In this document: positions 1 through 37,715 of the stretch, piece after piece
Numbering within the stretch: position 1 is the stretch's first letter
Layout: each line of letters begins with the position of its first letter
Assembly (NCBI GenBank): GCA_019232665.1
Contig: JAFANN010000182.1
Span: 1 to 37,715 of the forward strand
Direction of reading: 5' to 3'
DNA from: Caulobacteraceae bacterium
GTDB lineage: Bacteria; Pseudomonadota; Alphaproteobacteria; Caulobacterales; Caulobacteraceae
DNA length: 37,715 nucleotides
The notes under the pieces: generated by a model
Databases searched by the model: none
What the model saw: the letters and a program-made list of their open reading frames with translations, nothing else
Told to the model about the DNA's origin: nothing
Translations under genes and position numbers: made by a program

Positions 1-1
1 T

Positions 2-304
2 GGTCCCGGCGAGGCGGCGGCGCGCATACCCATCGAGCGGTTCGGCGGGAAGGTCGTGCTCGTTGCGGGGGAGGACGACCGGCTATGGCCTTCCGCCCGC
101 TTCGCGCGAGACCTCGCGCGCCGCCTTACGGATTGCGGCCGACCACCGCGGCTCGTGATCGAACCGATGGCCGGTCACCGCGCCCTGCTGCCCGGGGAGA
201 GAACGCCGAGATCGGATCTGAACCTGCACGGCGGGACCGATGCGGCCGACCACGAACTCGGTCGCCGGGCCTGGGAGGAGATCTGCGAGGTCCTCGAGCT
301 TTAG
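2..304 (+). CDS. BAAT C-terminal domain acyl-CoA thioesterase/acyltransferase-like protein (3' end only)
   Basis: The reading frame is open from the window edge, so the true start lies upstream; 100 codons are visible. The fragment matches the end of the BAAT_C (bile acid-CoA:amino acid N-acyltransferase/acyl-CoA thioesterase) alpha/beta-hydrolase domain. It has an I-P-I-E-R strand entry, a V-V-L-V-A-G-E-D-D strand and turn carrying the acid region, and an E-P-M-A-G-H segment whose His fits the catalytic His of the Cys/Ser-Asp-His triad. A GGT-x-x-A-A-D-H-E-L-G-R-R-A-W helix closes the domain, as is usual for the family. The nucleophile lies outside the window, so thioesterase and N-acyltransferase activity cannot be told apart. 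It converges on the PEP-CTERM gene with a 16-nt gap. Confidence 0.75.
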   Translation, partial: GPGEAAARIPIERFGGKVVLVAGEDDRLWPSARFARDLARRLTDCGRPPRLVIEPMAGHRALLPGERTPRSDLNLHGGTDAADHELGRRAWEEICEVLEL

Positions 305-320
305 ACGGCTTTGGCCAAAC

Positions 321-1061
321 CTACGCCGTTTGGGCCGCGGGACGCCGCCGCAAGACCGCGCCAATCCCGAAAACGCCGAAGATCATCAGGGTCCAGGCCG
401 CCGGCTCGGGGACGAAGGTGATCCCCGTGGCTGGCGTCGTCGCGCCACATCCGCCCATGTCGGACGTGAAGCATGTCGAGGAGGCCACGGAGAAGTCCCT
501 GCCAGGTCCCGTCGCCGCATAGATCGCCTCGCCGAGCGCCGACGGCGCTGTGGTGAAATCCAGTCGGAAGTCATCCACGTCTCCCGTCAGGGAGACCGGG
601 CTCGCGAGCTTATAGTCGACCGTCAGGACTCCGTGGCTGTTGGTGTAGGTCAGGGTCGAGCCGGGGAGCGGCGATCCCGGGTTGAACCCGGAGGGCAGGG
701 GAAGGACGGGCATCGTTCCCGATCCGGCCACCGGCGGAGGCGTGTCGCCGCCGACGGAGATAAGCCCGAGCGGTCCGCTTGCAGATTGATTGAAGGTGTA
801 GAGGGCGGGATTATAATCGAGCGTCAGGGTGAATCCGGTGAAGTTCGTCGCAAGTGGGTCGATTACGATCGTCACGGAAGTGTAGAATGTCTTGCCAAAG
901 ATGACGACGGGATCGTCCCTGTAAGCATAGAGGCTTACGGCGACATGGTTGGGACCGCTACTGTAGGCCTGGGCGATTGATGGCGCGCCGACCGCGGCGG
1001 CCGACAAGGCCACGATCGGGGCGGTTTGACTGACGAGCTTCATCAACTTGGCTGGGGACAT
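321..1061 (-). CDS. PEP-CTERM sorting domain protein
   Basis: This 246-residue exported protein starts with an N-terminal signal peptide (basic start, hydrophobic core to about residue 32 ending A-Q-A). It ends in a tripartite sorting tail from about residue 218: P-E-P-A-A-W, a hydrophobic segment, then R-R-R. That is the alphaproteobacterial PEP-CTERM form, recognised by exosortase (EpsH/XrtA family). The middle is Ser/Thr/Gly/Pro-rich and beta-strand-like, with two Cys near residues 195 and 203, and resembles no enzyme I know. A GGGAGG Shine-Dalgarno lies about 8 nt before the ATG. No exosortase or exopolysaccharide gene is in the window, so the processing machinery must be elsewhere. The role is unknown; a surface or matrix protein is inferred from the tail. 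Confidence 0.85.
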   Translation of the reverse strand: MSPAKLMKLVSQTAPIVALSAAAVGAPSIAQAYSSGPNHVAVSLYAYRDDPVVIFGKTFYTSVTIVIDPLATNFTGFTLTLDYNPALYTFNQSASGPLGLISVGGDTPPPVAGSGTMPVLPLPSGFNPGSPLPGSTLTYTNSHGVLTVDYKLASPVSLTGDVDDFRLDFTTAPSALGEAIYAATGPGRDFSVASSTCFTSDMGGCGATTPATGITFVPEPAAWTLMIFGVFGIGAVLRRRPAAQTA

Positions 1062-1234
1062 CTCAAAGCCTCCCGTATGGGCCCACGCAGGGCAAGGAGG
1101 ATGGGATGCACACGAGGCCCTGCGCGCACGGCCGGAACAGTGTTCTAAAACGTACCTAAGTCAACCGATCCACGCAAAATGTGAACCAGCCGAGCTTCGA
1201 ATCTACATCGGGGAATGGCGAACGCCGGGCCGGT

Positions 1235-1780
1235 TCAGATCGGCTGGCCTTCGCTCTCGGCCCACCGCCTCATCAGGCGATTGCTCGGAAGGCCGTTGTC
1301 CAGGACCTTTCGTGAGCTCTCGACGCCCGCGACGGGCAAGCCCGCCGGATCGAGGAGGCCGACCTGAACCAGGACCGACGCCTGGTCCCAGTAGATGTGC
1401 TCGTGGGCGACCTTGCCATCGCGGAAACGGACGATCGCCACGAGAGGGACCTCCACCCGCCGCCCAGTGGGCGCCACACCGGGCAGCATCCAGTCGATCT
1501 CCGAGGTGTGGGTGAAGCTGAAGATCATCTCGTCGACGATCTGGTCCTCGCCCACCGTCCGGCTCACCGGACGCAGCTCGGTGTCCGGTGGGTTACCGCC
1601 GATGAAATGGTATTTGTAGAAGCGCTTGAGCTGGTCGTGGCCGACGCCGCCGGTGAGCGTCGGAACGTGATTGACGTACGGCTCGGCCAGCATCGTCGCC
1701 ATGGTCGCGTCGACGTCGCGCGTCTCGAATTCGTAACGGCAGTGCGCCTCCCATAGGGCGACGAGATCGATCTGGGACAT
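1235..1780 (-). CDS. NTF2/SnoaL-like family protein
   Basis: This 181-residue soluble protein has the look of the SnoaL-like branch of the NTF2 cone fold. It has an N-terminal helix (L-W-E-A-H-C-R-Y-E-F), a D-V-D-A-T-M-A-T-M helix, P-Y-V-N-H-V-P, and a strand with V-D-E-M-I-F-S-F-T-H-T. A later R-F-R-D-G-K-V-A-H-E-H-I-Y-W-D-Q strand is typical of the family. The ATG at 1780 is preferred because AGGAAG precedes it; an upstream in-frame TTG at 1822 has no better signal. Such proteins are often small isomerases, cyclases or uncharacterised. No substrate can be read from the sequence. It lies downstream of the GMC gene on the other side of a 76-nt gap. Confidence 0.75.
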   Translation of the reverse strand: MSQIDLVALWEAHCRYEFETRDVDATMATMLAEPYVNHVPTLTGGVGHDQLKRFYKYHFIGGNPPDTELRPVSRTVGEDQIVDEMIFSFTHTSEIDWMLPGVAPTGRRVEVPLVAIVRFRDGKVAHEHIYWDQASVLVQVGLLDPAGLPVAGVESSRKVLDNGLPSNRLMRRWAESEGQPI

Positions 1781-1856
1781 CGGGCTTCCTGACGAGGCGG
1801 GTTTGTCGGTACGACTAGCCAAGGCGCGAGCCGCCGTCAGCCGCAGTCGAGTCCGT

Positions 1857-3500
1857 TCAGAGATCTCCGCGCGAGGCGAGCGCCTTGATCCGATCGACTG
1901 TTCGCAGGGAGAGAGCCACGATCGTGAGCGAAGGGTTCACCCCTCCGCATGTGGGGAAGATCGAGCCATCGCAGATCCAGAGGTTGGGGATGTCCCAGCT
2001 TCGGCAGTCGGCGTCGACGACGCTGGTCTCTGGATCAAAGCCCATCCTCGCCGTGCCGTAGAGATGGCAGGTGTCGTTCTCCTGGCGAAAAACATCCCTC
2101 GCGCCGGCGGCCTCGAGACCCATCTGCATCTGGTCCAGGGCATGGGCGATCATCGCCTTGTCGTTGTCGCCCCAGCTGTAGGTGATGCGCGGAACCGGCA
2201 GGCCGTACTGGTCGAGTTCGTCGGTCAGGGTCACTTGATTGCGAGGGTCCGGCAGCATCTCGCCGACCATCTTCAGCCCAACCTGATGGTTGTAGTCCTT
2301 CATCTCCTCACGCAGGGCGCGGCCCCACAGGCCCTTTGACCCGGTCAGGACGTTGACCCACTCGATCGGCAGCGGTCCCTGGGCCATCCAGCAGTAGCCG
2401 CCGAAGAAGTCCTTCTCGTCGCAGTAGTTCCAGTGCTCGGTGACGGTCAGCGAGGGCGGCGCCTTATAGGACCTGACCTCCTGATCCATCTTGCCGAAGA
2501 CCGCCTGGTTCGACTGAGTCATCAGGTACTTGCCAACCAGGCCGGAACTGTTCGCAAGGCCCTCGGGGAATTGTGCATTGGCCGAATTCAGCAGCAGACG
2601 CGGGGTCTCGATGGCGTAGCCCGCGACGATGACGTTGCGCGCGCGCTGAAAGCGCCAGCGACCCTGCCTCAGGTAGTGGACGCCGGTCGCGCGACCGGCC
2701 TCGTCCACCTCGATGCGCCCCACCATCGCGAGGTCGCGGATCTCGGCCCCTGCGCGGATGGCGCGGGGAATGGAAGTGACGAGCTGGCTCTGCTTGGCGT
2801 TGGTCGAGCAGCCGACGCGGCAGAAGCCCCGATAGACGCAAGGATGGGCGTCTCCGCGAGGGGCGGAGAGGGTGGCGATCGGCGTCGGCGTCCAGGCCAG
2901 GCCCATCGCTTCGCAGCCGCGCGCGAGGACCTCCGCCGCCCCGTTCAGCTGATGCTCCCGGTAAGGATACGCCGGTCGCGGCGGGCCCCAGGGATAGGTG
3001 ACCGGGCCAGAGATCGCCAGCAGCCGTTCGGCGCGGCCGTAGTATTCCCAGATCTCCTGCCAATCGATCGGCCAGTCTGCCCCGTAACCCAGGAGAGTCC
3101 GCGCCTTGAACCACTCGGGCCGGAACCGTAGCGACACCATGGCGAAATGGACCGTGCTGCCGCCGACGGCCTTCCCGCTGTTGTTGTCGCCCATCACGAT
3201 GGGATTTGCCCCGTCGACGATGCGCTCGTCGGTCCAGAACACCTGGCGCTGGGCGGTTTCGTCCGAAGCGAAGTCCTCCAGCGGCCGGAAGAAGGGTCCC
3301 GCGTCGAGGCCGACGACCGAGAAGCCGGCTTCGGCCAGCCCCGCGATCAGCGGCGCACCTCCCGCCCCTGTGCCGACGACGACGAAGTCGACCGCATCGG
3401 CCTCCTCGAACTGGCGCATCGGCAGCCACTCGCCGCGCCTCAGGGGATTTGGGGCCCGGCCCTGATCGGCGCGCGGCGCGGCGAAGGGGTCAGCGGACAC
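1857..3500 (-). CDS. GMC-family FAD-dependent oxidoreductase
   Basis: This 547-residue flavoprotein oxidises alcohol or sugar CH-OH groups. Residues about 38-62 form the FAD Rossmann motif (V-V-V-G-T-G-A-G-G), with a later G-G-S-T-V segment. The C-terminal GMC active-site block has His479 in C-H-L-Y-G-T-A-R-M-G and Asn522 in G-G-V-N-P-S, the His/Asn pair of the family. Cys221, Cys227 and Cys231 form a C-x5-C-x3-C cluster near the place where FAD-glucose dehydrogenase catalytic subunits bind a 3Fe-4S cluster. I chose the GTG at 3500, which overlaps the preceding gene's stop by 11 nt; longer starts run through Arg/Pro-rich sequence encoded opposite that gene. It is the last gene of the four-gene operon. 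The substrate is unknown; gluconate/sugar dehydrogenase-like use is inferred from its partner. Confidence 0.9.
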   Translation of the reverse strand: MSADPFAAPRADQGRAPNPLRRGEWLPMRQFEEADAVDFVVVGTGAGGAPLIAGLAEAGFSVVGLDAGPFFRPLEDFASDETAQRQVFWTDERIVDGANPIVMGDNNSGKAVGGSTVHFAMVSLRFRPEWFKARTLLGYGADWPIDWQEIWEYYGRAERLLAISGPVTYPWGPPRPAYPYREHQLNGAAEVLARGCEAMGLAWTPTPIATLSAPRGDAHPCVYRGFCRVGCSTNAKQSQLVTSIPRAIRAGAEIRDLAMVGRIEVDEAGRATGVHYLRQGRWRFQRARNVIVAGYAIETPRLLLNSANAQFPEGLANSSGLVGKYLMTQSNQAVFGKMDQEVRSYKAPPSLTVTEHWNYCDEKDFFGGYCWMAQGPLPIEWVNVLTGSKGLWGRALREEMKDYNHQVGLKMVGEMLPDPRNQVTLTDELDQYGLPVPRITYSWGDNDKAMIAHALDQMQMGLEAAGARDVFRQENDTCHLYGTARMGFDPETSVVDADCRSWDIPNLWICDGSIFPTCGGVNPSLTIVALSLRTVDRIKALASRGDL

Positions 3501-4131
3501 GTTGGTTCTTGCGGCGTGCGGCCGCCTTATCGCCGGGCTTCGCCTCAGCCGGCTCCCACGGATCCCGGCGATCGATGCGCAGGCGCACATAGCCGCGCGG
3601 GCTCGCCGGGCCACCGTAGCCGATCTCGCTCCAGCCCTTGGGGTGGGCGTAGAAGGCATGGGTGATGTCGGGGATCACTCGATGTTCGAAGAACGTCGCC
3701 GGCGGCATCCCACCCCACCCGGAATCCTCGAGCTTCCCGGCCTGCATGCGCCGGATCAGATCCTCGCGCTTCTCCGCTGCCAGATCATGGAAGCCTGTCC
3801 CGTGCGCCGCCCCCGCCTCAGCCTCCAGGGCGGAAAGTCCGCGTCGCCAGGCCTCGCCCTGGCGGGGCAGGGCCCCGTGGCGGTAGCCGTCGGTGTGGTT
3901 CTCGGCCATCTTCTGGTCGACGTAGGCGGCCAGCGGAACGGGGTCGACGTCGCCATCCTGGGGAAAGATCGCGTCGCAGAGGGCCTGGAGCGTGCGCCAC
4001 TCCTGCGGAGTGAAGAACCGCGGCTCGCGGGGGACATTCAGGCGCGCATCGATCGCGGAGCGCGTGGGCTCGTTCCAGGACGGGCCATCCCGTTTGGAAA
4101 GGACATCGTAGCCGGGATAGCGCTCGCTCAT
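3490..4131 (-). CDS. Gluconate 2-dehydrogenase subunit 3 family protein
   Basis: The 213-residue product matches the small subunit family of membrane-bound gluconate/sugar dehydrogenases (PF13618). The block F-F-T-P-Q-E-W-R-T-L-Q-A-L-C-D-A-I-F-P-Q is the usual family opening, followed by a conserved helical region and a W-G-G-M-P-P-x-x-F-F segment. In known complexes this subunit assists folding and export of the GMC flavoprotein. Unlike many relatives, it shows no Tat or Sec signal at the N-terminus. The ATG at 4131 overlaps the preceding stop as ATGA, and the stop overlaps the GMC start. This coupling suggests a physical partnership with the GMC protein. The C-terminal tail is Lys/Arg-rich. 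Confidence 0.85.
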   Translation of the reverse strand: MSERYPGYDVLSKRDGPSWNEPTRSAIDARLNVPREPRFFTPQEWRTLQALCDAIFPQDGDVDPVPLAAYVDQKMAENHTDGYRHGALPRQGEAWRRGLSALEAEAGAAHGTGFHDLAAEKREDLIRRMQAGKLEDSGWGGMPPATFFEHRVIPDITHAFYAHPKGWSEIGYGGPASPRGYVRLRIDRRDPWEPAEAKPGDKAAARRKNQRVR

Positions 4132-5099
4132 TCGCCGCGGCTCTCCAGCAGCGTAAGGGCCGCGAGGCCTGCGATGGCGAGGCCGGTGAAGGATGGCGGA
4201 GCGGGGATGGGCGGACCGCTCATCACGTTTTGACGCCAGTTGCGCCAGCCGCCCATCTGGCGGTGGACGCCGAACACGTGCAGCCCGACGCCGAGGAAGC
4301 CAAGCGCCGCGGTGAGGCGTAGCCACCATCTCGTGAAGGGCCGGGCTCGATCGCTGGAGTCGAGGCTTGCACGTCCGAGCAACGCCGCGGCGACGGGTGG
4401 GATCGTGACGGGCGCCAGCATCAAGGGGTTCTGGAACGCGCCGCGAAAGTGAAGCAGGGCGGCTTCACCGACCGTGCCGGCGATTCCGGCGCTGGTCGCT
4501 GCGGCAAGCGTCCGCCCGGCGGGCAGTCCCAGGATCTTTGGGTCCTCATGCGCGTCGGTGTCGCGCACGCGCTCGGCCAGGAACCCGAGGCTTCCCGAAA
4601 GAAGCATCGCCATCGGCGCGCCGACGGGGGCCGCGTAGAACAGGTTCTGCCAGCAGAGGCCGCCCGGCCTCTTGGTGATGTTGTAGAGGTGGAACGCAGT
4701 CCCGGCGCAGCCCGCGAGCGCCGCGGCGGCGTAGACCGTGTCGCGGAAGCGATGGGCGGCCGGCCGGCGATCCGCAACCCCGTGCAGGCTCGCCGCCAGC
4801 GAGGCCGCCGCGGTGATGAGCGGGGTGATCATCGCCGGATTGTGGAAGGCGCCGACGTAGTGCTCGATCCCGCTGTCGAACAGCACGGAGGCCGCGAGCG
4901 TGCCGGAGGCGCCGTTCAGTCTACGTCCTACCTGCGCGGCGAGCTCATCCGACCGTTCGTTCCGCGGCGCCCGAGTCCATTGATGCGCGCCTCTCTTTGT
5001 GACCGGCGCCCTTCGCAACGCAGATCGACGCCAGGTCGACGGGGATTTCGTGTCGCCGGCGTGCTCGCGCCGGCGAGAGATCACCGCTGTCGGGTTCAT
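4128..5099 (-). CDS. Eight-helix membrane protein with two-fold internal repeat, operon partner of GMC dehydrogenase
   Basis: I do not recognise a named family for this 323-residue protein. After a basic, probably cytoplasmic 60-residue leader, eight hydrophobic segments are visible (about 62-80, 86-108, 119-140, 153-176, 197-217, 225-243, 257-280, 303-318). The two halves resemble each other: G-A-F-H-N-P (83-88) against G-A-F-Q-N-P (220-225), and G-G-L-C-W-Q-N against G-G-W-R-N-W-R-Q-N. His80 and His137 in half 1 match His217 and His274 in half 2. The start is the ATG at 5099 with AAGG/GGCGGA upstream, 6 nt after the TPP-enzyme stop. It overlaps the subunit-3 gene by ATGA. I infer a membrane anchor and possibly an electron carrier to the quinone pool for the GMC complex. 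Confidence 0.8.
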   Translation of the reverse strand: MNPTAVISRRREHAGDTKSPSTWRRSALRRAPVTKRGAHQWTRAPRNERSDELAAQVGRRLNGASGTLAASVLFDSGIEHYVGAFHNPAMITPLITAAASLAASLHGVADRRPAAHRFRDTVYAAAALAGCAGTAFHLYNITKRPGGLCWQNLFYAAPVGAPMAMLLSGSLGFLAERVRDTDAHEDPKILGLPAGRTLAAATSAGIAGTVGEAALLHFRGAFQNPLMLAPVTIPPVAAALLGRASLDSSDRARPFTRWWLRLTAALGFLGVGLHVFGVHRQMGGWRNWRQNVMSGPPIPAPPSFTGLAIAGLAALTLLESRGE

Positions 5100-5105
5100 T
5101 CCGCC

Positions 5106-6884
5106 TTATTCCTTGTGCGGAACGACAGATTCGAAAACCTGCTTGGCGGTGTTCTTGAGCACGCTGCCGAGCTCGGGCTCATCCTTCAGCGACAGCATGA
5201 AATGGCGGGCGTCCTTTAGCGTGATGTGTGGCGGCAACGGCGGGACGTTGGGGTCGGTGTAAGCCTCCAGGATCACCGGCCTGTCCGAGTTGAGCGCTTC
5301 CTCCCACGCGTCGCCGACATCGTCGGGATGGTCGACGAATATCCCTCTCAGGCCGAGGAGCTCGGCATACTTGTGGTACGGCATGTCAGGGATCGACTGG
5401 GTGCTCTCGGTCTTGCCCGCGCCGATCTGCACCCGCTCCTCCCAGGTGACCTGGTTGAGGTCACGGTTGTTGAGCACCAGGCAGATGAAGTGGGGCGTCG
5501 ACCACTGCTTCCAGTATTTGGAGACGGTGATCATCACGTTGATCCCGTTCATCTGCATCGCCCCGTCGCCCATGCAGGCGATCACCGTCCGATCCGGGAA
5601 GGCCATTTTGGCGGCCAGGGCGTAGGGCGTGCCGGCCCCGAGCGAGGCTAGGCCTCCCGAGAGGGAGAACATCATTCCGCGCCGCGCCTTCAGATCTCGG
5701 GCGAACCAGTTGGCCACGCTGCCGGAATCGGCCGTCACGATCGCTTTGTCCGGGAGGCGGGGCGACAGCTCCCAGAACACCCGCTGAGGATTGAGGGGAT
5801 CGGCGGACGCCATGGCCTTCGCTTCGAGTTGCCCCCACCAGTTCTCGAGGCCCTTGGCGATACCGTCGCGCCATGACGTATCGGTGTTCTGCCGAAGCAG
5901 GGGCAGCAGCGCCCGCAGGGTCGCGGCGGAGTGGCCTACGAGGTTCACCTCCATCGGATAGCGCATGGAGAGGTTCGCCCCGTTGATGTCGATCTGCACG
6001 CCGCGCGCGTCGCCCGGCTTGGGCAGGAACTCCGAATAAGGGAAGCAGGAGCCGACCATCAGGAGGGTGTCGCACTCCTTCATCAGATCCCAGCTCGGCT
6101 TGGTGCCGAGCAGGCCGATCGAGCCGGTGACCCAGGGCAGATCGTCGGGCAGGGCGGCCTTGCCCAGGAGCGCCTTGGCGCAGCCCGCGCCCAGCTTGTC
6201 GGCGACGGCGATCAGTTCGTCGGTCGCATGGAGCGCGCCGGCGCCCGCGAGGATGGCGACCTTCTTTCCGGCGTTCAGGACCTCGGCCGCTGCGCGCAGA
6301 CCGGCGTCGTCGGGGACCTTGGATTCGACGGCGTGCCCGACGCCGGTGTGGACGGCGCCGTGCTCCATCGGCGGGTCCTCGTATTTCATCAGTTGCAGGT
6401 CGTTGGGCAGGATCACGCAGGTGACCGACCGCTTGGCGCGGGCGATCCGCACGGCCCGATCGATGAGGGTGCGGACCTGGCCGGGCTCGGTTCCCATGGC
6501 GACGTATTCGCTCGCCACGTCCTTGAAGAGGTTCAGGAGGTCGACTTCCTGCTGGTAGCTGGCGCCGATCGACATCCGCCCCTGCTGACCGACGATCGCA
6601 ACGACGGGAACGTGGTCCATCTTCGCGTCGTACAGGCCGTTGAGCAGGTGGATCGCGCCGGGTCCCGAGGTGGCGAAGCAGAGACCGACCTCGCCGGTGA
6701 ACTTGGCGTGGGCTGACGCCATGAAGGCGGCCATCTCCTCATGGCGGACCTGCACGTACTGCATCCGGTCCTTGGCCTTCTCCAGCGCGACATCCAGGCC
6801 GCCGACGCCATCGCCGGGATAGCCGTAAACGCGCTTGATCCCCCACTCCCCAAGCCGCTGCCAGACGAATTCGCTCACATCCAT
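5106..6884 (-). CDS. Thiamine diphosphate-dependent enzyme, pyruvate oxidase/acetolactate synthase-like
   Basis: This 592-residue protein has the three-domain layout of the superfamily. The N-terminal PYR domain holds the cofactor-activating Glu in R-H-E-E (about residue 49). The central domain contains I-L-A-G-A-G-A. The C-terminal PP domain has the ThDP/Mg motif starting G-D-G-A-M-Q at residue 439 and ending N-N at 472-473. Resemblance is closest to PoxB-type pyruvate:quinone oxidoreductases and the 'TPP-requiring' proteins near them. A C-terminal amphipathic stretch (V-L-K-N-T-A-K-Q-V-F) could touch the membrane as in PoxB, but this is inference. The ATG at 6884 has GAGGAG about 10 nt upstream. 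It is the first gene of the four-gene operon and diverges from mipZ. Confidence 0.85.
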   Translation of the reverse strand: MDVSEFVWQRLGEWGIKRVYGYPGDGVGGLDVALEKAKDRMQYVQVRHEEMAAFMASAHAKFTGEVGLCFATSGPGAIHLLNGLYDAKMDHVPVVAIVGQQGRMSIGASYQQEVDLLNLFKDVASEYVAMGTEPGQVRTLIDRAVRIARAKRSVTCVILPNDLQLMKYEDPPMEHGAVHTGVGHAVESKVPDDAGLRAAAEVLNAGKKVAILAGAGALHATDELIAVADKLGAGCAKALLGKAALPDDLPWVTGSIGLLGTKPSWDLMKECDTLLMVGSCFPYSEFLPKPGDARGVQIDINGANLSMRYPMEVNLVGHSAATLRALLPLLRQNTDTSWRDGIAKGLENWWGQLEAKAMASADPLNPQRVFWELSPRLPDKAIVTADSGSVANWFARDLKARRGMMFSLSGGLASLGAGTPYALAAKMAFPDRTVIACMGDGAMQMNGINVMITVSKYWKQWSTPHFICLVLNNRDLNQVTWEERVQIGAGKTESTQSIPDMPYHKYAELLGLRGIFVDHPDDVGDAWEEALNSDRPVILEAYTDPNVPPLPPHITLKDARHFMLSLKDEPELGSVLKNTAKQVFESVVPHKE

Positions 6885-7043
6885 TGGGACAGGTCTCCTC
6901 GCGTGGGGACCGCACCGGCCCGCCATGTCGGGGGCTAAACGCCAGCCCCGCCGAACATTTCCGAGGGCCAAGTTTCGCAGCGAGGAGATTTGCGGTCCCG
7001 CTCCGGACGTCACCGCAGGGGAGCGCGCACTATGCGCACTTGC

Positions 7044-7105
7044 GAGTCGCGCGGTCCTGAAGCAAGGACGCGCACCGGGCAGGGGCCCCTGTTTCGAGCC
7101 GAATC
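7044..7105 (+). promoter_or_regulatory. Two GANTC (CcrM-type) methylation sites upstream of mipZ
   Basis: GAGTC at 7044-7048 and GAATC at 7101-7105 lie within 80 nt of the mipZ start in the 239-nt gap to the divergent TPP-enzyme gene. I see no other GANTC in that gap. In Caulobacter, CcrM methylates GANTC and GcrA uses methylated sites to activate cell-cycle promoters, with mipZ among the reported targets. The sites are read directly; the regulation is inferred by homology. Confidence 0.5.
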
Positions 7106-7123
7106 TGAGGGGATCGGGCGCAA

Positions 7124-7891
7124 GTGTCTCGGGCGCGAGTGATCGTCGTTGGAAACGAGAAGGGTGGGGCGGGGAAATCCACCGTCGCCACCCATCTGGC
7201 CGTGGCCCTCATGCACGAGGGCGCGAGCGTGGCCATAGCCGATCTCGATCGGCGGCAGCGGTCGATGGAGCATTTCTTCACCAACCGCCTGACGTGGAGT
7301 GCGGCCGAGGGGGTCGAGCTTCCTCACCCTGCCATTCTCGATGTCGGTGACGAACCCGCGCTTGCCAAGGCCCGCATGGCCGAGGCGCACTTCCTCATCA
7401 TCGATACGCCGGGGGCGGACACCGAACTGTCGCGAACGGCCCACCGCGTCGCGGACCTCATCGTGACGCCGATGAACGACAGCTTCGTCGACTTCGACAT
7501 GCTGGGCGTCGTCGATCCGGTCACCATGACCGTCGTGAAGGCGAGCCTCTATGCCGAGGCCGTCTGGGAGGCGAAGAAGTTTGGCGCCGTCCAGCGGCGG
7601 GAGTCGATCGATTGGGTCGTGGTCCGCAATCGCCTCGCTGCGGCGGAGCCTCGAAATCGCAAGCGCCTTGAAGAGCGGTTGAACACCCTCGCCAAGCGCG
7701 TCGGCTTCCGGGAAGTGGCGGGACTGCGCGACCGGGTCATCTATCGCGAACTCTTTCCTTTCGGCCTGACCGTGAGCGACCTCTCGCCAAAGGTCCGTCC
7801 GATCCAGGTATCCTTGGGCCACGTTGCCGCACGCCAGGAATTGCGGCTCTTGCTGCGCGATCTCGATCTCATCGAAACGCCGGCGGAGTGA
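7124..7891 (+). CDS. mipZ: MipZ, ParA/MinD-like division-site positioning ATPase
   Basis: MipZ forms a bipolar gradient by binding ParB at the origin regions and DNA, and inhibits FtsZ polymerisation so that division occurs at midcell. The 255-residue product begins V-I-V-V-G-N-E-K-G-G-A-G-K-S-T, the deviant Walker A of the family. It also has D-L-D-x-R-Q-R-S, I-I-D-T-P-G-A-D, the MipZ signature T-P-M-N-D-S-F-V-D-F-D-M-L-G, and G-L-R-D-R-V-I-Y-R-E-L-F-P-F-G-L-T near the C-terminus. The GTG start at 7124 has GAGGGG upstream. It is followed after 13 nt by a J-domain gene. MipZ is restricted to alphaproteobacteria using this positioning system, which supports the taxonomic call. Confidence 0.95.
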   Translation: MSRARVIVVGNEKGGAGKSTVATHLAVALMHEGASVAIADLDRRQRSMEHFFTNRLTWSAAEGVELPHPAILDVGDEPALAKARMAEAHFLIIDTPGADTELSRTAHRVADLIVTPMNDSFVDFDMLGVVDPVTMTVVKASLYAEAVWEAKKFGAVQRRESIDWVVVRNRLAAAEPRNRKRLEERLNTLAKRVGFREVAGLRDRVIYRELFPFGLTVSDLSPKVRPIQVSLGHVAARQELRLLLRDLDLIETPAE

Positions 7892-7904
7892 GGTTGAGCG
7901 GACG

Positions 7905-8333
7905 TTGTTCTATGCCCTCGCCGCCGTCGCGATCCTGGCCTTGCTGGTGTGGGCAGGGCGGCGTCCAATCCAGACGACCAACGCCGTTCGGCTGGGCTCG
8001 GGAGCCCTTGCAGGCCTCTGCGCCGTGGGAGCCGTGGTGAGCGGCCTGCGCGGAGCATGGATGCTGAGCCTCGCTTTGGTCGGGCTCTCGACCTGGCTGG
8101 GCTATCGGGCCCGCGCTGGTGTCGGCGCCGGCGCTTCGCCGCGAGGCGGAGCCTCCGGCGGAATGACGCAGAGTGAGGCGCGATCCATCTTGGGGGTGGG
8201 CCCCGAGGCGGGGCGAGAAGAGATCGAGGCCGCGTACCGCCGTCTGATGCAGCGGGCGCACCCCGATCGTGGGGGCTCGCCAGGACTCGCCGCGCAGCTA
8301 AATGCCGCGCGGGACCGTCTTCTCAAGCGCTGA
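7905..8333 (+). CDS. Membrane-anchored J-domain (DnaJ/TIM14-like) protein
   Basis: The 142-residue product starts with a hydrophobic anchor (F-Y-A-L-A-A-V-A-I-L-A-L-L-V-W-A-G). Two further hydrophobic stretches span about residues 30-65. A Gly-rich linker leads to a short C-terminal J-domain from about residue 88, with Y-R-R-L-M-Q-R-A-H-P-D-R-G-G; the HPD tripeptide that stimulates Hsp70 ATPase is intact. This layout is like Pam18/TIM14-type proteins. No ATG fits; a TTG at 7905 with GAGG/GAGCGG upstream and directly before the hydrophobic segment is the best start. It follows mipZ on the same strand and is probably co-transcribed. It converges on the carboxypeptidase gene with a 3-nt gap. Confidence 0.8.
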   Translation: MFYALAAVAILALLVWAGRRPIQTTNAVRLGSGALAGLCAVGAVVSGLRGAWMLSLALVGLSTWLGYRARAGVGAGASPRGGASGGMTQSEARSILGVGPEAGREEIEAAYRRLMQRAHPDRGGSPGLAAQLNAARDRLLKR

Positions 8334-8336
8334 AGG

Positions 8337-9626
8337 TCAGACCCGGCGGACGCCGGCGACGCACGGCAGGCCATGGCTGCGGACCGCCGAGCATGCCTCG
8401 TGGGCGGACGCGCGATCGAGGCCGCGGAAGGTCGCCACGTAGGTGCGGCGGTGGCTGGCGACTTCCCCCTGGCCGCCGTCGAGCAGGCGACCGAGATGGC
8501 GAGAGACCAACTCGACGCGCACGCGCGCCGCCTGGCGGCTGCGGAACTGGCCAACCTGCACCCACCAGTCGCGCCGGTCCTCACGGGCTTCCACGCGGCG
8601 GTCGGCGTGCTCGGGCTGCGCTTCGGCGCTCGGGCCGCTCGCATGGGTCAGGATGAGGTTGATCGGATCCGACGCCGGCTCCGGACGCGTGTTGGCGACA
8701 TAACGCACGCCGCCGGCGGCTCCCGGACCGGCGTGTTCGAAAAAGTCTTGGGTCGAGGCAATCTGCTCGCCGTGGTCGCGGCGATCCTCGACATCGAAGC
8801 CGGTCAAAAGCAGGTTTTCAACGTTCGCGTTGCGCGCCGCACTGGAGGAATTGCCCATCACGATGACGATCAGCCGGTGGCCGTTGCGGACCGCCGAAGC
8901 GTCCAGGTTGAATCCCGCGGCGTTGGTGAAGCCGGTCTTCAGGCCATCCAACCCGGGCATGTGGCCCAGCAAGTGGTTGGTGTTGATGTAGGTGCGACCC
9001 CGGTAGGTGAACGACTGCTGATCGAAGAAGCTGTAGTATTGCGGATAATCATGCAGGATCGCGCGCGTCAGAATGGCGAGGTCGTGGGCGGTCGAGACGT
9101 GGCGGTTGTCAGGCAACCCATTCGGATTGACGAAGCGGGAGTTCTCCATTCCCAACTGGTGGGCCTTGAGCGTCATCATGGCCGCGAAGTTGGAGGAGGT
9201 GCCGCCGATCTTCTCGGCCAGGGCCATCGCCATGTCGTTGGCCGAGTGCACGGCCATCGCGTACATCGCGTCGCGGACTGAGATGCGTTCGCCGGCCCGC
9301 AGCCCGAGCTTCGTCGGCGGCTGCGCCGCGGCGAAGGGAGAGACGACGATCTCGTCATCGAGATGGAGCCGGCCCGAAGCGAGGGCCTCGAAGGCCATAT
9401 AGAACGTCATCACCTTCGTGACAGACGCCGGATACCGAAGGCTGTCGGCGCGCTCGCTGTAGAGGATCTCGCCGGTCGAGGCGTCCATCACGATAGCCGT
9501 GGCCCTGGGCTCGCCCACCGGAACCCGCGCGAGAGGGCTCAGCCCTTGAGACACCGCAGGGGACAAAGGAACAGCCGAGCAGAGCAGGGCGGCGACCAAA
9601 GCGAAAGGGCGAGCGCGCGCGAGCAT
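8337..9626 (-). CDS. D-alanyl-D-alanine carboxypeptidase (S11 family) with C-terminal SPOR domain
   Basis: This exported penicillin-binding protein trims the terminal D-Ala of peptidoglycan stem peptides. It has a signal peptide in the first 28 residues. The S-x-x-K motif S-V-T-K is near residue 68, S-A-N near 128 and K-T-G near 230, so all three active-site motifs are present. The last 70 residues (W-W-V-Q-V-G-Q-F-R-S-R onward) look like a SPOR domain, which binds glycan strands lacking stem peptides at the septum. This suggests activity at the division site. Starts at GTG 9629 and ATG 9626 are adjacent; neither has a strong Shine-Dalgarno, and I list the ATG. It is of the DacC/DacF type. 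Confidence 0.9.
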   Translation of the reverse strand: MLARARPFALVAALLCSAVPLSPAVSQGLSPLARVPVGEPRATAIVMDASTGEILYSERADSLRYPASVTKVMTFYMAFEALASGRLHLDDEIVVSPFAAAQPPTKLGLRAGERISVRDAMYAMAVHSANDMAMALAEKIGGTSSNFAAMMTLKAHQLGMENSRFVNPNGLPDNRHVSTAHDLAILTRAILHDYPQYYSFFDQQSFTYRGRTYINTNHLLGHMPGLDGLKTGFTNAAGFNLDASAVRNGHRLIVIVMGNSSSAARNANVENLLLTGFDVEDRRDHGEQIASTQDFFEHAGPGAAGGVRYVANTRPEPASDPINLILTHASGPSAEAQPEHADRRVEAREDRRDWWVQVGQFRSRQAARVRVELVSRHLGRLLDGGQGEVASHRRTYVATFRGLDRASAHEACSAVRSHGLPCVAGVRRV

Positions 9627-9783
9627 CACGGTGAGGGGTTCCAGCTTTACTACGGAGAGACAGCGTTCAGGCCGCCTCCAGACGCTGACAGTGACCTATC
9701 GGTGTTTCGCGAAAGTAAACAAGAGCTAAGGTAGCCAAGCCGCGCGGCGGATCGCGGCGCCGCGGTCACGAAGGTGTGATTTA

Positions 9784-9831
9784 TTGTGCAGTGCACAAAA
9801 ATTCGTTGACGATCGCAGTGCAGCATGGCAC
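9784..9831 (+). promoter_or_regulatory. Palindromic operator candidate (PhaR-like) and -35 element upstream of phasin gene
   Basis: A perfect 15-bp palindrome, TTGTGCA-G-TGCACAA, lies at 9784-9798. A second, looser one with GTGC and GCAC arms lies at 9818-9831. Between them is TTGACG at 9806-9811, a good -35. No convincing -10 was found. In alphaproteobacteria the repressor PhaR binds TGC-rich palindromes before phasin genes, so this is a plausible PhaR operator. The rest of the 297-nt gap to the divergent carboxypeptidase gene holds a 10-bp palindrome (TTTCGCGAAA, 9705-9714) and no gene. Confidence 0.5.
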
Positions 9832-9923
9832 CATCACATTGCTGGGAACGGGCTGCAGGAGGACTGCACCGGCTCGAGTCGCAGTATCCGCCGCCTCGCA
9901 CCAACCACTTTGGAGCCCGCTTC

Positions 9924-10358
9924 ATGGACGCCACGACCGAAGCCGCAAAGACGGCTCACGACTATTTCTACGCCGGCAACGCCGCGTTCAAGGACAGCAT
10001 CGAAAAGTCGATTGCTGCTCTCTACGAGATCAATGCTCATTCGAAGAAGAACCTCGAAGCGATGATCGCTTCGATGACTGCCGCCGCCAAGGGCGCCGAG
10101 ACGGTGGGCGCCCGCGCCATCGCCTTCTCGAAGAAGTCCGTCGAAGACCAACTCGCCGCGGGCAAGGCTCTCGCCAGCGCCAAGAGCGTGCAGGAAGTCG
10201 TCGAGCTGCAGACGAACTACGCCAAGACCGCCCTCGAGTCGCTCGTAACCGAAGTGAACGAGATCGCCGGCGCCGTCTCCGGCTCGGTGAAGGACGCCAT
10301 GTCGCCGATCAACGAGCGGGTCACCGCCATGGTCGAGCGGGTCCAGACCGTCCGCTAA
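9924..10358 (+). CDS. Phasin family protein
   Basis: Phasins coat polyhydroxyalkanoate granules and control their size and number. The 144-residue product is almost entirely helical and Ala/Lys/Glu-rich. It has the phasin_2 pattern: A-F-K-D-S-I-E-K-S near the start, A-F-S-K-K-S-V-E-D-Q in the middle, and E-L-Q-T-N-Y-A-K-T-A-L-E-S-L-V-T-E, a signature segment. It has no signal peptide or membrane segment. The ATG at 9924 has GGAG 8 nt upstream. It is monocistronic: a palindromic operator region lies before it and a strong intrinsic terminator follows. No PHA synthase is in the window. Confidence 0.88.
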   Translation: MDATTEAAKTAHDYFYAGNAAFKDSIEKSIAALYEINAHSKKNLEAMIASMTAAAKGAETVGARAIAFSKKSVEDQLAAGKALASAKSVQEVVELQTNYAKTALESLVTEVNEIAGAVSGSVKDAMSPINERVTAMVERVQTVR

Positions 10359-10390
10359 TCCCTGCGGCCATCTACAGCCGACGTTTCTTT

Positions 10391-10425
10391 AAGGGCCCGG
10401 TTGTCGAGAGACGGCCGGGCCTTTT
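10391..10425 (+). terminator. Rho-independent terminator after phasin gene
   Basis: A 10-bp stem (10391-10400 pairing with 10415-10424, one G-U pair) with a 14-nt loop ends in a short T run at 10422-10425. It begins 32 nt after the phasin stop codon and isolates the phasin transcript from the RidA operon. Confidence 0.85.
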
Positions 10426-10487
10426 CGCGTCTTCAGGTCGTACGGCGCGGCTTCCCCGGCTCTGGGTCGCGCGCTAAGACGACGCCA

Positions 10488-10949
10488 ATGAGCACACCAA
10501 ACACACGGCTCGCGGAGCTCGGAATCACGCTTCCCACACCGGTCGCGCCGGTGGCGAACTATGTCCCGTTCGTCAGGTCGGGAGCCTTGGTCCACATCTC
10601 GGGCCAGGTGTCCGTGGACGCTGACGGCGGGATCAGAGGCGTCGTCGGCGAAGAGGTGGACCTGCGACGCGCTACGCTGGCCGCGCGCCTCTGCGGCCTG
10701 AACCTGATCGCCCAGATGAGCGCAGCGGTCGATGGCGACCTTTCCCGGGTGCGCCGCGTGGTCAGGCTCGGCGGCTTCGTCCAGGCCGGCCCCGGTTTCT
10801 TCGATATCCCGCGGGTCGTGAATGGCGCATCGGACCTCATGGTCGAGGTGTTCGGGGACGCAGGTCGGCACGCGCGCTCGGCGGTCGGCGTCTACCGGTT
10901 GCCGATGAACTTCGCGGTTGAGGTCGACGCGATCGTCGAGGTTGCATGA
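10488..10949 (+). CDS. RidA (YjgF/YER057c/UK114) family protein
   Basis: RidA enzymes hydrolyse reactive enamine/imine intermediates to ketoacids. The 153-residue product belongs to the longer RidA-like subgroup that opens with L-P-x-P-x-x-P-V-A-N-Y-V-P-F-V-R-S-G and L-V-H-I-S-G-Q-V. The later A-R-S-A-V-G-V-Y-R-L-P segment keeps the Arg that in E. coli RidA (Arg105) holds the substrate carboxylate. The ATG at 10488 is chosen because the protein then begins at the normal family position; upstream sequence in this frame overlaps the phasin terminator. Its stop overlaps the GDPD start as ATGA. It is the first gene of a four-gene coupled operon. Confidence 0.88.
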   Translation: MSTPNTRLAELGITLPTPVAPVANYVPFVRSGALVHISGQVSVDADGGIRGVVGEEVDLRRATLAARLCGLNLIAQMSAAVDGDLSRVRRVVRLGGFVQAGPGFFDIPRVVNGASDLMVEVFGDAGRHARSAVGVYRLPMNFAVEVDAIVEVA

Positions 10950-11698
10950 AGGCGGCGTTCGGCGAGCTATGGGACCTGCTGTTCCATCCGCCGATCGCGC
11001 ATCGCGGATTATGGGCGGCTGATGGCGCGCCAGAGAACTCGCTGGCCGCGTTCCAGGCGGCGTGTTCGGCAGGCTATGGCATCGAACTCGATGTCCAGCG
11101 GACCGCGGACGGCGAAGCAGTCGTGTTCCATGACACGACCCTCGAGCGGATGACCACCGCGTCCGGGCGGATCTCCGATCACACAGCCGCCGACATCGCC
11201 GCCCTGCGCCTCAAAGGCACGGACGAGACCATCCCCACGCTGGCCGACGTGCTGACGCTCGTCGGTCACCGGGCGATGGTGCACATCGAGATCAAGACGC
11301 CATTCGGCGAGGTCGGCCCGCTCGAGCGGCGGGTCTGCGAAGTCCTTGTCGACCACAACGGGCCCACCTGCGTCATCGGCTTCAATCCCTACAGCCACGC
11401 CTGGTTCGCCGATCACCACCCGCGGATCCTGCGCGGCCTGAACAGCTATTCCTACGGCGGGCGCGACGCACGGACCCTGTCGCCCGAGATCCGCAAGAAA
11501 TATGCGGCTTTGGAGCATGTGACGATCGCGAAGCCCCATTTCCTCGCCCTCAGTGTCGATATGCTGCCTCACCCGCGCGCGACGGTCCTTCGCAAGGACG
11601 GGATGCCGGTGATTGGTTGGACCGTGCGGGAACCGGCGCAATGGGATCGTATCTGCAGCCATTGCGACAACCTGATCTTCGAGGGCTTCGCGGCTTGA
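10946..11698 (+). CDS. Glycerophosphodiester phosphodiesterase family protein
   Basis: This 250-residue TIM-barrel enzyme hydrolyses glycerophosphodiesters to glycerol-3-phosphate and an alcohol. Visible motifs are I-A-H-R-G at residues 17-21, P-E-N-S-L-A-A-F, G-I-E-L-D-V-Q with the metal-binding Glu and Asp, and V-V-F-H-D with the second catalytic His. I-E-I-K-T follows in the next strand. The C-terminal V-I-G-W-T-V-R is typical. There is no signal peptide, so it is probably cytoplasmic. It overlaps RidA by ATGA and the next gene by TTGA. Confidence 0.92.
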   Translation: MKAAFGELWDLLFHPPIAHRGLWAADGAPENSLAAFQAACSAGYGIELDVQRTADGEAVVFHDTTLERMTTASGRISDHTAADIAALRLKGTDETIPTLADVLTLVGHRAMVHIEIKTPFGEVGPLERRVCEVLVDHNGPTCVIGFNPYSHAWFADHHPRILRGLNSYSYGGRDARTLSPEIRKKYAALEHVTIAKPHFLALSVDMLPHPRATVLRKDGMPVIGWTVREPAQWDRICSHCDNLIFEGFAA

Positions 11699-12864
11699 GT
11701 TCACCTACCGTCTCGGTCAGCGTCCACCGGCGGATCGCCGAGATTGGCCGCAAGGACTGGGACGCCTGCGCAACACCGGGCGGCGCGACCTACAATCCGT
11801 TTGTCTCGTACGATTTCCTCGACTGCCTGGAAGAGTCCGGATGCGCGGTCGAACGGACCGGTTGGGGCCCCCAGCACCTCGCCGCTCACGACGACACAGG
11901 CGCCGTCGCCGCGGTAGCACCGCTCTACCTGAAGTCGCACAGCCAGGGCGAATACATCTTCGACCATGCCTGGGCCGACGCCTACGAGCGCGCCGGCGGC
12001 CGCTACTACCCCAAGCTAGTGAGCGCCTCGCCGTTCTCGCCTGTCACCGGGCCTCGCCTTCTGGTCCGCGACATCGCGCAGGTCGAGCGGGGGCGGCAAT
12101 GGCTGCTCCAGGCGGCCCTGACCGTGTGCGACCGGTTCGGTGTCTGCGCTTTCGGGGTGAACTTCCCGACCGAAGACGAGTGGCGGTTCATGGGGCGGCA
12201 CGGCATGCTGCTGCGCCAGAACCAGCAGTACCACTGGTTGAACCCCGGCTACGCCACGTTCGATGAATTCCTTGCCGCCCTCTCGTCAGGGCGGCGCAAG
12301 ACGATCCGGCGGGAGAGGCGAGACGCCGCCGCCGGCCTGGAGATCGTGCAGCTCAGCGGGTCGGACCTGACCGAGGCGCATTGGGACGCTTTCTTCGGCT
12401 TCTACATGGACACCGGCTCGCGCAAATGGGGCCGACCATATCTGAACCGGCGTTTCTTCTCCCTCCTGGGCGAACGGATGGCCGATCGCGTCCTCCTGGT
12501 GATGGCGAAGAAGGGTGGGCGATGGATCGCCGGCGCGCTGAACCTGATCGGTTCGGACTGCCTCTATGGCCGCAACTGGGGCTGTCTCGAGGACGTCCCC
12601 TTCCTCCACTTCGAGCTGTGCTACTACCAGGCCATCGACTACGCCATCACCCATGGCCTCGCTCGGGTGGAGGCAGGCGCCCAGGGGCAGCACAAGATCG
12701 CCCGAGGCTATCTTCCGAGCGCAGTGTATTCCGCGCACTACATCGCCGACCGGGCGCTGCGCGCGCCGGTGGCCCGGTTCCTGGAGGAGGAGCGTCGCAG
12801 CGTGCAGGGGGAGATGGACTGGTTGGCGGAAGAGTATTCGCCGTTCAGGCAGGTGGGTTCATGA
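11695..12864 (+). CDS. FemAB-like/COG3146 N-acyltransferase family protein
   Basis: The 389-residue product belongs to the DUF482/PF04339 group, described as 'peptidogalycan biosynthesis/recognition' and built on a FemAB/GNAT-like fold. Diagnostic pieces are N-P-F-V-S-Y-D-F-L-D-C-L-E-E-S-G-C near residue 35, Y-P-K-L-V-S-A-S-P-F-S-P-V-T-G-P-R-L, and Q-Y-H-W-L-N-P-G-Y. The late H-F-E-L-C-Y-Y-Q-A-I-D-Y and V-E-A-G-A-Q-G-Q-H-K-I-A-R-G-Y are the strongest family marks. The substrate is unknown. The TTG at 11695 gives a 4-nt TTGA overlap with the GDPD stop and places the protein start where relatives begin; GAGGG lies upstream. The next gene starts in an ATGA overlap. Confidence 0.85.
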   Translation: MSSPTVSVSVHRRIAEIGRKDWDACATPGGATYNPFVSYDFLDCLEESGCAVERTGWGPQHLAAHDDTGAVAAVAPLYLKSHSQGEYIFDHAWADAYERAGGRYYPKLVSASPFSPVTGPRLLVRDIAQVERGRQWLLQAALTVCDRFGVCAFGVNFPTEDEWRFMGRHGMLLRQNQQYHWLNPGYATFDEFLAALSSGRRKTIRRERRDAAAGLEIVQLSGSDLTEAHWDAFFGFYMDTGSRKWGRPYLNRRFFSLLGERMADRVLLVMAKKGGRWIAGALNLIGSDCLYGRNWGCLEDVPFLHFELCYYQAIDYAITHGLARVEAGAQGQHKIARGYLPSAVYSAHYIADRALRAPVARFLEEERRSVQGEMDWLAEEYSPFRQVGS

Positions 12865-13469
12865 GCCTGGAGGCTGGCGGGGGTCCATGGCCGCCGGAAG
12901 CGGAGTTGCACGGCGATCACGCCTCTCTCGTTCCCCTGAGACCGGAGCACGCGTCCGCACTCACGGAGGCGGTCAAGGACGGGGAGCTCTGGCGTCTTTG
13001 GTACACCAGCGTGCCAGCGCCCGACGAGATGGAGGCGGAGATCGCGCGCCGCCTCGATCTCAGGGCGAAGGGCTCGATGCAGCCCTTCGCCGTGCTGGAA
13101 GCCGGCTCTGGCCGTCCCGTCGGGATGACCACCTACATGAACATCGACGCGGCGAATCGCCGGGTGGAGATCGGATCGACTTGGTACTCCACATCCGTCC
13201 AACGGTCGGGCGTGAACACTGAGTGCAAGCGCATGCTGCTCGGACGGGCGTTCGAGGAGCTGGACTGCATCGCCGTCGAGTTCCGCACCCACTTCTTCAA
13301 CCATCAGAGCCGGCGGGCGATCGAGCGGCTCGGCGCGAAGCTGGATGGCATCCTGCGCAGTCATCAGCGCAGCCGCGACGGCGTGCTGCGGGACACCTGC
13401 GTCTATTCGATCATCGCATCCGAGTGGCCGACAGTGCGCCGGCACCTCGACTTTCAGCTCGACCGCTAG
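12861..13469 (+). CDS. GNAT family N-acetyltransferase (RimJ/RimL-like)
   Basis: The 202-residue product has the RimJ/RimL-type GNAT pattern: L-V-P-L-R-P-E-H at the N-terminus, a G-M-T-T-Y-M-N-I-D strand, V-E-I-G-S-T-W-Y, and a helix (N-T-E-C-K-R-M-L-L-G-R-A-F-E-E-L) in the acetyl-CoA-binding region. The C-terminal half has R-A-I-E-R-L-G-A-K-L-D-G-I-L-R and R-D-T-C-V-Y-S-I-I, typical of this branch. It may acetylate a protein N-terminus or a small amine; the substrate cannot be told. The ATG at 12861 overlaps the preceding stop as ATGA, ending the four-gene operon. Confidence 0.87.
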   Translation: MSLEAGGGPWPPEAELHGDHASLVPLRPEHASALTEAVKDGELWRLWYTSVPAPDEMEAEIARRLDLRAKGSMQPFAVLEAGSGRPVGMTTYMNIDAANRRVEIGSTWYSTSVQRSGVNTECKRMLLGRAFEELDCIAVEFRTHFFNHQSRRAIERLGAKLDGILRSHQRSRDGVLRDTCVYSIIASEWPTVRRHLDFQLDR

Positions 13470-13581
13470 CCGATCGACATCAGGTCGCGCCGACCTCGCG
13501 TTGCAGGCGAGCACGCCACCCGGTAGGGTCTGGCCAAGCCCTCTCCCGCCAGGGCCAAATCAGCCGGAGTTCAAAAGGTCG

Positions 13582-14409
13582 GTGGTCGATTTCGTAGAAG
13601 AGGTCGAGGAGCGCCTGCGCGCGGAGCGCTACGCGAACTTCGCCAACCGTTGGCTGCCTCTGATAGTGGCCGCGATCGTCGCGATCGTGATCGGCTGGCT
13701 GGGCGTCTGGGGCTGGCGGACCTGGCAGGACCGCAACATCGGCAAGGCCTCGATCACATATGATTCGGCGATGAATGAGCTGGCCTCGGGCGATTCGACC
13801 GGCGCGTTCACCGCGCTCGCGCCTCTGGCGAAGGATGGTCCCGCGGGATACCGGGCTCTCGCCTTGATGGGTCAGGCGGACATCCGCTCGATGGCTGACA
13901 AGGAGAGTGAGGCGGCCGGTCTCTACGATCAGGCGGCCAAGGTCGCGCCGAGCCCGATCCTCCGTGACCTGGCCCGTCTCCGCGCTGCTCAGGCGATTAT
14001 GGACACCGCGCCCTACGCCCAGCTCCAGGCTCGCCTGCAGCCGCTCATCGGAGAGCGCAAGCCATTCGACCTCCTGGCGCGCGAGGCTCTCGCCATGGCC
14101 AAGATCAAGGCCGGCAAGCTGCAGGAGGCGCGGGGCGATCTCAACGCCCTGAGCCTGACCCTCGGCGTCTCGCCTGCGATGCGCCAAAGGACCCAGGCTG
14201 CGATCCAGCTCATCGACAGCGGACAGGCTGCGGCCGTTGGCGCGATCGTGCATCAGGCCGCCACAATGACGCCCTCCGCCGCGAATATTCCGCCTGAGCT
14301 TCTGGGCGGAGCGGCCCCGAAAGCGGGCGGGGCTGACGAAAGCGGCGGTGCGCCGGGCGAGGCGCCGCCACCGTCGGGAGAAGCTCCCGCCCCCGCGCCC
14401 CAAAGCTAA
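13582..14409 (+). CDS. YfgM-like tetratricopeptide membrane protein
   Basis: The 275-residue product has a short cytoplasmic N-terminus (V-E-E-V-E-E-R-L-R-A-E-R-Y) and one transmembrane helix at about residues 22-43. A periplasmic TPR-like helical domain follows, and then an Ala/Pro/Gly-rich tail. The layout and the position directly before bamB and der match YfgM, the SecYEG-associated chaperone partner of PpiD. The GTG at 13582 follows AAAGG and gives a normal family N-terminus. Upstream, the 112-nt gap after the GNAT gene holds a small perfect hairpin at 13482-13496 and no gene. The YfgM role is inferred by position. Confidence 0.8.
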   Translation: MVDFVEEVEERLRAERYANFANRWLPLIVAAIVAIVIGWLGVWGWRTWQDRNIGKASITYDSAMNELASGDSTGAFTALAPLAKDGPAGYRALALMGQADIRSMADKESEAAGLYDQAAKVAPSPILRDLARLRAAQAIMDTAPYAQLQARLQPLIGERKPFDLLAREALAMAKIKAGKLQEARGDLNALSLTLGVSPAMRQRTQAAIQLIDSGQAAAVGAIVHQAATMTPSAANIPPELLGGAAPKAGGADESGGAPGEAPPPSGEAPAPAPQS

Positions 14410-14423
14410 TCCCGGACTCCTAG

Positions 14424-15794
14424 ATGACCACCCGAAGGACGCTCAGCGTCGCCCTGCTGGCTTCGGTCGCCCTGAGCGCATGTTCGACCGTCGGCAAGAT
14501 CAATCCATTCCACGGCCACGAGAATGGTGAAAGAACGGTGGGGAACGCGGCCGACGCCCGAACCAACCGGATTCCTGTCGTTTCGCTCAACGACCAGCTG
14601 AAGGTCTCCGACACCCTCAAGGGCCAGGACTTCTTCATTCCCCAGCCCGCGCCGATGACGAGCTGGCCAGTGCCGGGAGGGACGCCGGAGCAGTCGGTTG
14701 AGAACGTCGCCGCGGCGCCGGACTTCGAGATCGCCTGGCGCAGGTCCATCGGAGCGTCGTCGACGCGCAGGAAGCACGTCACCGCCCCGCCGATCGCGGC
14801 TGGTGGCCGCATCTTCGTCATGGACGGGGTGGCCGAGGTGTCGGCTCACGACGCAAAGACCGGCGCCACGCTCTGGCGCCGCAACGTCATGCCGAAGTCC
14901 CGTCGTAACCATGAGGGCTGGGGCGGCGGCCTCGCCTGGGCGGACGGCAAGGTCTACGCGACCTCGGGATTCCGCGAAGTCGTGCAACTGGACGCGCAGA
15001 CCGGCCAGATCGGCTGGCGCAGCCCCACGGACGCGCCGGTCCATGCCGCGCCGACCGTCTCTGGCGGGCGGGTGTATGCCGTCGACGTCAATGACGAGAT
15101 GCTCGCCTTCAACACCACGGACGGGACCCAGGCGTGGACCTACCAGGCCCTGACCGAACCCGCGCGCATTCTGGAGGCGAGCAGTCCGGCCGTGTCTGGC
15201 GAGACCATCGTCTCCTCGTTCGCTTCGGGCGAACTGGTCGCCTTGCAGGCAGCCAATGGCTCGGAGCTGTGGAACGCCAGCCTCTCACGGACCAGCCGCA
15301 CCAACGCGCTGTCGGAGATCCGCGACATCGGCGGAAGGCCGATCATCTTCCAGACCGACGTCTATGCGATCAGCCACGCCGACGTCATGGCCGCGGTGGA
15401 CTTCCGCACTGGCGCGCCGCGCTGGAGTATCCCGCTCTCCGGCATCACCACGCCCTGGGCGGCGGGAGACGTCGTCTACGCGGTGGATCTGGCCGGGCGG
15501 GTGGCGTGCATTTCGCGCGAGAGCGGTCAGATATACTGGATCCACGAACTGGATCCGGACGGCTCGGTGAAAAAGAAGAAGAAGCTGCAGCGACTCTACT
15601 GGGCCAGTCCGGTGCTGGCTTCGAACCGCCTGATCATCGCCAACAACTTCGGGGATATCGTGGCCCTCGACCCCAAGAAGGGAACGCTGCTGAAGAAGCT
15701 GAAGCTCGGCTCCGGCGACCTCATCGGTCCGATCGCGGTCGACGGCATGGTCTACGTCGTCACCGACAAGGCCGAGCTCGTGGCGATACGATAA
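14424..15794 (+). CDS. bamB: Outer membrane assembly lipoprotein BamB
   Basis: BamB is the beta-propeller scaffold lipoprotein of the BAM complex that inserts outer membrane proteins. The 456-residue product has a lipoprotein signal with lipobox L-S-A-C at about residues 17-20. An eight-bladed PQQ-like propeller follows, seen as repeated blades such as A-K-T-G-A-T-L-W-R, A-Q-T-G-Q-I-G-W-R, T-T-D-G-T-Q-A-W and R-E-S-G-Q-I-Y-W. It starts 14 nt after the TPR gene and precedes der, the order also seen in E. coli (yfgM-bamB-der). A Lys run (K-K-K-K-K-L-Q-R-L-Y-W) occurs in a late blade loop. Confidence 0.93.
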   Translation: MTTRRTLSVALLASVALSACSTVGKINPFHGHENGERTVGNAADARTNRIPVVSLNDQLKVSDTLKGQDFFIPQPAPMTSWPVPGGTPEQSVENVAAAPDFEIAWRRSIGASSTRRKHVTAPPIAAGGRIFVMDGVAEVSAHDAKTGATLWRRNVMPKSRRNHEGWGGGLAWADGKVYATSGFREVVQLDAQTGQIGWRSPTDAPVHAAPTVSGGRVYAVDVNDEMLAFNTTDGTQAWTYQALTEPARILEASSPAVSGETIVSSFASGELVALQAANGSELWNASLSRTSRTNALSEIRDIGGRPIIFQTDVYAISHADVMAAVDFRTGAPRWSIPLSGITTPWAAGDVVYAVDLAGRVACISRESGQIYWIHELDPDGSVKKKKKLQRLYWASPVLASNRLIIANNFGDIVALDPKKGTLLKKLKLGSGDLIGPIAVDGMVYVVTDKAELVAIR

Positions 15795-15800
15795 TGAATC

Positions 15801-15916
15801 GAGCGCTTTCCGCCGAAGCGGGCACTGGTTCGGCGACGAGAAAGCGCTCCAAGTGTACGAATCTAGAGCAAATCATCTCCGTTCAGGCGGGTCCGCCTGA
15901 ACGGAGATTGCTCTAG
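15801..15916. repeat. Palindromic REP-like intergenic element (two hairpins)
   Basis: Two strong inverted repeats fill the bamB-der gap. The first pairs GAGCGCTTTC (15801-15810) with GAAAGCGCTC (15840-15849), and inside it CGCCGAA (15811-15817) with TTCGGCG (15829-15835). The second has a perfect 16-bp stem (15875-15890 with 15893-15908) and an outer 8-bp CTAGAGCA/TGCTCTAG pair (15863-15870 with 15909-15916), with a 4-nt bulge. Elements of this look are scattered through alphaproteobacterial intergenic regions. There is no T tract, so it is not a standard terminator. It ends 18 nt before the der ATG. Confidence 0.85.
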
Positions 15917-15934
15917 CGGCGGGCGCGTCTCGCC

Positions 15935-17386
15935 ATGGTGAAGCTCGCCATCGTCGGGCGGCCGAACGTCGGCAAGTCCACGCTTTTCAACCGCTTGGCG
16001 GGCAAGAAGCTTGCGATAGTCGATGACCGGCCTGGCGTAACCCGGGACCGTCGTTTCGGCGTCGGGCGCCTGGGCGACCTCGATCTCGAATTGATCGACA
16101 CCGCGGGCTTCGAGGACGTCCAGGACCAAAGCCTGGAAGCGCGCATGCGCGCGCAGACCGAGCGCGCGGTCGATGAGGCGCAGGTCGTGCTCTTCGTGAT
16201 CGACGCGCGTGAGGGCGTGACGCCTCTGGACGAGACATTCGCCGAGCTGCTTCGGCGCAGCGGCAAGCCCGTGGTCGTTGCGGCGAACAAGAGCGAGGGG
16301 CGAGCGGGTGAGGCAGGGGCGCTGGAAGCTTTTGCGCTCGGCCTGGGCGATCCCGTTTCCATCTCGGCCGAGCACGGCGAGGGGCTTGGCGATCTTTACA
16401 TGGCCGTCATCGCCGCCGCGCCGGTGGAAGAGGACCTCGCCGACGACGAGGGAGAGGAAGGCGGGGCGGAGGGCGACGACAAGCCGATCAGGATCGCCGT
16501 CATCGGCCGGCCCAACGCGGGCAAGTCGACCCTAGTTAACCGCCTGATCGGCGAAGACCGCCTGCTCACCGGCCCCGAAGCGGGGATCACCCGGGACGCC
16601 ATCGGCGTGGAGTGGGCCTTCCAGGGACGGCGCGTGCGCCTGGTGGACACCGCAGGACTTCGGCGCAAGGCCAAGGTGGAGGAGGGGCTCGAGCACCTCT
16701 CCACCCGGGACACCCTGCGCGCGATCACCTTCGCCGAGGTCGTGCTGCTGGTGATGGACGCCACCCATCCCTTCGAGACCCAGGACCTCACGATCGCCGA
16801 CCTCATCGAGCGCGAGGGCAGGGCGCTCGTGTTCGTTCTCGCCAAATGGGATCTGGTCGAAGACCGCCAAGCCGCGCTGGCGGCGTTCCGGGAGACCGCC
16901 GAGCGGATGCTGCCGCAGTTGCGCGGCGCGCCTCTGATCGCCCTCTCCGCGGAGACGGGCGCCGGACTCGAGCGACTGATGCCGGCGGTTCTCGAAGCGC
17001 ACGGCCACTGGTCCACCAAGCTGAAGACGCGGGACCTTAACGACTGGCTGCGAATGGCGGTGGAGCGCCATCCGCCGCCGGCGGTGAACGGGCTTCGCGT
17101 GCGGCCCAAGTACATGGCCCAGACCAAGGCCCGTCCGCCGACGTTCGTCCTGTTCGCGAGCCGCGCCGACCGCCTCGCGGACAGCTATCGGCGATATCTG
17201 GTCAACTCGCTGCGGCACAGCTTCGACCTGCCGGGCGTGCCGATTCGGATCACCATCAAGTCTGGCAAGAACCCCTACGCCGAAGGAGACGCGGGTCCGG
17301 TCAGGCGGACGTCACCCTCTCGAAGCGGGCCGCCCGCCAAGCGCGGAAGTCGATCGTCCCGTCCGGCGCCCCGGGATCGCGGCTGA
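15935..17386 (+). CDS. der: Ribosome biogenesis GTPase Der (EngA)
   Basis: Der acts in 50S subunit assembly through two tandem GTPase domains and a KH-like domain. Domain 1 has G-R-P-N-V-G-K-S near residue 8, D-T-A-G-F and N-K-S-E. Domain 2 has [16 protein letters not shown] and A-K-W-D, where the G4 motif reads AKxD rather than NKxD. The KH-like domain reaches K-S-G-K-N-P-Y, where family members usually end within a few residues. Here about 30 more Arg/Ser/Pro-rich residues are read antisense to the SDR gene, giving 483 residues and an 86-nt convergent overlap. No strong Shine-Dalgarno precedes the ATG. Confidence 0.95.
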
Positions 17387-18068
17387 GGCAGATCTCGAGG
17401 ATCAGCGGCGCCAGCTCCGAGGGGGCGGGCAGGGTCTGCGGATCCTCGCCTGGATAGGCCTCGGCGCGCATGCGCGTGCGCATTGGCCCCGGATTGACGA
17501 TGGCCACCCGCAGCGGCGAGACGTCGACCTCGTCGGCCCAGGACCGCGCCAAGGCCTCCAGCGCGGCCTTGGTGGCGGCGTAGGACCCCCAGAAGGCCTT
17601 CGGTTTGGCGGCGACGCTCGAGCTGATGAAGATCGCCCGCCCCGCCTCGCTCGCCCGCATCAGGGGCTCGAGCGAGCGGATCAGGCGGTAGGCGCTGGTG
17701 AGGTTCACAGACAGGATCTTGTCCCACAGCTCCGGCGGGATGTGCGCGACGGGCCGCAGGCCGCCCAGCATGCCGGCGGCGTGCACGAGGATGTCGAGCT
17801 TGCCGTGACGCTGGAAGATGACTCCGCCCAGGGCGTCGAGAGCCGCGCCGTCGGCGAGGTCGAGCGGGACCAGCGTCGCATTGCGTCCGGTCAGGGTCCG
17901 CAACTCGTCGTCCAGCTCCTCCAGTCCGCCCTGCGTGCGTCCAAGGGCGATCACGTGCGCGCCGGCCTCGCCCAGCGCGAGGGCGCAGGCTCGTCCGATG
18001 CCGCGGGTCGCGCCCGTGACGAGGGCGACGCGGCCGGCAAGCGGGCCGGTCGGTTCAGTTTCACTCAT
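17301..18068 (-). CDS. SDR family NAD(P)-dependent oxidoreductase
   Basis: This 255-residue classical short-chain dehydrogenase has the cofactor motif T-G-A-T-R-G-I-G near residue 19, the N-N-A-G equivalent H-A-A-G, catalytic Ser in F-I-S-S-S, and the Y-x-x-x-K pair in [16 protein letters not shown] follows, as in many SDRs. Its substrate is unknown; the sequence resembles the YciK-like group. The start is 8 nt downstream of the purF stop on the same strand, so it is probably the last gene of the dnaB-radA-cvpA-purF direction. Its 3' end overlaps der. Confidence 0.9.
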
Positions 18069-18076
18069 GCGAAGGA

Positions 18077-19570
18077 TCAGGCGTCTTCGAGGAAGGAGAG
18101 TTGCGGCTCGGGGGCGGCGTCACGGCGGGCGGCGTTCTCGCGGTCGAGCAGTCGGGTTGGATAGTCGCCGGTGAAGTAGTGGTCGGTGAACTGCGGCCGC
18201 TTGGTGTCCCGAGGACCCGCGCCCATGGCCCAGTAGAGTCCGTCGACAGAAAGGAAACCCAGGCTGTCGACTTCCAGGAGGTCGGCCATCTCCGGCAAGG
18301 TTCGGTTGGCGGCCAGGAGGTCGGCCCGGTCGGGCATGTCGATGCCGTAGAAGTCGGGCCACTTGATCTGTGGCGAGGCCGAGCGGAGGTGAACCTCGCG
18401 CGCGCCCGCCTCGCGGACCATGCGCACCACACGCACGGAATTGGTGCCGCGGACGATCGAGTCATCGATCAGCATGACGCGCTTGCCGGCGAGCACCGAC
18501 TTGTTGGGGCTGAGCTTCATGCGGACGCTCTGCTCGCGTGCGCCTTGCGAGGGCTGGATGAAGGTGCGGCCCACGTAGTGGTTGCGGATGATCCCCATCT
18601 CGTAGGGGATGCCGCTCTCCTGGGCGAAGCCCAGTGCGGCGGGCACGCCCGAGTCGGGGACAGGCACGATGACGTCGACGTCTGCGGGGCTCTCCTGCGC
18701 CAGGCGATTGCCCATGCGCTTGCGCACCTCGTAGACCGAGCGCCCATTCACCACCGAATCCGGCATGGCGAAGTAGACGTACTCGAAGACGCACGGGCGC
18801 GCCTGGGCCGCGGGGAAGGGGCGAAGGGACTGCACGCAACCCTCGGAAACCACGACCATCTCGCCGTGCTCGACGTCGCGGACGAAGCGGGCGCCGATCA
18901 TGTCCAGGGCCCGCGTCTCAGAAGCGAACACCGGCTTGCCCTTGAGGTCGCCAAGCACCAGCGGCCGGATTCCCAGCGGATCGCGCACGCCGATCAGCTT
19001 CTTGTTGGTCAAAGCCACGAGCGCATAGCCGCCCTCCACCTGGCTCAGGGCGTCGATGAACTTGTCGACGATGCGCGCCTTCCGGGAGTGGGCGATGAGG
19101 TGGAGGATCACCTCGGAATCGGAGGTCGATTGAAAGATCGCGCCTTCCGCAACGAGAGCGTCGCGAAGGGCCAGGAAATTGGTGAGGTTGCCGTTGTGGG
19201 CAATGGCCACGCCGCCTGTCTTGAGGTCGGCGAACATCGGCTGGCCATTGCGTAGGAAGCTGCCGCCCGCGGTCGAGTATCGCGTGTGGCCGATCGCCGA
19301 GGAGCCGGGCAGGCGCCGCGTCAGGTCGCTTCCGAAGAAGGCGTCGCCGACATGGCCGAGGTGGCGCTCGGTGTGGAAACGCATCCCGTCGAAGGCTGCG
19401 ATGCCGCAGGCTTCCTGGCCCCGGTGCTGCAACGCGTGCAGTCCGAGCGCCACGAACGCCGAGGCGTCCGGGGTGTCGTAGATGCCGAAGACCCCGCATT
19501 CCAGGCGGGGGCTATCGTCGAGAGGATCGCGCTGCGGGAAGACCAGGCGATCCGATTGCGTTGAGCTCAA
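18077..19570 (-). CDS. purF: Amidophosphoribosyltransferase
   Basis: PurF makes 5-phosphoribosylamine from PRPP and glutamine, the first step of purine synthesis. The 497-residue product has a short leader followed by the Ntn nucleophile Cys25 in E-C-G-V-F-G-I, so a propeptide of about 24 residues must be removed. G-H-T-R-Y-S-T and N-G-N-L-T-N mark the glutaminase domain. The PRPP loop is V-M-L-I-D-D-S-I-V-R-G-T. The Cys of the iron-sulfur (B. subtilis type) P-C-F-Y-G-I-D motif is replaced (P-D-F-Y-G-I-D), suggesting no cluster. The TTG at 19570 has GGAGG upstream and overlaps the cvpA stop as TTGA; upstream sequence lies inside cvpA. Confidence 0.94.
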   Translation of the reverse strand: MSSTQSDRLVFPQRDPLDDSPRLECGVFGIYDTPDASAFVALGLHALQHRGQEACGIAAFDGMRFHTERHLGHVGDAFFGSDLTRRLPGSSAIGHTRYSTAGGSFLRNGQPMFADLKTGGVAIAHNGNLTNFLALRDALVAEGAIFQSTSDSEVILHLIAHSRKARIVDKFIDALSQVEGGYALVALTNKKLIGVRDPLGIRPLVLGDLKGKPVFASETRALDMIGARFVRDVEHGEMVVVSEGCVQSLRPFPAAQARPCVFEYVYFAMPDSVVNGRSVYEVRKRMGNRLAQESPADVDVIVPVPDSGVPAALGFAQESGIPYEMGIIRNHYVGRTFIQPSQGAREQSVRMKLSPNKSVLAGKRVMLIDDSIVRGTNSVRVVRMVREAGAREVHLRSASPQIKWPDFYGIDMPDRADLLAANRTLPEMADLLEVDSLGFLSVDGLYWAMGAGPRDTKRPQFTDHYFTGDYPTRLLDRENAARRDAAPEPQLSFLEDA

Positions 19571-20133
19571 CGCGGATCCTCCACCACTTCGAGGGAATGA
19601 GAACGCGACCGGGAGGCCGCCCCGGCTTGCGCGTGGGACGGCTCCAGTCGGGCCATAGATAGGGCGTGTGGGGCGGCGGCGCGTAGTGCGGCGCCTGCGC
19701 CCAGGGCGAGCGGGTACAAACGGGCGCGCCCGATCCACGGTGGAGTCCGCTGCGCCGGGATGAAAGCGCCGAGGAGAAGGGCGAAGGCGCCCAAGGCGGC
19801 GAGGCCGCGGACGAGGCCGAGCGTAAGGCCGAGAACCCGATCGAGACCAGAGAGGCCGCTGTCGCGCACGCCTCGCGTGAGGAATCCGCCGATCAGGCGA
19901 AGAATGACGTAGGCGATCAGGAAGACGGCGACCAAGCCCGCCGGCATGGCCAGCCAGTCCGGGTGGATCAGCCGATGGAACAGCGGACCGCCGAAGCGGG
20001 CGGCGACGATGGCGAGGGCCGCGGCGACGAAAAGGGCGACGATCGAGGTGACTTCGCGTGTGGCGCCCCGGGCGAGGCCAATCGCCGCAGAGGCGGCGAG
20101 AAGGCCTCCCGCCGCCCAATCGAACGCCAGCAT
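19567..20133 (-). CDS. cvpA: CvpA family membrane protein
   Basis: This 188-residue inner-membrane protein has about four hydrophobic segments in residues 5-125. It has the family features A-F-D-W near the start, a Gly-rich second helix, and the D-R-V-L-G-L-T-L-G-L-V-R-G motif. The C-terminal 50 residues are Arg/Ser/Ala-rich and soluble. The role of CvpA is still unclear (colicin V production in E. coli, envelope stress in others). The ATG at 20133 lies 7 nt after the radA stop. Pairing with purF is a conserved arrangement. Its stop overlaps the purF TTG start. Confidence 0.9.
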   Translation of the reverse strand: MLAFDWAAGGLLAASAAIGLARGATREVTSIVALFVAAALAIVAARFGGPLFHRLIHPDWLAMPAGLVAVFLIAYVILRLIGGFLTRGVRDSGLSGLDRVLGLTLGLVRGLAALGAFALLLGAFIPAQRTPPWIGRARLYPLALGAGAALRAAAPHALSMARLEPSHAQAGAASRSRSHSLEVVEDPR

Positions 20134-20140
20134 CGGCCCG

Positions 20141-21508
20141 TCAGCCCCAGGCCTGGTCGCCGATGCGCGCAATCGCATCGGCCAGGCGGGAGACACCGGT
20201 GACACCGCGCGCGCCGGCTGCCTCGCGCGCAGCAGGCGCAAGGGCCCGGGAGAACCCCAGCTTGGCGGCCTCCTTCAGGCGGGTTTCCATTCGGCTCACG
20301 GGACGTACGTCTCCGGAAAGACTGATCTCTCCAAACACGACGCAGTCCTGCGGAAGGGCGGCGTCGAGGGCGGAGGAGGCAAGGGCGGCAGCGGCGGCAA
20401 GGTCGGCCGCCGGCTCGTTGATGCGCAAGCCGCCGGCGACGTTCAAATAAACGTCACGCGTGGCGAATCCAAGACCGCAGCGGGCCTCGAGGACCGCCAT
20501 AACCATCGCCAAACGCCCGGAATCCCAGCCGACGACCGCTCGGCGCGGCGTTCCGTACACCGAAGGCGCGACGAGCGCCTGGACTTCGACCAGCACCGGG
20601 CGCGAGCCTTCCATGCCGGCGAAAACCGCCGCGCCGGCCGCGCGCTCGCCGCCATCGCCGAGGAACAGGGCGGAGGGATTGCGGACCTCCAGCAAACCCG
20701 CCTCGGCCATCTCGAAGACACCGATCTCGTCGGTGGCTCCAAAGCGGTTCTTGGCGCCGCGGAGGATACGGTACGGGTAACCGCGCTCCCCTTCGAAGGC
20801 GAGGACGGCGTCCACGAGGTGCTCGACCACGCGCGGGCCGGCGATCTGGCCGTCCTTGGTGACGTGGCCGACGAGGATCAGAGCGATCCCCCGCCGTTTC
20901 GCGAGGCGGACGAGTTCCGTGGCGCAGGCGCGGACCTGGGTCACCGAACCTGGACCCGCCTCGTGCGCGTCGCTCCAGAGCGTCTGCACGGAATCGACGA
21001 CAGCCAGGTCGAACCGCTCGCGCTTGAGCGCCTCGATGATCTCGCGCAGGGCTGTCTCGGCGGCGAGCTGGACAGGAGCGTTGGCGAGGCCCAGGCGCTG
21101 GGCGCGGGCGCGGATCTGGCCGGAGGCCTCCTCGCCCGAGATGTACGCGCAGCGCGCGCCCGACCGCGCGGCCTGGGCGCAGACCTGCAGCAGCAGGGTC
21201 GACTTGCCCACGCCCGGATCGCCCGCCAGCAGGATTGCAGAACCCGGCACGACACCGCCGCCGCACACACGGTCGAACTCGGCGACACCGGTCTCGATCC
21301 GCGGCGGCGTAGGCGTCTCGACGTCCAACCCTTCGAAGGCGAGGCCCTGGTTCTTTCGGCCGCGGGCCGGGGCGAGCGCGCCAGGCGGGCGCGAGACCGT
21401 CTCCTCCACCAGCGAATTCCAGGCCGCGCAGGCTGGGCACTGGCCGGACCAGCGACCCTGGACCGCCCCACAGGACTGACAGACGAAATGCGGACCGTCG
21501 CGCGCCAT
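20141..21508 (-). CDS. radA: DNA repair protein RadA
   Basis: RadA (Sms) is a RecA-related branch-migration helicase used in recombinational repair. The 455-residue product has an N-terminal zinc finger (Cys10, Cys13, Cys24, Cys27), Walker A in G-D-P-G-V-G-K-S-T, the RadA-specific K-N-R-F-G motif, and a C-terminal Lon-protease-like domain with D-L-A-A-A-A-A-L-A-S-S. Length and all landmarks are normal. The start is ATG at 21508. The 58-nt gap to dnaB upstream holds nothing recognisable; many relatives have alr (alanine racemase) in this place. Confidence 0.96.
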   Translation of the reverse strand: MARDGPHFVCQSCGAVQGRWSGQCPACAAWNSLVEETVSRPPGALAPARGRKNQGLAFEGLDVETPTPPRIETGVAEFDRVCGGGVVPGSAILLAGDPGVGKSTLLLQVCAQAARSGARCAYISGEEASGQIRARAQRLGLANAPVQLAAETALREIIEALKRERFDLAVVDSVQTLWSDAHEAGPGSVTQVRACATELVRLAKRRGIALILVGHVTKDGQIAGPRVVEHLVDAVLAFEGERGYPYRILRGAKNRFGATDEIGVFEMAEAGLLEVRNPSALFLGDGGERAAGAAVFAGMEGSRPVLVEVQALVAPSVYGTPRRAVVGWDSGRLAMVMAVLEARCGLGFATRDVYLNVAGGLRINEPAADLAAAAALASSALDAALPQDCVVFGEISLSGDVRPVSRMETRLKEAAKLGFSRALAPAAREAAGARGVTGVSRLADAIARIGDQAWG

Positions 21509-21566
21509 GCCTGATTCGCTCCTTGGCGAACGTTACACGAACAGAGCCGATCGTGCTCCTGTGCAG

Positions 21567-23057
21567 CTAGTGTGGTTCGTAGCGGCCTTCGCGAGCGTAG
21601 TTGCTGAAGCGGGTGAGGTCGGGGTTGAAGTGCATCTTCACCGTCCCGACGGGGCCGTGCCTCTGCTTGCCGATGATCACCTCGGCGAGATTGCGGATCG
21701 GATCGAGCTTCTCCTGCCAAGCCAGGTGTTCGGGCGTTCCTTCGCGCGGCTCCTTGTTCTGCAGGTAGTAGGCCTCGCGATAGATGAACATCACGACGTC
21801 GGCGTCCTGCTCGATCGAGCCGGACTCCCGCAGGTCCGAGAGCTGGGGCCGGTTGTCCTCGCGCGACTCCACCTGTCGGGAAAGCTGGGAGAGGGCGATG
21901 ATCGGAACCGACAGCTCCTTGGCCAGCGCCTTGAGGCCCTGGGTGACCTGGCTGACCTGCTGGACGCGGTTCTCGATCCGGGAGTCGTCGGTCGTCACCA
22001 GCTGCAGATAGTCCACCACGATCAGGTCGAGGCCGGACATCCGCTTGAGACGACGGGCGCGAGCGGTGAGCTTGCCGATGGAAAGGCCGCCGGTGGCGTC
22101 GATGTAGAGCGGGGCGTCGGCGATCTCGGCGGCGGCGTCGCGGATGCGGCCGAACTCGGAGGCGTTGATCTCGCCCTTGCGGATCCGGTCGCCGGGCACG
22201 TCGGAGACCTCGGCCAGGAGCCTCATGGCCAGCTGCTCGGCCGACATTTCCAGGGAAAAGAAGGCCACGACCCCGCCATTGACGGTCTTTCGCGTGCCGT
22301 CCGGCTGCGGCTCCCAGGCGTAGTGGCGGGCGACATTGAAGGCGACATTCGCCGCCAGAGCCGTCTTCCCCATCGCCGGACGGGCTGCGAGGATGATGAG
22401 GTCCGAGGGGTGCAAGCCGCCCAGCTGCTTGTCCAGGTCGGTGAGGCGGGTCGCCAGCCCCGAGATCCCGCCGTCGCGCTTGAACGCCTCGGCGGCCATC
22501 TCGACGGCGCCGGCGAGAGATTTGGAGAACGCCACGAAGCCGGTCGAGGAGGCCGCGCCCGTCTCGGCCAGGGCGTAGAGCTGCTGCTCGGCCGCCTCGA
22601 TCTGGTCCTTGGCCGATCGGTCGGCGTCGCCGGCCTGGGCGCCCGCGGCGATATCGCCGCCGATGCGGATCAGCTCGCGGCGCAAGGCGAGATCGTGGAT
22701 CACTCGGGCGTAGTCGGCGGCGTTGGCCGCGGGCGGAGCGCGCACGACGAGGTCCGCCAGGTAGCTGATTCCGCCCAGGTCATCGAAAGCCGGATCGCGC
22801 GAGAATTGTTCGGCCATCAGGATCGGCTCGGCCAGATGGCCGCGTCGGAGATGGCTCGCGATCGCCGCGAACAGCCGTCCATGGAACGGTTCGAAGAAAT
22901 GCTCCGCGGTCAGGGCGTCGGTCAGCCGCTCGAAGGCGGAGTTGTCAAATAGCAAGACTCCCAGAAGGGCTTGTTCCGCCTCGAGATTCGCCGGAGCGTG
23001 GGGCACGTCGAGGACCGGCGCCGCCGGGCGCAGGTCGAGCTTTGGAACCAGGGCCAT
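21567..23057 (-). CDS. dnaB: Replicative DNA helicase DnaB
   Basis: DnaB unwinds DNA at the replication fork as a hexamer. The 496-residue product has the N-terminal primase-interacting domain (P-H-A-P-A-N-L-E-A-E-Q-A-L-L-G near residue 20), Walker A in A-R-P-A-M-G-K-T, Walker B in L-I-V-V-D-Y-L-Q-L, and the C-terminal S-Q-L-S-R-Q-V-E and L-R-E-S-G-S-I-E-Q-D-A-D motifs. An insert of about 20 residues near the G-G-V-V-A-F-F-S-L-E-M strand is common in alphaproteobacteria. No intein is present. The 109-nt gap upstream must hold its promoter; two small inverted repeats were seen there. Confidence 0.96.
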   Translation of the reverse strand: MALVPKLDLRPAAPVLDVPHAPANLEAEQALLGVLLFDNSAFERLTDALTAEHFFEPFHGRLFAAIASHLRRGHLAEPILMAEQFSRDPAFDDLGGISYLADLVVRAPPAANAADYARVIHDLALRRELIRIGGDIAAGAQAGDADRSAKDQIEAAEQQLYALAETGAASSTGFVAFSKSLAGAVEMAAEAFKRDGGISGLATRLTDLDKQLGGLHPSDLIILAARPAMGKTALAANVAFNVARHYAWEPQPDGTRKTVNGGVVAFFSLEMSAEQLAMRLLAEVSDVPGDRIRKGEINASEFGRIRDAAAEIADAPLYIDATGGLSIGKLTARARRLKRMSGLDLIVVDYLQLVTTDDSRIENRVQQVSQVTQGLKALAKELSVPIIALSQLSRQVESREDNRPQLSDLRESGSIEQDADVVMFIYREAYYLQNKEPREGTPEHLAWQEKLDPIRNLAEVIIGKQRHGPVGTVKMHFNPDLTRFSNYAREGRYEPH

Positions 23058-23166
23058 GGGCGTCAGAATAACCCACCGACGCGGGCCGTCGGGGCTACGT
23101 CCGCTCTCTTCTCCACAGTAAAGTTTCCCGTCTGTGGAACGTTGTGCAGCCGCCCAAGCGCAGCCG

Positions 23167-25170
23167 TTATCCTGGCCAGTAGACTTGATTGGCCACGGAT
23201 CGGGGCGCCTCAGGCAGCTCCATTTGGGTCAGGCGCAGACCCTCGCGCACGTGCTCGAGGTCGGCCGGATTGGAATAGGGCGCCAGGACACGCTGGTTCC
23301 ATGAGCCGTCGGGGCGCCGCGGCGGAAGGGCGCGGACGGCGTCGTCGAGCCTCCCCATCTGCGCCAGGCTGATCGCCAGCATGAACCCGGCGTCCGAGTG
23401 TCCTCCCTCAATCGCTTCCCGGGCGGCGTCCGCGGCCTTGGCGTACTCGCGGGACTGGTAATAGGCGGCGGAGAGGATCTCCAGATACAAGCCGTTCTGG
23501 GGATCGTAAGGGCTCAGGCGCAGACCCCGTTGGAGCGGCGCGATCGCTTCCTGCGGGCGACCTGCGAAGACAAGCACATGACCCAGGCGGATCTGGGCGA
23601 GCGCAAAGTTGGGATTGAGCCGAACCGCGGTCCGCGCGGCAGCAACCGCGATCGGGTGCTCCCCCAAATAGAGCGCCGCGCCCGAGCAGGCGTAGTGCGC
23701 CCAGGCGTCGTTGCCGTCGAGGCCGATGGCGGTCTGGGCCGCGGCGAGAGCCTCGCGAAGGTCGTCCATCGGCCGGTCGGTCCAGCCATAGATGGCGCCG
23801 CTCCACAGGATGCGCGCTAGGCCGATGTGTCCCAGCGACAGCTCCGGATCTCGCGTCACCGCTTCGCGGAACAGCGGTACGGCTGCGTCGTAGCCCTCTT
23901 TCGAGCTTTTATTGAGCTGCCACATGCCGCGGTAGAAGCAGTCGAGCGCACTCGCGTCGGCGAGCGCCTTGGGTGTCGCACGGGCGCCCTCGGTCTGCAG
24001 CATGGCGGGCTCTATAGCGACGACGACGCGTTCGACGATCTCGTCCTGCAGGGTGAGCGCGCTGGCCAGGTCCGCGTCGAACCGGTCTGCCCACACCGCC
24101 CACTCGTTGCTGGCGTCGACCAGCTGGGCGGAGATGCGCACGCGCTCGCCGGCGCGACGCACGCTTCCCTCGAGCACGTAGCGGACGCCGAGCTCTGCGC
24201 CGACGCGCTTGGCCTCGACGCTGCGGCCCTTGTAAGTGAAGGTCGAACTCGAGGCGACGACGAAGAACCAGCGCCAGCGCGAGAGTGAGGCGGTCACGTC
24301 CTCGGTGATCGCATCGGCGAGATATTCCTGGCCCGGATCTCCGCTGATGTTGCGAAACGGCAGGACCGCGATCGAGGGCCGCGCCGGCGGTGTCACCGCC
24401 TCATGACGCGGCGCAGGCGGCGGCGCGGGATCGGCGCGAAGCGCCGCAAGGGCCTGGCGGGCGACAGCGCCGGGCTTCACGCCCAGCTCCCGCGCCAACG
24501 CCGTTTCCAGGGCCTGGTAACGTTTGCGGGCAACGGCCGGCGCGCCGCGGGCGGCATCGGCGCGCATGGCGGCGGCGACCACTGCCTCGTCGAGCGGTTC
24601 GCGACGCAACCACGCCTCGGCGATGCGGTCGACGCCCGCCCAGTCGGCCGCCGCCTCGAGCCGGCCGATCAGCGCCTGCACCGCCCGAGCGAAGGTCTGC
24701 TCAAGGCGCGCGCGGGTCTGGTCGAGCCAGTCCCCGAAGAGACCGCCAATCTCAACATCATCGACGATCTGGGCGCTTCCGGCGGCGGTGAGGATGCCGG
24801 CCGCCCGGTCCACGGCGCCGGCCGACAGCGCCGACTGGAGGTCGGATACGTCGGACCCGACCCCCCGACAGGCGAGCGCGACCCGGTCTCGGGTCACCTC
24901 GACGAGCTCCAGCCCGTGAGACGCGCAGGCCCCGCGCAGCTCCAGCAGGCATTGGCGCAAGCTCGCCCTGGCCTGCGAGTCGCCCCGATCGCTCCACAGC
25001 AGCCCGGCCACGCGCTCGCGCGGCGCCGCGTGTTCGGGTTCGAGGGCGAGGTAGGCGAGAAGCGCCCGCGCGCGCCGGTTAGTGATGGGAACAGACCGTC
25101 CATCGGCGGCGACAAGCGCGAAATCCCCGAGCAGCCGCAGATGAGCCGGGGACGCAGAAGTCGTCGACAT
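23167..25170 (-). CDS. Winged-helix/BTAD regulator with TolB-like domain and TPR repeats
   Basis: The 667-residue protein begins with an OmpR/SARP-type winged helix (about residues 10-85, with T-N-R-R-A-R-A-L-L-A-Y-L-A-L and R-E-R-V-A-G-L-L-W). A bacterial transcriptional activation domain follows (about 100-245). A TolB_N/FlgO-like module comes next (about 265-365, with S-I-A-V-L-P-F-R-N-I-S-G-D and Y-V-L-E-G-S-V-R). TPR-like helices run to the end. There is no membrane segment or enzyme domain. Such fusions are abundant in Caulobacterales but poorly understood; a signal-responsive transcription factor is inferred. The ATG at 25170 has GGAGCGGG 6 nt upstream. It is probably monocistronic, lying between rplI and dnaB. 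Confidence 0.85.
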   Translation of the reverse strand: MSTTSASPAHLRLLGDFALVAADGRSVPITNRRARALLAYLALEPEHAAPRERVAGLLWSDRGDSQARASLRQCLLELRGACASHGLELVEVTRDRVALACRGVGSDVSDLQSALSAGAVDRAAGILTAAGSAQIVDDVEIGGLFGDWLDQTRARLEQTFARAVQALIGRLEAAADWAGVDRIAEAWLRREPLDEAVVAAAMRADAARGAPAVARKRYQALETALARELGVKPGAVARQALAALRADPAPPPAPRHEAVTPPARPSIAVLPFRNISGDPGQEYLADAITEDVTASLSRWRWFFVVASSSTFTYKGRSVEAKRVGAELGVRYVLEGSVRRAGERVRISAQLVDASNEWAVWADRFDADLASALTLQDEIVERVVVAIEPAMLQTEGARATPKALADASALDCFYRGMWQLNKSSKEGYDAAVPLFREAVTRDPELSLGHIGLARILWSGAIYGWTDRPMDDLREALAAAQTAIGLDGNDAWAHYACSGAALYLGEHPIAVAAARTAVRLNPNFALAQIRLGHVLVFAGRPQEAIAPLQRGLRLSPYDPQNGLYLEILSAAYYQSREYAKAADAAREAIEGGHSDAGFMLAISLAQMGRLDDAVRALPPRRPDGSWNQRVLAPYSNPADLEHVREGLRLTQMELPEAPRSVANQVYWPG

Positions 25171-25340
25171 CGCCCGCTCCGATAATGGCTTAACGATAGA
25201 CCGGAGCGGCGCCGGGGCGCCAGCAGCTGGAGCGTCCAAAAGGGAACTGTTCCGCAGAACGGTACGCGAATCGCGCCGGATGCGATGCTGGAGTGCAACG
25301 GATATTCCTTGCGCATCGTCCGGAAAGGAACCGGGCAAAC

Positions 25341-25370
25341 GAAAAGCCCCGCCGGCGGGACCGGCGGGGC
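25341..25370 (-). terminator. Rho-independent terminator of the rpsF-rpsR-rplI operon
   Basis: A perfect 10-bp GC stem (25346-25355 with 25361-25370) with a 5-nt loop is followed on the minus strand by a TTTT run (25342-25345). It lies about 50 nt beyond the rplI stop. The rest of the 251-nt stretch to the regulator gene shows no other gene. Confidence 0.85.
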
Positions 25371-25421
25371 CATCAGTTTCAAGGCCTTGGCGTGCGCCGG
25401 AACGCTTCCGGCGTCAGCCCC

Positions 25422-26009
25422 TCAGGCTTCGTCGGGAGCGAACGCTTCCTGGCTGCCTGCGCCGCCCTCGAGCATGTCGGCGGCGGCTTCGGCTTCAGAC
25501 GCCCGCTCGGCCTCGAACTGCGAGGCGATGACGTTCTCGCCGCGAGCCTGACGCTCGGCTTCGTCGGCGCTGCGCGCCACGTTGATGGTCACCGTCGCGG
25601 AGACCTCGGCGTGGAGGCGCACCTTCACCTGGTGAAGGCCGAGCGTCTTGATCGGCTTGTCCAGGGCGACCATCGAGCGGTCGATGCGGGCGCCCTCGGC
25701 GTTGACGGCGTCGGCCACGTCCCGGCCGGAGACCGAGCCGTAGAGCTGGCCTGTGTCGCCCGCCGAGCGGATCATGACGTAGGTCTGGCCGTCGATGCGC
25801 TGGGCGGCCTTGGCGGCGGCGGCGCTGGCGGCGGCGTTACGGCTTTCGATCTCCACGCGCTGGGCCTCGAACACCTTCATGTTCGAGGACGTGGCGCGCA
25901 GGGCCTTGGAGCGGGGCAGCAGGAAGTTGCGGGCGAAGCCGTCCTTCACGTTCACCACATCGCCCAGGGAGCCGAGGCGCTCGACGCGTTCAAGCAGGAT
26001 AACCTTCAT
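25422..26009 (-). CDS. rplI: 50S ribosomal protein L9
   Basis: L9 binds 23S rRNA at the L1 stalk base and helps keep the reading frame. The 195-residue product opens with M-K-V-I-L-L-E-R-V-E-R-L-G-S-L-G-D-V-V-N-V-K-D-G, the L9 N-domain, followed by the long connecting helix and a C-terminal domain. It is about 45 residues longer than the E. coli protein because of an acidic, Ala/Glu-rich tail, which is common in alphaproteobacteria. It is the third gene of the S6-S18-L9 operon, 11 nt after rpsR. Confidence 0.97.
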   Translation of the reverse strand: MKVILLERVERLGSLGDVVNVKDGFARNFLLPRSKALRATSSNMKVFEAQRVEIESRNAAASAAAAKAAQRIDGQTYVMIRSAGDTGQLYGSVSGRDVADAVNAEGARIDRSMVALDKPIKTLGLHQVKVRLHAEVSATVTINVARSADEAERQARGENVIASQFEAERASEAEAAADMLEGGAGSQEAFAPDEA

Positions 26010-26020
26010 CGGACGGCCTC

Positions 26021-26296
26021 CTACTTCACGACGTGGGGCAGGAGGGCGAGGAAGCGCGCGCGCTTGATCGCCTTGGCGAGTTCACGCTGCTTCTTCGCCG
26101 ACACCGCGGTGATGCGCGAGGGGACGATCTTGCCGCGCTTGGAGACGTAGCGCTGCAGGAGCTTGACGTCCTTGTAGTCGATCTTCGGGGCGTTGGCGCC
26201 GGAGAACGGGCAGACCTTGCGGCGGCGCATGAAGGCGCGGCGTCCGCCGCCGCCCCCGCCGGAGCTGGTTTCGGAAATCGTGGTTTCTTCGGTCAT
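26021..26296 (-). CDS. rpsR: 30S ribosomal protein S18
   Basis: S18 binds S6 and 16S rRNA in the platform of the small subunit. The 91-residue product has the family core [35 protein letters not shown] and [13 protein letters not shown]. The N-terminus carries a Gly-run extension before the core. It lies between rpsF and rplI with short gaps, and no priB gene intervenes. Confidence 0.97.
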
Positions 26297-26310
26297 GGTT
26301 GTGTCGGACC

Positions 26311-26673
26311 TCAGGCCGGGACGTCTTCGAAGCGGCGGTCGCGCTCGCGATCACGCCGGGCGAGGATGGGGGAGAGCTCGAGGTCGAGCGCGTCGACCTT
26401 GATAGTCAGGAACCGCAGCACGTCCTCGTTGATCGAGAGCTGGCGCTCCATCTCCTTGACCGCCGGCGCGGGCGCGTCGATGGCCAGAAGGGAGTAGTGG
26501 CCCTTGCGGTTCTTCTTGATCCGGTAGGTGAGGTTGCGAAGGCCCCAGTACTCGATCTTCACGATGTGGCCGCCCTGGCCCTCGATCAGATTCTTGAGTT
26601 CGTCGTTGAGGGCCTCGGCCTGGGCCGGCGAAATATCCTGACGTGCAATGAGCACGTGCTCGTAATACGGCAT
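26311..26673 (-). CDS. rpsF: 30S ribosomal protein S6
   Basis: S6 forms a dimer with S18 in the 30S platform. The 120-residue product starts [13 protein letters not shown] and includes [17 protein letters not shown], the rRNA-contact segment. The tail is charged (R-R-D-R-E-R-D-R-R). The ATG at 26673 follows AAAGGA; longer readings upstream are leader RNA. It is the first gene of the operon. Confidence 0.97.
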
Positions 26674-26844
26674 TGAAGTCCTTTCCGATGCCGAGGGGCG
26701 GCGGGCCGGGCGCTCGGAGGGGCGCTGCGGACCGATGGTTCCCGTTGCGGCGGCCGGGAGTCTCCCAACCCTTTGGTGCTCCGCGGCGGGACCGCCCTTC
26801 GCGTGAAGGGCGAGGCGGTTAGCCGCAAACGCCCTTAAATGCAA
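26674..26844 (-). promoter_or_regulatory. rpsF operon leader with hairpin and candidate promoter
   Basis: About 170 nt of non-coding leader precede rpsF. A perfect 8-bp hairpin with a 4-nt loop sits at 26793-26812. Reading the minus strand, TTGCAT (26839-26844) and GCTAAC (26818-26823) are 15 nt apart and loosely resemble the Caulobacter housekeeping promoter (TTGACG, GCTANAWC). Many bacteria carry an S6:S18-binding autoregulatory RNA before rpsF; I cannot confirm its consensus here. The remaining 53 nt to the divergent DUF2059 gene show nothing clear. Confidence 0.35.
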
Positions 26845-26897
26845 GGTCTCCTGAAAATAAGCTATGCTTGAAGTGGCATTGTTTGATGGGTCGCTCG

Positions 26898-27455
26898 ATG
26901 AACTTAGCGCATGCCTTTCTGATCGCTACGGCGGGCCTGGCGCTGTGCGCTGGAGCAAGGGCGGAGCCGCCGCCGCTGGGCGTGGCTGCGGACGCAGGCG
27001 CCCAATCCGGCGCTGCGGACCCGCAAAGACTGGCCCTGGCGGAGCGCTACATGGCCGACACCCACGCCGACCGCCAACTTCGAGCGACGCTGGATGTGGA
27101 GCTCAGGCGCGGCTTTGAAGCGGGGATGCGCCGGGTGAACGCGGGCATGCCGGAAATCCCGCAGCAGGTGCAGGCGGAAGGATACCAGGCCCTGCTGGGG
27201 GCGGCCCGGTCGATCGAGCCCCGCGTGCACGACCGGGTCGCAAGGTTGCTGGCCAGCGAATATACGACGCAAGAACTGCAGGCCTTGGTCGACTTCTACG
27301 AGACCCCGGTCGGACGCCAAATCGCCGAGAAATCTCTCGACATCCCAACCGCGGCACGGCGCGCCACCGAAGACATCGGTCCGCAGTTCCTGGCCGAGTT
27401 CAAACGCCGCTTGTGCGCGCACAACCCCGAGTGCAGACCCGGAGCGGCGCAATAG
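26898..27455 (+). CDS. DUF2059 domain-containing exported protein
   Basis: The 185-residue product has a Sec signal peptide ([21 protein letters not shown], cleavage likely after A-R-A). A helical domain follows, with the DUF2059 (PF09832) signature [17 protein letters not shown]. Two Cys near the C-terminus (C-A-H-N-P-E-C) could form a disulfide. The function is unknown; the protein should be periplasmic. The ATG at 26898 is chosen because it fits the signal peptide; an ATG at 26886 and a TTG at 26868 are alternatives. It converges on the peroxiredoxin gene with a 4-nt gap. Confidence 0.85.
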
Positions 27456-27459
27456 GACC

Positions 27460-27996
27460 TCACATCGGGTGGGCTGACCGCCAGGACTTCACCGCGTCCA
27501 GAGTCTTGGTGACGTGCTGGTCGGGACTCATTTCGGTGTAGGCGAGGATCACCTTGCCGTCGGGCGCGATGACGTAGCTGGTGCGCTCGGAATAGGGCAT
27601 CGCCGTCATCTTGGAGTGGTAGGTCTCGGCGATCTTGGCGCCCGGATCCGCCGCCACCGGGAACTTCGAGCGGCATTCGACCGAGGAGAACTCGCCCACC
27701 CGGTCCGTATTGCCGGCCGTGATCCCGATCAGGGTGGCGCCCAGCTTCTGGTACTGCTCGGCGGCGTCGGCGAACTCGTGCGCCTCGATCGTGCAGCCTT
27801 TGGTGAAGGCGGCAGGGAAGAAGTACAGCACGACCGGGCCCTTCTTCAGGGCTGCGTCGAGATTGAACGTGAAGGCCTTGCCACCGACGAAGGCGTTGGC
27901 GGTGAACTGCGGGGCGGTCTCGCCCTCCTTCAGCGCCGCCAGGGCGGGGCCGGCGATCAGCCCCGCGAGCGCGGCGGCGGCGAACAGTCTTCTCAT
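27460..27996 (-). CDS. Exported peroxiredoxin (BCP/PrxQ-like)
   Basis: Peroxiredoxins reduce hydroperoxides through a peroxidatic Cys. The 178-residue product has a signal peptide (first 20 residues, A-L-A cleavage) and a thioredoxin-like fold. The active-site motif P-x-x-x-T-x-x-C is read as P-A-A-F-T-K-G-C, with Cys68. The BCP resolving Cys five residues later is absent (E-A-H). A second Cys, Cys108 in V-E-C-R-S, could act instead. GGAGGAAATCCA precedes the ATG, a strong ribosome site. It diverges from fabD. Periplasmic peroxide defence is inferred from the signal peptide. Confidence 0.88.
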   Translation of the reverse strand: MRRLFAAAALAGLIAGPALAALKEGETAPQFTANAFVGGKAFTFNLDAALKKGPVVLYFFPAAFTKGCTIEAHEFADAAEQYQKLGATLIGITAGNTDRVGEFSSVECRSKFPVAADPGAKIAETYHSKMTAMPYSERTSYVIAPDGKVILAYTEMSPDQHVTKTLDAVKSWRSAHPM

Positions 27997-28127
27997 TGGA
28001 TTTCCTCCTGCGCACGCAGCGTATCAGCCTCGGCCGCGGTATGGGAGCGGAGAGCAGTCTTGTCGCGCGGGCGGCTTTCACCTAACCCTCCGCGCCCAAT
28101 TCCACGAGGGAGGCGAAGGGGGCGCAC

Positions 28128-29075
28128 ATGAGCCTCGCATTCCTGTTTCCAGGCCAGGGCAGCCAGGCGGTCGGCATGGGCGCCGAGCTCGCCGAGGCGT
28201 TCGCCGAATCGCGTGAGGTCTTCGGCGAGGTGGACGAGGCCCTTGGCCAGTCCCTCTCGCGTCTGATGCGCGAGGGCCCCATCGAAGAGCTGACCCTGAC
28301 CCAGAACGCCCAACCGGCGCTGATGGCGGTGAGCCTGGCGGCGATGGCGGCGTTGAAGGGCCAGTTCGGCGTCACGGTCGAGCGCGCGGCTTTCGTCGCC
28401 GGCCATTCGCTGGGCGAGTACTCGGCTCTCGCGGCCGCCGGGGCCCTGGGTCTCGCCGACACCGCGCGGCTGCTTCGCCGACGCGGCGAGGCGATGCAAC
28501 GGGCCGTGCCGGTCGGGGCGGGCGCCATGGCGTCCCTCATCGGGCCAAAGGCGGACGTCGCCCTTGCTGAAGCCGCGGCGCGCGCTGGCGAGAAGGCCGG
28601 CGTCTGCGTGGTGGCCAATGACAACAACGCCGGCAATGTCGTCATCTCCGGCGACAAGGCGGCGGTGGACCTGGCCATCGCCGAGGCAAAGACCCTGGGG
28701 GCGCGGGCCGTGCCGCTGAACGTCTCGGCCCCGTTCCATTGCCCCCTGATGGCGCCGGCGGCGCGCGAGATGGCGGAGGCGCTGGCGGAGGTGTCCATCT
28801 CCGCGCCGCGCGCTCCGGTCGTGACCAACGTCACGGCCCGGCCGACACTTGACCCGGACGCGATCCGGGCCCTGCTTGTGGAGCAGGTGACGGGCCGCGT
28901 GCGCTGGCGCGAAAGCATAGAGTGGCTGGCTGGCGAGGGCGGCGTCACGCGCTTCGCCGAGGCTGGCGCCGGCAAGGTGCTCACGGGCATGGTCAAGCGG
29001 ATCGCTCCGGACTCCGAGGCGGTGAGCCTCAATACGCCGGCCGATTTCGAGGCCTTCGCCAAGGCCCTGGCATAG
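28128..29075 (+). CDS. fabD: Malonyl-CoA:ACP S-malonyltransferase
   Basis: FabD loads malonate from CoA onto acyl carrier protein. The 315-residue product has the start L-A-F-L-F-P-G-Q-G-S-Q, the nucleophile Ser94 in G-H-S-L-G-E-Y, and the catalytic His near residue 204 in A-P-F-H-C-P-L-M. AAGGGGG precedes the ATG. It begins the fatty-acid cluster and is followed after 11 nt by fabG. Peroxiredoxin is divergent across a 131-nt gap that must hold the promoter. Confidence 0.96.
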   Translation: MSLAFLFPGQGSQAVGMGAELAEAFAESREVFGEVDEALGQSLSRLMREGPIEELTLTQNAQPALMAVSLAAMAALKGQFGVTVERAAFVAGHSLGEYSALAAAGALGLADTARLLRRRGEAMQRAVPVGAGAMASLIGPKADVALAEAAARAGEKAGVCVVANDNNAGNVVISGDKAAVDLAIAEAKTLGARAVPLNVSAPFHCPLMAPAAREMAEALAEVSISAPRAPVVTNVTARPTLDPDAIRALLVEQVTGRVRWRESIEWLAGEGGVTRFAEAGAGKVLTGMVKRIAPDSEAVSLNTPADFEAFAKALA

Positions 29076-29086
29076 GAGAGGCGGCG

Positions 29087-29827
29087 ATGTTCGACCTTTC
29101 GGGCCGCACGGCCCTTGTGACGGGCGCGAGCGGCGGGATTGGCGGCGCGATCGCCCGGGCGCTCCACGCCCAGGGCGCGACCGTGGTGCTGACGGGCACG
29201 CGGGAAAGCGCGCTCAAAGGCCTCGCGGGGGACCTTGGCGATCGCGCCTCCTGCCTCTCGTGCGATCTTTCCGACGGCGCGGCGGTGGACGGCCTGGTCA
29301 GCGCCGCCGAAGCGACCGCGGGCGCGCCGCTGGACATCCTCATCTCCAATGCCGGCGTCACCCGCGATGGCCTGCTGATGCGGATGAAGGACGAGGACTT
29401 CGAGACTGTCCTTCAGGTGAACCTCGAGAGCTACTTCCGCCTTTCCCGCGCGGCCCTTCGCGGGATGATGCGTCGGCGTTGGGGACGGATCATCGGCATC
29501 ACCTCCGTGGTGGGCGTCATGGGCAACGCCGGGCAGACCAACTACGCGGCCTCCAAGGCCGGCATGATCGGCTTCACCAAGGCGCTCGCGCAGGAGGTGG
29601 CGAGCCGAAACATCACGGCCAACTGCATCGCGCCCGGGTTCATCGAGAGCCCGATGACCGACGCCCTGACGGAGGCGCAGAAGACCCAGATCCTCTCGAC
29701 CATCCCGTTGGGACGTCTTGGGGGCGGCGACGACGTCGCGGCCGCCTGCGTTTATTTGGCAAGCGATGCTGGGGCCTATGTGACGGGGCAGACCTTGCAT
29801 GTGAACGGCGGGATGGCGATGATTTGA
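29087..29827 (+). CDS. fabG: 3-oxoacyl-[acyl-carrier-protein] reductase
   Basis: FabG reduces 3-oxoacyl-ACP with NADPH. The 246-residue SDR has T-G-A-S-G-G-I-G near residue 12, N-A-G at 88-90, and catalytic Ser140, Tyr153 and Lys157 (Y-A-A-S-K). The C-terminus has V-T-G-Q-T-L-H-V-N-G-G-M-A-M, the FabG signature. The ATG at 29087 has AGGAGAGG upstream. Position between fabD and acpP supports the assignment over other SDRs. A 206-nt gap follows before acpP, long enough for a separate promoter. Confidence 0.96.
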   Translation: MFDLSGRTALVTGASGGIGGAIARALHAQGATVVLTGTRESALKGLAGDLGDRASCLSCDLSDGAAVDGLVSAAEATAGAPLDILISNAGVTRDGLLMRMKDEDFETVLQVNLESYFRLSRAALRGMMRRRWGRIIGITSVVGVMGNAGQTNYAASKAGMIGFTKALAQEVASRNITANCIAPGFIESPMTDALTEAQKTQILSTIPLGRLGGGDDVAAACVYLASDAGAYVTGQTLHVNGGMAMI

Positions 29828-30033
29828 GCTCAGCGCAGCGCCCTGCACGCGCTTCCCGAGGGCCGCTAGGCGGACGCAGAGGAACATGCTAGGCGCTCTT
29901 GCGAGTTCAACCCACGCCTAAGCCGCGGCGCGCTCCAGGTTGACTGGAGCCGATAAACCCACCGGGCGGCGGATCAGAGAGTTCGCAGAACCTCCGATCG
30001 CCCCAACTCTAAAGAAGGACGGGACTGACAAAT

Positions 30034-30273
30034 ATGTCCGATATTCTCGAGCGCGTGCGTAAGATCGTCATCGAGCACCTCGACGCCGACCCTGAGAAGG
30101 TGACCGAAAAGGCGAGCTTCATCGACGACCTCGGCGCCGACAGCCTCGACAACGTCGAGCTGGTGATGGCCTTCGAGGAGGAGTTCGACATCGAGATCCC
30201 CGACGATGCGGCCGAACACATCCAGACGGTCGGCGACGCTGTGAATTTCATCAGCGAGCGTCTGGGCGCCTAA
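30034..30273 (+). CDS. acpP: Acyl carrier protein
   Basis: The 79-residue acidic four-helix protein carries fatty-acyl chains on a phosphopantetheine arm. The attachment site is Ser37 in D-D-L-G-A-D-S-L-D. The pattern [13 protein letters not shown] and [17 protein letters not shown] is standard. AAGGA lies somewhat far upstream (about 13 nt). The preceding 206 nt contain a TTGACT at about 29939 but no clear -10. fabF follows after 48 nt. Confidence 0.98.
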
Positions 30274-30321
30274 CCGGCGTCCGCTCGTTTAGGATCGGCT
30301 CAGCCAACCTTTCGCAAGCTC

Positions 30322-31605
30322 ATGCGTCGCGTCGTCGTCACCGGTCTAGGCATGGTCACCCCCCTGGCTTGGGGGGTTGAGCCGACCTGGAAGGCGTTGC
30401 TAGCCGGCCAGTCCGGCGCCGGCAGGATCACCGCCTTCGATCCCACGGACTACGCCTGTCAGGTGGCGTGCGAAGTGCCGCGGGTGGATGGCCGCGGAGG
30501 CGGCGGGGCCGACTTCCCACACGCCTTCAATCCCGACCAGGTGATGAGTCCGAAGGACCAGCGCCGGGTCGACGATTTCATCCTCTACGCCGTGGCCGCG
30601 GCCGACGAGGCGATCCGTGATTCCGGCTGGTCTCCGCAGACCGAGGAGGAACGCGCGCGGACCGGAGTGAACATCGGCTCGGGCATTGGCGGCCTTTCGG
30701 CCATCGCCGACACGGCGGTGGAGCTGGAGCAGAAGGGCCCGCGCCGCGTGAGCCCGTTCTTCATCCCCTCGGCGCTGATCAACCTCGCTTCCGGCCAGAT
30801 CTCGATCAAGCACGGCTTCAAGGGTCCGAACCACGCGGTCGTGACGGCCTGCGCCACGGGCGCCCACGCCGTTGGCGACGCCATGCGGTTCATTCAGTAC
30901 GGCGATGCGGATGTGATGGTGGCGGGCGGCGCCGAGGCCGCGGTGTGCAAGATCGGCATCGCCGGCTTCATCGCCTGCCGCGCGATGTCGACGAAATTCA
31001 ACGACCAGCCGACCAAGGCCTCGCGCCCCTATGACCGGGACCGTGACGGCTTCGTCATGGGCGAGGGCGCCGGCGCCCTGGTCCTGGAAGAGCTCGAGCA
31101 CGCCCGTGCGCGCGGGGCGAAGATCTACGCCGAAGTGGTCGGCTATGGCCTGGCTGGCGACGCCTTCCACATCACCGCTCCCGCAGAAGATGGAGACGGC
31201 GGCTATCGGGCCATGCAGGCGGCGATCGCCCATGCTGGACTGGACCCAGCCGACATCGACTATGTCAACGCGCACGGGACATCGACGCCTCTGGGCGACG
31301 AGATCGAGCTCGGCGCGGTCGAGCGCCTGTTCGGCCAGGCGGCCGGCAAGCTGACCATGTCGTCGACTAAATCGGCGATCGGCCACCTGCTGGGCGCCGC
31401 GGGCGCGGTGGAGGCGTGCTTCTCGATCCTTGCCCTGCGCGACCAGATTGCGCCGCCGACGATCAACCTCGACAATCCCTCGGTGGACACGCCCGTCGAC
31501 CTGGCGCCCAACGCCGCCAAGCCCATGAAGATCGACGTCGCCATGTCGAACAGCTTCGGCTTTGGCGGCACCAACGCTTCGGTCGTGTTCAAGAAAGCGC
31601 CGTGA
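30322..31605 (+). CDS. fabF: 3-oxoacyl-[acyl-carrier-protein] synthase II
   Basis: FabF (KAS II) elongates acyl-ACP with malonyl-ACP. The 427-residue thiolase-fold protein has the nucleophile Cys177 in V-T-A-C-A-T-G-A-H-A, and the two catalytic His in N-A-H-G-T-S-T-P-L-G-D and I-G-H-L-L-G-A-A-G. The C-terminal N-S-F-G-F-G-G-T-N-A-S loop is present. A Gly-rich insert (G-R-G-G-G-G-A-D) occurs near residue 57. The stop overlaps the mltG GTG start as GTGA. Confidence 0.96.
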   Translation: MRRVVVTGLGMVTPLAWGVEPTWKALLAGQSGAGRITAFDPTDYACQVACEVPRVDGRGGGGADFPHAFNPDQVMSPKDQRRVDDFILYAVAAADEAIRDSGWSPQTEEERARTGVNIGSGIGGLSAIADTAVELEQKGPRRVSPFFIPSALINLASGQISIKHGFKGPNHAVVTACATGAHAVGDAMRFIQYGDADVMVAGGAEAAVCKIGIAGFIACRAMSTKFNDQPTKASRPYDRDRDGFVMGEGAGALVLEELEHARARGAKIYAEVVGYGLAGDAFHITAPAEDGDGGYRAMQAAIAHAGLDPADIDYVNAHGTSTPLGDEIELGAVERLFGQAAGKLTMSSTKSAIGHLLGAAGAVEACFSILALRDQIAPPTINLDNPSVDTPVDLAPNAAKPMKIDVAMSNSFGFGGTNASVVFKKAP

Positions 31606-32636
31606 CCCGAAGACCCCGCCGGCAGGCCCGTCGTCGGGCCGCGGCCCGGCGGCGTCGGTTTCCACTCAGACCCATCCTCTTTGGTGGCGGCGCCCTGCTA
31701 GCCGCCTTCGTGGCCCTGCTCGCCTTCGAGATTTGGGGACCGGGGCCGACCGCGAAGTCCGTGAGGCTAATCCTGCCTGCAGGCGGCGGCGTGCGCGGCG
31801 TCGCCGGCGACCTTGCGCACGCTCGCGTGGTCCGCTCCGGCGCCGTCTTCGTCTTTGCTGCAGAGGTATCCGGCGCGGGGCATGCGCTCAAGGCCGGCGA
31901 ATACGCCTTCGCCCCGCGCGAGAGCCTGGCCCAAGTGCTCGACGCCATCCGCCACGGCCTGGTCGTCCGCCACTTCGTGACCGTGCCCGAGGGCCTGTCT
32001 TCGGCTCAGGCCGCCGACATCCTCGCCGCCGACCCGGTGTTGAGCGGGCCGACGCCCATCCCGCCGGAAGGGTCAATCCTGCCGGAGACCTATCAGGTTC
32101 GTCGCGGCGAATCGCGAGCCGCGGTGGAAGCACGCATGCAGCGCGCCCGCGACGCCTTGCTGACGCGGTTGTGGCCGGGCCGCAAACCCGGTCTGCCTTA
32201 CCGCGACCCCGAGCAGGCGGTGATCCTGGCTTCGGTGGTGGAGAAGGAGACGGCCTTGCCGGCTGAGCGGCCGAAGGTGGCGGCGGTGTTCATCAACCGC
32301 CTGCGCCAGGGCATGCGTCTGGGAAGCGATCCGACAGTGATTTATGGGCTCACCCATGGTCGGCCGCTGGGTCATGGCCTGACGCTTTCCGAGCTCGCCT
32401 CGGACACCCCGTGGAACACCTATCGCGTGGCGGGACTGCCGCCGACGCCGATCGGCAATCCCGGCAAGGCCTCGATCGAGGCTGCCCTGACGCCGGCCAG
32501 GACCGACGACCTCTATTTCGTGGCGGACGGGACTGGCGGGCACGCCTTCTCGGCGACGCTGGAAGAGCATCAGCGTAACGTGGCCCGCTGGCGCGAGATC
32601 GAAAAGCGCACGGCCGCCGTGGGGGGAACAGGATGA
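31602..32636 (+). CDS. mltG: Endolytic peptidoglycan transglycosylase MltG
   Basis: MltG cleaves nascent glycan strands and helps set their length. The 344-residue product has a strongly basic N-terminus, a single transmembrane helix at about residues 25-45, and the YceG domain. It contains V-P-E-G-L-S-S-A-Q, L-P-E-T-Y, V-V-E-K-E-T with the catalytic Glu, L-G-S-D-P-T-V-I-Y-G, and W-N-T-Y-R-V-x-G-L-P-P-T-P-I-x-N-P-G near the end. The GTG at 31602 overlaps the fabF stop, with AAGAAAG upstream. Coupling of fabF to mltG is a conserved alphaproteobacterial arrangement. Confidence 0.93.
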   Translation: MTRRPRRQARRRAAARRRRFPLRPILFGGGALLAAFVALLAFEIWGPGPTAKSVRLILPAGGGVRGVAGDLAHARVVRSGAVFVFAAEVSGAGHALKAGEYAFAPRESLAQVLDAIRHGLVVRHFVTVPEGLSSAQAADILAADPVLSGPTPIPPEGSILPETYQVRRGESRAAVEARMQRARDALLTRLWPGRKPGLPYRDPEQAVILASVVEKETALPAERPKVAAVFINRLRQGMRLGSDPTVIYGLTHGRPLGHGLTLSELASDTPWNTYRVAGLPPTPIGNPGKASIEAALTPARTDDLYFVADGTGGHAFSATLEEHQRNVARWREIEKRTAAVGGTG

Positions 32637-33514
32637 GCGTGTCGAGCATGACGGGGTTCGCTCGCCTGGAGGGCGCCTTTGGCGACTGGACCTGGGCGGT
32701 CGAGGCGCGCTCGGTGAATGGGCGCGGCCTGGAGGTGCGCTTCCGTGGACCTGCCGGCTTCGACGGCCTTGAGCGCGCCGCGCGCGAAGCGGCCCAGGCG
32801 CGCCTGCAGCGCGGCCAGGTGGGCGTCAGCCTGCAGGCTCGCCGCCCCGAGGGCGCTCAGGCCCTGCGCATCGACGAGGCGGCGATCGGCCGCTACCTCG
32901 CGCTCGGCGCCCACCTGGTGGCGAGCGGACAGGCGGCGCCGCCGAGCCTGGACGGCCTCCTCGCCTTGCCAGGCGTGGCGCGGATCGCCGAGTCCGATTC
33001 CGACGCCGAACAGCGCGAGGCGCTGGAGACAGCCATGGCCGCCACCCTCGCCGGAGCGATGGAGGCGCTGGACGCCGCGCGTCGCGCGGAGGGCCGCGCC
33101 CTGGCTGGAGTGATGGAGCGCCAGCTCGACCAGATCGAGGCCCTGACAGCGGCTGCCCGTGCCGAGGCGCAGACCCAGCCTCTGCTGATCAAAGCGAGGT
33201 TCGAGAAACGCCTGGTGGAGCTCGTCGGGGAGGCGGCGAGCGAGGAGCGGATCGTGCAGGAGGCCGCGGCCCAGGCCGTGCGCGCGGATGTGCAGGAGGA
33301 GCTGGATCGCCTTTCTGGTCACGTCGAGGCGGCGCGCACCCTGCTGGCGCAGAGCGGCGCGGTGGGTCGGCGGCTGGACTTCCTGACCCAGGAGTTCATG
33401 CGCGAGGCCAACACCCTGACCTCCAAGTCCGCCAGCGCGGCCCTGACGAAGATCGGGCTAGACCTCAAGGCGGTGATCGATCAGTTCCGGGAGCAGGCGC
33501 AGAATGTCGAATAG
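32633..33514 (+). CDS. YicC family endoribonuclease
   Basis: YicC proteins are a family of endoribonucleases; E. coli YicC is linked to decay of the small RNA RyhB. The 293-residue product starts V-S-S-M-T-G-F-A-R and V-N-G-R-G-L-E-V-R-F, the YicC N-terminal signature. It ends with the DUF1732 segment D-F-L-T-Q-E-F-M-R-E-A-N-T-L-x-S-K-S. The middle is a long Ala/Glu-rich helical region. The ATG overlaps the mltG stop (ATGA), and gmk starts 11 nt before its stop. The yicC-gmk neighbourhood is widely conserved. Confidence 0.93.
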   Translation: MSVSSMTGFARLEGAFGDWTWAVEARSVNGRGLEVRFRGPAGFDGLERAAREAAQARLQRGQVGVSLQARRPEGAQALRIDEAAIGRYLALGAHLVASGQAAPPSLDGLLALPGVARIAESDSDAEQREALETAMAATLAGAMEALDAARRAEGRALAGVMERQLDQIEALTAAARAEAQTQPLLIKARFEKRLVELVGEAASEERIVQEAAAQAVRADVQEELDRLSGHVEAARTLLAQSGAVGRRLDFLTQEFMREANTLTSKSASAALTKIGLDLKAVIDQFREQAQNVE

Positions 33515-34142
33515 CGGGCGAGCGCATCGCGGCCTGCTACTGGTGATCTCCAGCCCCTCGGGGGCCGGCAAAACCAGCTTGTCGCGCCGGCTGATCGCCG
33601 AGTTCGCGCAACTCGAACTCTCCGTCTCCGCCACCACGCGCCGCCCTCGCCTGGGCGAGGTGGACGGGCGCGAATACCACTTCGTCGACCGCGTCCGCTT
33701 CGAGGCCATGGTTGCGAACGACGAGTTCCTCGAGTGGGCCGAGGTGCACGAGAACTGCTACGGCAGCCCGCGCGCGCCGATCCTCGAGCGCCTCGCCGCC
33801 GGCGCCGACGTGCTGTTCGACATCGACTGGCAAGGCGCCCAACAGATCCGCGCGGCGGCGCGGGCGGACACGGTGCAGGTGTTCATTCTGCCGCCGACTC
33901 TGGAGGCCCTCGCCGGACGCCTGCGCTCGCGGGCCTCCGACGCTCCGGACGTGATCGAGCGACGCCTTGCCCGCGCCCGCGAGGAGATCGGTCACTGGGT
34001 CGAGTACGACTACGTCATCGTCAACGACGATTTCGACGACGCCTACGCCCGCCTGGCCGCGATCTACCGCGCCGAGCGCGAGCGGCGCGAGCGCAACCTC
34101 TGGCTGGACGGCTTCGTAGGGGGGCTGCTGGGGGAGGGGTAG
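33504..34142 (+). CDS. gmk: Guanylate kinase
   Basis: Gmk phosphorylates GMP to GDP using ATP. The 212-residue product has the P-loop S-S-P-S-G-A-G-K-T-S at residues 16-25. It also has the GMP-binding T-T-R-R-P-R-x-G-E-V-D-G-x-x-Y-x-F block, Y-G-S-P, and D-I-D-W-Q-G-A-Q-Q-I. Lid arginines appear in L-R-S-R-A-S-D and E-R-R-L-A-R-A. It overlaps yicC by 11 nt. Its TAG stop touches a small hairpin shared with the convergent DUF2950 gene. Confidence 0.97.
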   Translation: MSNSGRAHRGLLLVISSPSGAGKTSLSRRLIAEFAQLELSVSATTRRPRLGEVDGREYHFVDRVRFEAMVANDEFLEWAEVHENCYGSPRAPILERLAAGADVLFDIDWQGAQQIRAAARADTVQVFILPPTLEALAGRLRSRASDAPDVIERRLARAREEIGHWVEYDYVIVNDDFDDAYARLAAIYRAERERRERNLWLDGFVGGLLGEG

Positions 34143-34160
34143 GGCGGGAGATCTCCGCCC
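34142..34160. terminator. Candidate bidirectional hairpin between gmk and DUF2950 gene
   Basis: GGGCGG (34142-34147) pairs with CCGCCC (34155-34160) around a 7-nt loop containing the AGATCT palindrome. The hairpin fills the 18 nt between two convergent stop codons. There is no T run on either side, so termination is only a possibility. Confidence 0.4.
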
Positions 34161-35141
34161 TCACTGATGATCCGTCGCGGCGATCTTCCATGTGTTGTCG
34201 GGATCGAAGCTCTCGATGCGGCGCGCTAGGGTCGCGGTCTCGGGCCCCAGGTTCTTCTCGAAGACGATCCCGGCCTGATTGACCATGAAGGTCATCACCC
34301 CTGAATCCCGCCACTTCGCCGGCCAGGCCAGCAGGGCGAAGCCGCCGCTCATCCGCCCGCCATTGAGATAGGTCTTCTGGCCCCCGGGGGCGCTGTGTCC
34401 CTGGGCCGTCAGGACACGGAAGTAGTAGCCTCGCAGCGGCGCGGCCCCCTCGCGGCTCGCTTCGCCATAGCCCTGGGATTCGGACAGGGCGACGCGCGGG
34501 CCCAGGGGGCTCTCCGGCTCTCCGGGACCGGCCTTCCAATAGAGCCCGTCGTGCGTCCCGGGCGTGCTCTGCACCTTGCGGGCGAAAGTTCCGTGCCCGT
34601 AGCGAGCCGCAAACTCGCGCTGGGCCATCACGAACGCCCGGCAGACGTCCATCGCGGACATCTCGTTCCGGCCGATACGGCGATCGAGGATCTGCATCTC
34701 CCCCGCCTTCAGGTCGAACGCCCACGTTCCGTCGAGGTGGACCATTGGAATGGGGTAGTGGCGGACGATCGGAATTGGGTAGGGCCAGGCCTCGGCGCCC
34801 AGGATGAGGATCTCGCGGTCCGGCCCTTCCGCCTGGAGGTGGTGGCTATGGGCGTAGGCCTGCGCCAGGCTCAGGCGAGAGTCCTTGTCCTCGACGGGAT
34901 CGCCAGAGATCACCAGGGGGTAGGATTTCGTTCCGAGCACCTCGAGCAAAGGTTCGGTGCGCCCGTCCGCCCATGCTCGCCCTAGTGCGTTGGCGGCCGC
35001 CTCAGCTGTTGCGAACCGTTTGGGTTGCGCCGAGCCGGCGGCGACCGGGCGGGCTGGGAGGAGCAGCGCCCCGCCCAGGACGACGAAAGCGGCGCCCGCC
35101 AGGGCCGCGGCGCGGCGGCGCCCGTACGTTGTCCGGCTCAT
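34161..35141 (-). CDS. DUF2950 domain-containing exported protein
   Basis: The 326-residue product has a long signal peptide (basic start, hydrophobic core to about residue 35, V-A-A). The DUF2950 (PF11453) fold follows, recognisable from F-A-T-A-E-A-A-A-N-A-L, D-G-T-W-A-F-D, R-R-I-G-R-N-E, D-G-L-Y-W, G-Y-Y-F-R-V-L-T-A-Q-G and F-M-V-N-Q-x-G-I-V-F-E-K-x-L-G. The function is unknown. The start overlaps the upstream DUF3300 stop as ATGA, and the two families are commonly adjacent, which suggests that they act together in the periplasm. Confidence 0.9.
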   Translation of the reverse strand: MSRTTYGRRRAAALAGAAFVVLGGALLLPARPVAAGSAQPKRFATAEAAANALGRAWADGRTEPLLEVLGTKSYPLVISGDPVEDKDSRLSLAQAYAHSHHLQAEGPDREILILGAEAWPYPIPIVRHYPIPMVHLDGTWAFDLKAGEMQILDRRIGRNEMSAMDVCRAFVMAQREFAARYGHGTFARKVQSTPGTHDGLYWKAGPGEPESPLGPRVALSESQGYGEASREGAAPLRGYYFRVLTAQGHSAPGGQKTYLNGGRMSGGFALLAWPAKWRDSGVMTFMVNQAGIVFEKNLGPETATLARRIESFDPDNTWKIAATDHQ

Positions 35142-36469
35142 CGCGCTCGTCCTCCCCCTCTGAAGCCGCCACCGGAAAAGCCGCCGCCGTGAAACGACGC
35201 GGCAGGAAAACTGGACGTGCGGGACGCGAAGCCCCGCTGCGCCCAGGCGCGCGCTTCAGCCCCGGATCCGAAAGACTCGAAGGTCGGCGGCGGTCGGGAC
35301 GCAACTTCAGGCCTTTCCGGAGCCCTCTCCGGGGCCCTCTGAAAACCAGCTTCCTCAGGTCCAGCCCTTCCAGGGCCAGCCCTTTCAGCGCCAGCTCTCT
35401 CAAAGCCAACCCTCTCCGAGGCTGCCCTCCCAGAGTCGTCCCTCTCAGGTGCGGCTAACCCGCGGGCCTCCCGTTGCGTGGCCGCATCAATGGCTCGGGC
35501 GTCGAGACGCGGCGGGCCCTCGGGCGACTGATACGGGACCCCGTGCCTGTGATCTGGATTGTAGACCCAGGCGCTCCGACTGCTCGCGCCCGGACCGCTT
35601 GCTCCCGGCGCCCTGGCTCCCGGCTCTCTCGCTTGCTGCCCTCGCGTTTCGGGTCCGCCTGAGTCCGATCCTCTCGCACCCGGACCGCTCGCGTTCTGTC
35701 CTCTCGCGTCCTGGCCGCGGCCCCAGCGATCGTTGTCGACCCTCAGGTAGTGTCTGCGCCAGTCGAAGGAGTCCCATCCCCAGAACAGTGGCGAGAGCGG
35801 AAACGCCGCCCAGCACCAGCCCAGGTCGCCGACCGCGCAGTCGTCGTACCAGCCGCTGAAGGTGAACGGCGGATAGTCCGGCCAGCCCCAGGGCCCGAAC
35901 ACGACGTCGGGGTCGTACGTCGGCGCATAGAGCGTGGAGTCCTCCGCCGGCGCGATGCCGATCTCGCCGTCGTCGTCGCTCACCGTCATCATGCGGTCCG
36001 AGGCCAGCCGGTTGGCGGCGTACGCCTTGGCTCGCAGCCGCTGCACGGCGTCCATCACCGCACCCGGGTCGCTGATGAAGGCCTCGCCCAGCGCTTCCGT
36101 CCACTCGATCTGTCCGTCCATCATCGCCAGGACCTCCGGCCAGGCCGTGAGCGACTTCACGCTGGGGTCCCAGTTCTGATACTGCAGCGCCGCCGCCAGG
36201 GCGTCCGGCTGAAGGTTGGCGTTTTGCGGGTCCCGACGCCATCGCTCCGCCTCCACCACCTCGAGCGGATAGGCGGCCGCCATCAGGATCTGCCCGAGCA
36301 AAGCGTCCGGATAGAGGGCGATGGGCGCCACGAGTTGTTCGAGGCGCCCTTCAGGCGGAGCGTCCGGCGACGAGGCGGGCGGAGGGCTCTCGATGTCAGG
36401 CTGTCCGCCGTGTGCAGCCGAGCCCATGGCGATCGCGGTCAGGAAGAGCGCAGCCCACACCGTCTTCAT
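35138..36469 (-). CDS. DUF3300 domain-containing exported protein with repeat-built tail
   Basis: The 443-residue product has a signal peptide (first 21 residues, A-H-G). The DUF3300 (PF11737) domain covers about residues 40-240, with L-V-A-P-I-A-L-Y-P-D-A-L-L-x-Q-I-L-M-A and Y-Q-N-W-D-P-S-V-K-S-L-T-A-W-P. The C-terminal 200 residues are low complexity (Arg/Gly/Ala/Glu-rich), built on two arrays of degenerate 15-bp repeats, and end in a G-G-G-F-x-G-G-G-F-R-G-G-G tail. The ATG at 36469 follows AAGGGCGG. The function is unknown. It is coupled to the DUF2950 gene. The 207 nt upstream hold no recognised gene. Confidence 0.9.
   Translation of the reverse strand: MKTVWAALFLTAIAMGSAAHGGQPDIESPPPASSPDAPPEGRLEQLVAPIALYPDALLGQILMAAAYPLEVVEAERWRRDPQNANLQPDALAAALQYQNWDPSVKSLTAWPEVLAMMDGQIEWTEALGEAFISDPGAVMDAVQRLRAKAYAANRLASDRMMTVSDDDGEIGIAPAEDSTLYAPTYDPDVVFGPWGWPDYPPFTFSGWYDDCAVGDLGWCWAAFPLSPLFWGWDSFDWRRHYLRVDNDRWGRGQDARGQNASGPGARGSDSGGPETRGQQAREPGARAPGASGPGASSRSAWVYNPDHRHGVPYQSPEGPPRLDARAIDAATQREARGLAAPERDDSGRAASERVGFERAGAERAGPGRAGPEEAGFQRAPERAPERPEVASRPPPTFESFGSGAEARAWAQRGFASRTSSFPAASFHGGGFSGGGFRGGGRAR
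35317..35451. repeat. Degenerate 15-bp tandem repeat array (about 9 units) in DUF3300 gene
   Basis: Units of exactly 15 nt, such as CAGCCCTTCCAGGGC (35362), CAGCCCTTTCAGCGC (35377) and CAGCTCTCTCAAAGC (35392), run in phase with the reading frame. They encode a five-residue period of E-R-A-G-x type on the minus strand. Confidence 0.8.
35587..35721. repeat. Second degenerate 15-bp tandem repeat array (about 9 units) in DUF3300 gene
   Basis: Nine consecutive 15-nt units, for example CTCCCGGCGCCCTGG (35602), CTCCCGGCTCTCTCG (35617) and CACCCGGACCGCTCG (35677), encode a Gly/Ala/Arg/Pro-rich five-residue period. The consensus differs from the first array, but the period and the pyrimidine-rich centre are the same. 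Confidence 0.8.
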
Positions 36470-36676
36470 GGTCCGCCCTTGTCGATTGGCCGGCGTCGAG
36501 TCGGCGTTCCGAAGTCGACAGTGCCGTGTCGCCCTTTTCCCAAACCGAACAATGGGGTTCCGACGGCCGCGCGCCAATGGCGCCACTCCGCGCGACGGCG
36601 CGGACGTTCCATTCAGAGCTTAAACGGCCAGGAGCGTCTCGTTCAGACGGTGGCGGCAGGCGCGCGGCGGCGCAGA

Positions 36677-37018
36677 TCAGCGCCCGGCCGGGGCCACGTC
36701 GTGATCCACCGTGATCTCCTGGAGCACGTCGAATCCCTCGAACTCTGGATGGGTCAGGGTCAGCGAGCGTCCCGACCCGGCGCCGGCGTGGGCGGCGCGG
36801 AAGGGCTCGGAGCGCGTCCAGGCTTCGAAGGCCGCATGCGAGCGCCAGATGGTGTGCGAGGCGTAGAGCACGTGATCGTCACGATCGGGGCCCTTGAGGA
36901 GGTGGAAGGCGACGAAACCAGGCACGGTCTTCAGATAGACCTCGCGATCCAGCCACCGGCTCTTGAACGCCTCCTGCTCTTCGGGGCGCACCTTGAAACG
37001 GTTCATGGCGATGTACAT
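36677..37018 (-). CDS. Antibiotic biosynthesis monooxygenase (ABM/IsdG-like) family protein
   Basis: This 113-residue ferredoxin-like alpha-beta protein has the ABM pattern: M-Y-I-A-M-N-R-F-K-V at the first strand, a helix with E-A-F-K-S-R-W, V-P-G-F-V-A-F-H-L-L, H-V-L-Y-A-S-H-T-I-W-R-S-H-A-A-F-E-A-W and S-E-P-F-R-A-A-H. Members include heme-degrading IsdG/HmoB-type enzymes and quinol monooxygenases. The H-x-x-F-E-A-W-x-x-S region is closest to the heme-degrading side, but I cannot confirm heme binding. It is a single gene, divergent from the TIR gene across a 170-nt gap. Confidence 0.85.
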   Translation of the reverse strand: MYIAMNRFKVRPEEQEAFKSRWLDREVYLKTVPGFVAFHLLKGPDRDDHVLYASHTIWRSHAAFEAWTRSEPFRAAHAGAGSGRSLTLTHPEFEGFDVLQEITVDHDVAPAGR

Positions 37019-37188
37019 GCCGGGCTCCTTTGCGGAGCAGAGATAGCACGGGAGAGCGGGCGCGGCCTCCCATTGCCCCAGTTCGCGACGCGTCGGTCCC
37101 GGTTCATCGCATGGGGGTTTCGCCCGTTGACGTACAGTTCAAGCGCCCTCAGCGTGGCGACGCCCTCGCACAGGCGGCTGCGGACTTC

Positions 37189-37715
37189 ATGACGGACATC
37201 TTCATTTCCTACGCCCGGGCGACGGTGAACGAGGCCAAGCAGGTCGCCAAGTCCCTGGGCGCACTGGGTTATGTCGTTTGGCGTGACGATCAGTTGCCCC
37301 CACATCGCGCGTATACGGACGTGCTCGCCGAACGCCTCAAGGAGGCGAAGGCCGTGGTGGTCCTCTGGTCCACGCATGCCGTCCGATCCGACTGGGTACG
37401 GTCTGAAGCCAGCAAGGCGCGAGCCCTAGGCAAACTCGTCCAGGCCAGGCTCGACAAGTCGCCCCTGCCGATGCCCTTCGATCAGATCCAGTGTGTGGAC
37501 CTGGCCGGTTGGTCCGGCGACGTGGAGGCGCCGAACTGGAAGGTCGTCCTGGCCAGTATCGCCGAATTGGTCAGCGGGGGTCGGTCCAGCGGGGACGAGA
37601 ACACGCGGACGGCGGTCGATGCGCCCGGCCTGTCGATCTGCGTCTTCCCCTTCGACAACATGAGCGCCGAGCCCGAGCAGGAGTATTTCAGCGACGGGAT
37701 CAGCGAGGACATCAT
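37189..37715 (+). CDS. TIR domain protein fused to a TolB-like domain (5' part, cut by window end)
   Basis: The frame is open to the window edge, giving 175 codons. Residues 1-110 form a TIR domain: T-D-I-F-I-S-Y-A-R at the start, V-V-W-R-D-D-Q-L-P-P, V-V-V-L-W-S-T-H-A-V, and S-D-W-V-R-S-E with Glu73 where the NADase Glu of SARM1-type TIRs (D-W-V-H-K-E) sits. After a linker, residues 148-175 (L-S-I-C-V-F-P-F-D-N-M-S-A) begin a TolB_N/FlgO-like module, the same type as in the large regulator at 23.2-25.2 kb. TPR repeats probably follow outside the window. The ATG at 37189 matches the usual TIR start; an in-frame ATG at 37111 is an alternative. The role (NAD hydrolysis or adaptor signalling) is unknown. 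Confidence 0.8.
   Translation, partial: MTDIFISYARATVNEAKQVAKSLGALGYVVWRDDQLPPHRAYTDVLAERLKEAKAVVVLWSTHAVRSDWVRSEASKARALGKLVQARLDKSPLPMPFDQIQCVDLAGWSGDVEAPNWKVVLASIAELVSGGRSSGDENTRTAVDAPGLSICVFPFDNMSAEPEQEYFSDGISEDI

Follow-up and report, generated by a model that had tools for sequence, protein, structure and literature searches.

The genes for an unnamed membrane protein (MEM), a small subunit (SU3), and a GMC flavoprotein together encode what is, on balance, probably a glucose/gluconate-type flavin dehydrogenase that is bound to the membrane and has been rebuilt without cytochrome c and without export, in which MEM would pass the electrons to quinone, and which would form the redox step of a stress-linked module. 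The parts of this explanation that are directly visible in the sequences are the cofactor residues of GMC, the domain and the new N-terminus of SU3, the duplication and the His pairs of MEM, and the GMC clade. The genes lie in a window of 37,715 nt, i.e. the whole stretch of DNA that was analysed, and the features are the following:

5106..6884, minus strand: ThDP-dependent enzyme, 592 aa (Pfam TPP_enzyme_N/M/C)
4128..5099, minus strand: MEM, 323 aa, unnamed membrane protein with eight helices (alignments A1 and A2, AlphaFold2, hhalign)
4557..4958, minus strand: MEM half 1, residues 48-181, with the His pair H80 (4860-4862) and H137 (4689-4691)
4131..4538, minus strand: MEM half 2, residues 188-323, with the His pair H217 (4449-4451) and H274 (4278-4280)
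3490..4131, minus strand: SU3, 213 aa, Gluconate_2-dh3 subunit that lacks a Tat signal (PF13618, E 1.7e-22)
1857..3500, minus strand: GMC flavoprotein, 547 aa (from GTG 3500) or 520 aa (from ATG 3419) (PF00732/PF05199)
2808..2840, minus strand: GMC C194-x5-C200-x3-C204 (numbering from ATG 3419), matching the [3Fe-4S] ligands of 6a2u in the alignment

A sequence-only reading had described the four genes as one tightly packed operon, and their order on the minus strand (ThDP enzyme, MEM, SU3, GMC) as well as the spacings were confirmed. The ThDP enzyme and MEM genes are separated by a 6-nt gap, MEM and SU3 overlap by 4 nt, and SU3 and GMC overlap by 11 nt if GTG 3500 is counted as the start of GMC; the annotations of Nitrobacter hamburgensis and Lichenicola contain the identical 11-nt overlap. 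Pfam domains were assigned to the ThDP enzyme (TPP_enzyme_N/M/C), SU3 (Gluconate_2-dh3), and GMC (GMC_oxred_N and GMC_oxred_C), while no Pfam family matched MEM at E 0.1.

The nearest solved relative of GMC is 6a2u, the FAD glucose dehydrogenase of B. cepacia (alpha-gamma; 177.5 bits), and the large subunit of fructose dehydrogenase (7w2j and others) is also homologous (162 bits). Fructose dehydrogenase has a cytochrome c subunit, unlike the window. GMC has retained the FAD-linking His (H91, equivalent to His105 of 6a2u), the catalytic His/Asn pair of the Burkholderia enzyme, and the three Cys residues that align with its [3Fe-4S] ligands, which are Cys212/218/222 according to PMC6719666. The C-x5-C-x3-C pattern is present in 62/62 aligned GMC proteins of the family (63 proteins, one with a stop being left out), suggesting one-electron transfer to a bound partner. 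The MEM-linked GMC proteins make up a single clade, the 24 MEM rows being split from the 19 others by a 100/99 branch. A first tree, in which an extremely long row from the source genome was included, needed two changes of the MEM label, and the second tree, from which this row and L165 were left out, needed one; the partial GMC L164 was part of neither tree.

The B. cepacia enzyme also has a small gamma-type subunit, and this subunit (6a2u_A) is the top VIA match of the AlphaFold2 model of SU3 (mean pLDDT 88), although the structural match is weak, with a Z of only 3.5; Foldseek with the same model returned nothing significant. According to PMC6719666, the B. cepacia GMC/subunit-3 dehydrogenase is exported via Tat and is coupled to a triheme cytochrome c. 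In contrast, the window has no triheme cytochrome c, SU3 is devoid of a Tat signal, and MEM is present instead. As the earlier reading had noted, SU3 has no export signal, and none is seen in the SU3 N-termini of the MEM-linked family, so that the Tat signal on subunit 3 that is expected of cytochrome-c-linked GMC dehydrogenases for hitchhiker export is absent here. The N-terminus is instead conserved as RYPGYDV..KRD.PSWN. A twin-Arg motif was found in 13 of the 21 MEM-free SU3 proteins by pattern and in 4 more by eye, and in one of the 81 MEM-linked rows, which was a false match. The lack of the Tat signal makes an enzyme on the cytoplasmic side likely.

The earlier claims that the window has no cytochrome c gene and that MEM stands where this gene would be expected were both borne out: no window frame of at least 80 aa holds a CxxCH motif. 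For comparison, MEM-free SU3 loci were inspected, and 14 of the 21 also had no nearby CxxCH frame; this control rules out that a missing neighbouring cytochrome c is special in itself. The unusual part is MEM together with the missing Tat signal. The genes might still encode a classical cytochrome-c-linked gluconate/glucose dehydrogenase with its cytochrome c elsewhere in the genome, which the earlier reading had named as a potential refutation. The source genome has 15 PF00034 matches, with two triheme frames at the loci that were inspected, and a cytochrome-linked glucose dehydrogenase is the closest solved structure to GMC. However, both triheme frames have neighbouring genes that encode molybdopterin-binding domains and are thus not obvious orphan partners of GMC, which weakens this objection; SU3 lacks the Tat signal throughout the family; and only 5/51 relatives with full flanks have a frame with at least two CxxCH motifs within about 12.7 kb. 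In the class sample, GMC proteins next to CxxCH genes carry C-x2-C-x2-C, unlike the GMC protein here, though the cytochrome-linked B. cepacia enzyme has the same cysteine pattern as the latter. We regard a distant cytochrome c partner as very improbable.

MEM had been described as a duplicated membrane protein with eight helices, and both features were recovered. The AlphaFold2 model has eight long helices (mean pLDDT 86), and hhalign of half 1 versus half 2 yielded a probability of 99.1 (E 1.8e-18), compared with at most 2.01 for all controls (one reversed and five shuffled). MEM thus consists of a 4-helix unit duplicated in tandem. H80, H137, H217, and H274 are invariant in alignments of 52 and 68 sequences; they are located in helices 1, 3, 5, and 7 of the model and are equally spaced: the two of each half are 57 residues apart, and the corresponding ones of the two halves 137. 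Half 2 is homologous to half 1 and to a single-unit protein of Deinococcus sp. D7000. The single-unit version adjoins SU3 and GMC on plasmids of Deinococcus and Frondihabitans and has kept the His pair; in Deinococcus sp. D7000, SU3 is fused to GMC.

Searches for relatives of MEM returned no match at 0.01 in NCBIfam, at E 10 with the MEM profile against PDB sequences, or at E <= 0.001 in Foldseek with the model. Pfam searches with 52 members gave scattered weak matches, i.e. DUF2637 as the best (1.8e-4, one member) and Acyl_transf_3 in five of the 52 (best 0.0027). In VIA, the first rows were 3dby (Z 10.5) and 3d19 (Z 10.4), followed by various membrane proteins, and vitamin-K carboxylase was also listed (Z 7.8, rmsd 5.0, 203 aligned); a fold relation is not claimed, because Z values up to 10.5 lie within the stated helical-bundle background. 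The VIA matches listed include neither the known diheme cytochromes b nor NrfD, which is uninformative either way. NrfD/PsrC-type quinone subunits have eight helices in two four-helix bundles and adjoin an Fe-S electron donor. MEM is analogous to them in its eight helices; in the comparison by sequence, a Pfam family of that type is absent from the matches of the 52 MEM members. PMC6719666 draws an analogy between the B. cepacia enzyme and fumarate reductase with its diheme cytochrome b. By the same analogy, a flavin and an Fe-S cluster would feed a membrane subunit, putatively with two hemes, although MEM has no detectable homology to that cytochrome. The missing significant match of MEM to any solved heme or quinone protein counts against the explanation as a rebuilt dehydrogenase.

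The membrane side of the His face was judged from loop charges alone. In the variable columns, K+R amounts to 1.05 on the His side versus 9.1 on the other side, which places the His face outside by the positive-inside rule; over all columns, with the N-terminal tail left out, the charges are nearly balanced (7.7 vs 7.2). With the His face outside, cytoplasmic GMC and SU3 would be opposite the His pairs, which is a poor fit. The earlier proposal of a complex on the cytoplasmic side is made likely by the missing Tat signal of SU3 and is strained by the predicted outer His face of MEM. This orientation, the lack of a detectable link between MEM and known electron-transfer families, and the 14/21 MEM-free SU3/GMC loci that also have no neighbouring CxxCH gene would suit a MEM that is a mere anchor or a substrate transporter, with GMC electrons going to oxygen or a soluble carrier and the His residues being structural or binding another metal. 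We consider this unlikely, since four invariant His, a pair per repeat even in the single-unit version, and the tight co-occurrence with one GMC clade would be unusual for a plain anchor, and since the [3Fe-4S] ligands are kept in all GMC proteins counted.

The linkage was examined at 80 loci that had been picked out by MEM alone. Where there was enough DNA, MEM was followed by SU3 in 73/73 and by GMC in 67/67 cases, i.e. MEM accompanies both at every such locus. The arrangement is common to Proteobacteria, Deinococcus, an acidobacterium, and an actinobacterium, and this recurrence across phyla shows that it is not due to chance. The gene set is sometimes plasmid-borne and often stress-linked: an EcfG-type promoter motif is present in 21 of the 36 alphaproteobacterial copies, 0/29 betaproteobacterial copies, and 0/8 others. 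In the window, the motif is found neither upstream of the ThDP gene nor anywhere else. The main text of an EcfG regulon paper (PMC6599016) does not contain 'gmc', 'thiamine', or 'gluconate', which counts against the explanation as the redox step of a stress-linked module. No paper describing the MEM-SU3-GMC operon was found among open-licence PubMed Central papers.

The ThDP gene is present in 48 of the 51 full-flank loci, sometimes on the opposite strand, and an enolase-superfamily gene accompanies it in 37; the latter gene was not found in the other 14 or in the window. Neither gene was found in an 18.5-kb stretch of Frondihabitans. The module is thus incomplete in some cases, which also counts against the explanation. 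The sequence-only reading had proposed the ThDP enzyme as a second dehydrogenase on the same quinone route. A PoxB-like pyruvate:quinone oxidoreductase that shares its quinone route with the GMC complex would be compatible with the rebuilt dehydrogenase, and PoxB (3ey9) is the nearest solved relative, with full-length homology (residues 3-565, 274 bits); the frequent presence of the gene points the same way. However, the enzyme belongs to a distinct family, NCBIfam NF006129/PRK08273, with 1009.6 bits (cut-off 724) versus 348.7 bits for ubiquinone-dependent pyruvate dehydrogenase, and its gene is not always on the same strand. The same ThDP-enolase pair also occurs in Rhodococcus koreensis, Rhizobium sp. 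Q54, and Sinorhizobium sojae, where a different FAD/Fe-S oxidase takes the place of MEM-SU3-GMC, so the ThDP enzyme looks like a pathway enzyme with an exchangeable redox partner. The proposal of a second dehydrogenase is thus not upheld, and a PoxB-like role appears doubtful: the enzyme more plausibly serves in a pathway, though it might still reduce quinone. The swap of MEM-SU3-GMC for an FAD-oxidase/Fe-S protein in otherwise similar ThDP-enolase clusters counts for the explanation as a rebuilt dehydrogenase.

A sensory rhodopsin transducer gene is located near some MEM-SU3-GMC copies, as in the ASRT-linked sugar operons, for which PMC2739507 lists pyruvate decarboxylase/oxidase, sugar-acid dehydratase/racemase, amylases, and a glycolate-oxidase-related FAD enzyme. 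These operons differ in that a glycolate-oxidase-type unit is named, and 'gluconate' and 'membrane protein' are absent from the main text of the paper. The operon described there is a sister operon of the MEM-SU3-GMC cassette.

In the rebuilt dehydrogenase, a sugar, sugar lactone, or sugar acid would be oxidised in the cytoplasm, and the electrons would flow from FAD via the [3Fe-4S] cluster and MEM to quinone, MEM acting as both anchor and electron acceptor. The His pairs would most likely bind b heme (two sites), or otherwise form quinone sites. The complex would carry out the redox reaction in a carbohydrate module linked to stress, which may include a GH15 glucosidase, an SDR, an enolase-superfamily acid-sugar dehydratase, and the ThDP enzyme, perhaps a decarboxylase; the enolase gene may have been lost from the copy in the window or may never have been there. 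It is possible, if short of probable, that MEM represents a new membrane electron-transfer family, i.e. a 4-helix His-pair unit that acts in pairs, with the two units fused in tandem in most of the copies seen, and that carries electrons from the [3Fe-4S] cluster of GMC to quinone, standing in for cytochrome c as well as for Tat export within a sugar-oxidising module that is mobile and stress-induced.

GMC/subunit-3 dehydrogenases serve in glucose sensors. With MEM in place of the usual cytochrome c, sugar electrons probably enter the membrane by a route not yet described, and a lineage that has given up export and cytochrome c in favour of an unnamed membrane subunit would, if this is true, represent a new coupling of sugar oxidation to respiration. 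MEM is mostly annotated as "hypothetical protein" in plasmid records ("putative membrane protein" in one), yet MEM-SU3-GMC is spread over several phyla and has the promoter motif of the general stress sigma factor in many Alphaproteobacteria. The single-unit relatives of MEM make the questions of its evolution and its cofactor directly testable.

Four genes of the window, all encoded by the minus strand, make up a candidate operon, which the sequence-only reading had described as tightly packed and lacking a cytochrome c gene.

Genes of the operon
6884-5106, minus strand: ThDP enzyme (confirmed by Pfam; NCBIfam NF006129/PRK08273)
5099-4128, minus strand: MEM, the unnamed eight-helix membrane protein (no Pfam match)
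4131-3490, minus strand: SU3, the Gluconate_2-dh3 subunit (confirmed by Pfam)
3500 (GTG) to 1857, minus strand: GMC flavoprotein (confirmed by Pfam)

Spacings of +6, -4 and -11 nt bear out the tight packing, and the ThDP enzyme scores 1009.6 bits against its NCBIfam model (cut-off 724). CxxCH is absent from every open frame of at least 80 aa across the 37.7 kb. In the source assembly (3.8 Mb, 375 contigs), the SU3 of the window is the sole match to PF13618. GMC is followed, 34 nt downstream and in the same orientation, by a SnoaL-like gene (1235-1822, minus) that has no match in any other cassette locus (tblastn, 1e-8); farther on, 321-1061 (minus) encodes a PEP-CTERM protein (E 2.9e-4, barely above the curated cut-off).

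A collection of genome contigs was queried with MEM alone, and the best 80 of the 94 stretches encoding relatives were evaluated. The proposed association of MEM with its two neighbours held throughout: SU3 follows MEM in 73/73 loci in which 700 or more bases remain downstream, and GMC is present in 67/67 with 2.7 kb or more, the sequence ending too soon in the loci outside these counts. The 80 loci are not independent, with Caballeronia, Burkholderia and Methylobacterium over-represented, and their best-segment identities of 46 to 67% mean that the closer family is covered. Some Acetobacteraceae loci have the ThDP gene between MEM and SU3.

Across two alignments (52 and 68 proteins), exactly four histidines of MEM are invariant: H80, H137, H217 and H274. 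AlphaFold2 predicts eight long helices (mean pLDDT 86, pTM 0.82) and places these residues in helices 1, 3, 5 and 7, near the helix ends; if the topology is regular, they would point towards one face, where two short helices are also predicted. Fold searches with the model identified no known fold. Comparison by hhalign shows the two halves (residues 48-181 and 188-323) to be homologous (probability 99.1, E 1.8e-18, 109 columns; all six controls at 2.01 or below), with a histidine spacing of 57 in each. That the halves are repeat units is independently supported by single-unit relatives (154-157 aa), which retain both histidines, in the actinobacterium Frondihabitans sp. PAMC 28766 and in Deinococcus sp. 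D7000 and AJ005. In Frondihabitans, the single unit is followed by SU3, GMC and an aldose 1-epimerase gene, and neither a ThDP nor an enolase gene was found in that stretch; in D7000, SU3 is fused to GMC, and in AJ005, the region between the single unit and GMC, where tblastn gives an SU3 match, is not open in one translated frame. By eye, many MEM relatives (L003, L031, L034 and others) appear to carry an additional hydrophobic segment ahead of helix 1, which the copy in the window lacks. Two Deinococcus plasmids encode a small protein immediately ahead of their single-unit MEM (L175:10095-10493 and L179:6619-7008); that of L175 has a CGLC motif and a weak, below-cut-off match to VKOR (E 4e-5).

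In GMC (residues numbered from ATG 3419), the alignment places H452 and N495 at conserved His and Asn positions; we take these to be the His/Asn pair. The closest solved protein is the alpha subunit of the B. cepacia FAD glucose dehydrogenase, in which, according to PMC6719666, Cys212, Cys218 and Cys222 are the ligands of the [3Fe-4S] cluster. C194, C200 and C204 of GMC align with these cysteines, and H91 aligns with His105, a possible covalent FAD site. The cysteine spacing is kept in 62/62 aligned family members. In a tree of 43 GMC proteins (a chosen subset, with one long row and L165 dropped after a first tree), a 100/99 branch separates the 24 MEM-linked proteins from all others.

For comparison, 190 genomes of the class yielded 24 SU3 matches in 16 genomes, three with MEM and 21 MEM-free. 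A Tat-like motif was found in 13 of the 21 MEM-free loci by pattern and in four more by eye (L158, L159, L164 and, judged from a truncated stretch of sequence, L162); none was seen in L156, L165, L166 and L167. Only one of 81 MEM-linked SU3 rows (the window included twice) fits the pattern, namely L046, where the matching stretch contains no hydrophobic segment. GMC is present in 21/21 MEM-free loci, of which seven have a CxxCH frame and 14 do not. The GMC proteins of these seven (L149, L150, L153, L154, L155, L160 and L161) have a C-x2-C-x2-C pattern, different from the C-x5-C-x3-C of the B. cepacia type, as do those of two other loci (L164 outside the comparison); this is perhaps a different Fe-S site.

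We propose that a cytoplasmic GMC, held by SU3, would oxidise a sugar-type substrate and that electrons would pass from FAD via the [3Fe-4S] cluster to MEM and thus into the membrane, most likely with a quinone as final acceptor. The histidine pairs would be filled by two b hemes or, as a second choice, would form quinone sites. The histidine face looks periplasmic, because K+R at variable columns reaches 9.1 on the side that carries the N-terminus and the even loops versus 1.05 on the histidine side; as SU3 and GMC look cytoplasmic, this is a real difficulty for the simple path. Over all columns, without the N-terminal tail, loop K+R is nearly balanced (7.7 versus 7.2). Either conserved columns with functional Arg, which make up most of the histidine side, cause the charge rule to mislead for MEM, or electrons take a more complicated route than proposed.

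GMC may instead have a cytochrome c partner encoded elsewhere in the genome, which contains 15 matches to PF00034 and, on contig C214, a further GMC gene adjoining a frame with two CxxCH. Both triheme frames examined (C260 and C162) have neighbours encoding molybdopterin-binding domains, and one is also next to a [2Fe-2S] gene; among C260, C162 and C214, the contigs followed up, no obvious orphan partner was seen.

Upstream of the ThDP gene, the motif GGAAC-N16-18-[CG]GTT is present on the right strand in 21 of 36 alphaproteobacterial loci. One locus has it in the wrong orientation, and random stretches taken from these loci give an expectation of 0.28. The 37 non-alphaproteobacterial regions among the 73 surveyed have none (beta 0/29, gamma 0/4, other 0/4); classes were taken from record titles, with alpha as the default for every locus that was not placed in beta, gamma or other. 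The motif resembles that of EcfG of Sphingomonas melonis, GGAAC-N17-20-GTT (PMC6599016); the main text of that paper does not contain "gmc", "thiamine" or "gluconate", so the cassette is not reported there as a target. Judging from these motifs, the general stress response probably controls the cassette in many Alphaproteobacteria; the copy in the window lacks the motif.

MEM is rare, occurring in 5/398 genomes of the phylum and 4/385 of the class (at most five candidates per genome scored), in 3/40 nearest relatives (the source genome being included in all three counts) and in 23/72,556 plasmid records. This patchy spread, together with the plasmid copies, suggests acquisition by horizontal transfer. 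One copy (L095, G318:C1:433228-434067) is interrupted by a TGA and is probably a pseudogene; the rest of its locus shows matches to ThDP, SU3, GMC, SDR and GH15.

In most relatives, the cassette includes an enolase-superfamily gene, which as a rule lies between those for the ThDP enzyme and MEM and bears the annotation enolase C-terminal domain-like protein. Among solved proteins, its product is closest to 3cyj (382.8 bits), followed by a putative racemase (146 bits) and, lower, various acid-sugar dehydratases. In the 51 loci flanked by 5.9 kb or more on each side, genes were sought anywhere in the locus (tblastn, 1e-8): ThDP was found in 48, enolase in 37, SDR in 33 (the least specific count, SDR being a large superfamily), GH15 glucosidase in 24 and SMP-30 lactonase in five. 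Plasmids of Deinococcus peraridilitoris and Granulicella tundricola bear full cassettes. The enolase gene is absent from the window, and of four MR_MLE matches elsewhere in its genome only one matched the cassette enolase (24% identity). In L020, L025-L028, L030, L039, L041 and L102, the ThDP gene is on the strand opposite enolase-MEM-SU3-GMC, with SDR and GH15 matches upstream. SMP-30 lactonase (L009, L015, L019, L042 and others) and sensory rhodopsin transducer genes (L021, L087, L088, L101, L104, L175 and L179) near some cassettes hint at lactone chemistry or sugar sensing.

A protein of ~1000 aa that combines FAD-linked oxidase and 4Fe-4S domains takes the place of MEM-SU3-GMC after the ThDP-enolase pair of Rhodococcus koreensis, Rhizobium sp. 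Q54 and Sinorhizobium sojae. In Streptomyces sp. NBC_00984, such an oxidase lies ahead of the enolase gene, and the incomplete gene table lists no ThDP gene. The clusters that pair the cassette enolase gene with this type of protein are L173, L174, L176 and L177. PMC2739507 describes a sister operon with a glycolate-oxidase-related FAD enzyme; its main text contains neither "gluconate" nor "membrane protein". Because the redox unit is swapped beside the ThDP-enolase pair, we infer that MEM-SU3-GMC does a job comparable to that of the FAD/Fe-S oxidase, oxidising a carbohydrate-derived compound and handing electrons on; the swap also suggests that the ThDP enzyme, which the sequence-only reading had suggested could be a second dehydrogenase feeding the quinone route, is part of the pathway rather than of the redox complex.

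Follow-up and report, generated by a model that had tools for sequence, protein, structure and literature searches.

The window analysed here is a stretch of 37,715 nucleotides from a Caulobacteraceae bacterium (contig JAFANN010000182.1). A tight cluster of four genes is found on its minus strand, encoding a TPP-dependent enzyme, a membrane protein (MP), a Gluconate_2-dh3 small subunit and a GMC oxidoreductase. The small-subunit ATG overlaps the stop codon of MP (ATGA; gaATGAgc). The nearest solved relative of the TPP-dependent enzyme is E. coli PoxB. The features of the cluster are as follows.

5106..6884, minus strand: TPP-dependent enzyme, first gene of the conserved operon (NCBIfam PRK08273)
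4128..5099, minus strand: MP open reading frame, ATG start, 323 amino acids, eight predicted transmembrane (TM) helices in two homologous halves
4542..4958, minus strand: first four-helix unit of MP, residues 48-186 (AlphaFold2 helices and hhalign against the second half)
4860..4862, minus strand: codon for His80, at the end of TM1 in the first unit
4830..4832, minus strand: codon for Met90, at the start of TM2 in the first unit
4689..4691, minus strand: codon for His137, within the GxxGxxFH motif of TM3 in the first unit
4131..4532, minus strand: second four-helix unit of MP, residues 190-323 (hhalign and AlphaFold2)
4449..4451, minus strand: codon for His217, the counterpart of His80 in the second unit
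4419..4421, minus strand: codon for Met227, the counterpart of Met90 in the second unit
4278..4280, minus strand: codon for His274, the counterpart of His137 in the second unit
3490..4131, minus strand: Gluconate_2-dh3 small subunit, 213 amino acids (PF13618, E 1.6e-22)
1857..3500, minus strand: GMC oxidoreductase (P0003), about 547 amino acids from the GTG at 3500 (PF05199/PF00732)

A protein with a PEPxxWA-CTERM-type sorting signal is encoded at 321-1061 on the minus strand and is a neighbour unrelated to the operon.

MP belongs to a family without a name or a fitting model in Pfam, NCBIfam or the PDB. When single MP proteins and MP alignments were searched against Pfam, NCBIfam, PHROGs and PDB sequences, only chance matches were returned. 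The searches of Pfam, NCBIfam and the PDB did not connect MP with any known cytochrome b family, although distant homology could escape such searches, and no relative of MP was found among the viral contigs.

The distribution of MP was determined in a scan that covered one genome per species for 84,980 species. A total of 281 relatives were found, and the best 80 of the 281 are mostly from Alpha- and Betaproteobacteria. Relatives from Deinococcus, Acidobacteriota and Actinomycetota are contributed by plasmid records. Within the source order, Caulobacterales, MP is rare and patchy.

The operon order TPP enzyme, (enolase-like protein), MP, Gluconate_2-dh3, GMC flavoprotein is conserved. With the window excluded, the Gluconate_2-dh3 gene directly follows the MP gene in 85 of 97 loci, and a TPP gene is placed between the two in 5 further loci of the 97. 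The GMC gene is located downstream on the same strand within 3.5 kb in 88/97 loci. An enolase-superfamily gene stands just before MP (69/97 loci), and a TPP enzyme is encoded upstream (73/97). The loci that depart from this pattern are mostly contig ends or broken copies. One departure (L009) is an artefact of frame choice by the counting script, and in a metagenome-assembled genome (L033) the operon is cut after MP by unrelated genes. On the Methylocystis sp. MJC1 plasmid (L017:4809-5294), a truncated MP of 161 amino acids is found after the TPP gene and near transposase genes; this operon is broken, and the dehydrogenase subunits do not follow. On an Embleya plasmid (L129:3354-4162), a remnant of the TPP gene is joined to an MP fragment, apparently decayed.

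The same operon has evidently been described once before, in Asaia bogorensis. In its treatment of membrane-associated primary dehydrogenases, the Asaia paper presents Asbog_02184-02187 as a 'pyruvate oxidase operon' composed of a TPP enzyme, a TM protein, Gluconate_2-dh3 and GMC (PMC4596401). The operon is given there as unique to that species, the TM protein is given seven TM helices, and the membrane side is left open. The Asaia lannensis locus (L098) shows the order of the Asaia bogorensis operon. Relative to that treatment, the duplication, the invariant residues, the one-copy relatives, the iron-sulfur triad and the wide distribution (281 relatives) are new. Literature searches for the operon under other names returned the Asaia paper only.

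The two halves of MP were compared by profile-profile alignment with hhalign. Residues 60-184 were aligned to residues 192-323 with a probability of 99.5, an E-value of 3.2e-22 and a score of 126.6 over 115 columns. When the columns of one half were shuffled 60 times as the control, the top score was 21.1. Independently, when the one-copy protein of Frondihabitans (156 amino acids) was used as the query, each half of MP was matched alone, with E-values of 1.6e-12 and 1.5e-6. The two halves are homologous, because the hhalign score is far above the shuffles and one-copy relatives match each half. This bears out the earlier note, in which residues of about 62-176 and 197-318 were read as copies. 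The motif pairs on which the note relied also fall into register: GAFHNP at 83-88 is aligned with GAFQNP at 220-225, and GG..WQN at 145-152 with GGWRNWRQN at 283-291.

One-unit relatives of 154-157 amino acids are present in Frondihabitans (actinobacterial) and in Deinococcus, in the same slot before Gluconate_2-dh3 and GMC. These one-copy relatives presumably work as dimers. In a tree of the halves, the proteobacterial first halves form one group (support 97/98) and the second halves another (99/98). The halves of the two-copy protein of Granulicella share 43% and 41% identity with the Deinococcus unit. Both of these halves cluster with the one-copy proteins (96/88 support), apart from the proteobacterial halves, which would mean a second, separate fusion. 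The branching is thus suggestive of two independent duplications or fusions, one proteobacterial and one in Granulicella. The AU tests leave a single duplication compatible with the data (p 0.09 and 0.42).

One-copy forms also occur alongside fused two-copy forms in families of the SemiSWEET/SWEET type. MP differs from these by its four-helix unit and its dehydrogenase operon, and homology is not claimed. The likeness bears on a non-redox reading, an unlikely one in our judgement, in which MP is a membrane anchor, an assembly factor or a permease for substrate or product, and the histidines are structural or proton-conducting. Small transporters such as SemiSWEET/SWEET (PMC5742349) often come in half-length and duplicated full-length versions, and the sugar-enzyme neighbours of the operon (GH15, enolase-like, SDR) would fit a permease or a related role. 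The genetic context points the other way: the MP gene is nearly always adjacent to those of the dehydrogenase subunits and, in the window, overlaps the next reading frame; it is also restricted to one GMC clade.

Conserved residues were then counted in the homologue alignment. The earlier note had placed His80 and His137 of the first half opposite His217 and His274 of the second, and all four are indeed aligned and invariant (91/91 homologues). The remaining seven histidines of MP all vary within this set. Met90 is invariant (91/91), and the matched Met227 is kept in 90/91. Among the charged residues, Glu212 is invariant, and Asp75 and Glu79 are retained in 89/91. Asp75, Glu79, Glu212, Arg219 and a consensus Arg at position 82 are all near or next to the histidines and invariant or nearly so. 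In 54 joint half-sequences, the invariant columns in second-half numbering are His28, Gly31, Met38, Pro41, Gly78, Gly81, His85, Pro108, Ala111 and Pro112. Potential ligands that are invariant in both halves are therefore limited to two His and one Met. The one-copy proteins, including those from other phyla, retain all three. No CxxCH is present in MP, and its only cysteines, Cys131 and Cys149, are not conserved in the homologue alignment.

AlphaFold2 was used to predict the structure of the whole MP, with an alignment from which the rows of plasmid records were left out. The model has a mean pLDDT of 85.9 and a pTM of 0.81. It contains eight long helices (48-81, 88-109, 113-143, 160-179, 194-221, 225-246, 253-281 and 301-322) and two short ones. 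The second unit modelled alone is a four-helix bundle (pLDDT 90.6, pTM 0.84). Each four-helix unit has one His/His(/Met) site, and the eight-helix MP is thus a fused pair of units. In the model, the four invariant histidines sit 1-7 residues before the C-terminal ends of helices 1, 3, 5 and 7, and all are therefore predicted to point towards one membrane face. The helix assignment of the earlier note, with the same helix ends and a single face, is matched by this model. Relative to the conservation moment of the helix, His137 and His274 deviate by 28 and 4 degrees and face the conserved side. His80 and His217, located at helix ends, deviate by 66 and 117 degrees, which counts against the electron-transfer reading given below.

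Structural searches were performed with Foldseek and VIA-align. In Foldseek, nothing was found under E 0.001 for the whole MP (PDB and viral models) or for the single unit (PDB). In VIA-align, MP and 3d19, which with 3dby represents the DUF2935-like duplicated four-helix metalloproteins, were superposed with a Z of 12.7, an rmsd of 4.2 and 239 aligned residues at 6% identity, which is within the range of unrelated helix bundles. The GGCX chains, from the VKOR/GGCX group of quinone-binding membrane domains, gave a Z of about 6-7.5 with about 200 aligned residues. The VIA-align matches to 3d19, the IgE receptor beta/CD20 proteins, the copper storage proteins and GGCX look like common helix-bundle similarity. 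Cytochrome b is missing from the Foldseek and VIA-align lists, which is no evidence against it.

These results bear on another reading, which we consider improbable, that the His/His/Met set of each unit is a binding site for copper or iron instead of heme, with a role in electron transfer or in the handling of metals. The set comprises the sole ligand-type residues invariant in both halves, the unit is an up-down four-helix bundle with the copper storage proteins among its structural neighbours, and the neighbours of the whole MP include the duplicated metalloprotein 3d19. Any helix bundle would be expected to give matches of this strength, and the operon contains no metal-homeostasis gene.

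The catalytic partner was identified by comparison with solved structures. The closest solved relative of P0003 is 6a2u_B, the alpha subunit of the B. cepacia FAD-glucose dehydrogenase (E 4.6e-51), and the fructose dehydrogenase catalytic subunit is also close. The motif Cys198-x5-Cys204-x3-Cys208 of P0003 is aligned with Cys212, Cys218 and Cys222 of the Burkholderia cepacia enzyme, which are the ligands of its [3Fe-4S] cluster (PMC6719666). The Cys triad is invariant in 85/85 GMC subunits, and a [3Fe-4S] cluster at Cys198/204/208 is thus predicted for the GMC subunit. In the B. cepacia enzyme, the [3Fe-4S] cluster is located 7-8 A from heme c of the third subunit (PMC9727119).

The presence of MP follows this dehydrogenase closely. 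When 398 genomes from across the phylum were sampled, MP was found in 5, and these are exactly the 5 with a GMC protein at 61-100% identity. In the next GMC cousins, at 41-44% identity (L125-L128), MP is missing and the small subunit is joined to the end of an alpha/beta hydrolase. These cousins still have all three cysteines, and therefore the triad does not require MP. The idea that the Fe-S triad and MP are lost together was accordingly rejected.

The three-subunit FAD dehydrogenases (B. cepacia 6a2u and 8hdd; the Gluconobacter fructose enzyme; the gluconate/sorbitol enzymes) share with the window operon a GMC subunit with the [3Fe-4S] Cys triad, the cluster being read from sequence, and a small subunit of Gluconate_2-dh3 type encoded by an adjacent gene. 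Two differences were found. The small subunit of the known enzymes carries a Tat signal and is periplasmic, whereas the small subunit of the window type has none. The known enzymes have a heme-c (CxxCH) subunit, and the window operon instead has the duplicated eight-helix MP with its invariant histidines. The complex would work like the three-subunit FAD dehydrogenases and, with these two defining features (Tat signal and heme c) missing, is best filed as a variant of that kind.

The small subunits of 92 loci start with MxxRYPGYDVL or a similar sequence and show no Tat or hydrophobic signal, and the GMC and TPP proteins show no export signal in the homologues examined. The complex should therefore be cytoplasmic. 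The charge distribution of MP gives a different prediction. The non-His face carries about 15 Lys and Arg residues plus a basic N-terminal tail, and the His face carries about 8; by these counts the His face is predicted to be periplasmic. In that orientation a cytoplasmic cluster could not reach the site. The net charge of both faces is about equal, so the positive-inside rule is weak here and not decisive. An extra hydrophobic segment before TM1 is present in 58/79 homologues and absent from the window MP. Loop conservation is much higher on the His face (0.78-0.83) than on the other face (0.43-0.55). The unexported partners and the strongly conserved His face argue for docking of the enzyme there from the inside. 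A periplasmic His face would suit the non-redox reading introduced above, but conservation that peaks at one membrane face, not through the membrane, speaks against it.

The invariance of the histidines and the operon favour a redox role for MP. We consider it marginally probable that MP is the dedicated membrane electron-transfer or quinone subunit of a three-part FAD/iron-sulfur dehydrogenase together with GMC and Gluconate_2-dh3. The conserved loops of the His face, the single ORF for both dehydrogenase subunits next to the one-copy MP in Deinococcus sp. D7000, and the independent placing of the Asaia operon with the primary dehydrogenases (PMC4596401) are further points in favour. We infer the formation of this complex, its electron path, its cofactor and its substrate as follows. 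An alcohol or sugar-type substrate would reduce the FAD of the GMC subunit. The electrons would then pass from the FAD to the [3Fe-4S] cluster held by Cys198/204/208 and on to MP, from which quinone would be reduced. MP would stand in place of the heme-c subunit of the FAD-dependent glucose, fructose and gluconate dehydrogenases. The earlier note had proposed that paired membrane histidines are heme b or metal ligands, which would give an electron path to quinone. The invariant His pairs and the neighbourhood of a [3Fe-4S]-type GMC protein are in favour of this proposal; the predicted periplasmic position of the His face, with partners that are not exported, counts against it, and the proposal is thus upheld in part.

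The chance that MP has a membrane electron-transfer role at all is about even, and within that role heme b is somewhat better than even. A bis-His heme b in each unit, held between helices 1 and 3 of the up-down-up-down bundle, is by analogy slightly favoured over a heme-less quinone site. The heme ligands of cytochrome b also come from alternate helices, and conserved His pairs on TM helices, a feature of membrane cytochromes b, are found in MP. In the anchors of cytochrome b and succinate dehydrogenase, a helical membrane subunit is placed beside an Fe-S donor, and paired histidines are carried on alternate helices of a four-helix bundle. MP resembles these anchors in its helices beside a predicted Fe-S donor and in its paired histidines on alternate helices, a comparison of working principle only. 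The anchors have two stacked His pairs, whereas MP has one pair per half, on one face. No sequence match or clear fold match between MP and the anchors was found.

A quinone or metal site would conserve the histidines equally, so that conservation does not single out heme. One alternative to the heme-b reading, possible but on balance doubtful, is that MP is only a quinone-binding anchor, in which the histidines form pockets with the acids (D75/E79 and E212) and the arginines (82 and R219), and no heme or metal is bound. The [3Fe-4S] cluster would then reduce quinone directly, as in complex II, where such a cluster is able to reduce quinone without heme. The invariant or nearly invariant charged residues beside the histidines fit this alternative, as does the [3Fe-4S] donor predicted in the partner. 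It requires the His site to be on the membrane side of the cytosolic enzyme, contrary to the positive-inside rule, and it leaves the invariant Met and the GxxGxxxH motifs unexplained.

The heme-b reading can be combined with the evolutionary data. In the combined scenario, four-helix bis-His (with Met) units would first have acted as one-copy dimers, would have been fused at least once and perhaps twice, and would now transfer electrons from cytoplasmic FAD/[3Fe-4S] GMC dehydrogenases to quinone through heme b. This scenario as a whole is put forward tentatively. To our knowledge, an electron exit through a heme-b quinone reductase is not known for the GMC dehydrogenase class. The described membrane-bound GMC/Gluconate_2-dh3 enzymes, which find use in biosensors and power oxidative fermentation, pass electrons via a periplasmic heme-c subunit. 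If the proposal is true, a widespread polytopic duplicated membrane protein would give this class a second connection to the respiratory chain, perhaps one on the cytoplasmic face of the membrane. An unannotated family would also gain a function that can be tested by mutating a few specified residues. With both one-copy and two-copy members, the family is well suited to work on the origin of symmetric membrane proteins by fusion.

Several observations were made on the surroundings of the operon. In Deinococcus sp. D7000 (L014:5380-7977), Gluconate_2-dh3 and GMC are encoded in a single ORF directly after the one-copy MP. On Deinococcus plasmids, a small ORF (L014:4535-4933 and L019:4556-4945) directly precedes the one-copy MP and has a weak VKOR match (PF07884, E 4e-5, below the cut-off) with a C-x2-C near the C-terminus. 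This VKOR-like ORF is possibly a quinone-linked partner in Deinococcus. The operon is often flanked by SDR, GH15/trehalase-like glycoside hydrolase and sensory rhodopsin transducer-like genes (for example L020:8081-10732 and L018), and these neighbours suggest a sugar pathway. The exact EcfG-type motif, GGAAC-N15-18-CGTT, is absent upstream of the operon in the window. It is found at -56 to -100 from the TPP gene in 9 of 80 loci (L012, L018, L026, L058, L063, L075, L083, L090 and L094), compared with 0.6% of background 400-bp windows. In part of the MP family, the operon may thus belong to the alphaproteobacterial general stress regulon.
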